In this document: piece by piece, positions 1 to 64,000 of the stretch
Position numbering within the stretch: the stretch's first letter is position 1
Layout: the number at the start of each line of letters is the position of its first letter
Source: Bacteroidia bacterium
GTDB taxonomy: Bacteria; Bacteroidota; Bacteroidia; JADZBD01
NCBI GenBank assembly: GCA_020852255.1
Contig: JADZBD010000001.1
Coordinates: forward strand, 1-64,000
Direction: 5' to 3'
DNA length: 64,000 bases
Program-made: the position numbers and the translations under genes
The notes under the pieces: model-generated
What the model saw: only the letters and a program-made list of their open reading frames with translations
Told to the model about the DNA's origin: nothing
Databases searched by the model: none

Positions 1-332
1 ACTTCGTAGATATTCAGCTTCATGTCTGATGAGATGGGCTGCCCATCGGAAGCGGGATTACAATCCACACTGGGTCCATTGACCCGCGGAGCCGATGCGC
101 TGTCGCCGTCGCCGAATTTTACCATCAATTCGCACTTGTCGGTAAGAACATTGAGTTTCGTGTAGGTGGTTACTCTGATACGATATTTATAACCGCTAAT
201 ATGAGTATAGGTAATTTCACCTGCCCGGTTATGCGTTGCCAGCAGAAGAGGACTGCAGACAACCATAATCATTAATAAAATACTTAACCGCATTGACTTA
301 AGGAGAATAACCGTTTTGATGAACAACTCCAT
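1..332 (-). CDS. N-terminal part of a secreted gliding/T9SS-type surface protein (runs off left edge)
   Basis: Reading the minus strand from an ATG at 332 (or a second in-frame ATG at 293) gives an open frame to the window edge with no stop. The protein begins with a hydrophobic signal peptide ending near SPLLLATHNRAG and continues with GEITYTHISGYKYRIRVTTY and a GDGDSA segment. From memory, this start is typical of long Bacteroidota proteins that carry PKD-like repeats and end in a gliding-motility-associated (T9SS type B) C-terminal domain. Only about 110 codons are visible, so the repeats and sorting domain are inferred. Start at 293 gives a more compact signal peptide; start at 332 adds 13 residues. 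No -7 promoter box is evident upstream. Confidence 0.75.
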   Translation of the reverse strand, partial: MELFIKTVILLKSMRLSILLMIMVVCSPLLLATHNRAGEITYTHISGYKYRIRVTTYTKLNVLTDKCELMVKFGDGDSASAPRVNGPSVDCNPASDGQPISSDMKLNIYE

Positions 333-447
333 TTTCTTTCCAAATAACAAACCTGAAACCGGCGCTCAAGTTTAAGGAGGGGACGTGTGGAAAAACTGAC
401 GTAAATATACCACATCCGTTGCTCACCGGCAAACCGGCGGGTTCGAC

Positions 448-455
448 TATCTTTG
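448..455 (+). promoter_or_regulatory. Bacteroidota -7 promoter box (TATCTTTG) for rlmN
   Basis: TATCTTTG matches the Bacteroidota -7 consensus TAnnTTTG exactly. Its last base lies only 4 bases before the GTG start of rlmN, so the message is probably leaderless or nearly so. No -33 TTTG at the usual distance is obvious. Confidence 0.6.
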
Positions 456-459
456 CAGT

Positions 460-1500
460 GTGAAAAAGGACATACGTAAGCTCGAAGACCAGGAAATACT
501 TGACTGGGTAACTACCCATAAGCTACCCGCCTTCCGGGCACGGCAGATTACAGAATGGCTTTGGCAGCGCGCAGCCCGCGATTTTGATTCTATGTCGAAC
601 ATTCCCAAGGAATTAAGGGAAACATTAAAAGCAGAATTCATCATTAGGCCGGTGGTACTTGCAGAACAGCAGGTTTCCTCGGACCGCACCATCAAGAGTG
701 CATTCCGGCTTTACGACGATAATGTTGTAGAAGGGGTGCTGATTCCCACCACAGAACGAATGACAGCCTGCATTAGTTCGCAGGCCGGTTGTTCTCTCTC
801 CTGCTTATTTTGTGCAACGGGCAGGCTCGAACGGATACGTAACCTGGATGCCGGAGAGATCTTTGATCAGGTAGTGATCATCCGTGATCAGGCCTTAAAA
901 GAATTCGGCATTCCTCTCAGTAACATCGTATACATGGGTATGGGCGAACCACTTCTTAACTACACTGAGGTCGTGCGCAGTATTAGTAAAATCACCTCTC
1001 CGGATGGACTGGGCATGAGTCCGCAGCGTATCACAGTTTCCACAGCCGGAATTGCAAAGATGATCCGGCGGCTGGGCGATGATGGTGTGAAATTTAATCT
1101 GGCACTCTCACTGCATGCAGCCAACGACAATAAACGCAATCGTATCATGCCTGTAAATGAACAGAATTCTCTGGATGTACTGGCGGAGGCATTAAATTAC
1201 TTTTACGAAAAAACGGGTACACGCGTCACCTACGAATACATCATTTTCAAAGATTTCAACGATTCTGTTTCAGATGCTGAGGAATTGGCCGCTTATTGCA
1301 GGAAGGTTCCTTCCAAAGTGAACATTATTGAATACAATCCGATTGATGGCGGCACTTTACAGCAAACTACTCCGGAGCGCCTGCGAAAATTTGTCTCTGT
1401 ACTCGAAAATCGGGGGATCATTGCCAATGTGCGCCGAAGCAGGGGAAAAGACATTGATGCCGCCTGCGGTCAGCTGGCGAATAAAAATAAAGCGGTATAA
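460..1500 (+). CDS. rlmN: 23S rRNA (adenine-C2) methyltransferase RlmN
   Basis: A radical-SAM enzyme that methylates C2 of A2503 in 23S rRNA, and A37 in some tRNAs, in the cytoplasm. The 346-residue length is normal. The radical-SAM cluster motif CSLSCLFCATG (CxxxCxxC) is present about one third along, followed by the family segments YMGMGEPLLN, RITVSTAGI and SLHAA. The C-terminal part has NIIEYNPI and a Cys in DAACGQL, consistent with the methyl-carrying cysteine. The start is a GTG (protein MKKDIRKLED) placed immediately after a TATCTTTG promoter box; no upstream start is sensible. It stands alone and is convergent with the coxA end of the respiratory operon, separated by a strong bidirectional hairpin. 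Confidence 0.97.
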   Translation: MKKDIRKLEDQEILDWVTTHKLPAFRARQITEWLWQRAARDFDSMSNIPKELRETLKAEFIIRPVVLAEQQVSSDRTIKSAFRLYDDNVVEGVLIPTTERMTACISSQAGCSLSCLFCATGRLERIRNLDAGEIFDQVVIIRDQALKEFGIPLSNIVYMGMGEPLLNYTEVVRSISKITSPDGLGMSPQRITVSTAGIAKMIRRLGDDGVKFNLALSLHAANDNKRNRIMPVNEQNSLDVLAEALNYFYEKTGTRVTYEYIIFKDFNDSVSDAEELAAYCRKVPSKVNIIEYNPIDGGTLQQTTPERLRKFVSVLENRGIIANVRRSRGKDIDAACGQLANKNKAV

Positions 1501-1503
1501 AAC

Positions 1504-1540
1504 AAAAAGTCCCCCACGCATGTGGAGGACTTTTCCCAAT
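1504..1540. terminator. Bidirectional rho-independent terminator between rlmN and coxA
   Basis: AAAAGTCC at 1505-1512 pairs with GGACTTTT at 1527-1534, extended inward by CCAC/GTGG around a GCAT loop with one mismatch. The A-tract on one side and T-tract on the other let it serve both rlmN (plus) and the act-cox operon (minus). Confidence 0.85.
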
Positions 1541-1555
1541 CATTCCAACTAACTA

Positions 1556-3376
1556 TCAATGATGGTCATCCATCCTGCCGCCATCGTACTCACCAGGTTC
1601 CAGCGGAACAGTTTGCGGAATAAAATCTGTTGATTTCCCCGGTTTGCTGTAATCATAAGCCCAGCGATGAACCTCGGGCAGTTCGCCCTGCCAGTTTCCG
1701 TGTACATGACCTACTCCGTTGGTCCACTCCAGGGTATTAGCATCCCAGGGATTTTCTGTAGCTCGCTCACCCCTGAACATGCTGTAAAAGAAATTGTACA
1801 GGAAAATCACTTGTGCCAAAGCGCCAACCAGCGCAAAAATAGTTACGAGCACGTTAATATCCACCAGGTTATCGAACATTGGAAATTCGGAGTTGGTATA
1901 ATAACGGCGGGGTACACCTGCCAGTCCAAGGAAGTGCATTGGAAAGAATACACCATAAGCACAAACAAAGGTGAGCCAGAAGTGGAGGTAACCAAGTTTC
2001 TTATTCATCATGCGCAGGAACATTTTCGGGTACCAGTGATAGACACCTGCAAACATTCCCAGAATAGCCGAAAGTCCCATCACAATATGGAAGTGCGCCA
2101 CCACAAAATAAGTATCATGAACAGGTATATCCAATGCCGAATCTGCCAGAATGATACCTGTGACTCCTCCCGATACGAATGTAGAGACCAATCCGATGCA
2201 AAAGAGCATGGCCGGAGTAAACCGGATGTTCCCCTTCCAAAGCGTTGTAATGTAATTAAACGCCTTCACAGCGGAGGGGATAGCGATCAGGAGTGTTGTA
2301 AATACAAACACAGATCCAAGAAATGGATTCATTCCGGTGACATACATATGGTGGCCCCAGACAATGAATGAGAGAAAGCCGATGGCCAGCATGGAACCCA
2401 CCATTGCCCGGTAGCCGAAGATAGGTTTACGTGCGTTAGTGGAAATAATTTCCGAGGCAATACCCAGGGCGGGTAACAGAACAATATACACCTCGGGGTG
2501 GCCAAGGAACCAGAAAAGGTGTTGAAAGAGGATGGGGCTTCCGCCAACATGATCCAGCGCCTGACCGCCAATGTAGATATCCGAAAGATAGAAACTGGTT
2601 CCCAGTGTACGGTCGAACATCAGCAGCAGAACACAGCCAACCAGCACCGGGAACGATAGTACGCCCAAAACAGCCGTGATAAGAAATGCCCACATGGTAA
2701 GGGGCATCCGTCCCATGGTCATTCCCTTTGTGCGAAGATTCATGATAGTAATAATGTAATTCAATCCTCCCAGCAGAGCCGAAACGACGAAGAGGGTCAT
2801 AGAAAGCAACCACAGGGTCATTCCCAATCCTGACCCGGAAATTGCCTGAGGCAGGGCAGAAAGCGGCGGATAAATGGTCCATCCGCCGGAAGCAGGTCCT
2901 GACTCCACGAACAGAGAGACCAGCATAATTACGGAAGAAACAAAGAAAAACCAGTAGGAAAGCATATTCAGAAATCCGGAAGCCATATCCCTGGCACCAA
3001 TCTGATATGGAATGAGAAGATTTGAAAACGTTCCGGACAATCCTCCTGTAAGAACGAAGAACACCATAATAGTTCCGTGAATGGTCACTAGGGCGAGATA
3101 CATATCGGGCGTCATGATTCCATCGGGTGCCCATTTATCTCCCAGCATCCAGTTTACGAAGGCAAATTTTTCGCCGGGCCAGGCCAGCTGCAGGCGAAAA
3201 AGTGTAGACATGAGCATTGCGACCACTCCCATGATCACCGCCGTAATAAGGAACTGGCGGGAGATCACTTTGTGATCCATGCTGAATACATATTTAGTTA
3301 CCCACGTCTCCTCATGGTGATCATGATGATCATGCGCGTGATCATGAAGATGGGCCTGTGCGTGTTCGCCTGACAT
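1556..3376 (-). CDS. coxA: Cytochrome c oxidase subunit I (A1-type heme-copper oxidase)
   Basis: Catalytic subunit of the aa3-type oxidase, holding heme a, heme a3 and CuB, in the inner membrane. Length is 606 residues. Visible hallmarks are the MDHKVISRQF start region, HGTIMVFFVL with a heme ligand, GHPEVYIVLLP (the Glu of subtype A1 proton channels and the CuB His-Tyr pair), WGHHMYVTGMNP with two CuB histidines, and HDTYFVVAHFHIVMG with the heme a3 and heme a histidines. Residues 5-21 contain nine histidines, an unusual cytoplasmic N-terminal extension. It is the last gene of the act-cox operon, 37 bases after coxB and before a strong terminator. Subunit III is not encoded here. The electron donor is inferred to be ACIII, encoded upstream. 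Confidence 0.97.
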   Translation of the reverse strand: MSGEHAQAHLHDHAHDHHDHHEETWVTKYVFSMDHKVISRQFLITAVIMGVVAMLMSTLFRLQLAWPGEKFAFVNWMLGDKWAPDGIMTPDMYLALVTIHGTIMVFFVLTGGLSGTFSNLLIPYQIGARDMASGFLNMLSYWFFFVSSVIMLVSLFVESGPASGGWTIYPPLSALPQAISGSGLGMTLWLLSMTLFVVSALLGGLNYIITIMNLRTKGMTMGRMPLTMWAFLITAVLGVLSFPVLVGCVLLLMFDRTLGTSFYLSDIYIGGQALDHVGGSPILFQHLFWFLGHPEVYIVLLPALGIASEIISTNARKPIFGYRAMVGSMLAIGFLSFIVWGHHMYVTGMNPFLGSVFVFTTLLIAIPSAVKAFNYITTLWKGNIRFTPAMLFCIGLVSTFVSGGVTGIILADSALDIPVHDTYFVVAHFHIVMGLSAILGMFAGVYHWYPKMFLRMMNKKLGYLHFWLTFVCAYGVFFPMHFLGLAGVPRRYYTNSEFPMFDNLVDINVLVTIFALVGALAQVIFLYNFFYSMFRGERATENPWDANTLEWTNGVGHVHGNWQGELPEVHRWAYDYSKPGKSTDFIPQTVPLEPGEYDGGRMDDHH

Positions 3377-3413
3377 AGTTCTTTGCTTTGGGTTCAGGAT
3401 TGATTAGATAAAA

Positions 3414-4487
3414 TCAGGGGTTCTTCTTTGCTGTATCCGGGGAAACAACCGGCAGAGAATCCGCCGGAGCCGGGGTGTTAATTACGGGAACTGGAGCATT
3501 GTCTGTTTTGAAAATAACCTTGCTCTTTTTCTCTTCGTACCATTTGCGGAATGCATCCTCCTCCTCCACCACAATGTCCAACTTCATGTTATAATGAGCT
3601 GTTCCGCAGATTTTGTTGCAAAGCAGAATATACTGAAACTCCGGATTACCGGTAATCACCCTCATGCTGTCGGTGGTAATGGTGGGAAGAAAATGTACCT
3701 GTGTCTGAAGACCGGGTACTGTATTCATTTGCTGACGAAAATGAGGGAAGTATGCTGAGTGTATAACATCCTTTGAACGGAGAGAGAAGAGCACCCGCTT
3801 TCCTTTTGGAACGTGGATCTCATTGTACACGATAAAGTCATCTTCAGATGCAGGGTCTGAAGCGTCAATACCGATAGCATTTTTGGTTGAAATCAGGCGG
3901 AAATTACTCTTCCCGAGCTTATTGTCGTCACCGGAATAGCGCGCGGTCCATTTAAACTGTTCTGATACCAGTTCAATCAGCACATAGTCCTCTCCGGCTG
4001 CCACAGGATCACGTTGGAGTTTGTTCCATGTGCGGAGGCCGAGTACAATGATGATGGCCATTACAATTCCCGGTACCAGCGTCCAGAGTAATTCCAGTTT
4101 GTGATTCTCGGGATAGAACAAAGCCACGCGACCCGGCACCGAACGGTACTTCCATGCAAAATAAAAAAGAAGGAAGTTTACCAATACGAATACAATCGTG
4201 ATGATTAGAAAATTAAAGTTCATCAGCCAGTCAAGTTCCTGCCCTTCTTCGGAGGCTGCCACCGGAAGCAGGAGATCCTTGTAGCTGTAAAACTGCCAAA
4301 TGCAGAATCCGAAAAAGGCAAGCATAAAGAGCAGAAACATATTGCCGTTCGTGCTGTTGTCCCGATCCGTAACAATCCATGCCGGAGGTCCGCCGCGCAG
4401 TTCTGCAGAGAGTTCGAAAATCCGGACAATGCGTGCCAGCACGAGAATCAGGATTGCGCAAGCAAAAAGAATCAGATAACCGGTCAT
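3414..4487 (-). CDS. coxB: Cytochrome c oxidase subunit II (CuA subunit)
   Basis: Carries the binuclear CuA centre that receives electrons from cytochrome c on the periplasmic side. The 357-residue protein has an extra N-terminal membrane segment (residues 3-24), two central membrane helices (about 50-66 and 90-112, with a further hydrophobic stretch at 134-151), and a cupredoxin domain. The CuA ligands are visible as His243, Cys290, Cys294, His298 and Met301 in LLCNKICGTAHYNM. A proline/alanine-rich tail of about 30 residues follows. It lies between the short membrane ORF at 4731-4832 and coxA in the ACIII operon. There is no C-terminal heme c domain, so this is not a caa3 fusion; ACIII cytochromes would have to deliver electrons directly. 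Confidence 0.96.
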   Translation of the reverse strand: MTGYLILFACAILILVLARIVRIFELSAELRGGPPAWIVTDRDNSTNGNMFLLFMLAFFGFCIWQFYSYKDLLLPVAASEEGQELDWLMNFNFLIITIVFVLVNFLLFYFAWKYRSVPGRVALFYPENHKLELLWTLVPGIVMAIIIVLGLRTWNKLQRDPVAAGEDYVLIELVSEQFKWTARYSGDDNKLGKSNFRLISTKNAIGIDASDPASEDDFIVYNEIHVPKGKRVLFSLRSKDVIHSAYFPHFRQQMNTVPGLQTQVHFLPTITTDSMRVITGNPEFQYILLCNKICGTAHYNMKLDIVVEEEDAFRKWYEEKKSKVIFKTDNAPVPVINTPAPADSLPVVSPDTAKKNP

Positions 4488-4730
4488 ATTATTTCTTTTT
4501 TCGAGTAGACCCGCCCAGGCAGGCCAATCTAGGTTAGTAAGATTTATGATCTTCGCTATACTTTGGCATGTCGAATATCATATTTTGCTCAAATATATTT
4601 AAATTCTCTCAGGGTCCGCAAAGAATGAGGAAAAAGCCGATAACGAGTTACAATTATGTAACTATCTGATATTCAATAAAAAGGAATGTGCCCTTAAATA
4701 AAAGGGTATCCGGTCCGACACAGAATGCCA
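4488..4730. other. Intergenic stretch between the small membrane ORF and coxB
   Basis: About 240 bases without a convincing gene. It contains CCCTT/AAGGG at 4691-4707 forming a weak hairpin just after the small ORF, AT-rich sequence, and a GC-rich patch at 4510-4523 (CCGCCCAGGCAGGC) that shares the CAGGCAGGC core with the inverted repeat at 61772-61801. No exact TAnnTTTG box was seen on the minus strand, so coxBA probably depends on the upstream operon promoter, but a separate promoter cannot be excluded. Confidence 0.5.
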
Positions 4731-4832
4731 CTATTCTCCCCTTTTGAGGCGCGAGGAGAGCCGGTTAATGTTAAGGCACTGCCGCAGAACGAGGGCAGCG
4801 ATGGCGGCAATAATTACGATGAGATATATCAT
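4731..4832 (-). CDS. Small single-span membrane protein in the ACIII-oxidase operon (33 aa, unrecognised)
   Basis: An ATG at 4832 opens a 33-codon frame ending in TAG at 4731, on the same strand as the operon and starting 28 bases after the actF stop. The product begins MIYLIVIIAAIAALVLRQC and ends with a basic tail (RLSSRLKRGE). That is one 16-residue hydrophobic helix followed by a positively charged segment, as expected for a small accessory subunit with its C-terminus in the cytoplasm. I do not recognise it as a named family. Its place between actF and coxB suggests a helix associated with ACIII or the oxidase. The alternative is a chance ORF: short frames of this size do occur, but the strand, spacing and helix-plus-basic-tail layout argue for a gene. 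Confidence 0.5.
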   Translation of the reverse strand: MIYLIVIIAAIAALVLRQCLNINRLSSRLKRGE

Positions 4833-4860
4833 TTGGTGAAGGTGAAGGTTCCGTTAATGA

Positions 4861-6123
4861 TCAGGCGTGATGATGAATACTTTCGTCGAGGTAAGGATCG
4901 TGCCTGGCGAGCAGAGGAGCCTTGGTAAGAAAATGATGCAGGCGGTTAAGCGTGAATCCGAGGAAGATAAGGAACATACCCAGTTCTATACCTCCCAGAT
5001 GCCAATGACTGGCAACGGTGGGCGGCATAACAACCACAAACACATCCAGCCAGTGAAAGAAAAAGATGGTGTAGCAAACGATGGTCAGGATTCCGCTATG
5101 ACGTTTAGCATCACGTGACATCATCAGCAGCATCGGCAGTGCGAAGTTGACGAAGAAAAGAGTCCATTGTATTCCCAGGTAGCCGTTGGTCTGGAAGCGG
5201 CTGGTGTAGTACGTTACTTCTTCGGGGATATTAGCATACCAGATGAGCATATACTGACAGAAGAACAGATAGCTCCATAGGAAAGAAACGGCGAACACCC
5301 ACTTACCCAGATCATGAATATGACTGTCGTTCACATATTCTAGGTATCCATGACGCTTGAGGTGAAGCACCAGCATGAGAATGGTGATCATAGAGGAGAT
5401 CCAGATTCCGGAGAAGGTATACCAACCCCACATGGTGGAAAACCAGTGAACATCCAATGACATGGTCCAATCCCAGGAGGCCACTGAAGAAGTAAAGCCA
5501 AAGAATACGAGGAAGAATGCGCCCCAGGTTATATTTTTAAAGTGATTAGCCGTTCCTCCCTGCAGATCTTCATTGATGGAGTTGGCTACCATTTTTCTCT
5601 GGCAGAGGATCCAGATGAGGAAGAACACAACGAATCGTGCCCAGAAAAACACCGGATTAAGGTAGGCTGCTTTATCCGCGATTTTCGCATCAAAATGAGG
5701 GCTGGCAGGATCATAAACATCCGGATCCATCCAGTGGTACAAATGGTGAAGGTGAAATTGTCCGGCCAGAAGAACCACCAGCATGAAAATAGCGCCAATG
5801 GGCAGGAATTTTGAAACAGCTTCCGTTACCCGTTTAAACACGGAGGCGTAATGCGATTCCGTTGCGTATTTGAGTGCCATAAAAAAAGTGGCTCCCAGTC
5901 CGATACCCATAAAGAAAAACGAATTGACTAGCAGATTGGCCCACAAACGGGTGGAGAAATCTGCCGCATGGCCTGCATGCTCTCCTCCTGCGTGTTCTTC
6001 TCCGTGACCGCCCATGAAATGCATGACCAGTCCAACAGCAAAAAGAATGATACCCGCTAACATCACAGCGAGAGTAATTTTCTTCGTTTTTGCCGGTACG
6101 GTGTAATTCAGCTTAAGTTCCAT
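4861..6123 (-). CDS. actF: ACIII subunit ActF (quinol:cytochrome c oxidoreductase membrane subunit)
   Basis: Integral membrane subunit of alternative complex III, which oxidises menaquinol and passes electrons to c-type cytochromes. I chose the ATG at 6123 (MELKLNYTVPAKTKK, 420 residues). An in-frame start 24 codons upstream would overlap actE and adds a non-conserved leader. About ten hydrophobic helices are visible, beginning with KITLAVMLAGIILFAVGLVMHF, then a short His/Gly/Glu-rich loop (HGEEHAGGEHAGHAA) and a conserved core with WDWTMSLDVHWFSTMWGWYTF. It ends in a His-rich tail (DESIHHHA). ActF is paralogous in fold to ActC (NrfD family). It lies between actE and the small membrane ORF; no actG is seen. 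Confidence 0.92.
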   Translation of the reverse strand: MELKLNYTVPAKTKKITLAVMLAGIILFAVGLVMHFMGGHGEEHAGGEHAGHAADFSTRLWANLLVNSFFFMGIGLGATFFMALKYATESHYASVFKRVTEAVSKFLPIGAIFMLVVLLAGQFHLHHLYHWMDPDVYDPASPHFDAKIADKAAYLNPVFFWARFVVFFLIWILCQRKMVANSINEDLQGGTANHFKNITWGAFFLVFFGFTSSVASWDWTMSLDVHWFSTMWGWYTFSGIWISSMITILMLVLHLKRHGYLEYVNDSHIHDLGKWVFAVSFLWSYLFFCQYMLIWYANIPEEVTYYTSRFQTNGYLGIQWTLFFVNFALPMLLMMSRDAKRHSGILTIVCYTIFFFHWLDVFVVVMPPTVASHWHLGGIELGMFLIFLGFTLNRLHHFLTKAPLLARHDPYLDESIHHHA

Positions 6124-6158
6124 AACTGCCAGATATTTATAAACGTATGATACTCGAA

Positions 6159-6791
6159 TTATTTTTCTTTCTTCTTTTCCAATGTAGCTCCGCAACGCTG
6201 CTGATAAACAGAATCTGCTGACATAGTATTAAAATCAATTCCCTGAAGCGTCTGCACATAACGGATGATCTTCCAGCGCTCTTCCATATTCAGTTGAGCG
6301 GCATGAGATCCCATCATATTCTTACCGTGGTGAATAGAGTGCATCATTTTCCCTTCCGATAGATTCTTCAGCGGTCCGGAATAAGAAGGCGGCGGTGAAG
6401 GGTATTTCCCGATGTTCACCATGTGGCCGTCGCCCTGTCCGGTAGCGCCATGACAGTGCTGACAAAATTTATCATAAAGCACTTTCCCTGTGCCAATATT
6501 TTCCGGAGTTGGATCCACCGGATTCTTAAGCCATCTTCCGGCCAGTTCATACCCCTGGTTATTGTTCTTGTAGGGGTAAGGTTTGAATCCCAGGGCAATG
6601 GTGCCTTCTACCGGTTGCCTGTTCGTCATACTGTCAGCAAAGACAGGTGATGAAGAATTGGTTTCATACGACGTAGAGCGATACATGTCCGGCATGAATT
6701 CAATTCCCGGGGAATCCGGGTTCTTTTTACCACAGGCGCCCAGCAATAATGCCGGTGCAACGAGGTAGAGGATATACTTGCTTTTTCTCAT
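6159..6791 (-). CDS. actE: ACIII subunit ActE, monoheme cytochrome c lipoprotein
   Basis: Periplasmic monoheme cytochrome of alternative complex III. The 210-residue protein starts with a lipoprotein signal peptide (lipobox LLGAC, Cys20), so it is membrane-anchored by lipid. A single heme c motif, CQHCH (Cys110 to His114), is followed by GATGQGDGHMV and a Met-rich stretch (MMHSIHHGKNMMGSHA) likely to supply the axial Met. The C-terminal segment LNMEERWKIIRYVQTLQ is typical of class I cytochrome c domains. It sits 10 bases after actD and 35 bases before actF. It is the likely electron exit towards CoxB. Confidence 0.93.
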   Translation of the reverse strand: MRKSKYILYLVAPALLLGACGKKNPDSPGIEFMPDMYRSTSYETNSSSPVFADSMTNRQPVEGTIALGFKPYPYKNNNQGYELAGRWLKNPVDPTPENIGTGKVLYDKFCQHCHGATGQGDGHMVNIGKYPSPPPSYSGPLKNLSEGKMMHSIHHGKNMMGSHAAQLNMEERWKIIRYVQTLQGIDFNTMSADSVYQQRCGATLEKKKEK

Positions 6792-6801
6792 ATTTATAAT
6801 A

Positions 6802-7320
6802 TCAGGAAACAGTCACTTCTTCAGCTCCGTCGGCCTTCATTTTTGAAACAATCCCGGGTACTTCGGCATCATCTGCGAGCACCTGAATACAGAATTTATC
6901 ATCCGTAGTGCGGGGATCCGGATTCGTAGGGGTTACACCCGGCAACAACCAGCTGCGAAGAAAATAGGTCAGTGCCATTCCGTGAGCGGCGCAGAGTACG
7001 GTACACTCAAACGTGATGGGAATGAAAGCCGGGATATTCTGGAAATAGAACCAGTTGGGCTTACCACCGATGATATTGGGCCAGTCGCCCACCATCATGT
7101 ACCACATCATCAGGGTTCCGAGCAACATGCCTGTGATCCCGTACAGAAAAGCGCAGGTAGCCAAACGGGTCTTTTTCACTCCCAAAACGGCTTCAATACC
7201 GTGAATCGGGAAGGGAGAGAAAACCTCCTTTACCTGAATATTGGAAGATCGAAGGGTACGTGCCGACTTCAACACATGGTCGTCGTCGCCGTAGATCGCA
7301 TTAATAATTCTTTTATCCAT
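6802..7320 (-). CDS. actD: ACIII subunit ActD (DUF3341)
   Basis: Small subunit of alternative complex III with two transmembrane helices (about residues 55-77 and 95-119), spanned by a segment with DWPNIIGGKPNWFYFQNIPAF that is highly characteristic of DUF3341. The N-terminal cytoplasmic part (MDKRIINAIYGDDDHVLKSA) and C-terminal part (DDKFCIQVLADDAEV) form a small alpha/beta domain without cofactors. Length of 172 residues is normal. Located between actC (19 bases) and actE (10 bases), all in one direction. Its exact role in the complex is structural as far as is known. Confidence 0.93.
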   Translation of the reverse strand: MDKRIINAIYGDDDHVLKSARTLRSSNIQVKEVFSPFPIHGIEAVLGVKKTRLATCAFLYGITGMLLGTLMMWYMMVGDWPNIIGGKPNWFYFQNIPAFIPITFECTVLCAAHGMALTYFLRSWLLPGVTPTNPDPRTTDDKFCIQVLADDAEVPGIVSKMKADGAEEVTVS

Positions 7321-7339
7321 AGTTCGTACTTATCGCTGG

Positions 7340-8740
7340 TTAATGATGTGAGTGGGAATGATCGGACGAGCTTACCAGCCGTGACTGCTGGCTGGAGCCT
7401 TTCAAAATGGTTTTCAACTCTGCCTGTGCGATAACGGGGAAGAACCGTGCAAACAACAGGAAGAATGTGAAGAACATACCGATGGTTCCCACAAAGATGC
7501 CCACATCCACAAAAGTGGGGCTGTACATATTCCAGGTGGAAGGAAGGAACGTACGGCAAAGGGTGGGAACAATGATTACGAATCGCTCGAACCACATTCC
7601 AATGTTCACAACAATCGAAAGTATCATGGTAGCATACAAACTTGTACGGATCTTTTTGAACCAGAAGAGCTGCGGTGAGATCACGTTACAGGTCATCATA
7701 CACCAATAGGCGATTGCGTAGGGTCCGGTAGCCCGGTTGAGGAAGCAATACTGCTCGTACTCAACCCCGCTGTACCATGACATAAATAATTCGGAGAGGT
7801 AAGCAACTCCAACGATTGAACCGGTAACAATGATTACAATGTTCATGTATTCAATGTGCTTCATGGTAATGTAATGCTCCAGCTTGAATATTTTCCTCAT
7901 CATTAGCAGCAGGGTAAGTACCATTGCAAAACCGGAAAAAACGGCGCCGGAAACGAAATAGGGAGGGAAGATAGTGGTATGCCATCCCGGAAGAATGGAC
8001 GTAGCAAAGTCCATGGATACAATAGAGTGAACCGAGAACACCAGCGGTGTGGAAAGACCGGCCAGTACCAGCGAAACTTCTTCAAAACGATTCCAGTCCA
8101 TCACTCTTCCACTCCATCCGAAACTGAGGATCTTATAGAACTTTTTCCAACCCGGTGACTGCATGCGGTCGCGGATCATGGCAAAATCGGGAATAAGACC
8201 AATGTACCAGAACACCAGCGAAACGGAGAAGTAAGTGGATACCGCGAATACGTCCCATAGCAGCGGAGAGTTGAAATTGGGCCAGGAAGAACCGAACTGG
8301 TTCGGAAAGGGAAAGAGCCAGTAGTCAAGCCAGGGACGACCGGTATGCAGCAATACGAAAATTGCGGCACAGCAAACAGCAAAGATGGTCATCGCTTCGG
8401 CGGAACGGTTGATCGCCATCCGCCATTTCTGACGGAACAAAAGCAATACCGCGGAGATCAGCGTTCCGGCATGACCGATACCGATCCACCAAACGAAGTT
8501 GGTGATATCCCAGGCCCAGTCAACTCCGTTGTTGGATCCCCAGGTTCCAATCCCGACCCCAATGGTATAGGCCAAACAGCCTATTCCCCAGAGGAACATG
8601 ACGGCGGCGATGGAAAACACCACATACCATGATCTGGGAATCGTTCCCTCAATGGGTTTGATGATCTCGTCACTGATCCTTTTATAGGTAACATTATCAC
8701 CAAGGATCAGGGGCGTTCGGATGGCAGATTCTTTTTGCAT
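7340..8740 (-). CDS. actC: ACIII subunit ActC (NrfD/PsrC-like quinol-interacting membrane protein)
   Basis: Polytopic membrane protein of the NrfD/polysulfide reductase family, thought to form the quinol site next to the iron-sulfur subunit ActB. The 466-residue protein has about ten hydrophobic helices. Conserved features include ITNFVWWIGIGHAGTLISA, HTGRPWLDYWLFPFPNQFG, SVHSIVSMDFATSILPGWH and the C-terminal ERFVIIVPTL. It ends with a His/Ser-rich tail (SSSDHSHSHH). It is 22 bases after actB in the operon. Length and helix number agree with ActC of other Bacteroidota. Confidence 0.95.
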   Translation of the reverse strand: MQKESAIRTPLILGDNVTYKRISDEIIKPIEGTIPRSWYVVFSIAAVMFLWGIGCLAYTIGVGIGTWGSNNGVDWAWDITNFVWWIGIGHAGTLISAVLLLFRQKWRMAINRSAEAMTIFAVCCAAIFVLLHTGRPWLDYWLFPFPNQFGSSWPNFNSPLLWDVFAVSTYFSVSLVFWYIGLIPDFAMIRDRMQSPGWKKFYKILSFGWSGRVMDWNRFEEVSLVLAGLSTPLVFSVHSIVSMDFATSILPGWHTTIFPPYFVSGAVFSGFAMVLTLLLMMRKIFKLEHYITMKHIEYMNIVIIVTGSIVGVAYLSELFMSWYSGVEYEQYCFLNRATGPYAIAYWCMMTCNVISPQLFWFKKIRTSLYATMILSIVVNIGMWFERFVIIVPTLCRTFLPSTWNMYSPTFVDVGIFVGTIGMFFTFFLLFARFFPVIAQAELKTILKGSSQQSRLVSSSDHSHSHH

Positions 8741-8762
8741 AGTATTAGCTCAAAAAATTATA

Positions 8763-11700
8763 TCAAATCTTAACTTCTCCTTCGTCGTTTCTTACTTTGG
8801 TAAGATAGAAAACGGTGGGCTGCACACCAACGTCGTCCAACACTTTATAGGTGCGCTCATCCGCATGTAGCTTGGCAACCGCCGACTCAGGGTTATTGAG
8901 GTCGCCGAATGTGATGGCATCGGTGGGACAGCTCTGCGAGCAGGCAGTCTGGATTTCTCCGTCGATCACCGGTCGGCCATTTGCTTTGGCGTTGAGTTTA
9001 CCTTCCTGGATTCGCTGAACACACATAGAACATTTCTCCATTACTCCGCGTGTACGAACCACAACATCGGGGTTGAGTACCATTCTTCCCAGCTCATTTC
9101 CTCCGTTCTCACCGAAGGTCGGGTTGATTTCGCGGAAGCGCTCCAGTCCGGTATAATTGTACCAGTTAAACCGTCGTACTTTATACGGACAGTTGTTCGC
9201 ACAATACCTGGTACCAACACAGCGGTTGTAAGTCATCATATTGAGGCCTTCCATACTGTGCGAAGTAGCCAGCACCGGGCACACTGTTTCGCAGGGAGCA
9301 TTGTCGCAATGCTGACACATCATGGGTTGGAACACCACCTTTGGATTTTCCATATGCGGATATTCCATCTGCAGATACATATCAATTTTCCCAAGGCCCT
9401 CTTCTTTCGCTTTTGGCTTGCTCATGGGTGAACTGAAATACCGGTCGATCCGCATCCAGTGCAGGTCACGGGCATTTGAAACCTGATCCTTTCCGACCAC
9501 GGGGATATTATTTTCAGCATGACAGGAGATCACACAGGATCCGCAACCTGTACAGGCATTCAGATCAATAGCCATAGACCAGAAACTGCCGGGGCGATGG
9601 TGTTCCTGCCACAGGGTCACCTCATCCGGTGACTTTTTCTCATGGCCTCCATCCTTAGTGATGACAGGAATAACCGTAGGAGCATTCCAGGATTCCTTGG
9701 GCTGTCCGGCATACGTCTGGAGATCGGTTTCATTTACGATTTTTCTTCCCATCATAGTATGCTGCTGCTGCGTACAGGCATAATGGTAGCTGCCTGTTGA
9801 TTCGCTAACAGTGGCACCTGCGCCGGTGTATTGCACCGTTCCGTTCACCATCTGCACCATGGGATAGGCATTCTTTCCGTCCACGTGTTTGTGGATCACG
9901 GCGTCGTCTTTTCCATATCCGAGGGCAATACCAATTGTTCCACGCGCCTGACCAGGTTGAGGAAATACAGGAATTCCGGTCAGGTTCACACCGGCGAAGC
10001 TTACACTCACCAGATCGCCTTTCATATCCTGACGTTCAAGGGTACTGTATTTTCCCTCCATGTCGAGGGGATTCATTGTAACATAATTCGCCCAGGTAAC
10101 TTTAGAAACAGGATCAGGGAATTCAAGCAACCAGGGGTTGCCGGAAGTAGATCCACCATCGCCGATGGCGGTTTTCTCATACAGCACTACTTCAAAGTCG
10201 CCGCCTTTTACTGCGGCTAAAGCGGCCGCAGCGGCACCAAGATCAGCCCCACTGGGAGCGGGCGCATCCTTTTTGTCTTCCTTCTTATCCTCCTTTTTCA
10301 CCTCCTCAGAGACCGGCGCCGGCATCACAGGCGCGTTCATATTGACTGTTGTGGTATCACCTCCGGAAACTGCAGTTACTGATGTTTCGGTTTCTGCCGG
10401 CACATCCTCTTCACCTCCTGCTTTTTTAACTTCCGTATACGCAACGCCATCGTGCAGAGAATCATTCCAGAACCTCGTGAAGTCTGCTCCGTATTTAGAC
10501 TGACAAGGGAAAACCACGTACATCCAGTACTTTTTCAGATAGGCGAGATACGTTCCCTCTATACCGCTCCATTTCATGAGTGATTCCTGTGCCTGCCTTG
10601 TGCGGAAGAGCGGGCTGATCGCAGGCTGTCCAAGGCTGAAGTGCAGATCTTTGGGCTTTGCATCATTCCAGGATTCAAGGTAGTGATGATCCGGTGCTAC
10701 ATAATTACATGACTTTGCTGTGGCATCTGCAAGACCCGACAATGAAACTCTGAAATCTGCTTTTGCAAGAGCGGCGGCAAAGCCCAATCCGTTACCGGTA
10801 TTATAAACCGGGTTGCAATTGTAGAGAATGACAACTCCTACTTTTCCGGCATTCATCTCTTCCACCAGCGCACTAAGCTTTTCATCATCTCCCTGGCGGT
10901 AGTAGCTGGAGATTTCAGTATTTATAGTAGTTCCGTATGATCCGAGGTGTTTATTGATTTCATTCACCATTACCTGGGCATTCACATCGTTGAGACCACA
11001 AACCACGAGGGCTTTCCCTTTATTGGCGTTAAGCCACTCCGCTGTTTTTTTAATCGCGGCCTCATCCGCCTTAGCATTCCCTACGCTTAAGCCTCCGCCT
11101 GTAAGCGCATTGTATAACTGCACAATGGCATTCCCCATTTGGGAAGGCTTGAGAGGAAACCGGTAATCCGCATTGGATCCGGTAACCGATAGTGTGGTTT
11201 CAAAATGAACGTGTCTGGACATCTCTTTATTCTCCTTGCTCACTTTCCGGTTACGGGAATATTGCTTGGAGAATTCCACAGGTGATATCCAGTTCGCAAG
11301 GAAATCTGCGCCGAAGGAAACAATCACCTTGGCCTTCGAGAAATCATAAGAAGGAATATTCTTGCTACCATGCGTCATCTCATGCGCTTTTGCCATGGCA
11401 TAAGAAGATACCGCATCGTACATCACATGCCTGGTAGTAGGAAACTTCCGCGCATAGCTGCGAATAAGAGAATGGGTAGTCGGACTCAGAATCGTAGAGG
11501 ACACAATGGCAATGGTCTTACCTGCGCTTCCTGCTTTTTTCAATGCATCGGTCACCGCATTATCAAGGGCATCCCAGCTGACATCTGTCAATGCGCCTCC
11601 ATTGACCTGCTTCGGGCTTTTCAGTCTGTTGGAATCATACAATGAGAGAACCGATCCCTGCACGCGGGCATTCACTCCTCCCTGAGTAATCTTACTGCGC

Positions 11701-12068
11701 TTGTTACCTTCCACTTTGATCGGACGGCCTTCGCGCGTTTTCACAATCACGCTGCAGTAGTCGTACCCGTCAGCGTAAGTGGAAGAGTACCAGTTGGCCA
11801 CCCCCGGTGTAATTTCCTCCGGGTTCACCACATACGGGATGGTTTTCATCACGGGAGCCTCACAGGAGGCAAGGGCAGCTGCGCCGATTCCGAAACCGAG
11901 GAATTTGAGAAAGTCCCTGCGGTTGGTAGAGGTGAGATCCGCAGTTGATTCCTGACCAAAAAGATCGGCCGGCAACTGTTCTGCGAACTCATGCTCTTTT
12001 TTCTCAGTGAACTCAGGAGTGTCCTTCAGTTCATCAAGGCTCTTCCAGTATTTTATGTTATTACCCAT
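8763..12068 (-). CDS. actB: ACIII subunit ActB (molybdopterin-like plus iron-sulfur protein, TAT variant)
   Basis: Large periplasmic subunit of alternative complex III. At 1101 residues it fuses a molybdopterin-oxidoreductase-like domain, which in known ACIII has no molybdenum cofactor, with a ferredoxin-like domain carrying [4Fe-4S]/[3Fe-4S] clusters. An unusual internal Tat signal is visible: TNRRDFLKFLGFG (Arg50-Arg51) followed by ALASCE with Cys69, suggesting lipid attachment. The C-terminal third has the cysteine sets CTGCGSCVISC, CQHCDNAPCETVC, CVGTRYCANNC and CSMCVQRI with CSQSCPTD. Around residues 540-610 there is a low-complexity insert rich in Lys, Glu, Pro and Ala between the two halves. 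It follows actA by 34 bases. Confidence 0.96.
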   Translation of the reverse strand: MGNNIKYWKSLDELKDTPEFTEKKEHEFAEQLPADLFGQESTADLTSTNRRDFLKFLGFGIGAAALASCEAPVMKTIPYVVNPEEITPGVANWYSSTYADGYDYCSVIVKTREGRPIKVEGNKRSKITQGGVNARVQGSVLSLYDSNRLKSPKQVNGGALTDVSWDALDNAVTDALKKAGSAGKTIAIVSSTILSPTTHSLIRSYARKFPTTRHVMYDAVSSYAMAKAHEMTHGSKNIPSYDFSKAKVIVSFGADFLANWISPVEFSKQYSRNRKVSKENKEMSRHVHFETTLSVTGSNADYRFPLKPSQMGNAIVQLYNALTGGGLSVGNAKADEAAIKKTAEWLNANKGKALVVCGLNDVNAQVMVNEINKHLGSYGTTINTEISSYYRQGDDEKLSALVEEMNAGKVGVVILYNCNPVYNTGNGLGFAAALAKADFRVSLSGLADATAKSCNYVAPDHHYLESWNDAKPKDLHFSLGQPAISPLFRTRQAQESLMKWSGIEGTYLAYLKKYWMYVVFPCQSKYGADFTRFWNDSLHDGVAYTEVKKAGGEEDVPAETETSVTAVSGGDTTTVNMNAPVMPAPVSEEVKKEDKKEDKKDAPAPSGADLGAAAAALAAVKGGDFEVVLYEKTAIGDGGSTSGNPWLLEFPDPVSKVTWANYVTMNPLDMEGKYSTLERQDMKGDLVSVSFAGVNLTGIPVFPQPGQARGTIGIALGYGKDDAVIHKHVDGKNAYPMVQMVNGTVQYTGAGATVSESTGSYHYACTQQQHTMMGRKIVNETDLQTYAGQPKESWNAPTVIPVITKDGGHEKKSPDEVTLWQEHHRPGSFWSMAIDLNACTGCGSCVISCHAENNIPVVGKDQVSNARDLHWMRIDRYFSSPMSKPKAKEEGLGKIDMYLQMEYPHMENPKVVFQPMMCQHCDNAPCETVCPVLATSHSMEGLNMMTYNRCVGTRYCANNCPYKVRRFNWYNYTGLERFREINPTFGENGGNELGRMVLNPDVVVRTRGVMEKCSMCVQRIQEGKLNAKANGRPVIDGEIQTACSQSCPTDAITFGDLNNPESAVAKLHADERTYKVLDDVGVQPTVFYLTKVRNDEGEVKI

Positions 12069-12102
12069 AATCAGTGCTATATGATTCTAAAAAAAGTTTC
12101 GA

Positions 12103-13350
12103 TCAGTAGTGACATTTTGCACATTCCAGTCCGCCCATTTTGTCCACCGTGATAGGTTGTCCCTTGTACAACTCTGTCAGGTTCTTGTGGAGACTTTCGT
12201 AATAAGGGTTGTCCGCAAGTCCGGGGATGGCAGTAGTGCGGTGACAATCCACACACCATGCCATCGTGAGGGGCTGAACCTGTTTGGCAACATCCATTTT
12301 AGTGAGGTCTCCATGACAGGTTTTACATTCCTGTTTACCTGCCACTACGTGCTGTTTGTGTGAAAAGAATACAAAGTCAGGAAGAGCGTGCACCCGATTC
12401 CATTTGATAGGGGCGGCCGGCTTGTCGTAGGACATGGTTTGTGGATTCCAACCGGTGGCGGCATAGATCTTGGCGATTTCGTCCGTACCTGTTCGTGTTC
12501 CTGTGCTCACCGCTTTGTGGCAATTCATACAAACACCGGCAGAGGGCACACCGGCCACTTTAGATTTACTCACGCCGCTATGACAGTACTCACAGTTGAT
12601 CTGGTTTTGTCCGGCATGCACTGCATGAGAGAATGCAATCGGCTGGGAAGGCTTGTATCCGGTAAAGACGCCGATATCCTTCATAGCATACCATCCCCAG
12701 TGTGATCCCATAAATAAAAGCACCAGTATGATCAGAGCCACATTGCGCTTATTCTGTTCCAGCCATTCCTTTACAGTGTACTCTTTTTCCGGTTGCAGTC
12801 CTTTGCGGATATTCACCGCATTTTGAAGATTGCGCCGGACTGCGCTCAGGACGGTTGCGAGAACCAGCAGACCCAAAATCACCAGCAGAAGTGTTAGTAC
12901 GGAAGGCCCGTCGTCCACAGGATCCGGGGCAACAGCCCACTGATCACCACCCGCTCCGGCTGCACCACCGCCATCTACAACAGGGTTTTTAAGAAAAGTG
13001 ATCACCGCATCGATTTCCTCATTGGAGAGGATGCTTTCGAAGGCCGTCATCGCGGACTTGTTGTTTTCATTGAAAACCTTTACCGCATACGCATCCCCTG
13101 CAGACACCATTGCTGATGAATTCTTGATCCAGTTCTTCAGCCAGTCGCCCTGCGGGATACGATCCATCACTCCCTTCATTCCGGGACCGGCCAGTTTCTG
13201 ATCGGTGAGCGAGTGACATGAGGCGCAATTCTGCTTGAAGATCTTCGCCCCGTCTGCTGCTGCCAGCCGCAGGGAGGAAAATAAGATCAAAAAAAGAAGG
13301 CAGTGAATCGCGTTAATTCGGTGTGTTCCGGGAAAAATCCGAGTAACCAT
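12103..13350 (-). CDS. actA: ACIII subunit ActA, multiheme cytochrome c with six CxxCH motifs
   Basis: First gene of the operon. The 415-residue protein has a signal peptide (cleavage near LRLAAADG), an N-terminal class I monoheme domain (CASCH, Cys42 to His46, probable axial Met in NKSAM), two hydrophobic segments (about 151-171 and 203-222), and a C-terminal pentaheme domain with CEYCH 253, CMNCH 274, CKTCH 342, CVDCH 366 and CAKCH 410, the last at the extreme C-terminus. ActA is described as pentaheme; the extra N-terminal heme domain is common in Bacteroidota homologues as far as I recall. It hands electrons from ActB along the heme chain. A -7 box lies 43 bases upstream. Confidence 0.95.
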   Translation of the reverse strand: MVTRIFPGTHRINAIHCLLFLILFSSLRLAAADGAKIFKQNCASCHSLTDQKLAGPGMKGVMDRIPQGDWLKNWIKNSSAMVSAGDAYAVKVFNENNKSAMTAFESILSNEEIDAVITFLKNPVVDGGGAAGAGGDQWAVAPDPVDDGPSVLTLLLVILGLLVLATVLSAVRRNLQNAVNIRKGLQPEKEYTVKEWLEQNKRNVALIILVLLFMGSHWGWYAMKDIGVFTGYKPSQPIAFSHAVHAGQNQINCEYCHSGVSKSKVAGVPSAGVCMNCHKAVSTGTRTGTDEIAKIYAATGWNPQTMSYDKPAAPIKWNRVHALPDFVFFSHKQHVVAGKQECKTCHGDLTKMDVAKQVQPLTMAWCVDCHRTTAIPGLADNPYYESLHKNLTELYKGQPITVDKMGGLECAKCHY

Positions 13351-13827
13351 ATGATTGATTTGGAGTTAAATCTGAATGAATTCCAACGCGCGACAAATTT
13401 ATGAGAAAGCTAATTCCAGTGTCTTTTTTTGGAAAAAAATTGTCACCAAATTGTCAATTTAAAATAATTCTAAATAAGATCATAGATTACTGATATTCAA
13501 ACATTTTCAAACCTACAAGGAGAGAGAATATCCGGGGCAGTTCCCACAGCAAGGATTGGAATGTTACCTGCCACCAAAGACCTGGCGGCGGGTATGGTTT
13601 TTGGTTAAACCACCTGAATGCCGTAAAACGGTGTCAATCCGGTATCATAAAACAGAAAAATCATCGTTTTCATTGAAAAAACGACGATATTTTGATCAAA
13701 ATGAAATAAAAACGATCATTTTTTGCGAATTTTCGTCCCGAATTGAAAATTTCACTTCTTGTCCGGTTGATATATATTTCTAATAATCAATAACATACAT
13801 TTTCTGTAAAAACTTTATCTTCGTCAC
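13351..13827. other. 477-base divergent intergenic region with hairpin and palindrome
   Basis: Separates actA (minus) from the SPOR gene (plus). It is AT-rich and holds no convincing gene. Features seen: the actA -7 box; a near-perfect hairpin at 13660-13688 (ATCATCGTTTT pairing with AAAACGACGAT, one G-T wobble); directly after it a perfect 14-base palindrome ATTTTGATCAAAAT at 13689-13702; and TATCTTCG (one mismatch to the -7 consensus) at 13816-13823, 4 bases before the GTG of the SPOR gene. The palindrome could be an operator, but no regulator gene is adjacent. Confidence 0.5.
13394..13401 (-). promoter_or_regulatory. Bacteroidota -7 promoter box (TAAATTTG) for the act-cox operon
   Basis: On the minus strand TAAATTTG matches TAnnTTTG exactly, 43 bases before the actA start. 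A clear -33 TTTG is not obvious at 19-21 bases further upstream. No other exact box was seen between actA and coxA, so it probably drives the whole operon. Confidence 0.55.
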
Positions 13828-14208
13828 GTGATCCGATTTTCAGTTCTGCTCGTCATCGCCGTGTGTTTCGGTTTCAGGGAGGCTTCCTACTCCGACACCC
13901 GAACTACGGAGCAAAAGATCCGGAAACTTTCCGAGAAATATGTTGAATCGCAGAATGGCAAGATAAAGGGGTACCGCGTGCAAATCCACTTTGGAGCGGA
14001 AAAGGCCAAGGCCATGCAAATCAAATCCAGATTTCTTTCCAGGTATCCCGAAGTGCGCGCCTATGATCCATTCGATGCGCCGTACTTCAAGATCAGGGTT
14101 GGCGATTTTCGTACCAAACTGGAAGCCTACAAATTCATGAAAGAGCTGATCGGAGAATTTCCTGGATCCTTTATTGTTGCGGATGACATTGAATTGCCGC
14201 CCCTCTGA
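13828..14208 (+). CDS. SPOR-domain periplasmic protein
   Basis: A 126-residue exported protein with an N-terminal hydrophobic signal or anchor (VIRFSVLLVIAVCFGF) starting at a GTG, then one SPOR domain over residues 50-120: GYRVQIHFGAEKAKAM, KIRVGDFRTKLEAYKFM and SFIVADDIELPPL. SPOR domains bind peptidoglycan lacking stem peptides and often mark septal or cell-wall-associated proteins. No second domain is present, so its role beyond glycan binding is unknown. The GTG is preceded at 4 bases by TATCTTCG, one mismatch from the -7 consensus. Its stop codon is immediately followed by the end of the opposing EamA gene, with no terminator between them. Confidence 0.88.
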   Translation: MIRFSVLLVIAVCFGFREASYSDTRTTEQKIRKLSEKYVESQNGKIKGYRVQIHFGAEKAKAMQIKSRFLSRYPEVRAYDPFDAPYFKIRVGDFRTKLEAYKFMKELIGEFPGSFIVADDIELPPL

Positions 14209-15093
14209 TTATTTTTTTCTGTAAAACTTCAGCCAGCCGTTCGCCAGAACAGTACACAGGATGAGTAGTGCGCCGAAGTAGAACTGCATACTCATCTGTT
14301 CGCTTTTCCCAAAAATAAAATAGGCTAGAATAATGGCATACACACTTTCCAGGTTCACCGTAAGGTTGACCGTGTAAGGGCTCACTTCTTTCATTACCTC
14401 CACGGAAGCGATGAACGTAAAAGCAGTGCAGATCAGACTCAGAACGAGCAGCCATCCGAGATCCACCGGATTCATTGCAAAGGTTTCTGAATGGATGTCT
14501 CCCGTGAAAAAACCATACATCAGCAACGAAGCCAGTCCGCCGGTCATTTCAACCAGTGTCAGCACTCCGGGGTCGTTGCCTTTTCGCACCATCCTTCCAT
14601 TAAGAACAGAAAAAAGGGAAGAACCCAGGGCAGCCAGCACGCCCATCAACACACCGAGTGCGTATCCGCTTTCTGCCTGAGTTATCATGGCGATGGCACC
14701 AATCACTACCGCTCCGAAAACGATCTCCCACCGATCAATCTTTCTTCTGTAAAACAGCGGTTCAATGAAGGCGGTGAACAACGCCCCGCAGGAGAAGGCC
14801 GCCATGGTAACCGACACATTAGAAACCTTTATTGCGCCGTAAAAGAAGATCCAATGCGAAGAAACCAGAATTCCTATGCCCAGCATCTGAAGCAGTGAAT
14901 TAAGGGAAACACGGGTTCCGCCTTTCCGGATCAAAAGATAGACTGCCACGGCGGGTGCGGACAACATCAATCGCCAGGTGACCAGTTTATATTCATCGAA
15001 AGAGATCAGTTTTCCCAGGATGGGTGTGAATCCCCAGAGAATCACAATAAAGTGTAATAACAGATAATATCGCTGCGTCCGGGGACCTGCCAT
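14209..15093 (-). CDS. EamA/DMT-family transporter
   Basis: A 294-residue inner-membrane protein with about ten hydrophobic helices in two EamA halves, starting HFIVILWGFTPILGKLISFD. The second half has VLTLVEMTGGLASLLMYGF and ends YFIFGKSEQMSMQFYFGALLILCTVLANGWLKF, the usual drug/metabolite transporter pattern. The substrate cannot be told from sequence. A near-consensus -7 box (CAACTTTG, minus strand, 15101-15108) lies 7 bases upstream of the ATG. It is divergent from the dCMP deaminase gene and tail-to-tail with the SPOR gene with no spacing. Confidence 0.9.
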   Translation of the reverse strand: MAGPRTQRYYLLLHFIVILWGFTPILGKLISFDEYKLVTWRLMLSAPAVAVYLLIRKGGTRVSLNSLLQMLGIGILVSSHWIFFYGAIKVSNVSVTMAAFSCGALFTAFIEPLFYRRKIDRWEIVFGAVVIGAIAMITQAESGYALGVLMGVLAALGSSLFSVLNGRMVRKGNDPGVLTLVEMTGGLASLLMYGFFTGDIHSETFAMNPVDLGWLLVLSLICTAFTFIASVEVMKEVSPYTVNLTVNLESVYAIILAYFIFGKSEQMSMQFYFGALLILCTVLANGWLKFYRKK

Positions 15094-15136
15094 AAAGCGA
15101 CAAAGTTGGTAGTTATTTCCGTAATTTGCATTCCCG

Positions 15137-15610
15137 ATGAAAAAACCCAGCTTTGACGATATCTATATGGACCTGGCGGAGAACCTGGCGCGGCGCTCCC
15201 ATTGTGTAAAGGCGCAGGTGGGTGCAGTACTGACCAAGGATACGCGCATTGTGTCACTGGGATACAATGGACCACCTGCAGGCACACATAATTGTGACGA
15301 GGAGTGGCCGGAAACCGGTTGCCCGCGCGACAGCAAGGGAAGCTGTTCCCTGGCACTGCATGCAGAACAGAATGCCATTCTGTACGCTGCGAAGAATAAT
15401 GTTTCACTGGAGGGTGCCACGCTGTACATTACCCTGTCTCCGTGCATCGCCTGCGCAAGAGTGATCTTTTCAACCGGAATCAAGAAAGTATTTTACCGCG
15501 ATTCCTACGCCGAGTACAAGAAAATTCCATCCGACGAAGGTGTGGATTTTCTGATCAAGTTCGGAGTGGAGGTGCACCGTTACCGCGCAAAAACCGAACC
15601 CGCCATCTGA
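15137..15610 (+). CDS. Deoxycytidylate (dCMP) deaminase
   Basis: Zinc enzyme of the cytidine/dCMP deaminase family that converts dCMP to dUMP, feeding dTTP synthesis. The 157-residue protein shows the zinc site HAEQNA (His75, catalytic Glu77) and SPCIACA (Cys103, Cys106), with GYNGPPAGTHNCDE typical of dCMP deaminases rather than tRNA or guanine deaminases. Its stop is separated by one base from the ATG of the S41 peptidase gene (TGATATG), so the two are translationally linked. Some family members are called ComE-like; nothing here suggests competence. Confidence 0.93.
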   Translation: MKKPSFDDIYMDLAENLARRSHCVKAQVGAVLTKDTRIVSLGYNGPPAGTHNCDEEWPETGCPRDSKGSCSLALHAEQNAILYAAKNNVSLEGATLYITLSPCIACARVIFSTGIKKVFYRDSYAEYKKIPSDEGVDFLIKFGVEVHRYRAKTEPAI

Positions 15611-15611
15611 T

Positions 15612-17234
15612 ATGAAACCGCGGCAGAATAAACTATTTCTGGTCTTACTGCCCGTACTCTTCGGAGTGCTGGTAAGCGTTGGGATTCTTATTGGAATGCA
15701 GCTGGCTAAAACAGGAGAAGGTGACAGCAGTCTGTTCCAGCATTATGTAGATCCTTCCGACAAGGTGAATCAGGTGCTTAAATACGTGGAACGCGAGTAT
15801 GTAGATTCCGTTAACAAGGATGAGCTGGTGGAGCAAACCATCGAAGAGATGCTTCACAATCTTGATCCTCACAGCCATTATATCCCCGCCAGTGAATTTG
15901 AAGAGGTTGCCCAGCAGATGGAAGGTAATTTTGAAGGGATAGGAATTGAATTCAATGTAGTAAGAGATACCATCCGGGTGGTGTCGGTGATTGCGGGCGG
16001 ACCTTCGCAGAAGGTAGGACTTCAGGCCGGGGATCAGATTCTGAAGGTGAACGGAGAGAATGTAGCGGGGGTCAAGATTAAGAACAAGGATATTACCGGG
16101 AAGCTGCGCGGAAAGAAAGGCACCAAAGTCAACATCACGGTGAAGCGGTTCAATCGGGCTAAACTGCTGGAATTCTCCATCACACGCGATGAAATTCCGC
16201 TGTACAGTATTGACGTTTCCTATATGGTTAAGAAAGACATTGGCTATATCAAGCTAAACCGTTTTGCAGAAACCTCCTATGAAGAGTTCATGCAGGCGGC
16301 GGAAAAGCTTCTTGGACAGGGAATGAAGAAACTCATTTTTGATCTGCGCGATAACGGCGGCGGCCTGCTGGACGTTGCCATCCGCATATGCGATGAATTT
16401 CTTGCCGACAAACAGGTAATTGTTTATACGATGGGGCGGAACCGGAAAAAAGATTTCAAATACGCCACCAACGAAGGAAAGCTTACAGAAACGGAGGTGG
16501 TGATTCTCATTGATGAAAATTCTGCCTCTGCCTCCGAGATTGTGGCAGGGGCCATCCAGGATAATGACCGCGGAATTATTGTAGGCAGAAGAAGTTTCGG
16601 GAAGGGATTGGTTCAGCGGCAAACAGAACTTTCGGACGGCTCCGCTTTACGTTTGACCACCGCACGTTATTATACACCCACCGGACGCTGTATTCAAAAA
16701 CCATATGACGATGATTATGATGCCTACCGCCAGGAAGAGTCGGACCGCTTTCTCAACGGTGAACTTCTTAACGCCGACAGTATCCGTTTTCCTGACTCCC
16801 TGAAATTTAAAACCCCAAAGGGGAAGGTGGTTTACGGCGGCGGCGGAATCATGCCGGACCTGTTTGTCCCGATAGACACTTTAACCCGGACTGATTACCT
16901 GAATGAACTTTTCTTCAAAGGGCTGATCAATCAGTTTTCATTTGACCATACCGATAAATACCGCGAACAACTGGAGCGGGACGGCATTGAGAAGTTTAAA
17001 ATTGAATTCAGGGTAAGTGAAGAGCTGCTGGAAGAACTGGCGGATTTTGCATCAAAAAACGATCTGAAAAAAGACGCCGGGCAATTAAAGCGGTCGGCTC
17101 CCCTGATCAGGATCTACCTGAAAGCATCTATTGCACGGAACATCTGGGGTGCCGATGGATTCTACCCTGTTTACAACACCTACGACTGGGTCTTTCTGCG
17201 GGCCTTAAAGCTGCTGGACGCAACGGAGAGGTAA
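15612..17234 (+). CDS. S41-family C-terminal processing peptidase (PDZ protease)
   Basis: A 540-residue periplasmic serine protease anchored by an N-terminal hydrophobic segment (residues 8-29). Domain order: helical N-terminal region with DKVNQVLKYVEREYVDSV, PDZ domain about residues 90-170 (GIGIEFNVV, GGPSQKVGLQAGDQILKVNG), then the peptidase core with FDLRDNGGGLL, the serine motif ENSASASEIVAG and the catalytic lysine in RRSFGKGLVQ. A C-terminal extension of about 150 residues follows (FVPIDTLTRTDYLNELFFKG), typical of Bacteroidota members. Such proteases trim C-termini of periplasmic and envelope proteins. Cotranscribed with dCMP deaminase, a pairing without an obvious functional link. 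Confidence 0.94.
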   Translation: MKPRQNKLFLVLLPVLFGVLVSVGILIGMQLAKTGEGDSSLFQHYVDPSDKVNQVLKYVEREYVDSVNKDELVEQTIEEMLHNLDPHSHYIPASEFEEVAQQMEGNFEGIGIEFNVVRDTIRVVSVIAGGPSQKVGLQAGDQILKVNGENVAGVKIKNKDITGKLRGKKGTKVNITVKRFNRAKLLEFSITRDEIPLYSIDVSYMVKKDIGYIKLNRFAETSYEEFMQAAEKLLGQGMKKLIFDLRDNGGGLLDVAIRICDEFLADKQVIVYTMGRNRKKDFKYATNEGKLTETEVVILIDENSASASEIVAGAIQDNDRGIIVGRRSFGKGLVQRQTELSDGSALRLTTARYYTPTGRCIQKPYDDDYDAYRQEESDRFLNGELLNADSIRFPDSLKFKTPKGKVVYGGGGIMPDLFVPIDTLTRTDYLNELFFKGLINQFSFDHTDKYREQLERDGIEKFKIEFRVSEELLEELADFASKNDLKKDAGQLKRSAPLIRIYLKASIARNIWGADGFYPVYNTYDWVFLRALKLLDATER

Positions 17235-17269
17235 AAAAAAATCTCCCGTCTGCCTGGCAAACGGGAGAC
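17232..17269 (-). terminator. Rho-independent terminator for the small lipoprotein gene
   Basis: On the minus strand TCTCCCGT (17261-17268) pairs with ACGGGAGA (17242-17249) across an 11-base loop and is followed by nine T residues. It ends transcription of the lipoprotein gene; the stem may also stop the opposing S41 peptidase message, though the T-tract favours the minus direction. Confidence 0.85.
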
Positions 17270-17285
17270 CTTCATTAGCGGAGAA

Positions 17286-17477
17286 TTACTTCGCAGTTGT
17301 GTCAGGAGCTACTGTAGTAGTGTCAATTGACTGCTCAGCATTCTTGAACAGGGAGTCAACACTCTTGGTGGCATCCAGCATCTGCTTCTCCAGTTCCTTC
17401 AGTTCCTCTTCGCTGGGTCCGCAAGAAACCAGGGAAACAGCTGAAAGAAGGGTTAGAGCAAAAATCACCTTTTTCAT
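17286..17477 (-). CDS. Small lipoprotein (63 aa)
   Basis: I place the start at the ATG at 17477, giving MKKVIFALTLLSAVSLVSCG, a textbook lipoprotein signal with lipobox LVSC (Cys19). A longer in-frame reading starting at 17648 would overlap sodA and has no signal character. The mature part is only about 45 residues: an acidic helix (EEELKELEKQMLDATKSVD) that could form a short coiled coil, then a Thr/Ala-rich tail ending DTTAK. No family is recognised. It has its own promoter with both -33 and -7 elements and its own terminator, so it is a monocistronic, probably well expressed, envelope lipoprotein. Confidence 0.85.
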   Translation of the reverse strand: MKKVIFALTLLSAVSLVSCGPSEEELKELEKQMLDATKSVDSLFKNAEQSIDTTTVAPDTTAK

Positions 17478-17501
17478 GATTGGGTTTGTTTTTGGTTCCG
17501 G

Positions 17502-17534
17502 CAAAGGTAAGTAAATTCCCTGAAACGCATCAAA
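17502..17534 (-). promoter_or_regulatory. Complete Bacteroidota promoter (-33 TTTG, 21-base spacer, -7 TACCTTTG)
   Basis: On the minus strand TTTG at 17531-17534 is followed by 21 bases and then TACCTTTG at 17502-17509. Both elements match the Bacteroidota consensus. The box ends 24 bases before the lipoprotein ATG. The -33 element lies 5 bases from the divergent sodA -7 box, so the two promoters overlap back to back. Confidence 0.75.
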
Positions 17535-17539
17535 TTCAC

Positions 17540-17547
17540 TAATTTTG
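17540..17547 (+). promoter_or_regulatory. Bacteroidota -7 promoter box (TAATTTTG) for sodA
   Basis: TAATTTTG is an exact TAnnTTTG match, 30 bases before the superoxide dismutase ATG. It lies within the region covered by the divergent lipoprotein promoter. Confidence 0.6.
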
Positions 17548-17577
17548 AATGAAAGAACCCTAAAAAAACCCTGAATT

Positions 17578-18186
17578 ATGGCCTTTGAACTACCAAAATT
17601 ACCGTATGCGCCCAATGCCCTTGAGCCGCACATTGATGCAAAAACCATGGAGATTCACCATGGTAAGCACCATCAGGCATATGTTACCAACCTGAACAAT
17701 GCCATTGCCGGTACGGACACAGAAAAGCTGAGTATTGAAGACATCTGCCGGAATATTTCGAAACACCCTATGGCGGTTAGAAACAACGGCGGAGGACACT
17801 ATAACCACAGCTTATTCTGGACGATGATGAAGCCGGGAGGCGGGGGCAAGCCCGTTGGCGCCCTGGCGGACGCCATTGCGTCTCATTTCGAGTCATTCGA
17901 CGCATTTAAGACCCAGTTTGCCAATGCGGGTGCCACCCGTTTCGGTTCCGGCTGGGCCTGGCTGATTGTGGCCGATAACAAACTAAAGGTGTGTTCTACC
18001 CCCAACCAGGACAATCCGCTAATGGATATTGCCGAGGTAAAGGGTACGCCGGTTCTCGGGCTGGACGTTTGGGAACACGCCTACTACCTGAATTACCAGA
18101 ACCGCCGGCCGGATTATATCGGTGCGTTCTGGAACATTGTGAATTGGGAAGAGGCAGCCCGCCGATTTTCTGAAGCCATGAAATAA
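17578..18186 (+). CDS. sodA: Superoxide dismutase, Mn-type (Fe/Mn family)
   Basis: Converts superoxide to oxygen and hydrogen peroxide in the cytoplasm. The 202-residue protein shows the four metal ligands His27, His77, Asp163 and His167 in the family motifs [24 protein letters not shown] and LDVWEHAYY. The Gly-rich GGH before the second ligand and the Gln in TPNQDNP are features of the manganese type, although cambialistic enzymes cannot be excluded. No signal peptide. Followed after 5 bases by the barrel-protein gene. It lies a few kilobases from the aerobic respiratory operon, which is at least consistent with an oxic lifestyle. Confidence 0.95.
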
Positions 18187-18191
18187 TCCGT

Positions 18192-18896
18192 ATGAAGAAA
18201 AAACACCTGTTCCTTCTGCTCTTTCTGCCGTTCCTCGCTATGGGTCAGCGGATGAAGCGGGAACAGGTGTTTACTTTCGCCACTTCCCAAAGTATGACCG
18301 AGCTTTTCGGGACCGTGATTGAGGAACTGGTGAATACGGTGAGTTACAAGGATGCTAAAATGTCCGCAGGACTGGTGCTTCAATACGACCATTGTTTGCG
18401 AAACCGTGTATCGCTGGGCTTCGGCATCAGTCATCAGGCACTCCGTCTGACATACACTGATACCACATTTTATCCCAACGGCACCTATATAGCACAGGAA
18501 TACGAAGACAAAGTCACACGCAATAATTTCGGATTGCGTGCGCTCTACCACCTGACGCCCGGATTTAAGGACGTAGATTCTTATTTCGGTTTACGGTTCA
18601 GTTTTACCTCCTGGGGGCAGGAATCCAGCAATCCCAACATCACTTCTGGAAACTGGAATTTCCAGGATCTGTTTAAGAGTAACCGGATGAAATACCAGGC
18701 CTTATTCGGATTCAGGTATTATCCCTGGAAGCGTTTTGGCTTCGGAACCGAGTTTGCGGTAGGCCCTCCCTACTTCCTGATGGTGGGAATGCAATGGAAA
18801 TGGGGCAAGGTTCGTCCCAACACAGTGAATGAAGACCCGCATTTTATCCCCAAGGGCGGCAAATCACCGGAACCTGACTACAACGAACCGAAATAA
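18192..18896 (+). CDS. Secreted, probably outer-membrane beta-barrel protein (unrecognised)
   Basis: The 234-residue product has a signal peptide (MKKKHLFLLLFLPFLAMGQ, cleaved after GQ as is common in Bacteroidota) and alternating aromatic strands such as SAGLVLQYDHCLRNRVSLGFGI, NNFGLRALYHLTPGF and YFGLRFSFTSWG. The pattern suggests an eight-stranded or similar beta-barrel. A polar proline-rich tail (PKGGKSPEPDYNEPK) follows the last strand, so it may end in the periplasm. I do not recognise a family. It is 5 bases after sodA and abuts the TM2 gene directly, so the three probably share a message. Confidence 0.75.
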   Translation: MKKKHLFLLLFLPFLAMGQRMKREQVFTFATSQSMTELFGTVIEELVNTVSYKDAKMSAGLVLQYDHCLRNRVSLGFGISHQALRLTYTDTTFYPNGTYIAQEYEDKVTRNNFGLRALYHLTPGFKDVDSYFGLRFSFTSWGQESSNPNITSGNWNFQDLFKSNRMKYQALFGFRYYPWKRFGFGTEFAVGPPYFLMVGMQWKWGKVRPNTVNEDPHFIPKGGKSPEPDYNEPK

Positions 18897-19268
18897 ATGA
18901 GGAAGCCGGTTCTGCTTGGGTTACTTTGTCTGCTCTGCTTCCCGATTTTTTCTGAATCCCTAAACCGGGCTGACAGTTCAGACAGTGAAGCGCAGGCCTG
19001 CACGCTAACGGAGCCGATGGCCGACTCCGTAAAATTTTACCGCCGTCAAAAACTGAAAGCAGCTCTTCTGGCCTTTCCGCTGATTGGCATTACAGGAGCC
19101 CACCGGGTTTTCCTTGGTACAGAGCCGTATATGCCGCTCGTCTATCTGGCTACGGTGGGTGGATTCGGGATTTTACCCCTGGTAGATTTTGTGGTGATTC
19201 TTGCCACACCGCCCCGGGAACTGAACCGGTTCCGCAACAGCGAAAAGGTTTTCATGTGGGCACACTGA
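18897..19268 (+). CDS. TM2-domain membrane protein
   Basis: A 123-residue protein whose ATG follows the preceding stop codon directly (TAAATG). It has an N-terminal signal (MRKPVLLGLLCLLCFPIFS) and a TM2-type pair of helices about residues 52-103: AALLAFPLIGITGAHRVFLG, then GGFGILPLVDFVVIL. The GAHRVFLG turn between helices and the GG-G-L-D pattern are hallmarks of TM2 domains. The function of bacterial TM2 proteins is unknown. It is tail-to-tail with the L,D-transpeptidase gene, 13 bases apart. Confidence 0.8.
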   Translation: MRKPVLLGLLCLLCFPIFSESLNRADSSDSEAQACTLTEPMADSVKFYRRQKLKAALLAFPLIGITGAHRVFLGTEPYMPLVYLATVGGFGILPLVDFVVILATPPRELNRFRNSEKVFMWAH

Positions 19269-19281
19269 GCGAATGATCCTG

Positions 19282-20943
19282 TCAGGAACGGTATAACACC
19301 CGGATCATTTTCGCATCCAGATCATAAATATCCGGGTACAGCACCAAACGGTTCCAATCCAGCACCTCTGTTGTGAAATACCGGATATAAATATTTACCG
19401 GCTTTTTTAGTTTCACGATTCGCTGTTCTGACCTTCCGAACCAGGCATGCAATGTATCCTTCGGAATTTTCACCGAATCATCGCGCACCAGAAATTCTGC
19501 AAAAGCCAGGTATTCCTCCAGGCGCATACAGCCATGACTCAATGCGCGTACGTTGCGCTTAAATAATTTCCGCGAATTAGTATCATGCAGATAAACCCCC
19601 TGTTTATTGTTGAAGAAGAATTTCACCAGCCCCAGCGAATTCTCCTCTCCTTCCAGCTGTCGGAATTTATAAGGCAGGGTTTTCTCCCCGTATTTCTTCC
19701 AGTTGATACGCCGGTAATCCTCCACTACTCTGCCATTCCAGTCAATTACCTGAAAATTGTGTTTCCGCAGGTAAGCCGTGTCCCACTTAATACGGGGAAG
19801 TATTTCCTTCGATGCGATACTGTAAGGGACATTCCAGTAAGGGTAGATGGTAAAATACTGAATGGTGCTTTTGAGCCGGTGCGGAGAGGGATGTTTCGGA
19901 TCCCCGCAGATGATACGAGACTCCACCACCACGGTGTCTTTTTCCGAAAGAATGAATTTATACCCCGGCAGATTCACCCATACGAATGCTTTCTCTTCCC
20001 GGAAAGTTTTTTTCCTCTCCCACCGCCAGCGCTCCAGATTCATTTCTATCTGGCGGATGCGGTCTTCAACACTTAGGGCAAGAATTTTAATCATTTCCTT
20101 ACCTACTTTGCCATCTTCGGTAAGCAAATTGGCTTTCTGGAATTTCAGCAATGCCCGGGCGAGGAGTAAGCTGTCGTTGCCCTTCTTAGAAGAATCCAGA
20201 AAACCCTCCATGATCATTCTTTCTCTGACGGCTTTGATGTACATCGCTGTGTCTTTAGCGATATCCGGCATAGTCACCCACTTTACTCCTTTCATTTTCC
20301 TCTTGTATTCTCTGTATGCGGCTTTCAGGTCGATGTACTGGTAAAACTTCGGCTCATAACTCATGAGGGTGCGGCTGAAACGTAATTCTTCCAGGCAACG
20401 GTTAAAATCACTGACCAGGGCACTATCTATCGGCGCCTTCTTCCATACGGGGCTCAGACTATCCGGATCCAGCCGGCCATGACACAGGTGATGCGCCATT
20501 TGAAAAAAAGCATCCGTGAGCATGATTTCCACATCCGCAATCCTGATCACATCAAAGGAGGCATCGGAACGCCGGTGCGACGATTTCATCAGCGAATCTA
20601 CCAGCGGCCAGTGATAGTGGGCGGGAATGAGGCCAAACTCCCTGGCATCGCGGAGCACGCGGGCAAGAGAAAAGTATTTCCGGTTGTACTGGCCGTAAGA
20701 AGAAAAGACCGGTTCAAAATTTCTGGCTCTGTAAAACTCCGACACCAGCTGTGTTGCAAAAACGGTATCTCCGCGTAAAACGAGAGGGTGGGATGTATCG
20801 GGAGCAGAAAGGCGATCCTTCATCACCTTTACGACCTCGTCATGAATCTCTGCAGGTGAACGCACAATAAGCTTCTCCGGAGCCGGCGGCACTTTACAGG
20901 AGTTCAGGAAGGCAAGAACCAGGATGAAGGCGAGGATCCTCAT
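19282..20943 (-). CDS. L,D-transpeptidase, YcbB/LdtD-like lipoprotein
   Basis: Cross-links peptidoglycan stem peptides through a catalytic cysteine in the periplasm. I place the start at the ATG at 20943 because it gives a lipoprotein signal (MRILAFILVLAFLNSC) and sits 6 bases after an exact -7 box; a longer in-frame extension would cross that promoter and enter recJ. The 553-residue protein has an N-terminal helical scaffold, a peptidoglycan-binding-like segment (ALLKFQKANLLTEDGKVGKE), and the YkuD catalytic domain with FVWVNLPGYKFILSE, PYWNVPYSIASKEILP and the active-site motif ALSHGCMRLE (Cys472). The large insertion between core motifs is typical of the YcbB group. Confidence 0.92.
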   Translation of the reverse strand: MRILAFILVLAFLNSCKVPPAPEKLIVRSPAEIHDEVVKVMKDRLSAPDTSHPLVLRGDTVFATQLVSEFYRARNFEPVFSSYGQYNRKYFSLARVLRDAREFGLIPAHYHWPLVDSLMKSSHRRSDASFDVIRIADVEIMLTDAFFQMAHHLCHGRLDPDSLSPVWKKAPIDSALVSDFNRCLEELRFSRTLMSYEPKFYQYIDLKAAYREYKRKMKGVKWVTMPDIAKDTAMYIKAVRERMIMEGFLDSSKKGNDSLLLARALLKFQKANLLTEDGKVGKEMIKILALSVEDRIRQIEMNLERWRWERKKTFREEKAFVWVNLPGYKFILSEKDTVVVESRIICGDPKHPSPHRLKSTIQYFTIYPYWNVPYSIASKEILPRIKWDTAYLRKHNFQVIDWNGRVVEDYRRINWKKYGEKTLPYKFRQLEGEENSLGLVKFFFNNKQGVYLHDTNSRKLFKRNVRALSHGCMRLEEYLAFAEFLVRDDSVKIPKDTLHAWFGRSEQRIVKLKKPVNIYIRYFTTEVLDWNRLVLYPDIYDLDAKMIRVLYRS

Positions 20944-20949
20944 TCCCTG

Positions 20950-20957
20950 CAAAGTTA
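20950..20957 (-). promoter_or_regulatory. Bacteroidota -7 promoter box (TAACTTTG) for the L,D-transpeptidase
   Basis: Exact TAnnTTTG match on the minus strand, ending 6 bases before the ATG at 20943. A leaderless or very short 5' leader is expected. On the opposite strand TATTTTCG at 21003-21010 (one mismatch) lies 8 bases before the recJ ATG. Confidence 0.6.
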
Positions 20958-21018
20958 TCAAACTGGAATAATTTAAAACCTTTACCCCGCAGCAATTATC
21001 ATTATTTTCGCAGTCCGT

Positions 21019-22722
21019 ATGACAGAAAAACGATGGAATGAACTGAGTGTGACGGATCAGGCCCTGGTGGAAGAATTGTCGTCTGCCCTGCATATATCCC
21101 CCCTGATTGCGCGGCTCCTGGTGCTCAGAAACATACGCAACACGGCCCAGGCTGAACTTTTCTTTCATCCCTCTCTCGATCACCTGCATGATCCGTTTTT
21201 AATGAAGGACATGGAGCAAGCGGTGCGGCGGGTGGAAAGCGCTGTAGAAAAGGAAGAAAAGATCATGGTCTACGGTGATTATGACGTAGACGGAACTACT
21301 GCCGTTGCGCTTATATATACTTTTCTTAAAACATTTTACCCTGAGGTAATCTTTTATATTCCGGACCGATACGGAGAAGGGTACGGCATTTCCTTCAGGG
21401 GTATTGATGTGGCGAAGGAGAGCGGAGTGACGCTGATCATTGCCCTCGACTGTGGGATTAAATCGGTTGATAAGATTGCCTACGCTTCGGAAATGGGTAT
21501 CGACTTTATCATTTGTGATCATCACTTGCCGGGAGAATCCATTCCGGCAGCGGTCGCTGTGCTCGATCCCAAACAACCCGGGTGCAGGTACCCGTATAAA
21601 GAACTTTCCGGTTGTGGTATAGGTTTCAAGCTTGCCTGTGCCATTGCCCGGCACCGTAACATTCCGCCGGAGGATCTGGAAGAGTATCTTGACCTGGTAG
21701 TGGTGAGCATCGCGGCCGATATTGTTCCCATAACGGGAGAAAACAGGGTACTCGCCCATTTCGGGCTCAAACAAATCAACGCCGCACCCCGGGTTGGCTT
21801 CCGGGTGCTGAAAGAAATGGCGGGGCTTAAACGTCCGTTCAGCATCAACGATATTGTTTTTGTTATTGCACCACGCATTAACGCAGCCGGCAGAATAGAT
21901 TCCGGCAATCGTGCCGTTGAACTTCTTCTGACCAGCGATCCGGTAAAGGCCCGGGAAGTAGCAGAGATCATCAACCGCAATAACATTACAAGAAGAGAAC
22001 ATGATTCAGATACCACCCAACAGGCCCTGGCCATTTTAAAATCAGATCCTGAGCATCAAAACAAAAAAACAACCGTGGTACACGGAAAAGGATGGCACAA
22101 GGGTGTTGTGGGCATTGTAGCCAGCCGGCTTACCGATACCTACTACCGCCCCACCATTGTATTGACCGAACATGAAGGATTGCTCACCGGATCTGCACGA
22201 TCCGTGAAAGGATTTGATGTACACGCGGCCATTGACCGTTGCGGACATTTGCTTGAGCAGTACGGAGGTCATATGGCTGCTGCAGGACTTTCCCTGCAAC
22301 CCGGAAAACTGAACGCATTTCGGGAGGCATTCGAAGAGGCTGTTGCTTCTACCATTCTTCCGCACCAGCTTGTTCCTGAACTGGACGTGGATGCTGCAAT
22401 CTCCCTGCAGGAAATCAATGAAGATCTCTTCCGTTTGCTTCAGCAATTTCAGCCATTCGGGCCGGGTAACTTATCTCCCGTTTTTATGAGCTCCGGAGTG
22501 GCTGACACCGGATTTGGTAAAGTAGTGGGTACGAATCATCTCAGGCTTACGCTTCACCATCCACACGCTCCCTCTTCCCGGTTTGGAAGCATAGGATTCG
22601 GGATGGGAGAAAAGATCCGCATTGCCGCCAACCGGAAACTGTTTGATGTGCTATATTGCATCGAAGAAAACGAATACAACGGAAATGTAAGCCTGCAGCT
22701 GAATCTGAAGGATATCAGGTGA
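21019..22722 (+). CDS. recJ: Single-stranded-DNA-specific exonuclease RecJ
   Basis: 5'-3' exonuclease for single-stranded DNA in recombination and repair. The 567-residue protein has the DHH-family motifs VYGDYDVDGTTAVAL (Asp87, Asp89, Asp91), LDCGI and the name-giving CDHHLPGE (Asp167-His168-His169), a DHHA1 domain with KGWHKGVVGIVASRL, GSARS and GHMAAAGLSL, and a C-terminal OB-like domain beginning PFGPGNLSPVF. All catalytic residues appear intact. It is divergent from the L,D-transpeptidase and 51 bases upstream of the YwqK-repeat gene. Confidence 0.97.
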   Translation: MTEKRWNELSVTDQALVEELSSALHISPLIARLLVLRNIRNTAQAELFFHPSLDHLHDPFLMKDMEQAVRRVESAVEKEEKIMVYGDYDVDGTTAVALIYTFLKTFYPEVIFYIPDRYGEGYGISFRGIDVAKESGVTLIIALDCGIKSVDKIAYASEMGIDFIICDHHLPGESIPAAVAVLDPKQPGCRYPYKELSGCGIGFKLACAIARHRNIPPEDLEEYLDLVVVSIAADIVPITGENRVLAHFGLKQINAAPRVGFRVLKEMAGLKRPFSINDIVFVIAPRINAAGRIDSGNRAVELLLTSDPVKAREVAEIINRNNITRREHDSDTTQQALAILKSDPEHQNKKTTVVHGKGWHKGVVGIVASRLTDTYYRPTIVLTEHEGLLTGSARSVKGFDVHAAIDRCGHLLEQYGGHMAAAGLSLQPGKLNAFREAFEEAVASTILPHQLVPELDVDAAISLQEINEDLFRLLQQFQPFGPGNLSPVFMSSGVADTGFGKVVGTNHLRLTLHHPHAPSSRFGSIGFGMGEKIRIAANRKLFDVLYCIEENEYNGNVSLQLNLKDIR

Positions 22723-22773
22723 ACTGCAATCAGGTACGATTTTTGATGTATTTTCAGGTCCAGTTCCAACACT

Positions 22774-25700
22774 ATGAAAGTTCTTGTTCCACTTCTCCTT
22801 CTTGGCCACTTTCTCTTTTCCCAGTCCGATACGGCTTATTATCCAAACGGTACCATTCAATCAATCACCGTTCTGAAAGGGAAGCAAAAGCAGATAAGTC
22901 TTTTTTACCAGAATGGACAGATTCAATCGAAAGAAGTAAAAGAAGGCGAACAGCGCGACGGAGAATATCTCCTTTGGTACCAGAACGGGAAAAAACAGGA
23001 GGAATCAAATTATAAAGATGGAAAGCTGCTCGCACAGAAACGATGGTACCAGAACGGATTTCTTCAGAGTGAGAACAACTATAAATTAAGCTCAGAGATC
23101 AAGTCAGGGTATATCATTCATGGTGTTTATCTCCGAAATTATGAGAACGGCACTCCTCAGACCAAAGGTCAGTACAAAGACGGGGAAAAAGAAGGAACGT
23201 GGGAGGAGTACTACCAGGGCGGAAACAAGAAACACATCACGGTTTATAAAGATGGTTACCGTGTAAGCGCCCAATACTGGAATCAGAACGGGAACAAGAC
23301 CGGAGATTACCACTACACGGTCATCCTGGAAAAGGATAAGAAAAAGGAAGTTCTGGACGGGAAACAAATGACCTGGTTTGATAACGGGGTCTTACGTGAA
23401 GAATCCAACTACAAACTCGGAAAGAAGAACGGGGTACAAAAGGAATTCTTTAACAATGGAAATCCGGCCAAACATTCAGAACTCAAAGATGACCGCGCAC
23501 ATGGTTTGCAAAAAAGGTGGAATCAGGACGGGCTGCTGATCAGTGAAACCACCTCCTATCAGCGCTTTGATTCCCTTAAAAAATACTACGTTACCTGGCA
23601 TGAAGGAGTGTTCGTTGAGAACTTTGAGAACGGCAACAAAAAAACGCGCGGAAATTATAAGACAGGGGAAAAAGAAGGACGGTGGGATTACTGGGATGAG
23701 AAAGGACAACAAACGGGAAAGGAATATTATCAGTCCGGGCTCAAATCCGGACTTCAGGAATACTGGCATAAAAACGGGAAACCGTATTACAAATCTAATT
23801 TTGTACTGATCAAAAAAGACGGAAAAGACACCTCCGTTGCCGACGGACCGTATAAGCGTTTTTCTGAAAATGGTAATCTGGCGGAAGAGGGTATACAAAA
23901 ACTCGGGAAAAAAGAAGGGATATGGAAACACTATTTTCCGGACGGGCGCCTGGCCGAAGAAACGAATTTTGCTGATGGTTTGCGCTCAGGTAAATCCGTA
24001 CGGTGGAGACTCAACGGCGAATTGGAATACGAACAATCCTATACTGTGATACTCAAAGGTGAAAAGTATGAAACGGTGTTACACGGTCCCCGGCGCTCGT
24101 ACAGCCAGGAAGGAAAACTTGAACGCCTGGACCACTACAATAAGGGAAAAGTTTACGACCAATCCACGGAATATTACGAAGACGGCAGCACGAAATCACA
24201 AATCTTTTATTTCAATTACAATGATAATAACAACAATGGTTATTCTCTGGTGTGCCAGTACTACAGGAACGGCAAATGTGAAAGCATCAGTATACAACGC
24301 AGCGGAAGACCGGCGGGAAGGCATTTGCAATATTTTCTGAACGGAAAACTGAAACGGCTATCGGATTACGACGTGAACGGTGCGGCAATAGGTTTAGATG
24401 TAACATGGACCGCCGACGGAGAATTCATTGAAGGGAAAGAGCGTACGGATCTCAAAAACATCATCCCACTCAAGAGCAATAACTTTACGGAGCAATTATA
24501 TCTCCAATATGGGAAAGCTGTTCCACCCGACGGAACGCTGAGCGAAGGTAAACTGACCGGAAACTGGACCTGGTGGTATTCCGCCGGTGTTCCGATGGCA
24601 ACCATTTCTTTTAAAGCCGGACACCTGGACGGTAAAACCATACTGCTGTTTCCCGATGGGAAAAAGTTGTTTGAAATCACCTTGAAAGACGGATTAGCCA
24701 ACGGCGGTGTAACCGCATGGCATTTCAACGGAAACAAACATTACGAAGGGCATTACGAAAACGGTGAGCTTTCTGGAGAATGGATCATCTATTTTCCTAA
24801 CGGCAATAAAGAACGCAAAACCTGTCATACGGCGGGCGTACCCGGACAAACCTGCAATGTGAACTGGTACGATAACGGACAAATGAAAGATGAGGGCTAT
24901 TATAAAGACGGAAAGAATCATGGTAAATTCCGCGCCTGGCACAAGAACGGAAATCTTTCCTTTGAAAGTTTTCACGACAGTGGCTTGTTGCAGGGAAAAT
25001 ATGTTTCCTATTATGAAAATGGTCAGCTGCGATACGAGGAGATCTTTGTAGATGGGAAAAAAGAGGGTGAAGGAAAATATTACAGCGAGAATGGCAGTTT
25101 AACACATACTACCACTTATAAAGATGGCAAGCGGCATGGTCCGTGCAAGACCTATGCGAAAGAAGGATACCTGAAGAATGAAGGCGTTTACAATAATGAG
25201 CAGCAGGATGGTACATGGATCACCTATAATGCGCAGGGAAAAGTGGAAAAAATGGTTAACTACAGCAAAGGAGTACTTGCTCCCAGCGCTCCGCTTCTGC
25301 CCTGCCAGTGCCTGGATACTGTTGCAACCAAAGTAAAGTTCGCTCCTCCCCTGAACAACCTTGCACCATTGGAAGAAGTAAGACAATGGAGTTTTAAAAT
25401 GCACGCTCCCATCGGAGACTTTTATGATCACCTGTATTACATAGGAATGCAGTTCAGTAATAACAAGAATGTCTCCTTTTACAGTATGAACATTGTTGCT
25501 TACCAGAAGATCTTTCTCCGGTTTCCGGATCATAATGGTTTCAAACTCATTCTGAATCCCTGCATCAACGCGATGGAATCCAGAATCCCCTTTACGATTC
25601 ATGTGGACCGCACAGATCCCCTTTCCGTTGACGCCACGCTGGAAGCAAAAATCCTGGAAATAGAATTTGACGCAAATCTGCTTTGCCGCTGGGATCCTGA

Positions 25701-26325
25701 GATGAATAAAGCGCACACAGGAGAGGATAAGACTCCTCTTCCTTCAGTTCTGCAGTTCCACGCCGACCGGATTGTGTATAATGAACGGGATAAATTCAAG
25801 ATCTTAAAACCACGTGGCTTCTGCATACCTCTTTCAGGTATTGGGAAAACAGGGGTAAGCCTCCGTTTCACCAAAGCGGTCATTGACCTTGATCCCAGCG
25901 ACAATCCATCGGAAATGGAAATGCTTCTTCCTGACAGTTACTATCATTATTACGGCGGACCGGATGCTTCTCCTCCTAAAGCAAATATCAAAGGAAAATT
26001 CCTTGGTAAAGACCGTGGAGAATTTATGGGAGTCTATGCACCGGAAGGCGACATACAACTTCCAAAGGGGATTACTTCCAGGGCTTTGGATCTCAAGGCC
26101 GAGAATCTGATGGTCTCCTCTAATTATGTGATCGGCACTATTCTTCTTCCTGTGAAAGCCGGGGAAGGATTTAACTATGTGTATAAGGATAACAAAGGAG
26201 AGATTATCCTGACGACACAGGACCTGGAGAAAAAAATGAAGAACGCCGGGTTTGACAGCGTGAAAAGCGCATTTGATATGGAAACAGGAATGCTAAGGAT
26301 CTATTTCTATTATAAGAAGAAATGA
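22774..26325 (+). CDS. Giant secreted YwqK/MORN-type repeat protein (1183 aa)
   Basis: Signal peptide MKVLVPLLLLGHFLFSQ, then about 30 tandem units of 20-27 residues between residues 20 and 845, each of the form aromatic-x-NG, short strand, G-x-Y-K-D-G, E-G-x-W. Clear examples are WYQNGKKQEESNYKDGK, YENGQLRYEEIFVDGKKEGE and WYDNGQMKDEGYYKDGKNHG. This is the MORN_2/YwqK repeat, often labelled an antitoxin domain by automatic annotation although that name rests on a Bacillus neighbour and is not meaningful here. Residues 850-1183 form a non-repeat domain with several cysteines (LPCQCLDT at its start) and no recognised family. There is no T9SS sorting domain. It overlaps the next gene by 4 bases (ATGA), indicating translational coupling. 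Confidence 0.88.
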   Translation: MKVLVPLLLLGHFLFSQSDTAYYPNGTIQSITVLKGKQKQISLFYQNGQIQSKEVKEGEQRDGEYLLWYQNGKKQEESNYKDGKLLAQKRWYQNGFLQSENNYKLSSEIKSGYIIHGVYLRNYENGTPQTKGQYKDGEKEGTWEEYYQGGNKKHITVYKDGYRVSAQYWNQNGNKTGDYHYTVILEKDKKKEVLDGKQMTWFDNGVLREESNYKLGKKNGVQKEFFNNGNPAKHSELKDDRAHGLQKRWNQDGLLISETTSYQRFDSLKKYYVTWHEGVFVENFENGNKKTRGNYKTGEKEGRWDYWDEKGQQTGKEYYQSGLKSGLQEYWHKNGKPYYKSNFVLIKKDGKDTSVADGPYKRFSENGNLAEEGIQKLGKKEGIWKHYFPDGRLAEETNFADGLRSGKSVRWRLNGELEYEQSYTVILKGEKYETVLHGPRRSYSQEGKLERLDHYNKGKVYDQSTEYYEDGSTKSQIFYFNYNDNNNNGYSLVCQYYRNGKCESISIQRSGRPAGRHLQYFLNGKLKRLSDYDVNGAAIGLDVTWTADGEFIEGKERTDLKNIIPLKSNNFTEQLYLQYGKAVPPDGTLSEGKLTGNWTWWYSAGVPMATISFKAGHLDGKTILLFPDGKKLFEITLKDGLANGGVTAWHFNGNKHYEGHYENGELSGEWIIYFPNGNKERKTCHTAGVPGQTCNVNWYDNGQMKDEGYYKDGKNHGKFRAWHKNGNLSFESFHDSGLLQGKYVSYYENGQLRYEEIFVDGKKEGEGKYYSENGSLTHTTTYKDGKRHGPCKTYAKEGYLKNEGVYNNEQQDGTWITYNAQGKVEKMVNYSKGVLAPSAPLLPCQCLDTVATKVKFAPPLNNLAPLEEVRQWSFKMHAPIGDFYDHLYYIGMQFSNNKNVSFYSMNIVAYQKIFLRFPDHNGFKLILNPCINAMESRIPFTIHVDRTDPLSVDATLEAKILEIEFDANLLCRWDPEMNKAHTGEDKTPLPSVLQFHADRIVYNERDKFKILKPRGFCIPLSGIGKTGVSLRFTKAVIDLDPSDNPSEMEMLLPDSYYHYYGGPDASPPKANIKGKFLGKDRGEFMGVYAPEGDIQLPKGITSRALDLKAENLMVSSNYVIGTILLPVKAGEGFNYVYKDNKGEIILTTQDLEKKMKNAGFDSVKSAFDMETGMLRIYFYYKKK

Positions 26326-28109
26326 GAATCCTATTCACCCTCATTCTGTTCCTGTTCGTTGGCGGGCTTTGGGCCGAAGATCAGGTTGTTCATGATGCGC
26401 TGGAAGGTACAACGATCCATTACAGGCAGAAGTATGTGAGCCTTGACAAAGGGATTTCCTACGGCACCAAAGACCTGGATGTGGCATATCCAGTTCTGCT
26501 CTCACTGAAAGATTCTTCTATTCAGAAGAAACTGAACAAAAGACTTATGTTGATCACACTCGGACAGGCTGGTTCGGATTCATTAAAACTGAAATTGTAT
26601 AAGGACCATGATGAAAAGATCCGGACGTATTTTACCATTTATAATAAAGTGCAGGATCAGTTAGGAGGAGACGCAAGAGAGATTACGGCTTTTGTGCCTA
26701 CCCTGACTGAAGTGGATTTCGCTATGGTCTCCTATTTTCACGGCATCCTAACGGTGGTGATCAGTTTTGAATACCGTACACGTTATGAAGAATATCTTGA
26801 CAACGCGGAATTCTGCTATGACGAAGTGTATTATTTTGATTTGCATACAGGAACAGAACACCGCCCCGGCAGTGTGTTCCTGCCCTCTGCTCAAACGGCA
26901 CTCACCAAACTGATAGAAGATAAAGTTCGCACCGCAGCCGCAGGGCTGAGTATAGAATTAGACGAAGAAGATTCGGATTTCTACCTGGATGCGATGAAAG
27001 ATGCATCCGGGCGGGAGTTATCGCTGGTAAAATTCAGTTTTACCCGCGATGGTTTTCTCTATCCCAAAGCTTTCTCCTTTGCCTATTATATTTCCGCCTT
27101 TAAAGCCTGTATGCTGAATATTTATGGCCTCAGTACATCTGTAAGGATTGAATTCGGAGAACTAAAGAGCTTCCTGAATCCGAATGGGCCATTTGGTTTC
27201 CTAGAGACATATATCTTTCCTTCAGGCAATCCCAAGAAGGTTTTTGTTAGTCCGGACCAGCCCTATCCTGATTATACCCGGCAGATCCCGAAAGTTATGT
27301 TCACAGAAAACATTCCGTATCAACTTAGTCTACCAATAAAAAAGGTTACCGTATTCCGCACCGATAAAACAAGCAACGCTGAAAAAACAGTGAAAGAACG
27401 AGAATACGAATACCTGAAAAACGGTTTGCTGAAGTCTCTTGTACATTTTGACCAGGACGATCAGATTTATTCATCACTAATCTATACTTATGATTCGCAG
27501 AGCCGCCTGATCAAAGAATCCCGATATCAGAAGAAAAAGCTGGAATCTACGAAAGACTATGGATGGCATCCAACAGGCAATCTTATTTACATGCTGGAAA
27601 CGGATAATGATGAATCGCCCACCGGTACATGGTACTTTTACGGGAAAGACTTCATCCTTACCGAACGCCACGAGTTTTTCGCTGCTCCGCCGCGCGACGG
27701 CCGTTTTACGAAATGCATGCTCAACCCGAAAGGGCAGGTTATTTCGATCATTCACCAGGACGCACACCGGAAAACCGACTATGGACCCACGGATATCATG
27801 TATACCAAGGCAGGAAAGATCAGCGCATCCATCATGCGGTCACGGCCCACACTTCATTCCACTCTTTATGTATATGATGACGGCGGCAACCTCCTCAGCT
27901 ATGAGTACGACAACGGGCGCTATTTGAATGAATACACATGGGATGAAAACAGCCGTCTGACGATGATCCGCGGGTACGACAGTAAACGGCAGATTATGGA
28001 GCAACGAATTACCTGGAACAAAAACGGACTGCCGGAAAAAACGGAAATACCCAAACAGGGAAGCAATTATCCGCGGTCATGGGAATTTAAATACGAGTTT
28101 TGGGAATGA
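26322..28109 (+). CDS. Secreted protein coupled to the YwqK-repeat protein (595 aa, possible RsiV/DUF3298-like part)
   Basis: Begins with a signal peptide (MRILFTLILFLFVGGLWAED). Residues about 45-290 contain DVAYPVLLSLKDSSIQKKLN, YFHGILTVVISFEYRTRYEE and YYFDLHTGTEHRPGSVFLPS, which resemble the order of motifs in the RsiV/PdaC periplasmic domain (DUF3298), but I am not certain. The C-terminal 240 residues carry YD/RHS-like short repeats (YTYDSQSRLIKESRY, YVYDDGGNLLSYEYDNG, YTWDENSRLTMIRGYD). The start codon overlaps the stop of the preceding gene by 4 bases. No sorting domain or transmembrane segment is seen. It is likely a partner of the repeat protein at the cell envelope; function unknown. 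Confidence 0.8.
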   Translation: MRILFTLILFLFVGGLWAEDQVVHDALEGTTIHYRQKYVSLDKGISYGTKDLDVAYPVLLSLKDSSIQKKLNKRLMLITLGQAGSDSLKLKLYKDHDEKIRTYFTIYNKVQDQLGGDAREITAFVPTLTEVDFAMVSYFHGILTVVISFEYRTRYEEYLDNAEFCYDEVYYFDLHTGTEHRPGSVFLPSAQTALTKLIEDKVRTAAAGLSIELDEEDSDFYLDAMKDASGRELSLVKFSFTRDGFLYPKAFSFAYYISAFKACMLNIYGLSTSVRIEFGELKSFLNPNGPFGFLETYIFPSGNPKKVFVSPDQPYPDYTRQIPKVMFTENIPYQLSLPIKKVTVFRTDKTSNAEKTVKEREYEYLKNGLLKSLVHFDQDDQIYSSLIYTYDSQSRLIKESRYQKKKLESTKDYGWHPTGNLIYMLETDNDESPTGTWYFYGKDFILTERHEFFAAPPRDGRFTKCMLNPKGQVISIIHQDAHRKTDYGPTDIMYTKAGKISASIMRSRPTLHSTLYVYDDGGNLLSYEYDNGRYLNEYTWDENSRLTMIRGYDSKRQIMEQRITWNKNGLPEKTEIPKQGSNYPRSWEFKYEFWE

Positions 28110-28120
28110 TTCCTGAGGAT

Positions 28121-29098
28121 CTATTTTGAAGGTGTAAATTTCACCACCTCATTTTTTACCGGTTGCAGGCTTTGGAGAAAAGAAAACACTGCTGCCAGGT
28201 CCGTTTCGCTCATGCCTGCATACATAGTCCAGGGCATTACCGTCTGGAAATCTCCCGCGTTCACCCTGGGATGCACGTACCCACTGTCGGCATAGGACTT
28301 GAATCGCTTAACAAATTGCTCGCTCGTCCATTTTCCGATCCCCGTTTCGGGATCGGGCGTAATATTCGATGAAATAACGACAGAGCCATCCGGCAGTTTA
28401 AATTCGAATCCTCCGGCATACATCTCTCCTACAAATTTTCCCTTTTCCTGCTTCGTATGACAATCGCCGCACCCGGCTGCGGTGATCATATACTTTCCGT
28501 AATTAATTCTATCGGAAGAAGGAGGAACAGTGTTGAAAGCCGGTTTTTGGGGAATGGTATTAATGATGAAATTCATAGGGAAATCGGAGACCGGGCTTTC
28601 GGTTTCGTTCTGAATGGGTTCCAGGGTACGTATATAGGATATAACCGCCAGAATATCATTCGAATCCAGTTTTCCGTAATTATGGTGCGGCATAACGGAA
28701 AACAGTGCACGGCCGTCTTTGGAAACACCGGCGGTAACCGCCCTGAATATTTCTCCGTCTGTCCATTCTTTTAAACTGAATGGTGTAATATTCGGGGCAA
28801 TATATTTTCCCGGGAAGCCAAGTGTCTGGTCAAATTTCTCTCCTCCCTTTCCTTCTGTTCCCGCAACCATCGGGCCGGAAAAAACATTCCAGTCGCGAGT
28901 AGAATGACAGTCCATACACAGCATCACATGATTTGCCAGATAATGCCCCCGGGCTGTTCTTTCATCTGATATCTCCACTTTCAGTTCAGGCGCAGGGCCC
29001 ACATCCGGCAATGCATATTTCACATAAGAAACCAATCCTGCGACAATAAAAATGATCGTTACGATGGCATAGCCGGTGATCTTGAATATTCTTTTCAT
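28121..29098 (-). CDS. Membrane-anchored diheme cytochrome c
   Basis: A 325-residue protein with an N-terminal membrane anchor (residues 8-29) and two class I cytochrome c domains. Heme motifs are CMDCH (Cys61 to His65) and CGDCH (Cys210 to His214); candidate axial methionines occur in FSVMPHHNYGKL and QTVMPWTMYAGM. Each domain ends with the usual helix (DILAVISYIRTLEPI, DLAAVFSFLQSLQPV). This type often serves as the cytochrome subunit of periplasmic dehydrogenases, but no dehydrogenase gene is adjacent. Its start is only 3 bases after the methyltransferase-like gene, so they are cotranscribed. A partner dehydrogenase, if any, would be elsewhere. Confidence 0.92.
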   Translation of the reverse strand: MKRIFKITGYAIVTIIFIVAGLVSYVKYALPDVGPAPELKVEISDERTARGHYLANHVMLCMDCHSTRDWNVFSGPMVAGTEGKGGEKFDQTLGFPGKYIAPNITPFSLKEWTDGEIFRAVTAGVSKDGRALFSVMPHHNYGKLDSNDILAVISYIRTLEPIQNETESPVSDFPMNFIINTIPQKPAFNTVPPSSDRINYGKYMITAAGCGDCHTKQEKGKFVGEMYAGGFEFKLPDGSVVISSNITPDPETGIGKWTSEQFVKRFKSYADSGYVHPRVNAGDFQTVMPWTMYAGMSETDLAAVFSFLQSLQPVKNEVVKFTPSK

Positions 29099-29101
29099 GA
29101 G

Positions 29102-30136
29102 CTATTTGTAACAGGTAATTAATCCGAAACCGGGAGCGTTCAATTTAGATAGTTTTGCTGTTTTGAATCCGGCTGATTCACTCCACTTTTTTACCTCTTC
29201 ATATCCATACGTATTGCCGTTAGCCTGGTGAAAAAGATTAATGGCCATAAAGGAGGTGGTGGCCTGGGAGAGCTGACTCTTGCCGCCAGTTCCTTTGATC
29301 TGATCGAGCACCACCAGTTGTCCGCCGTTTTTCAACGCCTGACAGATTTTCGTGAACAGCGCCTGATTTTGCACGGGGGAAAATCCGTGAATAATATTGA
29401 ACAGGAGCGCCCCATCCTGATCCTTGGGAAGCTCGTCTGAAATAAAGTTGCAGTTTTGGAAAGAAACGCGTGAGTTCATATTGAATTTTTCAACGCACTC
29501 CTCCGTATATTTTCTGACCGGTTCCAGGTCAAGAATAGTGGCCGTGAGACCGGCATATTTCCTGCAAAGTTCAATACTGTACAAACCATGGGAACCGCCG
29601 AGGTCAATAATACTTTTAGCCTGCGGAGAGAGTTTGATTTTGGAGGATACCTCCCTGACATTTGTGCCTGCAATTTCCATCATTGCACGGGAGAAGATCT
29701 CCCACTCATGATCTGTAAAATGATCCAGGTTGATCCGCGATGGCTTTCCATTACGAATCGTTTCCTCCAGATTAACGGTCGAATTATAGGTCCAGTCGCA
29801 GAATTCGATGAACCAGGCCATGCTGTGCGGCGATTTCCGGTCCAGTACCCTTTCGCCCCGTTTGCTGAAACAATATCCCGCTTCACTCTTTTCAGCATAT
29901 CCAAGGGCAGTCAGGGCGTCAAGCACCAGCTCCGTACCCTTTTCACTTACTGCGGCGGCCTTCGCAATCTGGCTGATACTTCGGGCCTGTGCACCAAGAT
30001 GATCCGTTATTTTCAGTTTGACGGCCACCCCCAGGGTTTTTCCGAGTATCGGATTGCTGCCCACATCCGCAAAAGGGTGAGGGATGATATCCTTGCTCAG
30101 CAGAATTTTTTCGATGAAATTGAACTTATAAATCAT
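29102..30136 (-). CDS. SAM-dependent O-methyltransferase-like protein with N-terminal dimerisation domain
   Basis: At 344 residues it resembles the plant/bacterial O-methyltransferase family 2 (acetylserotonin/CrtF type). The N-terminal winged-helix dimerisation domain is seen as SISQIAKAAAVSEKGTELVLDALTALGY. The SAM-binding domain has motif I IIDLGGSHGLYSIEL, an acidic motif II (ATILDLEP), then LLFNIIHGFSPVQ and LKNGGQLVVLDQ. Substrate unknown. The C-terminal part (TTSFMAINLFHQANGNTYGYEEVKKWSESAGF) agrees with the family. It precedes the diheme cytochrome gene by 3 bases, an odd pairing for an O-methyltransferase, and lies 81 bases after ybeY without an obvious promoter. Confidence 0.85.
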   Translation of the reverse strand: MIYKFNFIEKILLSKDIIPHPFADVGSNPILGKTLGVAVKLKITDHLGAQARSISQIAKAAAVSEKGTELVLDALTALGYAEKSEAGYCFSKRGERVLDRKSPHSMAWFIEFCDWTYNSTVNLEETIRNGKPSRINLDHFTDHEWEIFSRAMMEIAGTNVREVSSKIKLSPQAKSIIDLGGSHGLYSIELCRKYAGLTATILDLEPVRKYTEECVEKFNMNSRVSFQNCNFISDELPKDQDGALLFNIIHGFSPVQNQALFTKICQALKNGGQLVVLDQIKGTGGKSQLSQATTSFMAINLFHQANGNTYGYEEVKKWSESAGFKTAKLSKLNAPGFGLITCYK

Positions 30137-30217
30137 GTCATTGTTTTAAAAGAGATCAGAGTAAAATCATCCGGGGGCGGAGGAGCTGATTCATTATGCA
30201 TTCCGCGCCCGTTAATT

Positions 30218-30634
30218 CTATTTCCTTCTTCGCAACCACTCTTCCTCCGCTTTACGGATTCTTTTAATTTCGGAAGGTTTTTTGTCTTTATACCCCAGCA
30301 AATGCAACATTCCGTGTACAATCACGCGCTGCATTTCCGTACCAAAGGGAACGTTAAATTTCCGGGCATTATCCTTTACCCGGTCCACGGAAATATAAAT
30401 ATCGGATAGAATTTCCTGGTCTGTGCTGTACTCAAAGGTGATGATGTCCGTGTACGTGTTATGGTTCAGGTAGGCTTTGTTCAATTCAAATAAGTACTCA
30501 TCCGAACAAAAAATATAATTCACTTCTCCCGTTTTACGCCGGTGCTTCTTCACCAGGGCGAGCAGCCGTTTCTTTATACCGGGTGCACCGGGCAGTTTGA
30601 AACGTACATCTTCGCAAAAGAAATGAATAGGCAT
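30218..30634 (-). CDS. ybeY: Endoribonuclease YbeY (rRNA maturation)
   Basis: Metal-dependent RNase needed for 16S rRNA 3' processing and ribosome quality control. Length is 138 residues. The fold markers LNKAYLNHNTYTDIITFEY and ILSDIYISVDRVKDNA are present. The metal motif reads HGMLHLLGYKDK: His107 and His111 are kept but the third usual histidine (HxxxHxxxxxH) is Asp117. As I recall, Bacteroidota YbeY proteins commonly have this GYKD or GxND form, so it is probably a lineage variant and not a loss. The ATG lies 7 bases after the T-tract of an upstream hairpin terminator, leaving no space for a promoter between them. Confidence 0.93.
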   Translation of the reverse strand: MPIHFFCEDVRFKLPGAPGIKKRLLALVKKHRRKTGEVNYIFCSDEYLFELNKAYLNHNTYTDIITFEYSTDQEILSDIYISVDRVKDNARKFNVPFGTEMQRVIVHGMLHLLGYKDKKPSEIKRIRKAEEEWLRRRK

Positions 30635-30641
30635 GGGGCTG

Positions 30642-30675
30642 TAAAAATAAAAAACCCCCGGTGATTTCCGGGGGT
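30642..30675 (-). terminator. Strong hairpin terminator between the RsbW-like gene and ybeY
   Basis: On the minus strand ACCCCCGG (30668-30675 read in reverse) pairs with CCGGGGGT (30654-30661) across a 6-base loop, followed by TTTTTTATTTTT. It follows the RsbW-like gene by 22 bases and ends 7 bases before the ybeY ATG, so it either separates the genes or acts as an attenuator for ybeY. Confidence 0.85.
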
Positions 30676-30697
30676 AGATTATCCTTCTGACTTCGAT

Positions 30698-31114
30698 TTA
30701 GTTGGCAATGATCTTGAACTCCAGGGTTACGCTGCGTCCGTTGTCGTTAAATTCAACCTTTTCGGCCAGCTTGCGCATCAGAAAAACACCGCGGCCATGG
30801 GGTTTCTCCAGGTTCTGGGGATCGGTGGGATCCGGCAGATTGGAATGATCAAATCCCTCACCCTGATCCGAAATCGTGAACTGCAAGGCGTCCTTCCTGC
30901 TCCGGAACTGGATGTCGATTTGTTTTACAGGATTGCTTTTGTTCCCGTGGTAGATGGCATTGTTCACTGCCTCCGTAACAGCTACCAGGATGTTCCCATA
31001 GTAGTCTTCCGGTACATTAAACACATCACATACATCCTCAACCAACTTCTCTACCAGCAGAATGTTCTCAGACTTAGAATTTATGCTAAGTTTCTGATTT
31101 TCAGTAAGAACCAT
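30698..31114 (-). CDS. RsbW/SpoIIAB-like ATP-binding protein (HATPase_c_2)
   Basis: A 138-residue stand-alone GHKL ATPase domain of the anti-sigma-factor/serine-kinase group. Motifs visible: N box AVTEAVNNAIYHGNKSNP, G1 box ISDQGEGFD and G2 box PHGRGVFLMRKLAE. Such proteins regulate sigma factors or STAS-domain antagonists by phosphorylation, but no STAS protein, PP2C phosphatase or alternative sigma factor is encoded nearby, so its partner is unknown. It starts 18 bases after the DUF4175 gene, on the same strand, and is followed by a strong terminator. Many Bacteroidota carry this gene as an orphan. Confidence 0.9.
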   Translation of the reverse strand: MVLTENQKLSINSKSENILLVEKLVEDVCDVFNVPEDYYGNILVAVTEAVNNAIYHGNKSNPVKQIDIQFRSRKDALQFTISDQGEGFDHSNLPDPTDPQNLEKPHGRGVFLMRKLAEKVEFNDNGRSVTLEFKIIAN

Positions 31115-31132
31115 GATCTTTAAGAGTAGTTT

Positions 31133-34100
31133 TCAATCAAATTTATTGAAATATTCCGTTACTTTTTCCTTGTAGAAGGGTGCCAGTGACGGGGGTACCG
31201 TTTTAAGCAACTCAGCCTCCTTCTGTTTCAGCTTCTTATACTCCAAAAATCCGGATAGGTTACGATTTTCTTCATTTTTAGGCTGTTCCGACTGTCTTTT
31301 TTCCTCTGTTTCCTTCTGTTTCTCAGCCTTTTCGTAGTTAAGCAGTTTGTCCAGGATCTCTTGCTGGCGTTTCATTGTTTCCTGGGTGAGCATCTTATTC
31401 ACCAGATCTGTCTCCGTTTCCTCCATTTTTTTCAAAGTATTCTTCATATCGCCCGGTGTATTACCGCCTTCCTTCATCATATCCTGCATCATTTTGCGCA
31501 ACATTTCCTGTTGGGCGGCAAGTTTTACGATCTGCTCATTCATTCCGGATCCCGATCCGGTGCCGGTGCCGGGCTTGGGGCCGGGCGTTTTCCCGCCCTG
31601 TTCCATCATCTTTTTCAGGTTTTCAATCTGCTTATTGATAGATTCCTGCATCTGCCTCATTTGCGACATAGAAGGCTTCTTACCCTTGCCGCCGGGCTTG
31701 TTGCAACTGCCGCTTCCGGGCATCTGGTTCTGCATCTGTTGTTGCATCTGATTAAGCGCTTCACTGAGCAGCAACGCCAGGTTGTTCAGCGAGGTCATCA
31801 CGTACTGTTGCCTCATCATTCCGGAAGAGGTCATCCGTTCCGCGAAGTCCTCGATGCTCTTCTCCATATTATTGTTGATATTAGAGATTTCCTTGTTCAC
31901 AATGCTTTGCAGCTGAAACACCCGCTTACTCAGAGCCAGCAGGGAATCCTCAATGATCTTCGCATCATCTTTCAGCTTTTTTTGCTGGGCAGCCAGCTTT
32001 ACATAATTCGGATCAGTGGTCTTAGTCTTTCCGAATTGTTTCATCAGCGATTCCTGGTCAAACGAAAGCTGGATCAGGTTGCTTAGAAGTTGCCGGAGGT
32101 TGTTCATGTCCTCTTCCTGCTGCTCCATTTCACTGCTCTGCATGGACATACTCATTGCATCGGCCATTTCCTTCATCTGCTGACCTGCCTTCTTTTGTGA
32201 TTTTGAAGCGTTCTTCTTTTGATTCTGCTGCAATTGCTGCGACGAATTCTTCTGATTCTGCTGAATGTCCTGCTCCTGTTTTTCTGTATCCGGAATTTCG
32301 TTCGGTCGTTCCAGGTCTTTATTCAGTTGTTCGAGCTCATCCATGTCCTTTCGTAATTCCTCGAATTCCTTATTCAACTGCTCCTGTTTCTGCTCCAGTT
32401 CCTTACTATCTGCATTCTTGTTTTCCGATTCCTTACTCAAGTCGTCCTGTTTCTTCGAGAGTTCCTCAAGGCGTTTAATATTATCCTGCATTTTTTCTTC
32501 AAACTGGAGTTGTTTGAACATTTCCAGGGCGCGGTCCAGTTCCTTCTCCATGTCTTTATTGTCCAGTTTCATCTGTTCCAGCTGCTTCTGCATTTCGCTC
32601 TTGTCCATCTGGTCCATCAGCTTCTGTAATTCCTTCATTTTTTCTTTCAACTCCTCATTCATGAGGCTTTCAAAGAGCTTTTCCAGCTCCATCTGCTTCT
32701 GGAGAAGATTTTCGTCCATTTTGCTGAACTCTGATTTCTGTTCGTTGTTCTGCTGGTTCTGCTTCTTAATATCCTCCACCTGCTTCTGCAGATCTTCCTG
32801 CTTGCGAATCAGGTCTTCCAGTTTTTTCTTCTCCTCCCAGGTCACATTCTTTTTGTCAAGCAGTTTTTTGGTGAGCGCATCTATTTCCTTTTTGATATCC
32901 TTCGCATCCTTAATGCCTTTTTCCAGATCGTCCTTTATCTCTTCGTTTTTCTTGTCGGTATGGTCACTTAGCTCCTGCAGGGTGGGAACTTTATAAAATT
33001 GCTTCATGGTACGCGACGACTTTGGTCCGTTCACGCCGTCGTTATCGGTAATCTCAAAATAATATTCGAACTGATCCCCTGGTTGCAGATCGAAGGAGGA
33101 AAGATCCCAAAAATGGTAAAACTGATCCTGGGTCAGCCGGGCAGACACAGGAATATTCACTTGCTGCAGGGGGGTCTGCTTCTCGTCACCGGCGCCCATT
33201 TTACGGAAGCAGAATGTGAGTCGGGTGAAGCCGTGATCATCTTTCACGCCGCCGTTGAAATACATTCGCTTTGCTGAAACAGAATCCTTCTGCTCGTCTA
33301 CCTCTATGAGCGGATACTGATCAGGGATCACATTTATAGAATACGTTACTGAATCGGCAGATTGCAGGAACTCGTTGCCTGCGCGTACGGAATAGCCGGT
33401 GCTCTGCGCCGGAATGAAAGTATAGCGGAAGGCATTGGCTGTTACGGGGTGAAGGACAAACAAACTGTCGTTGAAACGAAAACCGAGGGTGGAACTGTTT
33501 TTGGAATTCAGCTCCCAGGTTATACGTGTTCCGTAGGGCACCAGCAGATCCCCCGTATTTTCAAGGATCTCTTCCTTCCTTCCGAGGTACTTTGGATACT
33601 CCAGCTTCACACGGAAGTCGACCAGCTGGGGGTTGGGAAGCGTTTCCAGGGTATATTCCTTCGATCGGAATCCGTCGGCTACCAGTCGGAACGGCACATC
33701 CGACTGTACGTTACGGAACAAGTAACTGAATTTGATAATATTTTCTTTTTGCAGCTTAAATTCATTTCCTCCGATTTCAATAAAAACATTTTCCGGAATC
33801 TCATCGCCGGAAAGTTTGATCTGTAGAAGAAAATCTTCCTGCTGCACCGTTCGCAGTTTACTATTTTGAATAGTGAACTGAAACGGGGCCTGTGCTTCAA
33901 AGTAAGTTCTGTGCTCCACGATCCGGCGGGTCGGATCCAGGAGCATGGCCGGCGAAAGAATCAGCAACAGGAGTAAGATGCTGAAAGGAACTAAAGCGTA
34001 TTTCAGGTATTTCCTGTTTTGCGAGAGATCAATGGCCGCGGCAAAAGGAACAGGCCGGAGCTGTCCGATTTTCTGATCCACCGAAGCATGAATAAGTTCC

Positions 34101-34474
34101 TGACTGCCCGGGATTCCGAGATGTGAATTCTTCAGCTGCAGTACATTCAGGAGTTTATCAGAAACTTCATAAAAGTGTTTCCCGATAATAGCCGCAGCTT
34201 CTTCGTAGGAAAGCACCTTACCTACCCGGCGCAATTGAAGCAGGGGTACTGCCACATACACATATAAGATACTTCCTACTCCCACCAGCAGCAGCCAGAA
34301 TAACGCAGTACGTATTGCTACGCCAAAGTTTCCGAAATACTCCAGCAGCGCCGCGGCGAGATAGAAAACAAGTATATAAGCGGAAGCATAGATACCACCT
34401 TTGAGAAGACGATTCTTGTAATACTTCCGGATGAACTCGTCCAGCTTTCTAATCAGAATGTCGTAACTGCCCAT
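31133..34474 (-). CDS. DUF4175-family membrane protein with very long coiled-coil region (1113 aa)
   Basis: Three membrane helices near the N-terminus (about residues 25-47, 55-80 and 153-175), the first two forming a hairpin. A beta-rich extracytoplasmic part follows over residues 190-500 (for example LRTVQQEDFLLQIKLSG, NPQLVDFRVKLEYPKYLG, with PKYLGR resembling the motif of DUF4175 proteins). From about 510 to 1000 the sequence is almost entirely Lys/Glu/Gln/Met/Asn coiled coil, with a Gly/Pro break near residue 975 (GKTPGPKPGTGTGSGSG). The C-terminus YKKLKQKEAELLKTVPPSLAPFYKEKVTEYF is conserved-looking. Function unknown. An exact -7 box lies 41 bases upstream. It is the first gene of a unit with the RsbW-like ATPase. 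Confidence 0.88.
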   Translation of the reverse strand: MGSYDILIRKLDEFIRKYYKNRLLKGGIYASAYILVFYLAAALLEYFGNFGVAIRTALFWLLLVGVGSILYVYVAVPLLQLRRVGKVLSYEEAAAIIGKHFYEVSDKLLNVLQLKNSHLGIPGSQELIHASVDQKIGQLRPVPFAAAIDLSQNRKYLKYALVPFSILLLLLILSPAMLLDPTRRIVEHRTYFEAQAPFQFTIQNSKLRTVQQEDFLLQIKLSGDEIPENVFIEIGGNEFKLQKENIIKFSYLFRNVQSDVPFRLVADGFRSKEYTLETLPNPQLVDFRVKLEYPKYLGRKEEILENTGDLLVPYGTRITWELNSKNSSTLGFRFNDSLFVLHPVTANAFRYTFIPAQSTGYSVRAGNEFLQSADSVTYSINVIPDQYPLIEVDEQKDSVSAKRMYFNGGVKDDHGFTRLTFCFRKMGAGDEKQTPLQQVNIPVSARLTQDQFYHFWDLSSFDLQPGDQFEYYFEITDNDGVNGPKSSRTMKQFYKVPTLQELSDHTDKKNEEIKDDLEKGIKDAKDIKKEIDALTKKLLDKKNVTWEEKKKLEDLIRKQEDLQKQVEDIKKQNQQNNEQKSEFSKMDENLLQKQMELEKLFESLMNEELKEKMKELQKLMDQMDKSEMQKQLEQMKLDNKDMEKELDRALEMFKQLQFEEKMQDNIKRLEELSKKQDDLSKESENKNADSKELEQKQEQLNKEFEELRKDMDELEQLNKDLERPNEIPDTEKQEQDIQQNQKNSSQQLQQNQKKNASKSQKKAGQQMKEMADAMSMSMQSSEMEQQEEDMNNLRQLLSNLIQLSFDQESLMKQFGKTKTTDPNYVKLAAQQKKLKDDAKIIEDSLLALSKRVFQLQSIVNKEISNINNNMEKSIEDFAERMTSSGMMRQQYVMTSLNNLALLLSEALNQMQQQMQNQMPGSGSCNKPGGKGKKPSMSQMRQMQESINKQIENLKKMMEQGGKTPGPKPGTGTGSGSGMNEQIVKLAAQQEMLRKMMQDMMKEGGNTPGDMKNTLKKMEETETDLVNKMLTQETMKRQQEILDKLLNYEKAEKQKETEEKRQSEQPKNEENRNLSGFLEYKKLKQKEAELLKTVPPSLAPFYKEKVTEYFNKFD

Positions 34475-34515
34475 GCCCTTTTATCAGTGATGTTTCCCTC
34501 CTAAATGTTCCATAA

Positions 34516-34523
34516 CAAATCTA
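34516..34523 (-). promoter_or_regulatory. Bacteroidota -7 promoter box (TAGATTTG) for the DUF4175 gene
   Basis: Exact TAnnTTTG match on the minus strand, 41 bases before the DUF4175 start codon. No convincing -33 element. Confidence 0.5.
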
Positions 34524-34707
34524 CGAAATTCACAGGGGAGGGCTCCTGATGCGTAGATTGATAATGTAAGATTATTATACTTTATCTATATGATTTATAA
34601 GCTTTTAATCATAATTAACTACTACTGTACAGGTAATATTCGACGAATCTTTATATAAGTATATAACGTGAACTGCGGAATTTTGTTTCAGACAAAAAAC
34701 AAGCACT

Positions 34708-35526
34708 ATGAAAAAGCTCTTACTCCTTCCGGTTCTTTTGTTATTCATAAAGGACCCCTGTTTCGCTCAGAATTGCCAGGCTTCTTTTACCTGGAGCCAG
34801 GGCGGACCAAACCAGATCATTTTTACCAGCACCTCCACCGGTACGAACTCCGGCACGATGTACTACTGGAGTTTTGGTGATTCCCAAACAAGCTGGACAC
34901 AAAATCCGGCTCATACGTACGCTAACCCCGGTATGTATATGGTGTGTTTAACCATTTTTGACTCCATGCAATGCCAGAGTTCTTTCTGCGACACTATTCA
35001 GGTGACAGGGCAACAAGGCTGCCAGGCCAATTTCACCTTTTCCGTAAATGGGAACACGGTTACTTTTACAAACACCAGCAACGGAGGTTCATGGTATTCC
35101 TGGACATTTGGCGACAATGGCACCTCCACACAAACCAGCCCCACGCATGTTTACACGAACTCGGGCACCTATATGGTTTGCCTTATTATTCAAGACAGCA
35201 GTTGTGTGGACTCCATTTGCCAGTATGTTACAATAGGTTCCAGCGGCTGGAACGACGGACCTGAAAACGTGAAGGGTGTTTCTCTCTATCCGAATCCTTC
35301 CTCCGGAAACAGCAGTCTGGAAATTCTCACCGGCGCACCGGCAGATCTCACAATTGAACTGCTTGATATTACAGGCAACAAAATTGAAACCATTGCGGGC
35401 GGGAAGTTCAGCGAGGGGCAACATACGTTCCGGATTTCCACCGGTAACATTCCCGCGGGAATTTACCTGGTAAAGATTTCTGACACTAAGGCATCACTGA
35501 CGAAAAGACTCACGGTTATTCACTGA
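34708..35526 (+). CDS. PKD-domain protein with T9SS type A sorting domain
   Basis: A 272-residue secreted protein. Signal peptide MKKLLLLPVLLLFIKDPCFAQ is followed by two PKD domains (about residues 22-105 and 107-190) with the hallmarks YYWSFGDSQTSWTQNPAHTY and YSWTFGDNGTSTQTSPTHVY; cysteine pairs in each domain suggest disulfides. The C-terminal 75 residues are a T9SS type A sorting domain: SLYPNPSSGNSSLEIL, VKISDTKASLTKRLTVIH. It should be exported by the Por/gliding secretion machinery and attached to the cell surface or released. A near-consensus -7 box (GAATTTTG, 34678-34685) lies 22 bases upstream. Confidence 0.92.
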   Translation: MKKLLLLPVLLLFIKDPCFAQNCQASFTWSQGGPNQIIFTSTSTGTNSGTMYYWSFGDSQTSWTQNPAHTYANPGMYMVCLTIFDSMQCQSSFCDTIQVTGQQGCQANFTFSVNGNTVTFTNTSNGGSWYSWTFGDNGTSTQTSPTHVYTNSGTYMVCLIIQDSSCVDSICQYVTIGSSGWNDGPENVKGVSLYPNPSSGNSSLEILTGAPADLTIELLDITGNKIETIAGGKFSEGQHTFRISTGNIPAGIYLVKISDTKASLTKRLTVIH

Positions 35527-35546
35527 ACACGCACGTGAGTTGAGTA

Positions 35547-35583
35547 AAAGGGGCGCCACGATGGGGAAGGCGCTCCTTTTTTT
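35547..35583. terminator. Bidirectional terminator between the PKD gene and gpsA
   Basis: GGGGCGCC (35550-35557) pairs with GGCGCTCC (35569-35576) with one G-T wobble, flanked by AAAA and TTTTTTT. It ends the PKD-protein message. The T-tract contains the TAA stop codon of the convergent gpsA gene. Confidence 0.85.
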
Positions 35584-36571
35584 ATGTCATGCGGTCTGCT
35601 AGAATCTTCATTTCTACTCTTGGGGAGATGCGCTCATACAGAATATTATATACGGCGCTTGTTACCGGCATATCCACATTCAGCTTTTTATTGATCTCAT
35701 ACACACACTTCACCCCATAATACCCTTCCGCAATCATATTCATTTCAAACTGTGCGCTCTTTACACTGTATCCTTTCCCGATCATGTTGCCGAAGGTGCG
35801 GTTACGTGAAAACTGAGAATAGGCCGTCACGAGCAAGTCGCCAAGGTAAGCGCTGTCTTTGATATCCCTTTCAATAGGATGCGCGGCATCCACGAAGCGT
35901 TTGATCTCCTGTATTCCGTTCGTTATAAGTACCGCAAGGAAATTATCTCCGTAGCCCAGCCCGTGGCAGATACCTGCTGCAATGGCAATCACGTTCTTCA
36001 GCACCGCGGAGTACTCTGTTCCGTAGATATCATCACTCACCGAGCATTTGATATACCGGCAGGAGAGCATAGCTGCCAGTTCCCGGGCGTGTTCCTGTCC
36101 CAGCGAAGCAACGGTCAGGTAGGAAAGTTTTTCAAGTGCTACTTCTTCTGCATGACACGGACCAGTGATCACCCCCACTCTTTCCGCCGGTATTCCGTAT
36201 TCATTCATCAGAAATTCTCCCACAATGGTATTCTGATCGGGAACAATGCCTTTGATTGCAGAAAAAATTACCTTGCTCTTGAGGTCTTCTTTACCTACCG
36301 GGATCAGCACTTCCTTTAAAAAGGCTGAAGGAACCGCAAGAATCACTCGTTCTGAACCGTTAAGAACCTTTTTCAGATCAGAACTTACCTCCAGTTTGCC
36401 GGTATCAAACTCCGCTGAACTGAGATACTTGGGGTTGTGCCCGTACTTTCGGATATGCGCCGCCGTGTCATCATCCCGCACCCACCAGTGTATCTTATCT
36501 GTGTTGTTACAGAGAATCTTTACCAGCGCTGTTGCCCAGCTGCCGCCGCCGATGATGGCTATATCCTTCAT
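35582..36571 (-). CDS. gpsA: Glycerol-3-phosphate dehydrogenase [NAD(P)+]
   Basis: Reduces dihydroxyacetone phosphate to sn-glycerol 3-phosphate for phospholipid synthesis, in the cytoplasm. The 329-residue protein has the N-terminal Rossmann motif IAIIGGGSWATALVKIL, the conserved FSAIKGIVPDQNTIVGEFL, the ITGPCHAEEVALEK segment and the catalytic-lysine region YSAVLKNVIAIAAGICHGLGYGDN. It starts inside the last codons of lysS (4-base ATGA overlap), so the two are translationally coupled. Its stop codon lies in the T-tract of the shared terminator with the PKD gene. Confidence 0.96.
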   Translation of the reverse strand: MKDIAIIGGGSWATALVKILCNNTDKIHWWVRDDDTAAHIRKYGHNPKYLSSAEFDTGKLEVSSDLKKVLNGSERVILAVPSAFLKEVLIPVGKEDLKSKVIFSAIKGIVPDQNTIVGEFLMNEYGIPAERVGVITGPCHAEEVALEKLSYLTVASLGQEHARELAAMLSCRYIKCSVSDDIYGTEYSAVLKNVIAIAAGICHGLGYGDNFLAVLITNGIQEIKRFVDAAHPIERDIKDSAYLGDLLVTAYSQFSRNRTFGNMIGKGYSVKSAQFEMNMIAEGYYGVKCVYEINKKLNVDMPVTSAVYNILYERISPRVEMKILADRMT

Positions 36572-38079
36572 GCTTTTTCGGGTCTCATCTGAGGAAATAA
36601 CAGCACGTCTTGTATGCTGGGGGAATCGGTGAGGAGCATGCAGAGGCGATCGATGCCGAATCCGATTCCGCTCATGGGAGGCATGCCGTATTCCATAGCA
36701 CGGAGAAAATCATGATCAATGAACATGGCTTCATCGTCGCCCCTTTTCATCAGCTCCATTTGCTCTTCGAACCGGGCACGCTGATCCAGCGGGTCATTAA
36801 GTTCGGTATATGCATTCGCTACTTCCTTTCCGTTAATCATGAGTTCAAAACGTTCTACGAGGCCGGGCTTACTTCTGTGCTTTTTGGTCAGGGGGCTCAT
36901 TTCCACCGGATAATCCGTGATGAACGTAGGCTGAATGAAACTGCGTTCGCACTTCTCTGAAAAAATCTCATCAACGAGCTTACCCTTTCCCATAGATGCC
37001 TCGGTATGAATACCCAGTTTCCGGCAGGTTTCCCTTAATTGCGATTCATCCATCACTGAAACATCCACCCCGGTTTTTTCAAGGATAGCTTCGTGTATAC
37101 TGATCCGGCGGAAGGGAGCTTTGAAGCTTAGTGTTGCATCCCCGCACTTCACCTCGGTGGTACCATGCATGGCCAGGGCAGTCTTTTCCAGCATCTGTTC
37201 GGTAAAATTCATCATCCAGAAATAATCCTTGTAAGCGACATAGAATTCAAGGATGGTGAATTCCGGATTGTGGGTGCGGTCCATCCCTTCGTTCCTGAAA
37301 TTCCGGGAGAATTCATATACAAAATCATATCCTCCTACCACGAGTCGCTTCAGATACAGTTCATTTGCGACACGCAGGTAAAGAGGAATATCCAATGCAT
37401 TATGGTGCGTAATGAAAGGCCGCGCGGCTGCTCCGCCGGGTATGGGCTGCAGAACGGGGGTATCTACTTCCAGTGCTCCATGATTGTTGAGAAAATCGCG
37501 GATGGTGCGTATCATCACCGAACGCCGCGTGAATGTTTCTTTCACGTGCGGATTGATGATCAGGTCAGCGTACCGCTGACGGTACCGGAATTCCGGATCC
37601 TCCACGGCATCGTGTGCCTTCCCGTCCGCATCGGTTTTCACAATGGGAAGTGGTTTCAGAGATTTAGAAAGCATTTTCAGGGAGGTCACATGCACGGATA
37701 TCTCTCCCACCTTCGTTTTGAAAACAAAACCGGTGATTCCCACAATATCACCGATGTCGGTGCATTTCTTCCAGAGAATATCATATGGCCTTTTATCTTC
37801 TCCCGGGGCAATATCGTCTCTTCTTATATAGATCTGTATTCTGCCGCTGTGATCCTGCAAGACGGCGAAGGCCGCTTTTCCCATATCCCGAACACTCATG
37901 ATCCTTCCTGCAATTGAAATGGTCTGATACGAGGAGGCATCTCGTTCAAAATTCATCAGGATATCACCGGCGGTGGCATTCACTTCAAACATCTCCGGAG
38001 GATATGGATCAATTCCCATTTCCCGGATCTCTTTCAGTTTCTCCCGGCGAACCAATTCCTGCTCAGACAAATGTTCCAT
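36568..38079 (-). CDS. lysS: Lysyl-tRNA synthetase, class II
   Basis: Charges tRNA-Lys. I set the start at the ATG at 38079 (MEHLSEQELVRREKL, 503 residues). An in-frame ATG-type start 7 codons upstream at 38100 lies inside an exact -7 promoter box, so it cannot be used from that promoter. The protein has an N-terminal OB anticodon-binding domain (SIAGRIMSVRDMGKAAFAVL) and a class II core with motif 2 FRNEGMDRTHNPEFTILEFY and motif 3 GIGFGIDRLCMLLTDSPSIQDVLLFP. Followed by gpsA with a 4-base overlap. Confidence 0.97.
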   Translation of the reverse strand: MEHLSEQELVRREKLKEIREMGIDPYPPEMFEVNATAGDILMNFERDASSYQTISIAGRIMSVRDMGKAAFAVLQDHSGRIQIYIRRDDIAPGEDKRPYDILWKKCTDIGDIVGITGFVFKTKVGEISVHVTSLKMLSKSLKPLPIVKTDADGKAHDAVEDPEFRYRQRYADLIINPHVKETFTRRSVMIRTIRDFLNNHGALEVDTPVLQPIPGGAAARPFITHHNALDIPLYLRVANELYLKRLVVGGYDFVYEFSRNFRNEGMDRTHNPEFTILEFYVAYKDYFWMMNFTEQMLEKTALAMHGTTEVKCGDATLSFKAPFRRISIHEAILEKTGVDVSVMDESQLRETCRKLGIHTEASMGKGKLVDEIFSEKCERSFIQPTFITDYPVEMSPLTKKHRSKPGLVERFELMINGKEVANAYTELNDPLDQRARFEEQMELMKRGDDEAMFIDHDFLRAMEYGMPPMSGIGFGIDRLCMLLTDSPSIQDVLLFPQMRPEKA

Positions 38080-38097
38080 AGTAATACGATTGACAGG

Positions 38098-38105
38098 CAA
38101 AGATA
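38098..38105 (-). promoter_or_regulatory. Bacteroidota -7 promoter box (TATCTTTG) for lysS-gpsA
   Basis: Exact TAnnTTTG match on the minus strand, 18 bases before the lysS ATG at 38079, and between lacI-type regulator and lysS. It decides the lysS start codon. Confidence 0.6.
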
Positions 38106-38130
38106 GTAAGGGAAAGGGAGCGGTGAAGCG

Positions 38131-39180
38131 CTATTTAAGGTGACTGCCGCAGGATTTACGGATCACCAGACTCGTTTTCAGAACTTCGCTCCGAGGCTGT
38201 ACGGTTTCCGGACGCATGATTTGTTCAATAAGCAGGCCAACGGCTTTTTCCCCGATCTCTGAAAGGGGCTGTGCCACGGCCGTAACGGGGGGATAGCAAA
38301 GCTGAAAGGCTTCCACATCATCGAAACTTGCCAGGGCAATGTCCTGAGGTATTTTCAGATCCAGTTCACGGATGGTCTCCAGGCAGGAAAGCGCAAGATT
38401 GTTATTCAGCAGAAAAACCGCGTCGGCCTTTACCGACCTTGAAAGAAGATCCTTCAGTTCCTTTTTCATGCTGTTCCGGATATCGTCGAAGGGGATCTCG
38501 CGTACGAGACGGGGATCGAACCGGATGCCGTGTTTCTTCAGCGCTTCCTTGTATCCTGTAACCCGGTCACGGATAGAACTCAGGTGGGAAGGAGAAATGG
38601 TGAGCAGCGCAATGCGTGAATATCCCGTAGTGATAAGGTGTTCCGTCATGCTTAAAGCACCCTCAACATTATCCACGAGCACCTGGGTACACTCAAACCG
38701 GGGCAGGTAACGATCAATAAGTACGAAGGGGAACTGCTCCTTTTTGAACCGGGAAAAAATCTCCGGCTTCTGCTGCGTAGTGGCCACAATAATCCCGTTC
38801 ACCTGCTGCCGGTCTTTGAGCAGCCGGATCAACTCCGCTTCTCTCTCCGGATCTTCGTCGGAAGAACAAACCATGAGATGATACCCGTGCAGAGCCGCCT
38901 TATCTTCCACCGCGCGAACGATCTTAGAATAGAATACGTTGGAGATATCCGCCACCACCATTCCCAAAATGTTTGACTTTCCTGTACGCAATCCCCGTGC
39001 TACCAGATTGGGATGATAATTCATCTGCACCACCATCTCCCTCACCCGCCGCTGTGTTTCAGGGCTGATTCCCTGCTGATCGCCCTTATTATTCAGCACC
39101 AGGGATACCAGTGTTTTAGACACTCCCAGGACCTCTGCTACATCCTTCAGCGAAACTTTTTTCTGATTCATTCCGGTCAT
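38131..39180 (-). CDS. LacI/GalR-family transcriptional regulator
   Basis: A 349-residue DNA-binding repressor or activator. The N-terminal helix-turn-helix is VSLKDVAEVLGVSKTLVSLVLNNKG and the hinge helix region reads YHPNLVARGLRTGKSNILGMVV. The C-terminal periplasmic-binding-like domain has NVFYSKIVRAVEDKAALHGY, LIDRYLPRF and DIALASFDDVEAFQLCYPPVTAV. The effector is probably a sugar or nucleoside but cannot be named. Two starts are possible (39180 or 39171); the DNA-binding domain is intact from either. No sugar-utilisation genes are adjacent except the phosphosugar isomerase gene 420 bases away on the other strand, which is a possible but unproven target. Confidence 0.95.
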   Translation of the reverse strand: MTGMNQKKVSLKDVAEVLGVSKTLVSLVLNNKGDQQGISPETQRRVREMVVQMNYHPNLVARGLRTGKSNILGMVVADISNVFYSKIVRAVEDKAALHGYHLMVCSSDEDPEREAELIRLLKDRQQVNGIIVATTQQKPEIFSRFKKEQFPFVLIDRYLPRFECTQVLVDNVEGALSMTEHLITTGYSRIALLTISPSHLSSIRDRVTGYKEALKKHGIRFDPRLVREIPFDDIRNSMKKELKDLLSRSVKADAVFLLNNNLALSCLETIRELDLKIPQDIALASFDDVEAFQLCYPPVTAVAQPLSEIGEKAVGLLIEQIMRPETVQPRSEVLKTSLVIRKSCGSHLK

Positions 39181-39424
39181 AAATTTAGAAAGGTCCCGGG
39201 ATTCAAATGAAATAAAACAGAAATTGTTTAGAACTCTAAAGTGCTGACTGGATGAGATTTACGGTCCTCTGTACCTAATCAGCTCAAAAAAAATGGGACG
39301 GAGATAAGCAAAAGAAGCTGTGTTTAGAAAAAAAGCACAATAATCTGTTGAAAACAGAATGTGCAGGTTGCTGATTAAATGCCTAAAAAAAAGCAAATTT
39401 GAACCCGTTCTGTAAGGAGTTCTT
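39181..39424. other. Intergenic region upstream of the LacI-type gene
   Basis: About 240 AT-rich bases between the regulator and the small membrane ORF. It contains the perfect short inverted repeat TCTGTTGAAAACAGA (39344-39358), a possible operator half-site pair, and several A-tracts. There is no exact -7 box for the regulator on the minus strand. No longer gene is supported on either strand. Confidence 0.4.
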
Positions 39425-39535
39425 ATGAAGCACATAAAAGAAAACACGCGTTCTGCCCCCGGACTGCATATGATCGTTTTTTGGTCCACCATTGCACTCT
39501 GGAGTATCGTATTGCTGGTCTACCTGGTAGTTTAA
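39425..39535 (+). CDS. Small single-span membrane protein (36 aa, unrecognised)
   Basis: An ATG at 39425 opens a 36-codon frame ending in TAA at 39535. It is preceded at 6-7 bases by TAAGGAGTTC, a strong Shine-Dalgarno-like AGGAG that is unusual in this genome, where most genes show none. The product is a polar start (MKHIKENTRSAPGLH) followed by a hydrophobic helix MIVFWSTIALWSIVLLVYLVV reaching the C-terminus, i.e. a tail-anchored topology. No family recognised. It lies 65 bases before the isomerase start, with the isomerase promoter in between. The ribosome binding site and clean helix support a real gene; short length keeps confidence moderate. Confidence 0.5.
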   Translation: MKHIKENTRSAPGLHMIVFWSTIALWSIVLLVYLVV

Positions 39536-39568
39536 AGACCCAATCTCTCTGAAATAGAGGCAATTCCT

Positions 39569-39576
39569 TATCTTTG
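39569..39576 (+). promoter_or_regulatory. Bacteroidota -7 promoter box (TATCTTTG) for the isomerase gene
   Basis: Exact TAnnTTTG match 24 bases before the ATG at 39601. An upstream in-frame TTG (39574) lies inside the box, so it is not the start. Confidence 0.6.
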
Positions 39577-39600
39577 TGCCCCCCTAAAAAGGTAGTGGCA

Positions 39601-40596
39601 ATGGCATTATCCATGGAACAACTGATTGCGGACTTTCCTGCACAGCTGGAAACAGCCTCAGGGATCGGGCCGTCGTTTGGACCCCTTCCGGAAAAAGCGG
39701 CGTTGCATTCAGTACTTATTTGCGGATTAGGCGGTTCCGGGATTGGCGGAAGTATTATTTCCGAGCTGGTCTGTTCCACCTCTCCCTGGCCGGTGAATAT
39801 TTCCAAGGACTATGATCTGCCAGCATTTGCAGGTAAGAACACGCTTGTTATTATTTCCTCGTATTCCGGCAATACCGAAGAAACCCTGGCCTGTATGGAA
39901 GAGGCTCTGAAACGTAAATGCAGCATCATCTGCATTACTTCCGGAGGAAAAGTAATGGATGCAGCACGCACGCATTCCCTTCCGGCCTATATTCTTCCGG
40001 GCGGAATGCCCCCGCGTTCCTGCCTGGGATATTCTTTAACCCAGCTGGTGAAGATCTTTGCACATTATGGTCTTACCGGCAATACATGGAATAAAGAGAT
40101 TCATGCTACCCTTACATCCCTGAAAAAAAATCAGGTCGCCATCCGGAGCAAAGCCAAAGAAATTGCCGTGAAGCTGAACGGAAAATATCCTGTTATTTAT
40201 TCAACATCGCACTGGGAAGGCATCTGCATACGGTTTCGCCAGCAACTGAACGAAAATGCCAAGATTCTTTGCTCTCACCATGTACTTCCAGAGATGAATC
40301 ATAACGAACTGGTGGGATGGAGAACAAAAGATGAGCACCTGGCCGTGATCACCTTCCGCGACCGCAACGAATATACGCGCAATGATCTGCGATGGAAACT
40401 ACTTCTGGAAGTAGTGCAGCAATACACCCCGAACATTACTGAAATTTACGCCGAAGGAAATTCCCGTCTTGAAAAAGCCCTGTATCTGATCCACCTGGGA
40501 GACTGGATCTCCGTGGAACTCGCTGCCCTGCGCGGCGTAGATGCCATTGAAGTAAAGGTGATTGATCACCTCAAATCAGAACTGGGGAAACACTAA
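39601..40596 (+). CDS. Bifunctional phosphoglucose/phosphomannose isomerase
   Basis: SIS-domain sugar isomerase interconverting glucose 6-phosphate or mannose 6-phosphate with fructose 6-phosphate. With the ATG at 39601 the protein is 331 residues (MALSMEQLIADFPAQLE). The first SIS half has VLICGLGGSGIGGSIISEL and VIISSYSGNTEETLACMEEAL, and LGYSLTQLVKIFAHYG. The second half has YPVIYSTSHWEGICIRFRQQLNENAKI, the Glu in LPEMNHNELVGW, and the C-terminal YLIHLGDWISVELAALRGVDAIEVKVIDHLK. The protein agrees with the bacterial and archaeal PGI/PMI family. lipB follows after 9 bases, forming an operon with the serine hydrolase. Confidence 0.93.
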   Translation: MALSMEQLIADFPAQLETASGIGPSFGPLPEKAALHSVLICGLGGSGIGGSIISELVCSTSPWPVNISKDYDLPAFAGKNTLVIISSYSGNTEETLACMEEALKRKCSIICITSGGKVMDAARTHSLPAYILPGGMPPRSCLGYSLTQLVKIFAHYGLTGNTWNKEIHATLTSLKKNQVAIRSKAKEIAVKLNGKYPVIYSTSHWEGICIRFRQQLNENAKILCSHHVLPEMNHNELVGWRTKDEHLAVITFRDRNEYTRNDLRWKLLLEVVQQYTPNITEIYAEGNSRLEKALYLIHLGDWISVELAALRGVDAIEVKVIDHLKSELGKH

Positions 40597-40605
40597 GCCC
40601 CCTGC

Positions 40606-41322
40606 ATGAAACCTGCCGTTCAGTATCGCGACCTTGGGCTCATAGATTATGCCGGGGCCTGGAAATACCAGGAGGAATTGTTTGCTTCCATAACCGGAAC
40701 AAAAGTAAGTAACCGCGACCGGGAAGCGGATCTCATCACCCTTCCTGAAAATTACCTCCTGCTCTGTGAACATCCTCATGTTTTTACGTTAGGAAAGAGC
40801 GGTGATATTTCCCACCTGAAAACAGATGAAGAAGAATTGAAAAGGCTAAATGCCACCTTTTTCAGAACCAACCGCGGAGGAGACATCACCTATCATGGTC
40901 CCGGGCAAATCGTGGGATATCCTCTACTCGATCTCGACCAGTTTTTTACAGATATCCACCGCTACCTGCGCGGAATCGAAGAAGTGATCATACGAGCCCT
41001 TGCCGATCACGGGATCAATGCCGCCCGGTTTCCCGGCTATACCGGAGTGTGGATAGAACCTGAATCTCCCGTTCGCGCGCGAAAGATCTGCGCTATCGGT
41101 GTGCGCACCAGCCGTTGGGTAACCATGCACGGCTGGGCCCTGAACGTGAATACCGATCTGAGCTGGTTCAACCGCATTATTCCCTGCGGTATCAGCGATA
41201 AAGCCGTTACTTCCATGAACCGGGAGCTGGGAATGCACGTAGAACAGGAAGAGGTGAAACAAAGTATACTCCGCCATTTCGGAGATGTATTTTCCTGCGA
41301 AATCAACCGGTTACATCAATGA
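40606..41322 (+). CDS. lipB: Lipoyl(octanoyl) transferase LipB
   Basis: Transfers octanoyl groups from acyl carrier protein to lipoyl domains, the first step of protein lipoylation. The 238-residue protein shows LCEHPHVFTLGKSG, FFRTNRGGDITYHGPGQIVGYPLLDL, the lysine in ARKICAIGVRTSRWVTMHGWALN and the thioester-forming cysteine in NRIIPCGIS. All expected active-site residues are present. It overlaps the next gene by 4 bases (ATGA). lipA is not in the window. Confidence 0.96.
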   Translation: MKPAVQYRDLGLIDYAGAWKYQEELFASITGTKVSNRDREADLITLPENYLLLCEHPHVFTLGKSGDISHLKTDEEELKRLNATFFRTNRGGDITYHGPGQIVGYPLLDLDQFFTDIHRYLRGIEEVIIRALADHGINAARFPGYTGVWIEPESPVRARKICAIGVRTSRWVTMHGWALNVNTDLSWFNRIIPCGISDKAVTSMNRELGMHVEQEEVKQSILRHFGDVFSCEINRLHQ

Positions 41323-42485
41323 AGATTCTGAAACGCATCGTTCAATATTTTGTGCTTCCACTGGCATTGCTGTGCCTTGGACTCTGGGTTACCGGACATG
41401 GCTATCTCTTCAAAGGAGTCTGGAATACTTACCTGAAAGGACGTACCGGCCCTTCCGCCACCGAACATGGTATTTTTGAGAACCGCAAGGTATATGCAGG
41501 TCAGGGTATTGGGTGGCCGCATGCCGCAGAATACAACTCCCGGACAATTCCTCCCGCCTTTCTCAAGGATTTTGAAAACATGGAAACCGGAAGTTATATC
41601 ATCGTGCGAAACGATAGCCTTATACACGAACAGTACTGGGATGGATTCTCCGATACCTCGCATTCGAACAGTTTCAGCGTTGCCAAAACTTTTGTCAGCA
41701 TACTGGTCGGGTGTGCAATACGTGACGGCAGCATTCAAAGTGTTGATCAGCGGGTGGGAGATTTTCTGGAAGAATTTAAAAACTCGCCGCTTACCATCCG
41801 TCACCTGCTTACCATGTCATCCGGAATAGGATTCGATGAAGACTATAAGAATCCCTTTTCTTACCCCGCACGCGCTTATTACGGAAGCAATTTGCGGGAG
41901 CTTACGCTTTCCTACAAACAGGATGAAACACCGGGAAAGATTTTCCGTTATCTCAGCGGAAATACCATGTTGCTCAGTTTTGTTCTGAAAAAAGCCACGG
42001 GACAAACAATCAGCGAATATTTCTCCTCTCAACTCTGGTCGCCTCTCGGTGCAAAGGAAAGCGCCTGGTGGAGTCTGGATCACGCCGACGGAGATGAAAA
42101 AGCATATTGCTGCTTTCACTCCAATGCGTCCGATTTCGCGCGCATCGGTCAGCTGTATCTCGACAGCGGACGGTTCCGGGGTGAACAAATTGTTCCGGCA
42201 GATTTTGTCTCAGAATCTGTACGCCCTGCCCCGCTGGTAGATGCCGACGGAAAGCCCAATGAGAAATACGGATTCTCCTGGTGGATACTTCCCGACCATA
42301 AAGGACATTACATCTATTACGCCCGGGGTATCCTGGGGCAGTATATTATCTGTATCCCGGATGAACGCATGGTAGTCGTCCGGCTCGGAGAAAAGAGGGA
42401 AAAGCGCGCCGGAGATGAGCATCCCGCCGATCTGCTGTGGTACATCAACTGCGCTTTGGAGCTCTATGGAAAACGAGTTCCCTGA
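41319..42485 (+). CDS. Serine hydrolase of the beta-lactamase/6-aminohexanoate-dimer-hydrolase type
   Basis: A 388-residue class C beta-lactamase-fold protein with an N-terminal hydrophobic segment (residues 9-28) that exports or anchors it. The nucleophile motif SxxK appears as FSVAKTFVS, preceded by YWDGFSDTSHSNS. The second motif reads FRYLSGNTMLLS, close to the Tyr-x-SG(D/N) form of 6-aminohexanoate-oligomer hydrolases rather than the usual YxN. The third motif expected as HxG or KTG is not clear; the corresponding C-terminal region reads GHYIYYARGILGQYI. Substrate unknown; esterase, amidase or D-peptidase activity are all possible. Coupled to lipB through a 4-base overlap. Confidence 0.87.
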   Translation: MKILKRIVQYFVLPLALLCLGLWVTGHGYLFKGVWNTYLKGRTGPSATEHGIFENRKVYAGQGIGWPHAAEYNSRTIPPAFLKDFENMETGSYIIVRNDSLIHEQYWDGFSDTSHSNSFSVAKTFVSILVGCAIRDGSIQSVDQRVGDFLEEFKNSPLTIRHLLTMSSGIGFDEDYKNPFSYPARAYYGSNLRELTLSYKQDETPGKIFRYLSGNTMLLSFVLKKATGQTISEYFSSQLWSPLGAKESAWWSLDHADGDEKAYCCFHSNASDFARIGQLYLDSGRFRGEQIVPADFVSESVRPAPLVDADGKPNEKYGFSWWILPDHKGHYIYYARGILGQYIICIPDERMVVVRLGEKREKRAGDEHPADLLWYINCALELYGKRVP

Positions 42486-42491
42486 TTTTTG

Positions 42492-42499
42492 TAATTTCG
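42492..42499 (+). promoter_or_regulatory. Near-consensus -7 box (TAATTTCG) for the methyltransferase gene
   Basis: One mismatch to TAnnTTTG, ending 9 bases before the ATG at 42509 and just after the stop of the hydrolase gene. Confidence 0.4.
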
Positions 42500-42508
42500 T
42501 TGCGCAGT

Positions 42509-43321
42509 ATGCATTACGACCCTATTAAAAGATCCCTCGGGAATATATTTAACAAGTCTCCTTTCCTGCGAAAAGTGTTCTACGTCTTGCTGGATCTGCT
42601 GCTGCTCCGCGCCTGGCACGTTCACAAGGTGCTCAGGGAATGGCGGTCCGTTCAAACGCCCGGACAGGCAGCCGAAATTCTGGATGCGGGTTCCGGCTTC
42701 GGACAATATTCGTATTATCTCTCAGGATTAAACCGGAACTGGAACATTACCGCGGTGGATGTGAAACAGGAACAGGTCGACGATTGTAACCGGTTTTTTC
42801 AACAGGCAGGAAGAAATAATGTGCGCTTTGAACTGCAGGACCTCACCCGATACGTTGTGCCCGGAAAATACGACCTGGTGCTCTCCGTAGATGTAATGGA
42901 ACACATTCTTGAAGATGTTCAGGTATTCCGGAATTTCCACGCTTCCATGAAGCCGGGGGGCATGCTGATCATTTCTACTCCCAGCGACCAGGGGGGATCC
43001 GATGTACATGAAGGCGAGGATACCTCATTTATTGAAGAACATGTACGGGATGGTTACAATATCAAAGATATTGAAGATAAACTCCGCCAGTCTGGTTTTT
43101 CAAAAGTAGATGCCCGTTATTCCTACGGAACACCCGGAAAGATCGCCTGGAGGATCTCTATGAAATGGCCCATCCTGATGCTGGGCGCTAGCAAGCTGTT
43201 CTTTATTATTCTTCCCTTTTATTATCTCTTACTCTACCCGGTGGCGTTTGTGCTCAATGCAATAGACACCTCAGAAACCCATTCAACAGGAACAGGTCTC
43301 GTTGTAAGGGCCTGGAAGTAA
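42509..43321 (+). CDS. Class I SAM-dependent methyltransferase with C-terminal membrane segment
   Basis: I set the start at ATG 42509 (MHYDPIKRSLGNIF, 270 residues); a longer frame beginning at 42437 would overlap the hydrolase gene. The Rossmann motif I is EILDAGSGFGQYSYYL, motif II ITAVDVKQEQVDDC, then YDLVLSVDVMEHILEDVQVF and LKPGG-like MKPGGMLIISTPSDQGGSD. Near the C-terminus a hydrophobic stretch (LFFIILPFYYLLLYPVAFVL) suggests membrane association, which is unusual for a simple methyltransferase and points to a lipid or quinone-like substrate, though this is inference. The gene follows the hydrolase gene by 23 bases and precedes the permease gene. Confidence 0.88.
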   Translation: MHYDPIKRSLGNIFNKSPFLRKVFYVLLDLLLLRAWHVHKVLREWRSVQTPGQAAEILDAGSGFGQYSYYLSGLNRNWNITAVDVKQEQVDDCNRFFQQAGRNNVRFELQDLTRYVVPGKYDLVLSVDVMEHILEDVQVFRNFHASMKPGGMLIISTPSDQGGSDVHEGEDTSFIEEHVRDGYNIKDIEDKLRQSGFSKVDARYSYGTPGKIAWRISMKWPILMLGASKLFFIILPFYYLLLYPVAFVLNAIDTSETHSTGTGLVVRAWK

Positions 43322-43341
43322 TCCTTAACTTAGCAGGGAAG

Positions 43342-44556
43342 ATGTCATTCCCCTTTTTCGTCGCGCGGCGTTACCTGGTGAGCAAAAAGTCCACCAATGC
43401 GATCAACCTGATCGCCATTATCTCTGTTGTTTCCGTAACAACGGGAACAGCAGCGCTGGTAATCGTACTCTCCGCGCTGAACGGAATGACCGATATTGTG
43501 AAATCGTTGTACAACTCCTTTGATCCTGATATCAAGATCCTTCCTGCGCAGGGTAAAACATTCATTCCGGGGGATCCCTTCAGCAAAGTGGAAAATATTC
43601 CGGGAGTGAAATACTACTGCGAGGCTTTGCAGGAAAATGCGCTGGTCCGGCATGATGATAAACAGCATGTTTGCGTTGTAAAAGGAGTGGGGAAAAGTTT
43701 CCGTGCACTCACAGGATTGGATTCTGCAGTAATTGCCGGCCGGTATAACCTGGATCACGACACCATTGTACCCTGTTTACTGGGCGGCGGGGTGGCAGCA
43801 AGACTGGATGTGGCCATCACACAGTACGGTATTCCGCCCATGATACAGTTTTATGTTCCCCGGCGCGACAAACGTGCGGTAACCGGGGAAGAAGATGCAT
43901 TTTATATCGGGCTGTGCTATCCTACCGGCGTATTTTCACTTAACGATGATTTCGATTTCAAGTACATGCTCATCCCGTTGGAGGATGCGCGTAAAATCCT
44001 CGGGTACGGAAAAGAGGTGAGCTCCGTGGAGATTGGACTGGACGCCGGAGCGGATGCCGATGCGGTGAAAGAAAAAATACAAACGCTGTTAGGCGGGAAC
44101 TTCACGGTAAAAACACGTTTTGAGCAAAACGAAGTTCTATTCAAGACTCTGCGTTCTGAAAAGTGGTGGACCCTGCTGATCATGGCATTCATCATGGTGG
44201 TGGGAACATTTAATGTGATTGGTTGTGTAACCATGCTGATCATCGAGAAAAAGAAGGATCTCTACATACTTTCCGCCATGGGATGCTCACTGGGAAAAAT
44301 CCGGCGCATATTTTTGCTTGAGGGAATGCTGATTGTATTCTCCGGTGCAGCAATCGGACTGGGTATCGGGCTGCTGGCCTGCTGGCTGCAGCAAACCTTT
44401 CATCTGATACCATTCAGTGAAGGATTCATCATTGATTACTACCCAGTGGACATCCGGTCGGGCGATCTGCTGGTGATCCTTTCGGTAGTTGGAATAACGG
44501 GAGTGGTTGCAGGCTGGCTGCCGGTACTGCGCCTGAAGACGGCTCAGTTCACCTGA
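43342..44556 (+). CDS. FtsX/LolC-E-type ABC transporter permease
   Basis: A 404-residue membrane protein of the lipoprotein-releasing/MacB-like permease type. The N-terminal helix region is SFPFFVARRYLVSKKSTNAINLIAIISVVSVTTGTAAL with the FtsX-like NGM motif in SALNGMTDIV. A large periplasmic domain (about residues 50-270) follows, then three C-terminal helices (LLIMAFIMVVGTFNVIGCVTMLI, MLIVFSGAAIGLGIGLLACW, LVILSVVGITGVVAGWLPVL). LolCE extracts lipoproteins from the inner membrane; the partner ATPase is not adjacent. Near-consensus -7 box TAACTTAG at 43326-43333, 8 bases upstream. Confidence 0.92.
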   Translation: MSFPFFVARRYLVSKKSTNAINLIAIISVVSVTTGTAALVIVLSALNGMTDIVKSLYNSFDPDIKILPAQGKTFIPGDPFSKVENIPGVKYYCEALQENALVRHDDKQHVCVVKGVGKSFRALTGLDSAVIAGRYNLDHDTIVPCLLGGGVAARLDVAITQYGIPPMIQFYVPRRDKRAVTGEEDAFYIGLCYPTGVFSLNDDFDFKYMLIPLEDARKILGYGKEVSSVEIGLDAGADADAVKEKIQTLLGGNFTVKTRFEQNEVLFKTLRSEKWWTLLIMAFIMVVGTFNVIGCVTMLIIEKKKDLYILSAMGCSLGKIRRIFLLEGMLIVFSGAAIGLGIGLLACWLQQTFHLIPFSEGFIIDYYPVDIRSGDLLVILSVVGITGVVAGWLPVLRLKTAQFT

Positions 44557-44571
44557 ATACGAACTAAAATT

Positions 44572-45015
44572 CTACTTTTCTGTTTTGAAACCTACCAGTA
44601 TTGCCACGCATCCGGTAGGAATGATCTGGTTATCTCCGGTATACGGGGGAATTATCACTTCCACCTTAAGCTGCTGGGTGTTATTCACTCTGAAATCAAA
44701 GAAGTCAGCATCATCATGCTCGGCTGAGTTGTATAGTACGTTTCCGGTCATGTCCTTGACTTTGAACTGCACCGTTCCGAGAATAGGCTGTCCGGTAACC
44801 ACTATACGGTAATCCTGTCCGGAAAAAAAGTTCATGATAATCTCCGCATTATCACCCGGGCGCATTGTAGTGTTATTCGACTGGCCGTTGCTGATAAACG
44901 GACTAAGTTTCGGTAGAGCGGATTTCTTGACAAATCCCTTACACTGCGATTGCACCGGGGGTGTCAACAGCATCAGGGCTGTAAAAAGAACGAAAAATGT
45001 CAATGACCGTTTCAT
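44572..45015 (-). CDS. Conserved-looking secreted protein (147 aa, unrecognised)
   Basis: Signal peptide MKRSLTFFVLFTALMLLTPPVQSQ, then a mature protein of about 123 residues with beta-strand-like segments (NAEIIMNFFSGQDYRIVVTG, TVQFKVKDMTGNVLYNS, KVEVIIPPYTGDNQIIPTGCVAILVGFKTEK) and two cysteines. No family is recognised; periplasmic or extracellular location is inferred. It follows the lipoprotein gene by 19 bases on the same strand, so the two are probably cotranscribed, and it is tail-to-tail with the permease gene, 15 bases apart. Confidence 0.75.
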   Translation of the reverse strand: MKRSLTFFVLFTALMLLTPPVQSQCKGFVKKSALPKLSPFISNGQSNNTTMRPGDNAEIIMNFFSGQDYRIVVTGQPILGTVQFKVKDMTGNVLYNSAEHDDADFFDFRVNNTQQLKVEVIIPPYTGDNQIIPTGCVAILVGFKTEK

Positions 45016-45034
45016 GGTATAGTAGGTTGGTTAA

Positions 45035-45934
45035 TCAGATGGATACAACTTTGGTTCTCATCTCTTCCGCCATTTTCGTAATTTTTTCTAACTGCTCCGG
45101 GCTAAGGGTATAGGTTGCGCCCCCTCCAATGGTTGTTACCTTTGTGCTCTGATCGGTGCTTACGCTGGTTGCGCCTCCACCGGCCGTCATGCCGTCGTAA
45201 ACATTCTTCAACGCATTCAGGTCAGCCAGAATTTTTGCCACTTCCGCATCATCCTGGTAAATGCTTAGCAGCATCACCAGGTTATCCAGTGAACCTTTCA
45301 GATCCGCAATGCGCTTTACAATTTCCGCATTGTTCTTGGTTGACTTTGCAAGTTGTGTGCCAAGATAAAGTCCTTCGATCCACCCACCGGCCATAATCAG
45401 TGCTGACACACCGGGCCGTTGATTCTCTTTCAGGTATTCGTCGGTAGCGAAATACGAGTCAGTGATAATGCTTAGCAGTGAATCGTGATTTCCCTGGTTG
45501 CTTTCCATGCTGCTGATGGTTTCATCCGAGAAGGCTCCGGTGATACCAAGTGCGTCGGCCAGACGGCGGGCGCTTTTCAGATAGAATATACTTTCCTGCG
45601 TACGATCGAAAATGGTGGTCATACTCAAATCCGTACCGTAAACGCCCAGGTTCAGCGCCTGCTTACCGGAAGTGTTGTATTTACTGATGTTCTCCGGATC
45701 GTTGAGCATCTTGGGATCATACTGTGCACCGGCTTTCTTCACCAGGGTTGCCAGCTCAATAGGAGAAGGTATCGAGTAAAAGACATTCTTTGCCGACTGC
45801 CCTTCCGGGGTGGCAGGTATAGAATCTGCGGTTACGTTGTCCTGATTCGCTTCGTCGGAACCACATGAAACTAAGGAGATTGCGCCCGCCAGAAAGAGGG
45901 CGCTAAAGGCTAATGGTCTGAAAAACAGGGCCAT
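45035..45934 (-). CDS. Lipoprotein of unknown function (299 aa)
   Basis: The N-terminus has a lipoprotein signal with lipobox SLVSC (Cys24) followed by a short acidic linker (GSDEANQDNVTADSIPATPEG). The mature protein is largely helical: SPIELATLVKKAGAQYDPKML, TQESIFYLKSARRLADALGI, KNNAEIVKRIADLKGSLDNLVMLLSIY and a C-terminal SPEQLEKITKMAEEMRTKV. No enzymatic motif is seen. I think this is a Bacteroidota-specific lipoprotein family but cannot name it. It is divergent from the small gene at 46126 and upstream of the secreted protein at 44572. Confidence 0.78.
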   Translation of the reverse strand: MALFFRPLAFSALFLAGAISLVSCGSDEANQDNVTADSIPATPEGQSAKNVFYSIPSPIELATLVKKAGAQYDPKMLNDPENISKYNTSGKQALNLGVYGTDLSMTTIFDRTQESIFYLKSARRLADALGITGAFSDETISSMESNQGNHDSLLSIITDSYFATDEYLKENQRPGVSALIMAGGWIEGLYLGTQLAKSTKNNAEIVKRIADLKGSLDNLVMLLSIYQDDAEVAKILADLNALKNVYDGMTAGGGATSVSTDQSTKVTTIGGGATYTLSPEQLEKITKMAEEMRTKVVSI

Positions 45935-46004
45935 GGGTTAAGTGATAAGGGTTATACTTACTTTAGAGCTCAAGGGTTTCAAAAATAGGATAAAATCCAC
46001 CAAT

Positions 46005-46044
46005 AAAGGCACTGATTTTTAAACCTTTCACTAAGAAAGTGCCT
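46005..46044. repeat. 8-base inverted repeat in a divergent intergenic region
   Basis: AAGGCACT (46005-46012) and AGTGCCTT (46037-46044) are exact reverse complements separated by 24 bases, between the divergent lipoprotein and small-protein genes. It could be a regulator site or a hairpin in the lipoprotein leader. No T-tract follows on either side that would make it a typical terminator. Confidence 0.45.
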
Positions 46045-46125
46045 TGCTTTTGTTAATAAACAGGATACGGAAAACACAACATTTCGGCAGATTTGCCGTA
46101 ATCTTATTTTGCAGTACACTCCCCC

Positions 46126-46356
46126 GTGACAAGCACCCTCATTAAGGACAAGAAAATGCAGATGTTGGAAATGAGTAAACTCATTCTTCAGAAGGTGAGT
46201 TTTGACAAACAGTTATTTGCCAAAGAATTAAAGAAAGCCGTTTTATGGCTTCAGCCCGATCAGAAACTCATGCTGAAGGTGTGGTGCCTCACCACTTTCG
46301 GTGAAGTCTACCGCGACACCATCATGGATGTGTTCCGGAATCTGACGAAGACCTGA
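46126..46356 (+). CDS. Small conserved-looking cytoplasmic protein (76 aa)
   Basis: Starts at a GTG at 46126 (an internal ATG at 46156 is possible). The product is helical and charged: LIKDKKMQMLEMSKLILQKVSFDKQLFAKELKKAVLWLQPDQ, then LKVWCLTTFGEVYRDTIMDVF. No signal or membrane segment. I do not recognise a named family; small proteins of this style are found in Bacteroidota. A near-consensus -7 element (TTATTTTG, 46104-46111) lies 14 bases upstream of the GTG. It is monocistronic, convergent with queG. Confidence 0.7.
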   Translation: MTSTLIKDKKMQMLEMSKLILQKVSFDKQLFAKELKKAVLWLQPDQKLMLKVWCLTTFGEVYRDTIMDVFRNLTKT

Positions 46357-46407
46357 GTTTTTTCCTTACCGTACTATTAAAACAGATAACGGCGCGTGTC
46401 AACCGGA

Positions 46408-47319
46408 TCATCCCGCCGCAAACGTTACCGTGTTCTGTAACTTTTTTAATCCGGCTCTACTCAACGGACTCTCACTAAAACGACGCACGAAAACTTCTTC
46501 TGTCAGCTCCTCCCACTCGCGCGGAGTGAGCGGAGGTGTACCCAAAAAGGCAGGTTCGCTGTGGGGCCGGGAAAAACGATTCCACGGACATACTTCCTGG
46601 CAGCTATCGCATCCAAAAACCCATCCCTCCATCTTCTCTGAAAACTCGGGCGGTATACGATCCTTCAACTCTATGGTCAGGTACGAAATGCATTTCGAAG
46701 CGTCTATTTCATATGCGTTCGTTAACGCTCCTGTAGGACAGGCCTCCAGACAGGCTCTGCAGCTACCGCAGTGATCTGCGACCGGCGCATCGGCTTGCAG
46801 CTCTATATCCAGGATCAGCTCTGCAATAAAAAAATAACTGCCTGCGTTTTTCGTGATCAGATTGGTATTCCTTCCCACCCATCCCAACCCACTCCTGCGC
46901 GCCCAGGCCTTGTCCATCACCGGCGCTGAATCTGTAAATGCCCTGCCATCTATCTTTCCTATTCTCTCCTCCAGCTTTGTGTGCAACACGCGTAATTTTT
47001 CTTTTATCACCCCATGGTAATCCTTCCCGTACGCATACCTTGATATCTTCACCTCCTGAAATGGCTTCTCTTCCGCCGGATAATAATTCAACAGCAGTGA
47101 TACCACTGACTTTGCCCCTTCTACCAGCTTCTCCGGATTCAGCCGCTTGTCGAAATATCGTTCCATATACGACATCTTTCCGTGACGGCCTTCTTTCAGC
47201 CAACGCTCCAGCCGCGGTGCTTCCTCTGAAAGAAATCCTGCCTTAGATATCCCACAGTGTGAAAATCCCAACTCCAGTGCCGTCTTTTTGATGAATGCGG
47301 AGCGCTCCGTAAGGTTCAT
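46408..47319 (-). CDS. queG: Epoxyqueuosine reductase QueG
   Basis: Cobalamin- and iron-sulfur-dependent enzyme that reduces epoxyqueuosine to queuosine in tRNA. The 303-residue protein lacks the C-terminal extension found in longer homologues but has the complete core: [21 protein letters not shown] for the cobalamin/active-site region and two [4Fe-4S] sets, [16 protein letters not shown] and CISYLTIE with [15 protein letters not shown]. It starts in the last codons of ruvB with a 4-base overlap (ATGA), so translation is coupled. Enzymes for earlier queuosine steps are not in the window. Confidence 0.95.
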
Positions 47320-48350
47320 TCCTCCTGCCCGAATAATGTGCCGCGGTCGCGCCCTGGTGTTTTGCCCAGGTGTCTGTACGCCGCATCAGTTGCCTCTCTC
47401 CCGCGCGGGGTGCGTACAAGATATCCTTCCTGAATCAGAAAAGGCTCATACACTTCCTCCAGCGTGCCTGCCTCTTCTCCCACTGCTGTGGCAATGGTGC
47501 TTATCCCCACAGGTCCTCCTTTGAATTTTTCAATCAGCGTGCTCAGAATGCGTACATCCATTTCATCCAGTCCGTTCTTGTCAACATTCAACGCTTTGAG
47601 AGCGTATTGTGCAATTTCGATATCAATTTTTCCGCTGCCCTTTATCTGTGCAAAATCTCTCACCCTGCGCAGCAAGGCGTTGGCAATGCGGGGAGTGCCG
47701 CGGCTTCTCCGCGCAATTTCTTCGGCCGCGCGGGATTCCATTTCCACTTTCAAAATATCGGAACTGCGTGTGAGTATACGTTCGAGCAGTTTTGACTCGT
47801 AATAATTCAGGCGGGAATTAATCCCGAAACGGGCGCGTAAGGGCGAGGTCAGCAATCCGGAGCGCGTGGTGGCTCCCACCAGTGTAAATGGATTCAGTGA
47901 TATCTGCACACTACGTGCGTTTGGTCCGGTATCAATCATGATGTCAATCCGGTAATCCTCCATTGCTGAATACAAGTATTCCTCCACCACCGGACTCAAT
48001 CGGTGGATCTCATCTATAAACAATACATCATTGGGCTCCAGTCCTGTTAGTAATCCGGCCAGATCGCCGGGCTTATCAAGCACCGGACCGGAAGTGATTT
48101 TGATATTCACTCCCAGCTCGTTGGCAATGATATTCGCCAGAGTGGTCTTCCCCAGTCCGGGCGGCCCGTGAAGCAAAACATGATCCAGGGCTTCTCCTCT
48201 CTGCCGGGCGGCCTGTACAAAAACCAGCAGGTTTTCCACCACAGCTGACTGCCCGGTGAAATCACTGAATTCGCGCGGGCGAAGTGCCCGCTCAATTTCC
48301 TTTTCTTCAGGAGAGAGATTCTCAGGGTCCGGATCAATGTTGGGATTCAC
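47316..48350 (-). CDS. ruvB: Holliday junction branch-migration ATPase RuvB
   Basis: AAA+ motor of the RuvAB complex. Length 344 residues with a GTG start at 48350. Walker A is [13 protein letters not shown] (residues 61-73), Walker [14 protein letters not shown], sensor 1 [11 protein letters not shown], arginine finger [10 protein letters not shown], and the C-terminal winged helix [19 protein letters not shown]. The start codon follows the stop of the SBBP propeller gene after one base; a near-consensus -7 box (CAAATTTG on the minus strand, about 48366-48373) lies in the 3' end of that gene and may give ruvB its own promoter. It overlaps queG by 4 bases. Confidence 0.97.
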
Positions 48351-48351
48351 C

Positions 48352-49965
48352 TCAGTTCAACTTCACAAATTTGGCATTCCCTAACGGCATTCCGTCCATA
48401 TCCCGCACATTTATAAAATATACTCCTCCGTTCAGATCCTCCAGTTGGATTAATCCGGTATGATTCATCTCAAAAACTCTGATCAGCTCTCCCGCTGCAT
48501 TCATCAGGCTTACTGTATAATTCCCGTACAGATCTCTCAGGCGGATCTCTATTTGATCTTTTGCAGGTACAGGAAAAAGGGTAAGAGAACCGGCACCGTA
48601 CTCTTCCGTTCCAAGCGGATAGGTTAGTTTGGCGATAAAACCTTCATCAAAAACATTTGAGTTGAGTGTGTTGGATCCAAAGCTGCAAGAGGAACGGAAA
48701 TAACCGGTAACATACACATTGTTGCTCGCATCAATGCCAATTCCCAATCCCTGATCCTCGTCCTCGGCGCCGGCAGTAGCCAGCCATGCGGCCGTGCCGT
48801 TGGCAGGATCGCATTTGGCAACAAAAATATCTGTGATACCGGTTGTAGCAACCACATTGGCATCAAAGGTGGTGGTGCCGTCGAATGATCCTGCAAGAAG
48901 AAGATTTCCGATGGCATCCCGCACGATACCCAGGCCATGATCATTTCCCCAGCCGCCGTGACTTTTGCCGAAAACAACATTCCCCGTATTATCGTACTTC
49001 ATAAGGAACACATCATGACCTCCGGCACTTGTAAAAGAGGAGGTGCCGAACGTAGCGCTGCCGTCGTAGAAACCGGTTACGTAACAGTTTCCTGCTCCAT
49101 CGGCGGTTACACCCAATCCGTTGTCATTGTTGCTGCCGCCGCCCTTTTTCACCCACTGCCAGGTTCCGGTGGCCTGATCAATCATTCCCACAAAAACATC
49201 ATCGCCCCCGGTTGAAGACATGGCCGCGAGGGGCGGAAATGTACAACTGTTGCGAAAAAAGCCGGTAACGTACAGATTGGAACCTCCGATACACAGTGCC
49301 ATGCCCTGATCGTTACCGGAACTTCCACCCTTGGCGCCCCAAAGACAAGCGCCATTGGAGGCATCCAGTTTTGCTACAAAGATATCGCCCCATCCGGAGC
49401 TGGTGAGATTGTTGGGTCCAAAGGTCACGGACGACTGGAAGAAGCCGGTAATAAAAACGTTATTAGCACCATCGGAAACAATGCCGTAAGCGTAATCATT
49501 CTGTGATCCACCCAGTTTAACGGCCCACTGCTCCACTCCGCTGCTGTTGTATTTGACAACAAAAATATCGTTCCAGGCTGCAGCTGCAATATTGAAAGAG
49601 CCGAAAGTCATGGAAGCCGCGTTGTAGGAACCGGCGATGTAGGCATTTCCGGCATTATCCACACAAATGGCATAGGCCGCATCGGCGAATTGTCCGCTAC
49701 CTTTTTTTGCCCAGAGGCAGTTCCCGGAGGGATCATATTTGGCAATAAATACGTCATTATCACCTCCGGAAATAAGTTGAAAACTACCGAACGTAGCGGT
49801 GTCCTGAAAAAAGCCTGTGATGTAACTGTTTCCGGCCGCATCCACAGCAACAGATGTTCCCTCATCGTAGCCGTTACCGCCCAGACGGTTTGACCAAACC
49901 CATGACTGGGCTGAAATTGTTGTTACAGAAACAAGAGCGAACAGGCAGGTAAGAATGTGGTGCAT
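48352..49965 (-). CDS. Seven-repeat SBBP beta-propeller protein with T9SS type A sorting domain
   Basis: A 537-residue secreted protein: signal peptide ending SVTTISAQ, then seven repeats of about 60 residues spanning residues 22-445. Each repeat has a GG-xxxD-G start, the strand pattern N-x-Y-(I/V)-T-G-(F/Y)-F, TFG and a DxFxAKxD strand; examples are [30 protein letters not shown] and [15 protein letters not shown]. This matches SBBP repeats and would close a seven-bladed propeller. The last about 90 residues are a T9SS type A domain ([33 protein letters not shown]). Surface location is inferred. It is directly upstream of ruvB with one base between. Confidence 0.9.
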
Positions 49966-50004
49966 AACAGGGCTTTTTAGGATAGGTAAAAATAAGGAAA
50001 TCCT

Positions 50005-50685
50005 CTAAGGTTTAGTTAAAATGCGCCTCAGAAATAATGCCCGGTATACCTCCCCCCAGAGTACCATGAATTTCAGGTCATAAATGGGTGAATTATATGC
50101 CATGGAACTTACTTTACGTCCGACCAATGCAAAACGGTACCCCACATCAGCCCCGATGGCAAAATACCTCAGAACCCGGTAGTGAACGGAAACGGAAGGC
50201 TCATAAAGAAAAACCGGCTGTTCCAATTCACGAAATTCATTGCCGCCTGCCGAATACTCATAAAACATTTGTCCGAAACCCAGCTGCACGGGTATGCTGA
50301 GTTCCCAGTTCTTTCGGCTGTAATAAACATATTCGGCAAAGTAGCTGAAATAAACCATGCGGAGAACGGAGGGCACTGTATCCGGAAGGTTGTACTCGTT
50401 AAGAACCGGTTTTAAATAAATGAATGGGGTCTGATCTCTCCCCGCTTTAAACTCCGGTTTTTTCAACCAGCAGAACCCGGCTCCCATGCGGAATGTCTTA
50501 TTCCATTCAGCACCCACCCGTGCATGAAGTACAGGGGCGCTGAATCCGTAGATAAAGGTGTTGCGTGTGCCGATGCCGCCGATGAGCCTGGGACGTACAT
50601 CAAAGCGGATGGTATCCGCAGATGAGGCAGAAAGCAACAAAGCGGAAAGAAGACTCAGAACCGTGAACTGCACTCTACAATTCAT
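50005..50685 (-). CDS. Secreted, probably outer-membrane beta-barrel protein (226 aa, unrecognised)
   Basis: I set the start at ATG 50685 (MNCRVQFTVLSLLSALLLSAS, a signal peptide); an upstream in-frame TTG at 50691 lies inside the -7 box. The mature part shows amphipathic strands with aromatic ends (FIYGFSAPVLHARVGAEW, RMGAGFCWLKKP, MVYFSYFAEYVYYS, ELSIPVQLGFGQMFYEY, FAIGADVGYRFALVG), a pattern typical of small barrels that report on envelope status. No family recognised. It follows the FN3-type gene by 22 bases on the same strand but also has its own exact -7 box only 3 bases before the ATG. Confidence 0.78.
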   Translation of the reverse strand: MNCRVQFTVLSLLSALLLSASSADTIRFDVRPRLIGGIGTRNTFIYGFSAPVLHARVGAEWNKTFRMGAGFCWLKKPEFKAGRDQTPFIYLKPVLNEYNLPDTVPSVLRMVYFSYFAEYVYYSRKNWELSIPVQLGFGQMFYEYSAGGNEFRELEQPVFLYEPSVSVHYRVLRYFAIGADVGYRFALVGRKVSSMAYNSPIYDLKFMVLWGEVYRALFLRRILTKP

Positions 50686-50688
50686 GCT

Positions 50689-50696
50689 CAAAATTA
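50689..50696 (-). promoter_or_regulatory. Bacteroidota -7 promoter box (TAATTTTG) abutting the barrel-protein start
   Basis: Exact TAnnTTTG match on the minus strand, ending only 3 bases before the ATG at 50685 (AGC spacer). A leaderless message is expected. Confidence 0.55.
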
Positions 50697-50707
50697 GGGC
50701 ATTTTAC

Positions 50708-52564
50708 TCAGTATTCCGTTTCCAGGGCTGGTGAAACTGCACGTACGCCGTCTTTGTAATGATACATGATGCAATAGGAATAACGATTCCCCATGTACAG
50801 TTGTGTATCTGTCCAGGAATCTGTCTGTGATGGCACGGATAAATAAAAACTTAAAGGGTCACTGCCCTTCGCCCGGTAAATGCTCACAGAACGTACATCT
50901 TCCGGTGTACGAAAAAACAGATGAATACAATGCAGGCTGAGATCGGCTTTTATGGAATCCAGTCGCACCTGCCGGTTAACGTACTGTATACTTCTTGTTT
51001 CTGAATACGACTGATTTCCGGATGCATCCTTGCTCCTGAAACGTAACTGATAGGTTCCGGGCTGCGGTAAACTGTCATTTACACATTTCCCAAGGAGAGA
51101 ATCCGGAATGAAGCGATTGAATCTGCTCCCGCTGTTCTCCCATTCCAGAAAAGTGCTGTCTGAGTTACCGGCAGAGAAAACCGCACCGCACCGGAAATAC
51201 TTCCCTTCTGTTTCGAAACAAATGAATGAGGGTACGGGAGGAGGAAGTGTATCCGTCCTGAAAACCAACAGGGTATCGGACGGGGCGGAACTGTTGTGAT
51301 GCTCGTCAACGGCGCGAATGAAATAAAATATTTCCGTTGTCAGGGTAAAAAGCGAGACCGTATCCGTGAATAACGTATCCGAAACGGGTGCACTGCTCCT
51401 CTCAGTGAATTCCTCCTGCAGGGCATTGGCGCGAAACACGCGGTAATAGGATGCGCCGGAGGAGCTCCACTGCAGTGTAACCAGCCCTTTCCTGTTACAG
51501 AATCCGTTCAGGTTTCCGGGTGCACGTGGCGGAATCGTATCGGGAACAAAATAATAAAACGGGAAGGATGCGTATTCCCCGCAGCAAATTCGTACATAAC
51601 GAAAGGGGTCTTTGGCGGTAAAACGAATCTCGTTCGGTGTGCATTGCGTTGCGCTTTTTTTATCCTGCTGGGAGGTCACACTGTCGCCCGTGAATACCTG
51701 CCAGTTCCCTTCCCGGCACCCTCCCCGGTATTTAAGGACAAAAACATCGCCCGTATCTTTTCTTATTTCTTCAATCAACAGGTCTCCGCCGTGCTGAGCA
51801 GGTTTCCACACGATTGTTTTGCTCTCCATAAAATTTCCGCGGCGCCCGAACGGATCTATGCCGCACACCCTGTAACGGTAATTTCCTTCTACAGATGTGG
51901 AATCTGAAAAATAAACGGTGCGTGAAGTATCCGCCGCACTGCGCAAGGGCGTGATCAGCGGTAAACCGGCCGTTTCCCAATCGCCGGAATCTCTTTTCCG
52001 CTCTAACTTGTATCCTGTGTACTTTGCACCTGAAGGTTCTTCCCACTTCAGCAAAATATAATCCGCCCCGGGAATCGTGATAAGACTATCCGGCTCCGGA
52101 AGTTCCGGCAATTCCTCCTGCAGTTCTGTATTCACCCCGGCCAGCTGCAGCTTCACGCGGAGGCATCTGAACGGTAAATGCCAAATGCCGCCGCATCCTG
52201 CCGTACGTGCACAACCGAAATCACGGTCGAGCACCGAAGCAGCGAGCTGAAGCATTGTTCCCGTGCAGCGCAGTGGATCTGACCATACGGCCAGCGTGAA
52301 GCGAAAAGCCGGATTTGCTTCTACCTGCTTTCGCCAGGCTGAATCCTTCAGCGGCAAGGATCTGACCTGGAAACTCAACTGCTCTCCGCCCTGACCATAC
52401 ACTACCAGTGCTGCTCCTTCACGCAGCATCTGGTGCAATAAAATGCTGTCGAGTACCGCCCAGCGGACCAACAAGGTATCATTGCTCTGTAACCACTTCC
52501 CGGCTACTTTCTGTGCATTGGTGCTCAGAGAAAATAAAAGAAATATCCCCGCGAGGTATTTCAT
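50708..52564 (-). CDS. Secreted protein with fibronectin type III-like domains (618 aa)
   Basis: Signal peptide MKYLAGIFLLFSLSTNAQ. An N-terminal unique region (about residues 19-145) has several cysteines. From about 160 there are at least three FN3-like modules, visible as ADYILLKWEEPSGAKYTGYKLERK with YRYRVCGIDPFGRRG, GLVTLQWSSSGASYYRVFR with YFIRAVDEHHNSSAPSD, and STFLEWENSG with YQLRFRSKDASGNQSYS; a fourth degenerate one lies at the C-terminus (HLFFRTPEDVRSVSIYRAKG). No T9SS sorting domain or membrane anchor is seen. Its start overlaps the stop of the 968-residue gene by 4 bases (ATGA), so the two are coupled and probably act together. Function not recognised. Confidence 0.82.
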   Translation of the reverse strand: MKYLAGIFLLFSLSTNAQKVAGKWLQSNDTLLVRWAVLDSILLHQMLREGAALVVYGQGGEQLSFQVRSLPLKDSAWRKQVEANPAFRFTLAVWSDPLRCTGTMLQLAASVLDRDFGCARTAGCGGIWHLPFRCLRVKLQLAGVNTELQEELPELPEPDSLITIPGADYILLKWEEPSGAKYTGYKLERKRDSGDWETAGLPLITPLRSAADTSRTVYFSDSTSVEGNYRYRVCGIDPFGRRGNFMESKTIVWKPAQHGGDLLIEEIRKDTGDVFVLKYRGGCREGNWQVFTGDSVTSQQDKKSATQCTPNEIRFTAKDPFRYVRICCGEYASFPFYYFVPDTIPPRAPGNLNGFCNRKGLVTLQWSSSGASYYRVFRANALQEEFTERSSAPVSDTLFTDTVSLFTLTTEIFYFIRAVDEHHNSSAPSDTLLVFRTDTLPPPVPSFICFETEGKYFRCGAVFSAGNSDSTFLEWENSGSRFNRFIPDSLLGKCVNDSLPQPGTYQLRFRSKDASGNQSYSETRSIQYVNRQVRLDSIKADLSLHCIHLFFRTPEDVRSVSIYRAKGSDPLSFYLSVPSQTDSWTDTQLYMGNRYSYCIMYHYKDGVRAVSPALETEY

Positions 52565-55467
52565 GGTCCGGTAAATGTGCAGTTATTTCCCGCCTCCAGA
52601 TCAAAGGAACAGGAACCGTTCACGATACCCAGGATCGAATAGCTGCAGGCCACGTGACCGTGAAAATATCCGGGGTTGGGTCCCCTCGCGCTAAGCAGCA
52701 TGGCCAGTGAACCATTCAGTAATGTAATATCAAAATCACCCCGGCACCAGTCGGCATGGCACCAGTCCGGCTGCAGATGACCTTTGATTCCGATCACGCC
52801 CTGAAGGTGCAGATACATTTGTCCCTGTGCCATCCACCCATTCATTCCCGGTTCTGCAATCGAACCGCAATGCAGATTGGGATTCAACCGTGTGAGCATC
52901 AGGTCTAATCCACATCCATACTGGAATCCTCCGTATAAAGTGAAAAAATCCCAACCTGTTTCCTTATACAGGGAGGAACCTATGCGTATGCCTCCCACAA
53001 ATCCCTGTCCTTGCCCGAGCGCCTGCAGATCGCGCTGCTGCATAATTCCGGCATTACTCACCAGAGTACTCACCTGTGACGGTACCGGCAATGGCGGATC
53101 CAGTAAATTGCCGACCATAAAATAGGTATTGGCCGTGGCCCAGCCTGCCAGGGTAACCTGCGAAGGTGCGGCAGGGCGGCCGGCCATAAAGTACCAATGC
53201 ACGGGGTCGATGTGCAGGCCCGCTGTTCCCTGTCCGCTTACCTGATCACCTGCCTTAATACTAACGCTGAACTGGGCATCAATGATCCTGTTCACCGGGT
53301 CGAAGAGCAGTTGTGCCTGTCCTTTCACCGTTGCGGGCTTTCCTGCTCTTTCCGCAACAGTAGCAAGCATGAATACATTTCCCTTCAATTTCACGGAACT
53401 GATTCCGCCTCCGGAATGAAAGTTCACTTCAAGCATCACATCACCATTGGCGGCTCGTTCCGAAGGAGTGTAATGAAACGTACACCCTGCCTTTAAGCCG
53501 AACGGATACTGCGCGTCGGGCAGATAGCGTTGCGTAACCGGACCGGGTGGTAGTCCGAGCGCAGCAATGTACTGCTCCGGTGTGGTTTTCTCAGGGCGCA
53601 TATTCCTGCATAATCCGCCACTAAGACTTCGGATGGAAAATCCACTGACGCCAAGAGGAATCGTCACCGGAATATGAACGTCGGCATACCAGTAGCGGAA
53701 ACCGCTGTTTCCGAAAACACAGCTTGCTGAAGCGGTATCGCGAAGAACATCCCGCACCATAAATTTCAGGGCTCCGCGAAAACCGGTTCCAAACTCCGGA
53801 TCATTTTCGAACGAGGCCGCAATTCCTTGCAGATAAAACGCTCCCGTTTGCACATTCACCGAAATGCCGCCGATACGTAATTTATCGAATTTCCATTTTA
53901 CTTTCTGTACGCTGTAGGGGTGATCACCCGGATAGGTCACCGTTTCTGTTTCATGTTTCATTTGTACCATCACACGCACCGAGGCGGAAAGCGGCTGCAC
54001 GGGATCATCGGACAAATTCAGGGAAAGATCGGCTTTAATGGATGGTTTCTGGGGGTCAACTATTAACGACAGTGAGTGGATACTCAAAGGATAATGGTGA
54101 AGGGTGTTACTCCCGGACGAAGTAAAAGCAAACACGCCGCGAACCAGGTAAGGTGGTTCTGAGATCATGGTGAGCTCGTTTACGTCCAGTTTCCCTGTTC
54201 GGAAGGATGGATCTCCGAAAGAAATTCTTCCGTTAAGAACCAGTTTGGGTTTAAGCTTGCCCTGATGCTTGACCACTTCTATAAAGGAAGTGGGAAAAAC
54301 ATCTACACGGGAATGCATCGCCTGAAAGGAAAGATCGTTGCCGGCTGACAGTAAGAAACGGCAATCCGATTCTTTGAGCGACTCATTGTACGTCAGCGAG
54401 GCGGAATAATTCAGCTGCGCTGCCGAATCCATCAGCGGAATGCGGATCTTACCGTTGAACGCTCCTCCCTGCAGCCGGTTACACAGCCATTTGGCCGAGA
54501 GGGCATCCACAGAAAATCCCCATCCGTCCATATCGGCTCCTCCGTTAATCACCACGCCGTTTACCTGTATCTGACCTGAAAATCCGGCTTCATCAATCAA
54601 ACATTTTACCGCCCGAACTGTGGAGCGTGTACCGGAAGATGAAATAGCCCGGGGGAGGGTAATGTTCAACTCCTCCAGGTAAAAACCTGTCCACAAAGGC
54701 AGTGTGCAGGAATACCCCGCAGGAAACTGCATTCCGGCCGCATTCTTTATTGAACTCATGTCCACCACCGCACGGGAAACGGAAAACGACCAGTCTTTTA
54801 GTCCACGGATACAAAAGGGTGTGATGCTTACTTCCGCCAAAAGATCATTCAGATCCTGTGTGTAGCATTGGAACACGGCCTTCACCTCTTTTTCCCATGT
54901 CCTGGCGGAATCCGGCAATAATTTTTCTCTGGAAAAAATAAATTCTCCCTTTAACTGAACGCCCTCGTAACCGTTGCAGTTCCAGTCTACATAATTATTT
55001 CCGTCGGCGGGGAATCGGAGTTTAAGTCCGGGGAAGAGATCGATGGTGTGGTCACTCACCAGCATTAAACGCGCCTGTGGTCCGCCGATCACTCCCCTGG
55101 GATTGAACATCACTCGGCGGGCGGCAAAACAGATTTTCCGGCCGGCGCCGGGAAACTGCAAAGCCATATAGGCATTGAAATATGCGCCTTCCGGAAGAAA
55201 AACAGCGGAGTCAATGGCGATGAGATAGGAAAAATTTCCAATCTGCCGTCGAATACCAACCGGCAGGTCTGCCAGGGAATCCGGACCATGGTCGCCCACG
55301 ATCCGGTTCTCTGTTTCCACTTTCTGCAAAACCGACAATACCAGCAACTGTCCGGGATCCGGAAGCGTATCCTGCGCACGCGCTGCTCCCAAGAGAAGCA
55401 GGAAGGCGCAAAAAAATAATACCGCCCGCCGGGGAACACGGTTCAGATCTGTCCTGTCCATTTGCAT
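52561..55467 (-). CDS. Large secreted protein of unknown function (968 aa)
   Basis: An N-terminal signal (RRAVLFFCAFLLLLGAARAQ, residues about 13-32) precedes a long beta-rich protein with no domain I can name. Repeated strand-loop patterns occur through residues 90-640 (GRKICFAARRVMFNPRG, VQLKGEFIFSREKL, ARLMLVSDHTIDLFPGLKLRFP). The C-terminal third has GLHIDPVHWYFMAGRP, an FVGGIRIG segment and a Cys/Trp-rich end (PDWCHADWCRGDFDI, GSCSFDLEAGNNCTFTGP). No sorting domain. Two possible ATG starts are 55467 and 55461. It is the first gene of a three-gene unit (968, FN3, barrel) with an exact -7 box 7 bases upstream. The repeated layers resemble a beta-helix or barrel-associated protein, but this is a guess. 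Confidence 0.78.
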   Translation of the reverse strand: MQMDRTDLNRVPRRAVLFFCAFLLLLGAARAQDTLPDPGQLLVLSVLQKVETENRIVGDHGPDSLADLPVGIRRQIGNFSYLIAIDSAVFLPEGAYFNAYMALQFPGAGRKICFAARRVMFNPRGVIGGPQARLMLVSDHTIDLFPGLKLRFPADGNNYVDWNCNGYEGVQLKGEFIFSREKLLPDSARTWEKEVKAVFQCYTQDLNDLLAEVSITPFCIRGLKDWSFSVSRAVVDMSSIKNAAGMQFPAGYSCTLPLWTGFYLEELNITLPRAISSSGTRSTVRAVKCLIDEAGFSGQIQVNGVVINGGADMDGWGFSVDALSAKWLCNRLQGGAFNGKIRIPLMDSAAQLNYSASLTYNESLKESDCRFLLSAGNDLSFQAMHSRVDVFPTSFIEVVKHQGKLKPKLVLNGRISFGDPSFRTGKLDVNELTMISEPPYLVRGVFAFTSSGSNTLHHYPLSIHSLSLIVDPQKPSIKADLSLNLSDDPVQPLSASVRVMVQMKHETETVTYPGDHPYSVQKVKWKFDKLRIGGISVNVQTGAFYLQGIAASFENDPEFGTGFRGALKFMVRDVLRDTASASCVFGNSGFRYWYADVHIPVTIPLGVSGFSIRSLSGGLCRNMRPEKTTPEQYIAALGLPPGPVTQRYLPDAQYPFGLKAGCTFHYTPSERAANGDVMLEVNFHSGGGISSVKLKGNVFMLATVAERAGKPATVKGQAQLLFDPVNRIIDAQFSVSIKAGDQVSGQGTAGLHIDPVHWYFMAGRPAAPSQVTLAGWATANTYFMVGNLLDPPLPVPSQVSTLVSNAGIMQQRDLQALGQGQGFVGGIRIGSSLYKETGWDFFTLYGGFQYGCGLDLMLTRLNPNLHCGSIAEPGMNGWMAQGQMYLHLQGVIGIKGHLQPDWCHADWCRGDFDITLLNGSLAMLLSARGPNPGYFHGHVACSYSILGIVNGSCSFDLEAGNNCTFTGP

Positions 55468-55474
55468 AGCGGGA

Positions 55475-55482
55475 CAAATGTA
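55475..55482 (-). promoter_or_regulatory. Bacteroidota -7 promoter box (TACATTTG) for the three-gene secreted cluster
   Basis: Exact TAnnTTTG match on the minus strand, ending 7 bases before the ATG at 55467. The terminator of the upstream SprB-repeat unit lies just upstream, so this promoter starts a new unit. Confidence 0.6.
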
Positions 55483-55488
55483 ATTGCG

Positions 55489-55517
55489 TAAAAAAGCCGG
55501 AGGTGTTTCCCCCGGCT
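55489..55517 (-). terminator. Terminator of the SprB-repeat gene pair
   Basis: On the minus strand AGCCGGGGG pairs with CCTCCGGCT (one mismatch) around a short AAACA loop and is followed by TTTTTT. It lies 36 bases after the stop of the 783-residue gene. Confidence 0.8.
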
Positions 55518-55552
55518 CTATTTTAGAACCAATCTGGTTTTATTTTAAAACC

Positions 55553-57904
55553 TCACTTCTTTCCACGTCCCATCACCGCCACCCATCCCGCTTTCACTGT
55601 ATTCTTGCTGTCGGCCACCCACAAAACAAAATAATACACTCCATCGCTCACATCCATCGCATTCCAGTTGTTGAGGTAATCCGCGGTCTCGTAAATAAGA
55701 TTTCCCCAGCGGTTATAGATCACAATACGGCTGCCAGGAAACTGATCCAGGTTATCGAAAACAAGGTATTCGTTGTGCGAATCGCCGTTGGGTGTTATCA
55801 CGTTGGGAACTGAGATAGAATCCACAATCTCCAGGCAAATATTGGCCGTGTCGCGACAACCAAGATTACTCACTACTACGAGTTCTATGCAATGGGTTCC
55901 CGAACCCTGCAAATACTGAGTGGGAGGATTTTGAGAAGTAAAAGAAGAATCTCCGAAGTTCCAGAACCAGGCAATAATATTTCCACTTCCTCCTGTGGAA
56001 CCGTCGGTTACGCTGAAAGGAGTAGAACTTGAACCTGCCATTGGATTAACTGTAAATGCTGCGGTGGGACCGGCCAGGCTGTTCACCGTTCCTGTTGCAG
56101 TGGTGGTACATCCGTTCGCATCGGTAATGGTTACAGTGTAAGTGCCACCGTTCAGATTTCCCAGTGCTGCTCCGTTACCGTTAACAGGTGCCCAGGAATA
56201 CGTGTATGGTCCTGTTCCTCCTGTTACATTCACATTCACGCTTCCGGTACTCATACCGCAGGTGTCGGCCGCAGTGGTAGTGGGCGCGCTCATGGGTGCC
56301 GGCTGTGTAACGGTAACAGTGGCTGTTGTACTGCAACCGTTAACGTCCGTAATAGTTACCGTGTAGATTCCCGCGGCCAGGCCGGTGGCAGTTTGCAAGG
56401 TCTGAGAAGAAGGTGACCATAGGTATGAATACGGAGGAGTTCCTCCTGCCGGATTCACACCCGCGCTTCCGTTCGTTCCGCCGGCACACGTTACATTTAC
56501 CAGTGCCGATGCTGTTGCAAGTAACTGCCCCGGCTGTGTGATGGTTACAGTGGCCGTAGCTGTGCAGCCATTGGCATCCGTGATGGTGACCGTATAAGTT
56601 CCTGCCGTCAGCCCGGTTGCGGTGGAATTAGTACCGCCTGAAGGTGACCAGTTATATGTAAAGGGTGCCGTTCCTCCGGAAGGTGTGGCGGTAGCTGTAC
56701 CGGTAGACTGACCGAAGCATGCCACATTCGTAGAAGTGGCTCCCGCCGTCACCGGATTGGGTGAACTAATTACAATCGTGTCCATTCCTGCAAGGCAGGC
56801 TGCATCACTCACTGTTACGATGTACGTGCCCGGACACAACCCTGTTGCAGTTTGTGTGGTTTGCACCGGCACAGTATTCCAGGTGTATGAATACGGCGGC
56901 GTTCCACCGTTCGGTGTTACGGTAGATGTTCCACTGCAAGGATTACATGCTGAACTTCCGTTGGTAGCTGTTACAGGTAATACTCCGCTCTGTGGTACAC
57001 AGGTGGTGCAGGCAGTGGTTTGCCAGTAAAGTCCGATCATCATCAGGTTGAAACAATCAGAACCGTTTCCGTCGGCGCCAAACGTTGAATTGGTCTGAGA
57101 ACTTGTAACCGTAGTGCTCTGGTCTACAAAATTCCACCAGTCGTCCGCAATGTTGAAATACGGGCTGCCGTTCACACTCACCATTCCGCCGATGCTTTGA
57201 AAATCGGCTATGATCAGAAATCCACGGGCGAGGCTGGGTGTGGCGCAAACAGATAAGCCGGTCATAGTACTGGGATTCTGCGTTCCTATTCCCACATTAC
57301 AACCATCCCAAATCACAATGTCGCCCAGATAAGTCATTGAAGGGTCGGAATAAATAATGATCAATGTAGCACCGTCGGCATCGTTACCAGGGGTTGTGGT
57401 GCTGGTAGGCAAACCGCTCACCATATAATTCCCATTACCCTGAATAATGGAAGTCACATCCGCACGGTAAGAGTAGGTGCCGCTGTAACCCCAGCATTTA
57501 TCCTGACAGTTTCCGATCATGGTCATGGGAAAATTCTGCGTAGTATTTGCCGGATTGGTGATCGTTGCGGTTACCGCCATTCCGTTTCCGGAAGCATCCA
57601 TGTATAAAAATGCTTTTTCAATCACAGCGCAAACAGGAAGTCCTGCAATGGAATAGGTTGCAGGCTGAAGAACACCGGGAGGAGAAAAACGCTGTCCCAG
57701 TTTGTTGGTAGCGGTTACATAATTCAGGCCGCATTTTGAAAGAGTGTACGTTTGCCCGAGTGAACCACTGCCGTCAAAAGGTGCCGGAATTTTTGCTGTG
57801 GTAGTGTTTGGTGGCGCACAGGTGCCGGGGACAATCTGCGGAGTGATTTGTCCGAAGAGTGAATGCAGAAATACTAATCCTGTTAACAGTGAAAAGAACT
57901 TCAT
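55553..57904 (-). CDS. SprB-repeat surface protein with T9SS type B sorting domain (783 aa)
   Basis: Signal peptide MKFFSLLTGLVFLHSLFGQ. Residues about 20-310 form an N-terminal domain that resembles adhesin-like DUF3344 modules (YRADVTSIIQGNGNYMVSG, GATLIIIYSDPSMTYLGDIVIWDG), low certainty. Then about four SprB-type repeats of 75-80 residues (GTATATPSGGTAPFTYNWSP and GTYTVTITDANGCTATATVTI), a PKD-like module (AWFWNFGDSSFTSQNPP), and a type B C-terminal domain: VPNVITPNGDSHNEYLVFDN, IVIYNRWGNLIYE, GVYYFVLWV. It should be exported by T9SS and attached outside the cell, perhaps with a role in gliding or adhesion. It follows the paralogue at 57908 by 3 bases and is cotranscribed with it. Confidence 0.93.
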   Translation of the reverse strand: MKFFSLLTGLVFLHSLFGQITPQIVPGTCAPPNTTTAKIPAPFDGSGSLGQTYTLSKCGLNYVTATNKLGQRFSPPGVLQPATYSIAGLPVCAVIEKAFLYMDASGNGMAVTATITNPANTTQNFPMTMIGNCQDKCWGYSGTYSYRADVTSIIQGNGNYMVSGLPTSTTTPGNDADGATLIIIYSDPSMTYLGDIVIWDGCNVGIGTQNPSTMTGLSVCATPSLARGFLIIADFQSIGGMVSVNGSPYFNIADDWWNFVDQSTTVTSSQTNSTFGADGNGSDCFNLMMIGLYWQTTACTTCVPQSGVLPVTATNGSSACNPCSGTSTVTPNGGTPPYSYTWNTVPVQTTQTATGLCPGTYIVTVSDAACLAGMDTIVISSPNPVTAGATSTNVACFGQSTGTATATPSGGTAPFTYNWSPSGGTNSTATGLTAGTYTVTITDANGCTATATVTITQPGQLLATASALVNVTCAGGTNGSAGVNPAGGTPPYSYLWSPSSQTLQTATGLAAGIYTVTITDVNGCSTTATVTVTQPAPMSAPTTTAADTCGMSTGSVNVNVTGGTGPYTYSWAPVNGNGAALGNLNGGTYTVTITDANGCTTTATGTVNSLAGPTAAFTVNPMAGSSSTPFSVTDGSTGGSGNIIAWFWNFGDSSFTSQNPPTQYLQGSGTHCIELVVVSNLGCRDTANICLEIVDSISVPNVITPNGDSHNEYLVFDNLDQFPGSRIVIYNRWGNLIYETADYLNNWNAMDVSDGVYYFVLWVADSKNTVKAGWVAVMGRGKK

Positions 57905-57907
57905 GAT

Positions 57908-59788
57908 CTATTTGTTTTTTAATACCGTTAGATAACCGTAACGCACCGTGTTCTTTCCGTCGTTCACAGTCAGAATAAAATAATAGGTTCCATCGCTCAC
58001 GTTTTTTGCATTCCAGTCGTTAGCATAACTGCCATTCTCGTAAATAAGATTTCCCCAGCGGTTATAGATCATCAGGCGGCTTCCGGGATAGGCTTCCAGA
58101 TTTTTAAATTCCAGCATGTCATTCTGCCCGTCGCCATTGGGTGTAATCACATTCGGGATCATTACACTATCGGCAATCAGGATGCAATCTGTAGTGGAAT
58201 CCGTACATCCCAGGCTGTTGGTAACAATAAGTGTAGCACAGTAATTTCCCTGCGTCGTATATGTTTGCGGCGGCGGATTCTGTGTGGTATAGGTGTTGGT
58301 TCCGATGATCCATGTCCATGCCACAAGGTTCCCTCCTCCTCCGCTGGAACCATCACTGAACTGCACGGGTTCGTTTGTAGCATACGAAGTTTGGGATGTA
58401 TTAATCACCGCTGTGGGTCCGGCGAGATTTCCCACATTCTGACTCACCGTAGTGGTACAACCATTCGCATCCGTTATAACACATGAATAGGTGCCCGCAT
58501 TCAATCCGGTTGCGCTGGCGCCGGTTTGTCCGTTCGACCACTGGTAGGAATAAGGGCCGGTTCCTCCCGAAGGGATGACGGCGGTAAAGCCGGTTCCGAT
58601 AGAGCAAGTATCGGTTCCGTTTGCTCCGAGAACCGTTAGTGGTAGTGGTTCAGTAACGGTGACCGTTCCGGTATACGTACAATTTCCGTCGGAAACCGTA
58701 ACGGTATAAACGCCTGCTCCAAGACCGGAAATGCCGGGAGTAGTAGCCCCGGTGGACCAGTTGTATGTGTAAGGCCCCGGACCTGTAACGGTAATATTGG
58801 CTGAACCGTTGGTTTGACCATTACAAAGAATATTGCCGGAAGTAAGCGAGAGGCCGGGAATTCCTATGTTCACACAAACCGTATCGCTGAAAGAAGCATT
58901 GCTGCATCCGTAAGTTACTGTGGCCTGGTAACAGGTGTTGGTAGTAGGAGTCACGGTGATCTGTGCTGTGTTGCCCACGTTCTGCAGGTTTGAAAGATCG
59001 GTCCAGGCAATGGTATAACTGGTGGGTGGTCCGGAAGGCGACCAGCGGTAGCCATCATTCGTGACCTGCCATTGCGTCGGATAATTTCTTCCTGTTACAA
59101 AATCTGCCTGTGTGCCATTGTTATTGTGCAGACCGTGAATAGCCGCACCTCCGTTCCAGGTGGAGCAGATCTGGCTAAGCATAATATGTGTTTCGATGAT
59201 ATTGGTAGTTTCAAAAAGAACCATCTGTCCGGTGTAAAGCAGGTTATTGCAGGAGAAATAAGGAACATTTTCAAAGCTGACCACAAAATACCTGAAGGGG
59301 GCGGTACCGTAGGTGTTGTAGCGGATAATCCCACCAACACTGGGATCTATATCCACCCATGGACCCATGATGGCATCCACAGGAGTCATATTGGTGAGAT
59401 AATTCGGATCCGGAATCGCCGCATTGATCGGCCAGGGAGAATATTGATTGGCCTGAGTGAGATCGAAGCAGAGGTAATTGTTGGTGGAGATCAGCAGATC
59501 CGTGTGCGGTGTTCCGTAAAAACAAAAAGTAAAACCGATGGGAATAACACCGGAATATTCATCATCCACCGGCACGGGCAGCACGGTTCCCTGGTTAAAA
59601 GGAACAACCGGAGCGTAAGGGATTGATGCCACCGTATAGGCGGTGGACTGCGGGATATTAGTAACAGAAGCTGTGAGTGTTGCATTTCCTGCACAAAGCG
59701 TGGTATCAGTTCCGGCATTGATGAACTGGTTCTGTGCGATACAGACACTTCCGAAGGCAACGAAAAACAGGAACGGGGCGATCCTCAT
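57908..59788 (-). CDS. SprB-repeat surface protein with T9SS type B sorting domain (626 aa)
   Basis: I set the start at ATG 59788, which gives signal peptide MRIAPFLFFVAFGSVCIAQ; a longer frame reaching 59893 adds a leader with no signal character. The N-terminal domain (residues about 20-310, FTFCFYGTPHTDLLISTNNYLCF, APFRYFVVSFENVPYF, TGQMVLFETTNIIETHI) has the motif order of a nidogen-like (NIDO) extracellular domain, tentative. Two SprB-type repeats follow (GSANITVTGPGPYTYNWSTG, GTYSCVITDANGCTTTV), a PKD-like module and a type B C-terminal domain (IPNVITPNGDGQNDMLEFKN, LMIYNRWGNLIYE). Its last 200 residues are clearly paralogous to the next gene. Near-consensus -7 box (TATATTTA) at 59826-59833. 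Confidence 0.93.
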   Translation of the reverse strand: MRIAPFLFFVAFGSVCIAQNQFINAGTDTTLCAGNATLTASVTNIPQSTAYTVASIPYAPVVPFNQGTVLPVPVDDEYSGVIPIGFTFCFYGTPHTDLLISTNNYLCFDLTQANQYSPWPINAAIPDPNYLTNMTPVDAIMGPWVDIDPSVGGIIRYNTYGTAPFRYFVVSFENVPYFSCNNLLYTGQMVLFETTNIIETHIMLSQICSTWNGGAAIHGLHNNNGTQADFVTGRNYPTQWQVTNDGYRWSPSGPPTSYTIAWTDLSNLQNVGNTAQITVTPTTNTCYQATVTYGCSNASFSDTVCVNIGIPGLSLTSGNILCNGQTNGSANITVTGPGPYTYNWSTGATTPGISGLGAGVYTVTVSDGNCTYTGTVTVTEPLPLTVLGANGTDTCSIGTGFTAVIPSGGTGPYSYQWSNGQTGASATGLNAGTYSCVITDANGCTTTVSQNVGNLAGPTAVINTSQTSYATNEPVQFSDGSSGGGGNLVAWTWIIGTNTYTTQNPPPQTYTTQGNYCATLIVTNSLGCTDSTTDCILIADSVMIPNVITPNGDGQNDMLEFKNLEAYPGSRLMIYNRWGNLIYENGSYANDWNAKNVSDGTYYFILTVNDGKNTVRYGYLTVLKNK

Positions 59789-59950
59789 AAACTCTGGAAT
59801 AGGTAATCTCTTAATAATCAGACTATAAATATACCCATGAGGTTGCCTCCCGCGGCGAGGTATTTTTAAAAATTCCGGGTTGCCCGAACACACTGAAACC
59901 TAAGCCATTGGCCTTCAGGGACAGGGGCATGCGGGCTGCGTTCAAAAGTG

Positions 59951-59958
59951 TACCTTTG
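59951..59958 (+). promoter_or_regulatory. Bacteroidota -7 promoter box (TACCTTTG) for lepA
   Basis: Exact TAnnTTTG match 16 bases before the lepA ATG. Confidence 0.6.
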
Positions 59959-59974
59959 CTGGCCTTAAAATCGA

Positions 59975-61762
59975 ATGAAACACATCCGTAATTTTTGCAT
60001 TATCGCGCACATTGACCACGGGAAGAGTACCCTGGCGGATCGCTTGCTGGAAGTAACAAAAACCATCAGCAAGCGGGAGATGATGGATCAGGTGCTGGAC
60101 GACATGGATCTGGAACGTGAACGCGGGATCACGATCAAGAGTCATGCGATCCAGATGATGCATGAAGTGCGCGGGAAGAAATATATTTATAATCTGATTG
60201 ACACCCCGGGGCACGTTGACTTCTCGTATGAGGTATCCCGTGCCTTGGCCGCCTGTGAAGGAGCATTGTTGCTGGTGGATGCCTCTCAGGGGATTCAGGC
60301 CCAAACCATTTCCAACTTATACTTAGCCATTGAGAACGGCCTGGAGATCATTCCGGTTTTAAATAAGATTGATCTACCTTCAGCAGATCCGGAAACGGTG
60401 AAGGATCAGATTGTAGATCTGGTGGGATGTAAGCGGGAGGAGATTTTGCATGCCAGCGGAAAAACAGGTCATGGAGTTCCTGAAATTCTGGAAGCCATTG
60501 TAGATCGCATTCCTCCTCCCAAGGGAGATCCGAATGCTCCTTTACAGGCATTGATCTTTGATTCGGTTTTCAATTCTTTTCGTGGGATCATTGCCTATTT
60601 CAAGGTGGTGAACGGCACATTGAAAAAAAACGACCTTGTCAAGTTCATTGCCACTGAAAAAGAATACCATGCGGATGAGGTAGGCGTTCTGAAACTGGGA
60701 ATGGAAGCATGTCCGGAGATTTCAGCAGGAAACGTGGGATATATTATTTCAGGAATCAAAGCCGCCGCCGAGGTAAAAGTGGGAGATACGATCACGCACG
60801 TTGAAAACCCCTGTGCAGAAGTGGTAAAAGGGTTTGAAGATGTAAAACCGATGGTATTTGCGGGAATTTATCCTGTGGATACAGAAGACTATGAAGAGCT
60901 GCGGGATAGTATGGAGAAGCTGAAGCTGAATGATGCCTCGCTCACCTGGGAACCGGAGAGTTCAGCTGCGTTAGGATTTGGTTTCCGTTGCGGGTTTTTG
61001 GGAATGCTTCATATGGAGATCATTCAGGAACGGCTGGAGAGAGAATTTAACATGACGGTGATTACCACGGTACCCAACGTATCGTATTACGCCTATACCA
61101 TGAAAGGGGTGGAACTTCACCTCAAGAATCCATCTGATTTTCCGGACCCAAGTACATTGGAGCGTGTAGAAGAGCCATTTATCAAGGCAAACATCATTAC
61201 AAAGGCAGAATTTGTTGGATCTGTGATGGGCTTATGCATTGAAAAGCGGGGAAGCATCATCAATCAGAGTTATCTGACCACAGACCGTGTGGAGTTGGTA
61301 TTTGAAATGCCTTTGGCAGAGATCGTATTTGATTTTTACGACAAACTGAAAACCATTTCAAAAGGGTATGCTTCTTTTGATTACCATCCGATAGGATATA
61401 AAACTTCCGACCTTGTCCGATTAGATATTTTAGTAAACGGCGACATGGTAGACGCCTTGTCGGCTTTAATTCACCGCGACCGGGCGTACGATTTCGGGAG
61501 AAAGATTTGTGAGAAACTAAAAGAGCTGATTCCGCGACAGCAGTTCCAGATAGCCATACAGGCAGCGATAGGTGCAAAGATTATTGCCCGGGAAACAATT
61601 TCTGCCTTGCGAAAAGACGTAACTGCAAAATGTTACGGAGGGGATATTTCACGTAAGCGTAAACTTCTGGAGAAGCAGAAAGAAGGTAAGAAGCGCATGC
61701 GCCAGATTGGTGCGGTGGAAATTCCACAATCCGCTTTCATGGCGGTTTTGAAACTGGATTAA
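59975..61762 (+). CDS. lepA: Elongation factor 4 (LepA), translational GTPase
   Basis: Back-translocating or ribosome-assembly GTPase related to EF-G. Length 595 residues, normal. G1 is [17 protein letters not shown]2 region [15 protein letters not shown]3 [16 protein letters not shown]4 [11 protein letters not shown]. The EF4-specific C-terminal domain is complete ([77 protein letters not shown]). Monocistronic, divergent from the SprB-repeat pair. Confidence 0.98.
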
Positions 61763-61771
61763 CAGAGCAGA

Positions 61772-61801
61772 CCTGCCTGCGCTGCCGCTTCGGCAGGCAG
61801 G
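61772..61801. repeat. GC-rich inverted repeat downstream of lepA (REP-like)
   Basis: CCTGCCTGC (61772-61780) and GCAGGCAGG (61793-61801) are exact reverse complements; the 12-base loop itself can refold as CTGCCG/CGGCAG. It lies 10 bases after the lepA stop and has no T-tract. Its GC richness contrasts with the flanks. A fragment of the same core occurs at 4510-4523, upstream of coxB. Likely a dispersed palindromic element that may also act in termination. Confidence 0.5.
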
Positions 61802-61923
61802 CTACCGAACGGACTTAGCTTGCTCCTGTATGTAAATCTACTGCCTGAAGTCTGCTTCATTTTAAAAACTGGGATCCGGATGCTTAATGTGAGCTGCGTA
61901 AATATAGCACTCTTTAACATAAA

Positions 61924-61953
61924 TAAAAAACCCCGGCTGTTGACCGGGGTTCT
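61924..61953 (-). terminator. Terminator of the PD40/OmpA gene
   Basis: On the minus strand AACCCCGG pairs with CCGGGGTT around a 7-base loop and is followed by TTTTATTTAT. It lies 18 bases after the stop codon of the OmpA-type gene. Confidence 0.85.
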
Positions 61954-61970
61954 ATGTGATTGGGTGTGCA

Positions 61971-64000
61971 TCAATTCTTGTACTTGATCTCGATCTTGGT
62001 CTCACCTACTACCTTGAACGTTGTGCGACGGTTCTTCTGGTGGGCTGCCTCCTTCTCCTTCGTCGTCTTTAATGCATTGATGAACTTTTGACTGTGCGTA
62101 ACTACCGTGCCGTCCTTCTCCGTATACGACCATGGTACCGTTTCTCCATATCCCTCTGAGGTTAACCGCTTCGGATCAATGCCCTTCGTAATAAGATACT
62201 CCACTACACTCTTCGCACGACGCTTCGAAAGATCCAGGTTGTAGGAGTCTGATCCCCTCGTGTCTGTGTGAGCACTGATCTGAATGCTTACGTGCTCGTT
62301 CAGCGTAAGAAAATCTGCCAACGTGTCCAAAATCTGCTTCGAACGGGGCCGCAGCGTCGCCTTGTCAAAGTCGTATTCAATGCCCTCAATCACAATCTCA
62401 CCACCGGGTATCGGTGTAAGGTAAAAATCCTGAATGAAACTTTCGCTCTCTGTCTTGTCCTTCGTAGTCACTGAAGCGGCGTCGCTGAAAAACTTGTTCT
62501 TCTGTGCCTTTATAAACCATTCGGCATCCTCCGGAAGCGGAGTCTCGTAATATCCTTTGTCATCGGTAATGAACATCATCGGCTCCCTGTTGAATCCCAC
62601 ATCCTTAAAAGATACCAGAGCGTTCGGAATTACCTCGTTCGTCTCTGAATTATAAACCACCCCGCTTATGCTGAAAATCGGCGGATTCTTCACCACCTCG
62701 TAAACTTTGTAACAATAGGTCGGCTCCGGACCGCATCCTACACACTGCTCACGGTCACTTGAGAAATACGCCGTCTTCTGATCGTTCAGAATAACAAAAT
62801 ACGCATCGTCTTTGCTCGAATTAACAGGGCCTTTCATATTCACAGGCTGCCCCCATACGGTGTCCGTTTCCGTAGCGTATGTTTTGAAAATATCCAAGCC
62901 CCCGAAACCCATGTGCCCGTCTGATGAAAAGTACAATGTGGTGGTTTTGCTGCTGTAAAAAGGACTTACTTCGTTCTCTGAACTGTTAATATTGCTCCCC
63001 AGGTTCACCGGGGTGCCGGGGTTGCCGTTCTCATCGAGCGAACAATACCAAATATCCATTTTACCTTTTCCGCCCGGACGATCTGATGCAAAATAGATCT
63101 TATCCTCCTCAAAATTCAGTGAAGGGTTCATGGAACGGTATCCGTCTACGTTTACTCCGGGCAGCTTCATGGGCTGAAGCCACTTGCCGTTCATGTACCT
63201 GGCCAGGTAAATATGACACTCCTTCGGATCCGCCGGATTCCAACGGGTGAAAAACAACATGTCCTTATTCACTGACAAATACGGCGATCCTTCATGCATA
63301 CCCGTGTTAACATTCCCTTCCAGCAGCATCGGTGCTGTCCAGCTCTGTCCGTTCTTCGTGATCGTAAAGATGTCGCAGAGGTAAAACGGATCCTCCTGCT
63401 CTTCTTTATCCTCAGTGTTCGTCACTTTCCCGTCCTTCCGGGCCGAGGTAATCAGCATCTCCACATTCATCTCTGCAAAAGCAGTGGCAAAGGTGGCGCT
63501 GGCTTTCGGTGAGTTCACTGTAGTGTCCATTAAGGATATCACGGTGTTCTTCTTTGTGCTGTTACTGTCCATCGCAAAATAACAACTCAGCGCTCCCGCA
63601 CTCGCCCGCTTGTATTGATAACTGCCTTTCAGGAGTGAATCCGCTGTAATAGACTCGAATATCTGCAGCGCGTCGTGATACTTTTTGTTCGTCATCAGTA
63701 TCATCCCGAACCACATCTTATCCTCCGGATACCGCTTTTCGTCAATTTTCAATGATTTACGGTACCATATCTCCGCCTTATCGTAATTACGGATCAACCG
63801 GTAACACTCTGCCACCCGGTGTACTACATAATCATAACCAATTCGCTGGGTGATGTTCTTCACCACGCTGGTATCTTCCTGCATCACTTTGGAAGTGTCT
63901 GTTCCTGTGGAATCCAGAGGGGGTACAAATGTGCGTATGTCGTACGGAAATAAATAATCTCTTGAATGCATCGTGCCCGGCTCTATCACCCGCTGGTAAT
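61971..64000 (-). CDS. PD40 propeller/OmpA-domain protein with PorE-like architecture (5' end off the window)
   Basis: The frame is open to base 64000 and the visible N-terminus has no signal peptide, so the gene continues beyond the right edge. Visible order: TPR-like helices (RVAECYRLIRNYDKAEIWYRKSLKID, HDALQIFESIT), a PD40/WD40-like propeller (YLSVNKDMLFFTRWN, FASDRPGGKGKMDIWYCSLDENG, YFSSDGHMGFGGLDIF, AYFSSDRE), a carboxypeptidase-regulatory-like domain (ISGVVYNSETNEVIPNALVSFKD) and a C-terminal OmpA domain (IEYDFDKATLRPRSKQILDTL, ISAHTDTRGSDSYNLDLSKRRA) that should bind peptidoglycan. TPR, propeller, CRD and OmpA in this order is the layout of PorE of T9SS, but Bacteroidota carry several paralogues, so the assignment is tentative. 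Confidence 0.9.
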   Translation of the reverse strand, partial: YQRVIEPGTMHSRDYLFPYDIRTFVPPLDSTGTDTSKVMQEDTSVVKNITQRIGYDYVVHRVAECYRLIRNYDKAEIWYRKSLKIDEKRYPEDKMWFGMILMTNKKYHDALQIFESITADSLLKGSYQYKRASAGALSCYFAMDSNSTKKNTVISLMDTTVNSPKASATFATAFAEMNVEMLITSARKDGKVTNTEDKEEQEDPFYLCDIFTITKNGQSWTAPMLLEGNVNTGMHEGSPYLSVNKDMLFFTRWNPADPKECHIYLARYMNGKWLQPMKLPGVNVDGYRSMNPSLNFEEDKIYFASDRPGGKGKMDIWYCSLDENGNPGTPVNLGSNINSSENEVSPFYSSKTTTLYFSSDGHMGFGGLDIFKTYATETDTVWGQPVNMKGPVNSSKDDAYFVILNDQKTAYFSSDREQCVGCGPEPTYCYKVYEVVKNPPIFSISGVVYNSETNEVIPNALVSFKDVGFNREPMMFITDDKGYYETPLPEDAEWFIKAQKNKFFSDAASVTTKDKTESESFIQDFYLTPIPGGEIVIEGIEYDFDKATLRPRSKQILDTLADFLTLNEHVSIQISAHTDTRGSDSYNLDLSKRRAKSVVEYLITKGIDPKRLTSEGYGETVPWSYTEKDGTVVTHSQKFINALKTTKEKEAAHQKNRRTTFKVVGETKIEIKYKN

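Follow-up and report, generated by a model that had tools for sequence, protein, structure and literature searches.

A 33-codon frame between actF and coxB of a Bacteroidia genome as a candidate stand-alone homologue of the first CoxB helix

The actF–coxB interval

The stretch of DNA analysed here, 64,000 nucleotides in full and referred to below as the window, carries on its minus strand the genes actA, actB, actC, actD, actE and actF, followed by a small ORF, coxB and coxA. The names of the neighbouring genes were upheld by Pfam for the NrfD-type ActC, ActD, CoxB and CoxA, and by gene order and homologues for ActF. The actF gene of ACIII (4861..6123, minus strand) has homologues in 56 of the 60 genomes searched, and its start is likely the ATG at 6123 and not the TTG at 6195, as judged by comparing the N-terminus with L003–L005. 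The coxB gene (3414..4487, minus strand) encodes a 357-aa oxidase subunit II, identified by Pfam COX2_TM and COX2 and by AlphaFold2 helices, and is followed by coxA, encoding oxidase subunit I (1556..3376, minus strand; Pfam COX1).

The small ORF occupies positions 4731..4832 of the minus strand, exactly as claimed in an earlier note on this DNA, which had placed a 33-codon frame there, 28 nt past actF. Its ATG lies at 4832 and its TAG ends at 4731, giving a product of 33 aa, MIYLIVIIAAIAALVLRQCLNINRLSSRLKRGE. The actF stop ends at 4861, leaving a spacer of 28 nt, while 243 nt separate the end of the small ORF from the coxB start at 4487. The codon usage is gene-like, at the 88th percentile of 33-codon gene windows and the 98th percentile of gene-shadowing ORFs. 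Neither position −3 nor position −6 is A, and A at these positions favours initiation in F. johnsoniae (PMC6847099); the start context is poor, which is a weak point of the gene reading. A further point against this reading is that 33 aa is short and that membrane helices are alike among themselves.

The 243-nt spacer contains a match to the Bacteroidota-type promoter, TTTG-N21-TATATTTG (4590..4622, minus strand), in the right direction for coxB. It is one of two such matches on both strands of the 64 kb, where 1.7 are expected. The match suggests a transcription start of coxB's own; in relatives the act–cox gaps are mostly just 5–125 nt. A terminator search found nothing above chance.

Elsewhere, the window encodes an unusually long protein of 1183 aa rich in MORN_2 repeats (PF07661; 22774–26325, plus strand), two large proteins with SprB repeats and CHU_C signals for type IX secretion (55553–59893, minus strand) and, adjoining that pair at 50708–55467, proteins of 968 and 618 aa without a Pfam match.

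Distribution and constraint of stand-alone ORFs

The actF–coxB gap was examined in actF loci from 30 genomes, the window's own included. Most gaps were shorter than 125 nt and left no room for an ORF; those of L009 and L027 measured 21 and 40 nt. In two loci, L007 and L023, the gap is long, at about 450 and 870 nt, yet holds no stand-alone ORF corresponding to helix 0 of CoxB, the helix described below. A 44-aa hydrophobic ORF was present at the same place in G038, G057 and G014, and stand-alone ORFs between actF and coxB were found in three other families, namely in G038, in genus g15 (three of three species) and in G262. The g15 copies end 23 nt ahead of coxB; the G262 copy, of 52 aa, starts 11 nt past actF, and its TGA stop overlaps the coxB ATG (ATGA). 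A further candidate, an apparent 106-aa stand-alone ORF in G278, was rejected, being an intact CoxB start that runs off the contig.

Such ORFs are rare: they occur in 6 of 395 genomes of the class, in four families, and a copy was present in one of 45 species of the genus of G262 and in one of 12 of the order of G038. No further copies were found among 395 genomes drawn from across the phylum or in 80 named relatives with a profile that may overlook very divergent ones. This rarity argues against an essential role. The earlier note had proposed a new component of the ACIII–oxidase assembly, which does not hold in general, as the nearest relative and sole other member of the family, G001, has an actF–coxB gap of 26 nt and no small ORF. 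Conservation in close relatives, which that note had made its test, is therefore lacking where it would first be expected; homologous frames are nevertheless found in the more distant lineages G038, g15 and G262, with selection in g15, and this overturns the refutation.

Pairwise dN/dS values among the three g15 species (44 codons, no indels) were 0.146/1.32, 0.146/0.86 and 0.019/0.207. When equal numbers of substitutions were placed at random, as many residues survived, with no stop arising, in 0.025%, 0.045% and 2.6% of trials for the three pairs. These comparisons indicate that the g15 copies are under purifying selection, with dN/dS of about 0.1–0.17. The G038 copy kept 24 of 30 residues (80%) relative to its own CoxB at 72% nucleotide identity, with dS saturated, and none of 20,000 random-substitution trials conserved the amino acids as well; by this measure the G038 copy is evidently constrained too. 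The earlier description of the product, a membrane peptide of one helix and a basic tail that gene calling passes over for its shortness, is supported, and the ORF lies where related genomes have homologous ORFs under demonstrable constraint.

Relation to the first helix of CoxB

Canonical oxidase subunit II has two membrane helices. CoxB of the window is predicted to have four (residues 2–30, 41–72, 80–113 and 129–157; AlphaFold2, mean pLDDT 86): in this protein and its Bacteroidia relatives, two extra N-terminal helices (helix 0, residues 2–30, and the next, 41–72) lie ahead of the two canonical ones. Foldseek matches to the CoxB model in the PDB cover about half of the model, with a TMq of about 0.5.

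The small ORF peptide corresponds to CoxB helix 0 (residues 1–30) and ends where the predicted helix 2–30 ends; set side by side with CoxB N-termini, the stand-alone ORFs align with residues 1–30 from the first residue on. A profile of CoxB N-termini gave 45 bits for the G038 copy, 19, 18 and 17 bits for those of G093, G057 and G014, and 11.5 bits for the window peptide, a score reached by 13 of 2000 shuffles that preserve the helix and tail. In 153 loci, where every ORF of 22 aa or more was scored with the profile of CoxB N-termini, the actF–coxB gaps alone held small ORFs exceeding 7.2 bits. The reverse search, with a small-ORF profile against the 395 class genomes, mostly returned CoxB N-termini in frames of 330–480 aa. 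As judged by profile and alignment, the small ORF is a stand-alone homologue of the helix 0 of the neighbouring CoxB and represents no novel family. It is not oxidase subunit II proper, as Pfam detected neither COX2_TM nor the CuA domain in the 33-aa peptide. Pfam and NCBIfam gave no significant match to the peptide, and the PDB held no relevant chain matching the peptide or its profile.

Membership in the stand-alone group was assessed with a profile that left the window out and was built from G038, the three g15 species and G262. With it the window ORF scored 27.5 bits (E 1e-7 over 848 window ORFs), the runner-up 5.8 bits, and none of 5000 shuffles equalled the window ORF; the shuffles preserve helix and tail, and the chance tests cover the 64-kb window and the fetched loci. 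Since G262 had originally been found with a profile including the window peptide, we also tried a stricter training set of G038 and g15 alone, whose copies had been picked for their place and hydrophobicity, with no use of similarity. The window ORF then scored 21.8 bits, above all 5000 shuffles (best shuffle 19.8). Most of this signal is carried by G038, which alone gave 20.9 bits, as against 5.7 for g15 alone. The LNINRLS of the window peptide fits the x-[IV]-x-[KR]-L-S signature of the stand-alone ORFs of 33–52 aa, and in alignment with these copies the peptide keeps L4, Q18, L25, S26 and L29 together with a basic swap. At the level of the peptide profile, this resemblance exceeds what chance yields.

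The swap concerns two charged positions. Among 138 distinct CoxB sequences, Arg or Lys stands at profile position 22 in 125 and Glu, Gln or Asp at position 25 in 133, with Lys25 in one. The stand-alone copies have Lys or Arg at 25 in four of four lineages and Arg or Lys at 22 in none; the window peptide, with Asn at 22 and Arg at 25, is without the CoxB-type residues there.

In a tree, the copy from G038 falls with the CoxB of its own genome (99/99), and a second group unites those of the window, G262 and g15 (91/84). A single clade for all stand-alone copies is not rejected (p-AU 0.31) on 34 columns, too few to settle single versus multiple origin. We infer that the copies derive from partial duplications of the coxB 5′ end, and that there was more than one such event, given the placement of the G038 copy; if the G038 copy was an independent birth, the charge change would have been made at least twice. 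In the window, a local alignment of the ORF with the coxB 5′ end was no better than shuffles as a DNA-level trace of tandem duplication, and the 243-nt spacer held no remnants of a longer coxB copy.

Competing readings, proposed role and known systems

With somewhat better than even confidence, we take the small ORF to be a genuine gene whose product, homologous to CoxB helix 0 but free-standing, is a rare accessory peptide of the ACIII-linked aa3-type oxidase. The earlier idea of an accessory peptide of the respiratory complex is, on the sequence evidence, a plausible account and the best one available, although the peptide belongs to a type already known, being a stand-alone version of the first helix of CoxB.

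The ORF could instead be a decaying relic, a partial coxB 5′ duplicate on which selection has ceased in the window's species, even though the copies in g15 and G038 are functional. Its patchy distribution, with one of 45 species in the genus of G262 and absence from G001, would suit such decay, as would the poor start context and the fact that the window copy is the shortest (33 versus 44–52 aa). Yet the helix-0 unit is free of stops and frameshifts and ends at the predicted helix end, its codon usage is gene-like, and its protein-profile similarity to coxB is kept while DNA similarity is gone, which is not expected of a neutral relic. We regard decay as unlikely, if the most serious of the competing accounts.

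A chance ORF, that is, a hydrophobic non-coding frame resembling a membrane helix, is a little less likely still. Small ORFs are common in the window (634 of 22–60 aa), this one is short, and 11.5 bits with the CoxB profile is within reach of shuffled sequences. Against chance stand the 27.5 bits with the stand-alone profile, unequalled in 5000 shuffles, the same position and direction as in independent copies, and the recurrence of the five conserved residues and the basic swap.

We give very little credence to a regulatory upstream ORF whose translation, rather than its product, tunes coxB expression. The overlap with the coxB start in G262 and the 23-nt distance in g15 would favour such coupling, but in the window coxB lies 243 nt away with a promoter-like site in between, the constraint on amino acids in g15 speaks for the product, and the leader showed neither stable structure (z −1.0, no better than chance) nor an Rfam match. 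Least probable of all is a shortened ActG, the known optional seventh subunit of ACIII: the small ORF lies directly 3′ of actF and ActG is likewise predicted to have a single helix, yet the peptide matched no relevant PDB chain, gave no significant hit in Pfam or NCBIfam, and shows clear homology to CoxB helix 0 instead.

If the small ORF does encode an accessory oxidase peptide, it would be transcribed together with the last part of the act operon; we place its synthesis on the end of the act transcript because coxB has its own promoter-like match at 4590–4622. The peptide would insert N-out/C-in, pack as a supernumerary helix against the extra N-terminal helices of CoxB, and help oxidase assembly or docking of the oxidase to ACIII. 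In F. johnsoniae, the oxidase contacts ACIII via a subunit III without helices 1 and 2 (review, PMC8361435). Subunit III of the window's genome lies outside the window, on another contig, as two short adjacent coxC-like genes of 191 and 241 aa (G000:C2, about 463998–465700; L204 and L205). The F. johnsoniae arrangement and these short genes make extra helices around subunits II and III plausible sites of interface variation. The same contig also carries a gene for a possible subunit IV of 166 aa, along with ctaB-like and SCO-like genes.

The charge change might reflect a topological need, with a free helix whose N-terminus is out carrying positive charge on its cytoplasmic side (positive-inside), or a salt bridge to Glu25 of CoxB. 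A bolder proposal, which we consider doubtful, is that a free copy of CoxB helix 0 has been set loose as a mini-subunit time and again in Bacteroidia, on each occasion with Glu25 changed to Lys or Arg and Arg/Lys22 lost, and that the free helix pairs with helix 0 of CoxB by contact between complementary charges and adjusts oxidase docking on ACIII.

Were the accessory-peptide reading correct, the locus would show the birth of a supernumerary respiratory subunit, with one helix copied beside its parent and its charges altered. It would also supply a concrete candidate for unassigned helices in ACIII–oxidase maps, and would mean that subunits under selection can escape gene callers when their genes are shorter than about 45 codons, here at a known site that can be searched.

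Among known systems, the closest likeness is to CoxB helix 0 of Bacteroidia itself, which the small ORF resembles in length, hydrophobic core, the conserved Gln, Leu-Ser and Leu positions and its adjacent gene, and to which it is homologous by profile; it differs as a free peptide without a CuA domain, with Lys/Arg and not Glu at position 25 and without Arg/Lys at 22. ActG, specific to ACIII, encoded in the act cluster but not in all clusters, and with one predicted membrane helix (PMC5928083), offers a likeness in form and optional occurrence, whereas the small ORF gave no significant match to a family in Pfam or NCBIfam and none to a relevant solved chain in the PDB, and is homologous to an oxidase helix. 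In CtaF of the mycobacterial oxidase, split-off subunit III helices are likewise supplied as a separate polypeptide (PMC8361435). CtaF, however, supplies helices missing from its parent, whereas here CoxB retains helix 0, so that the small peptide would be additional.
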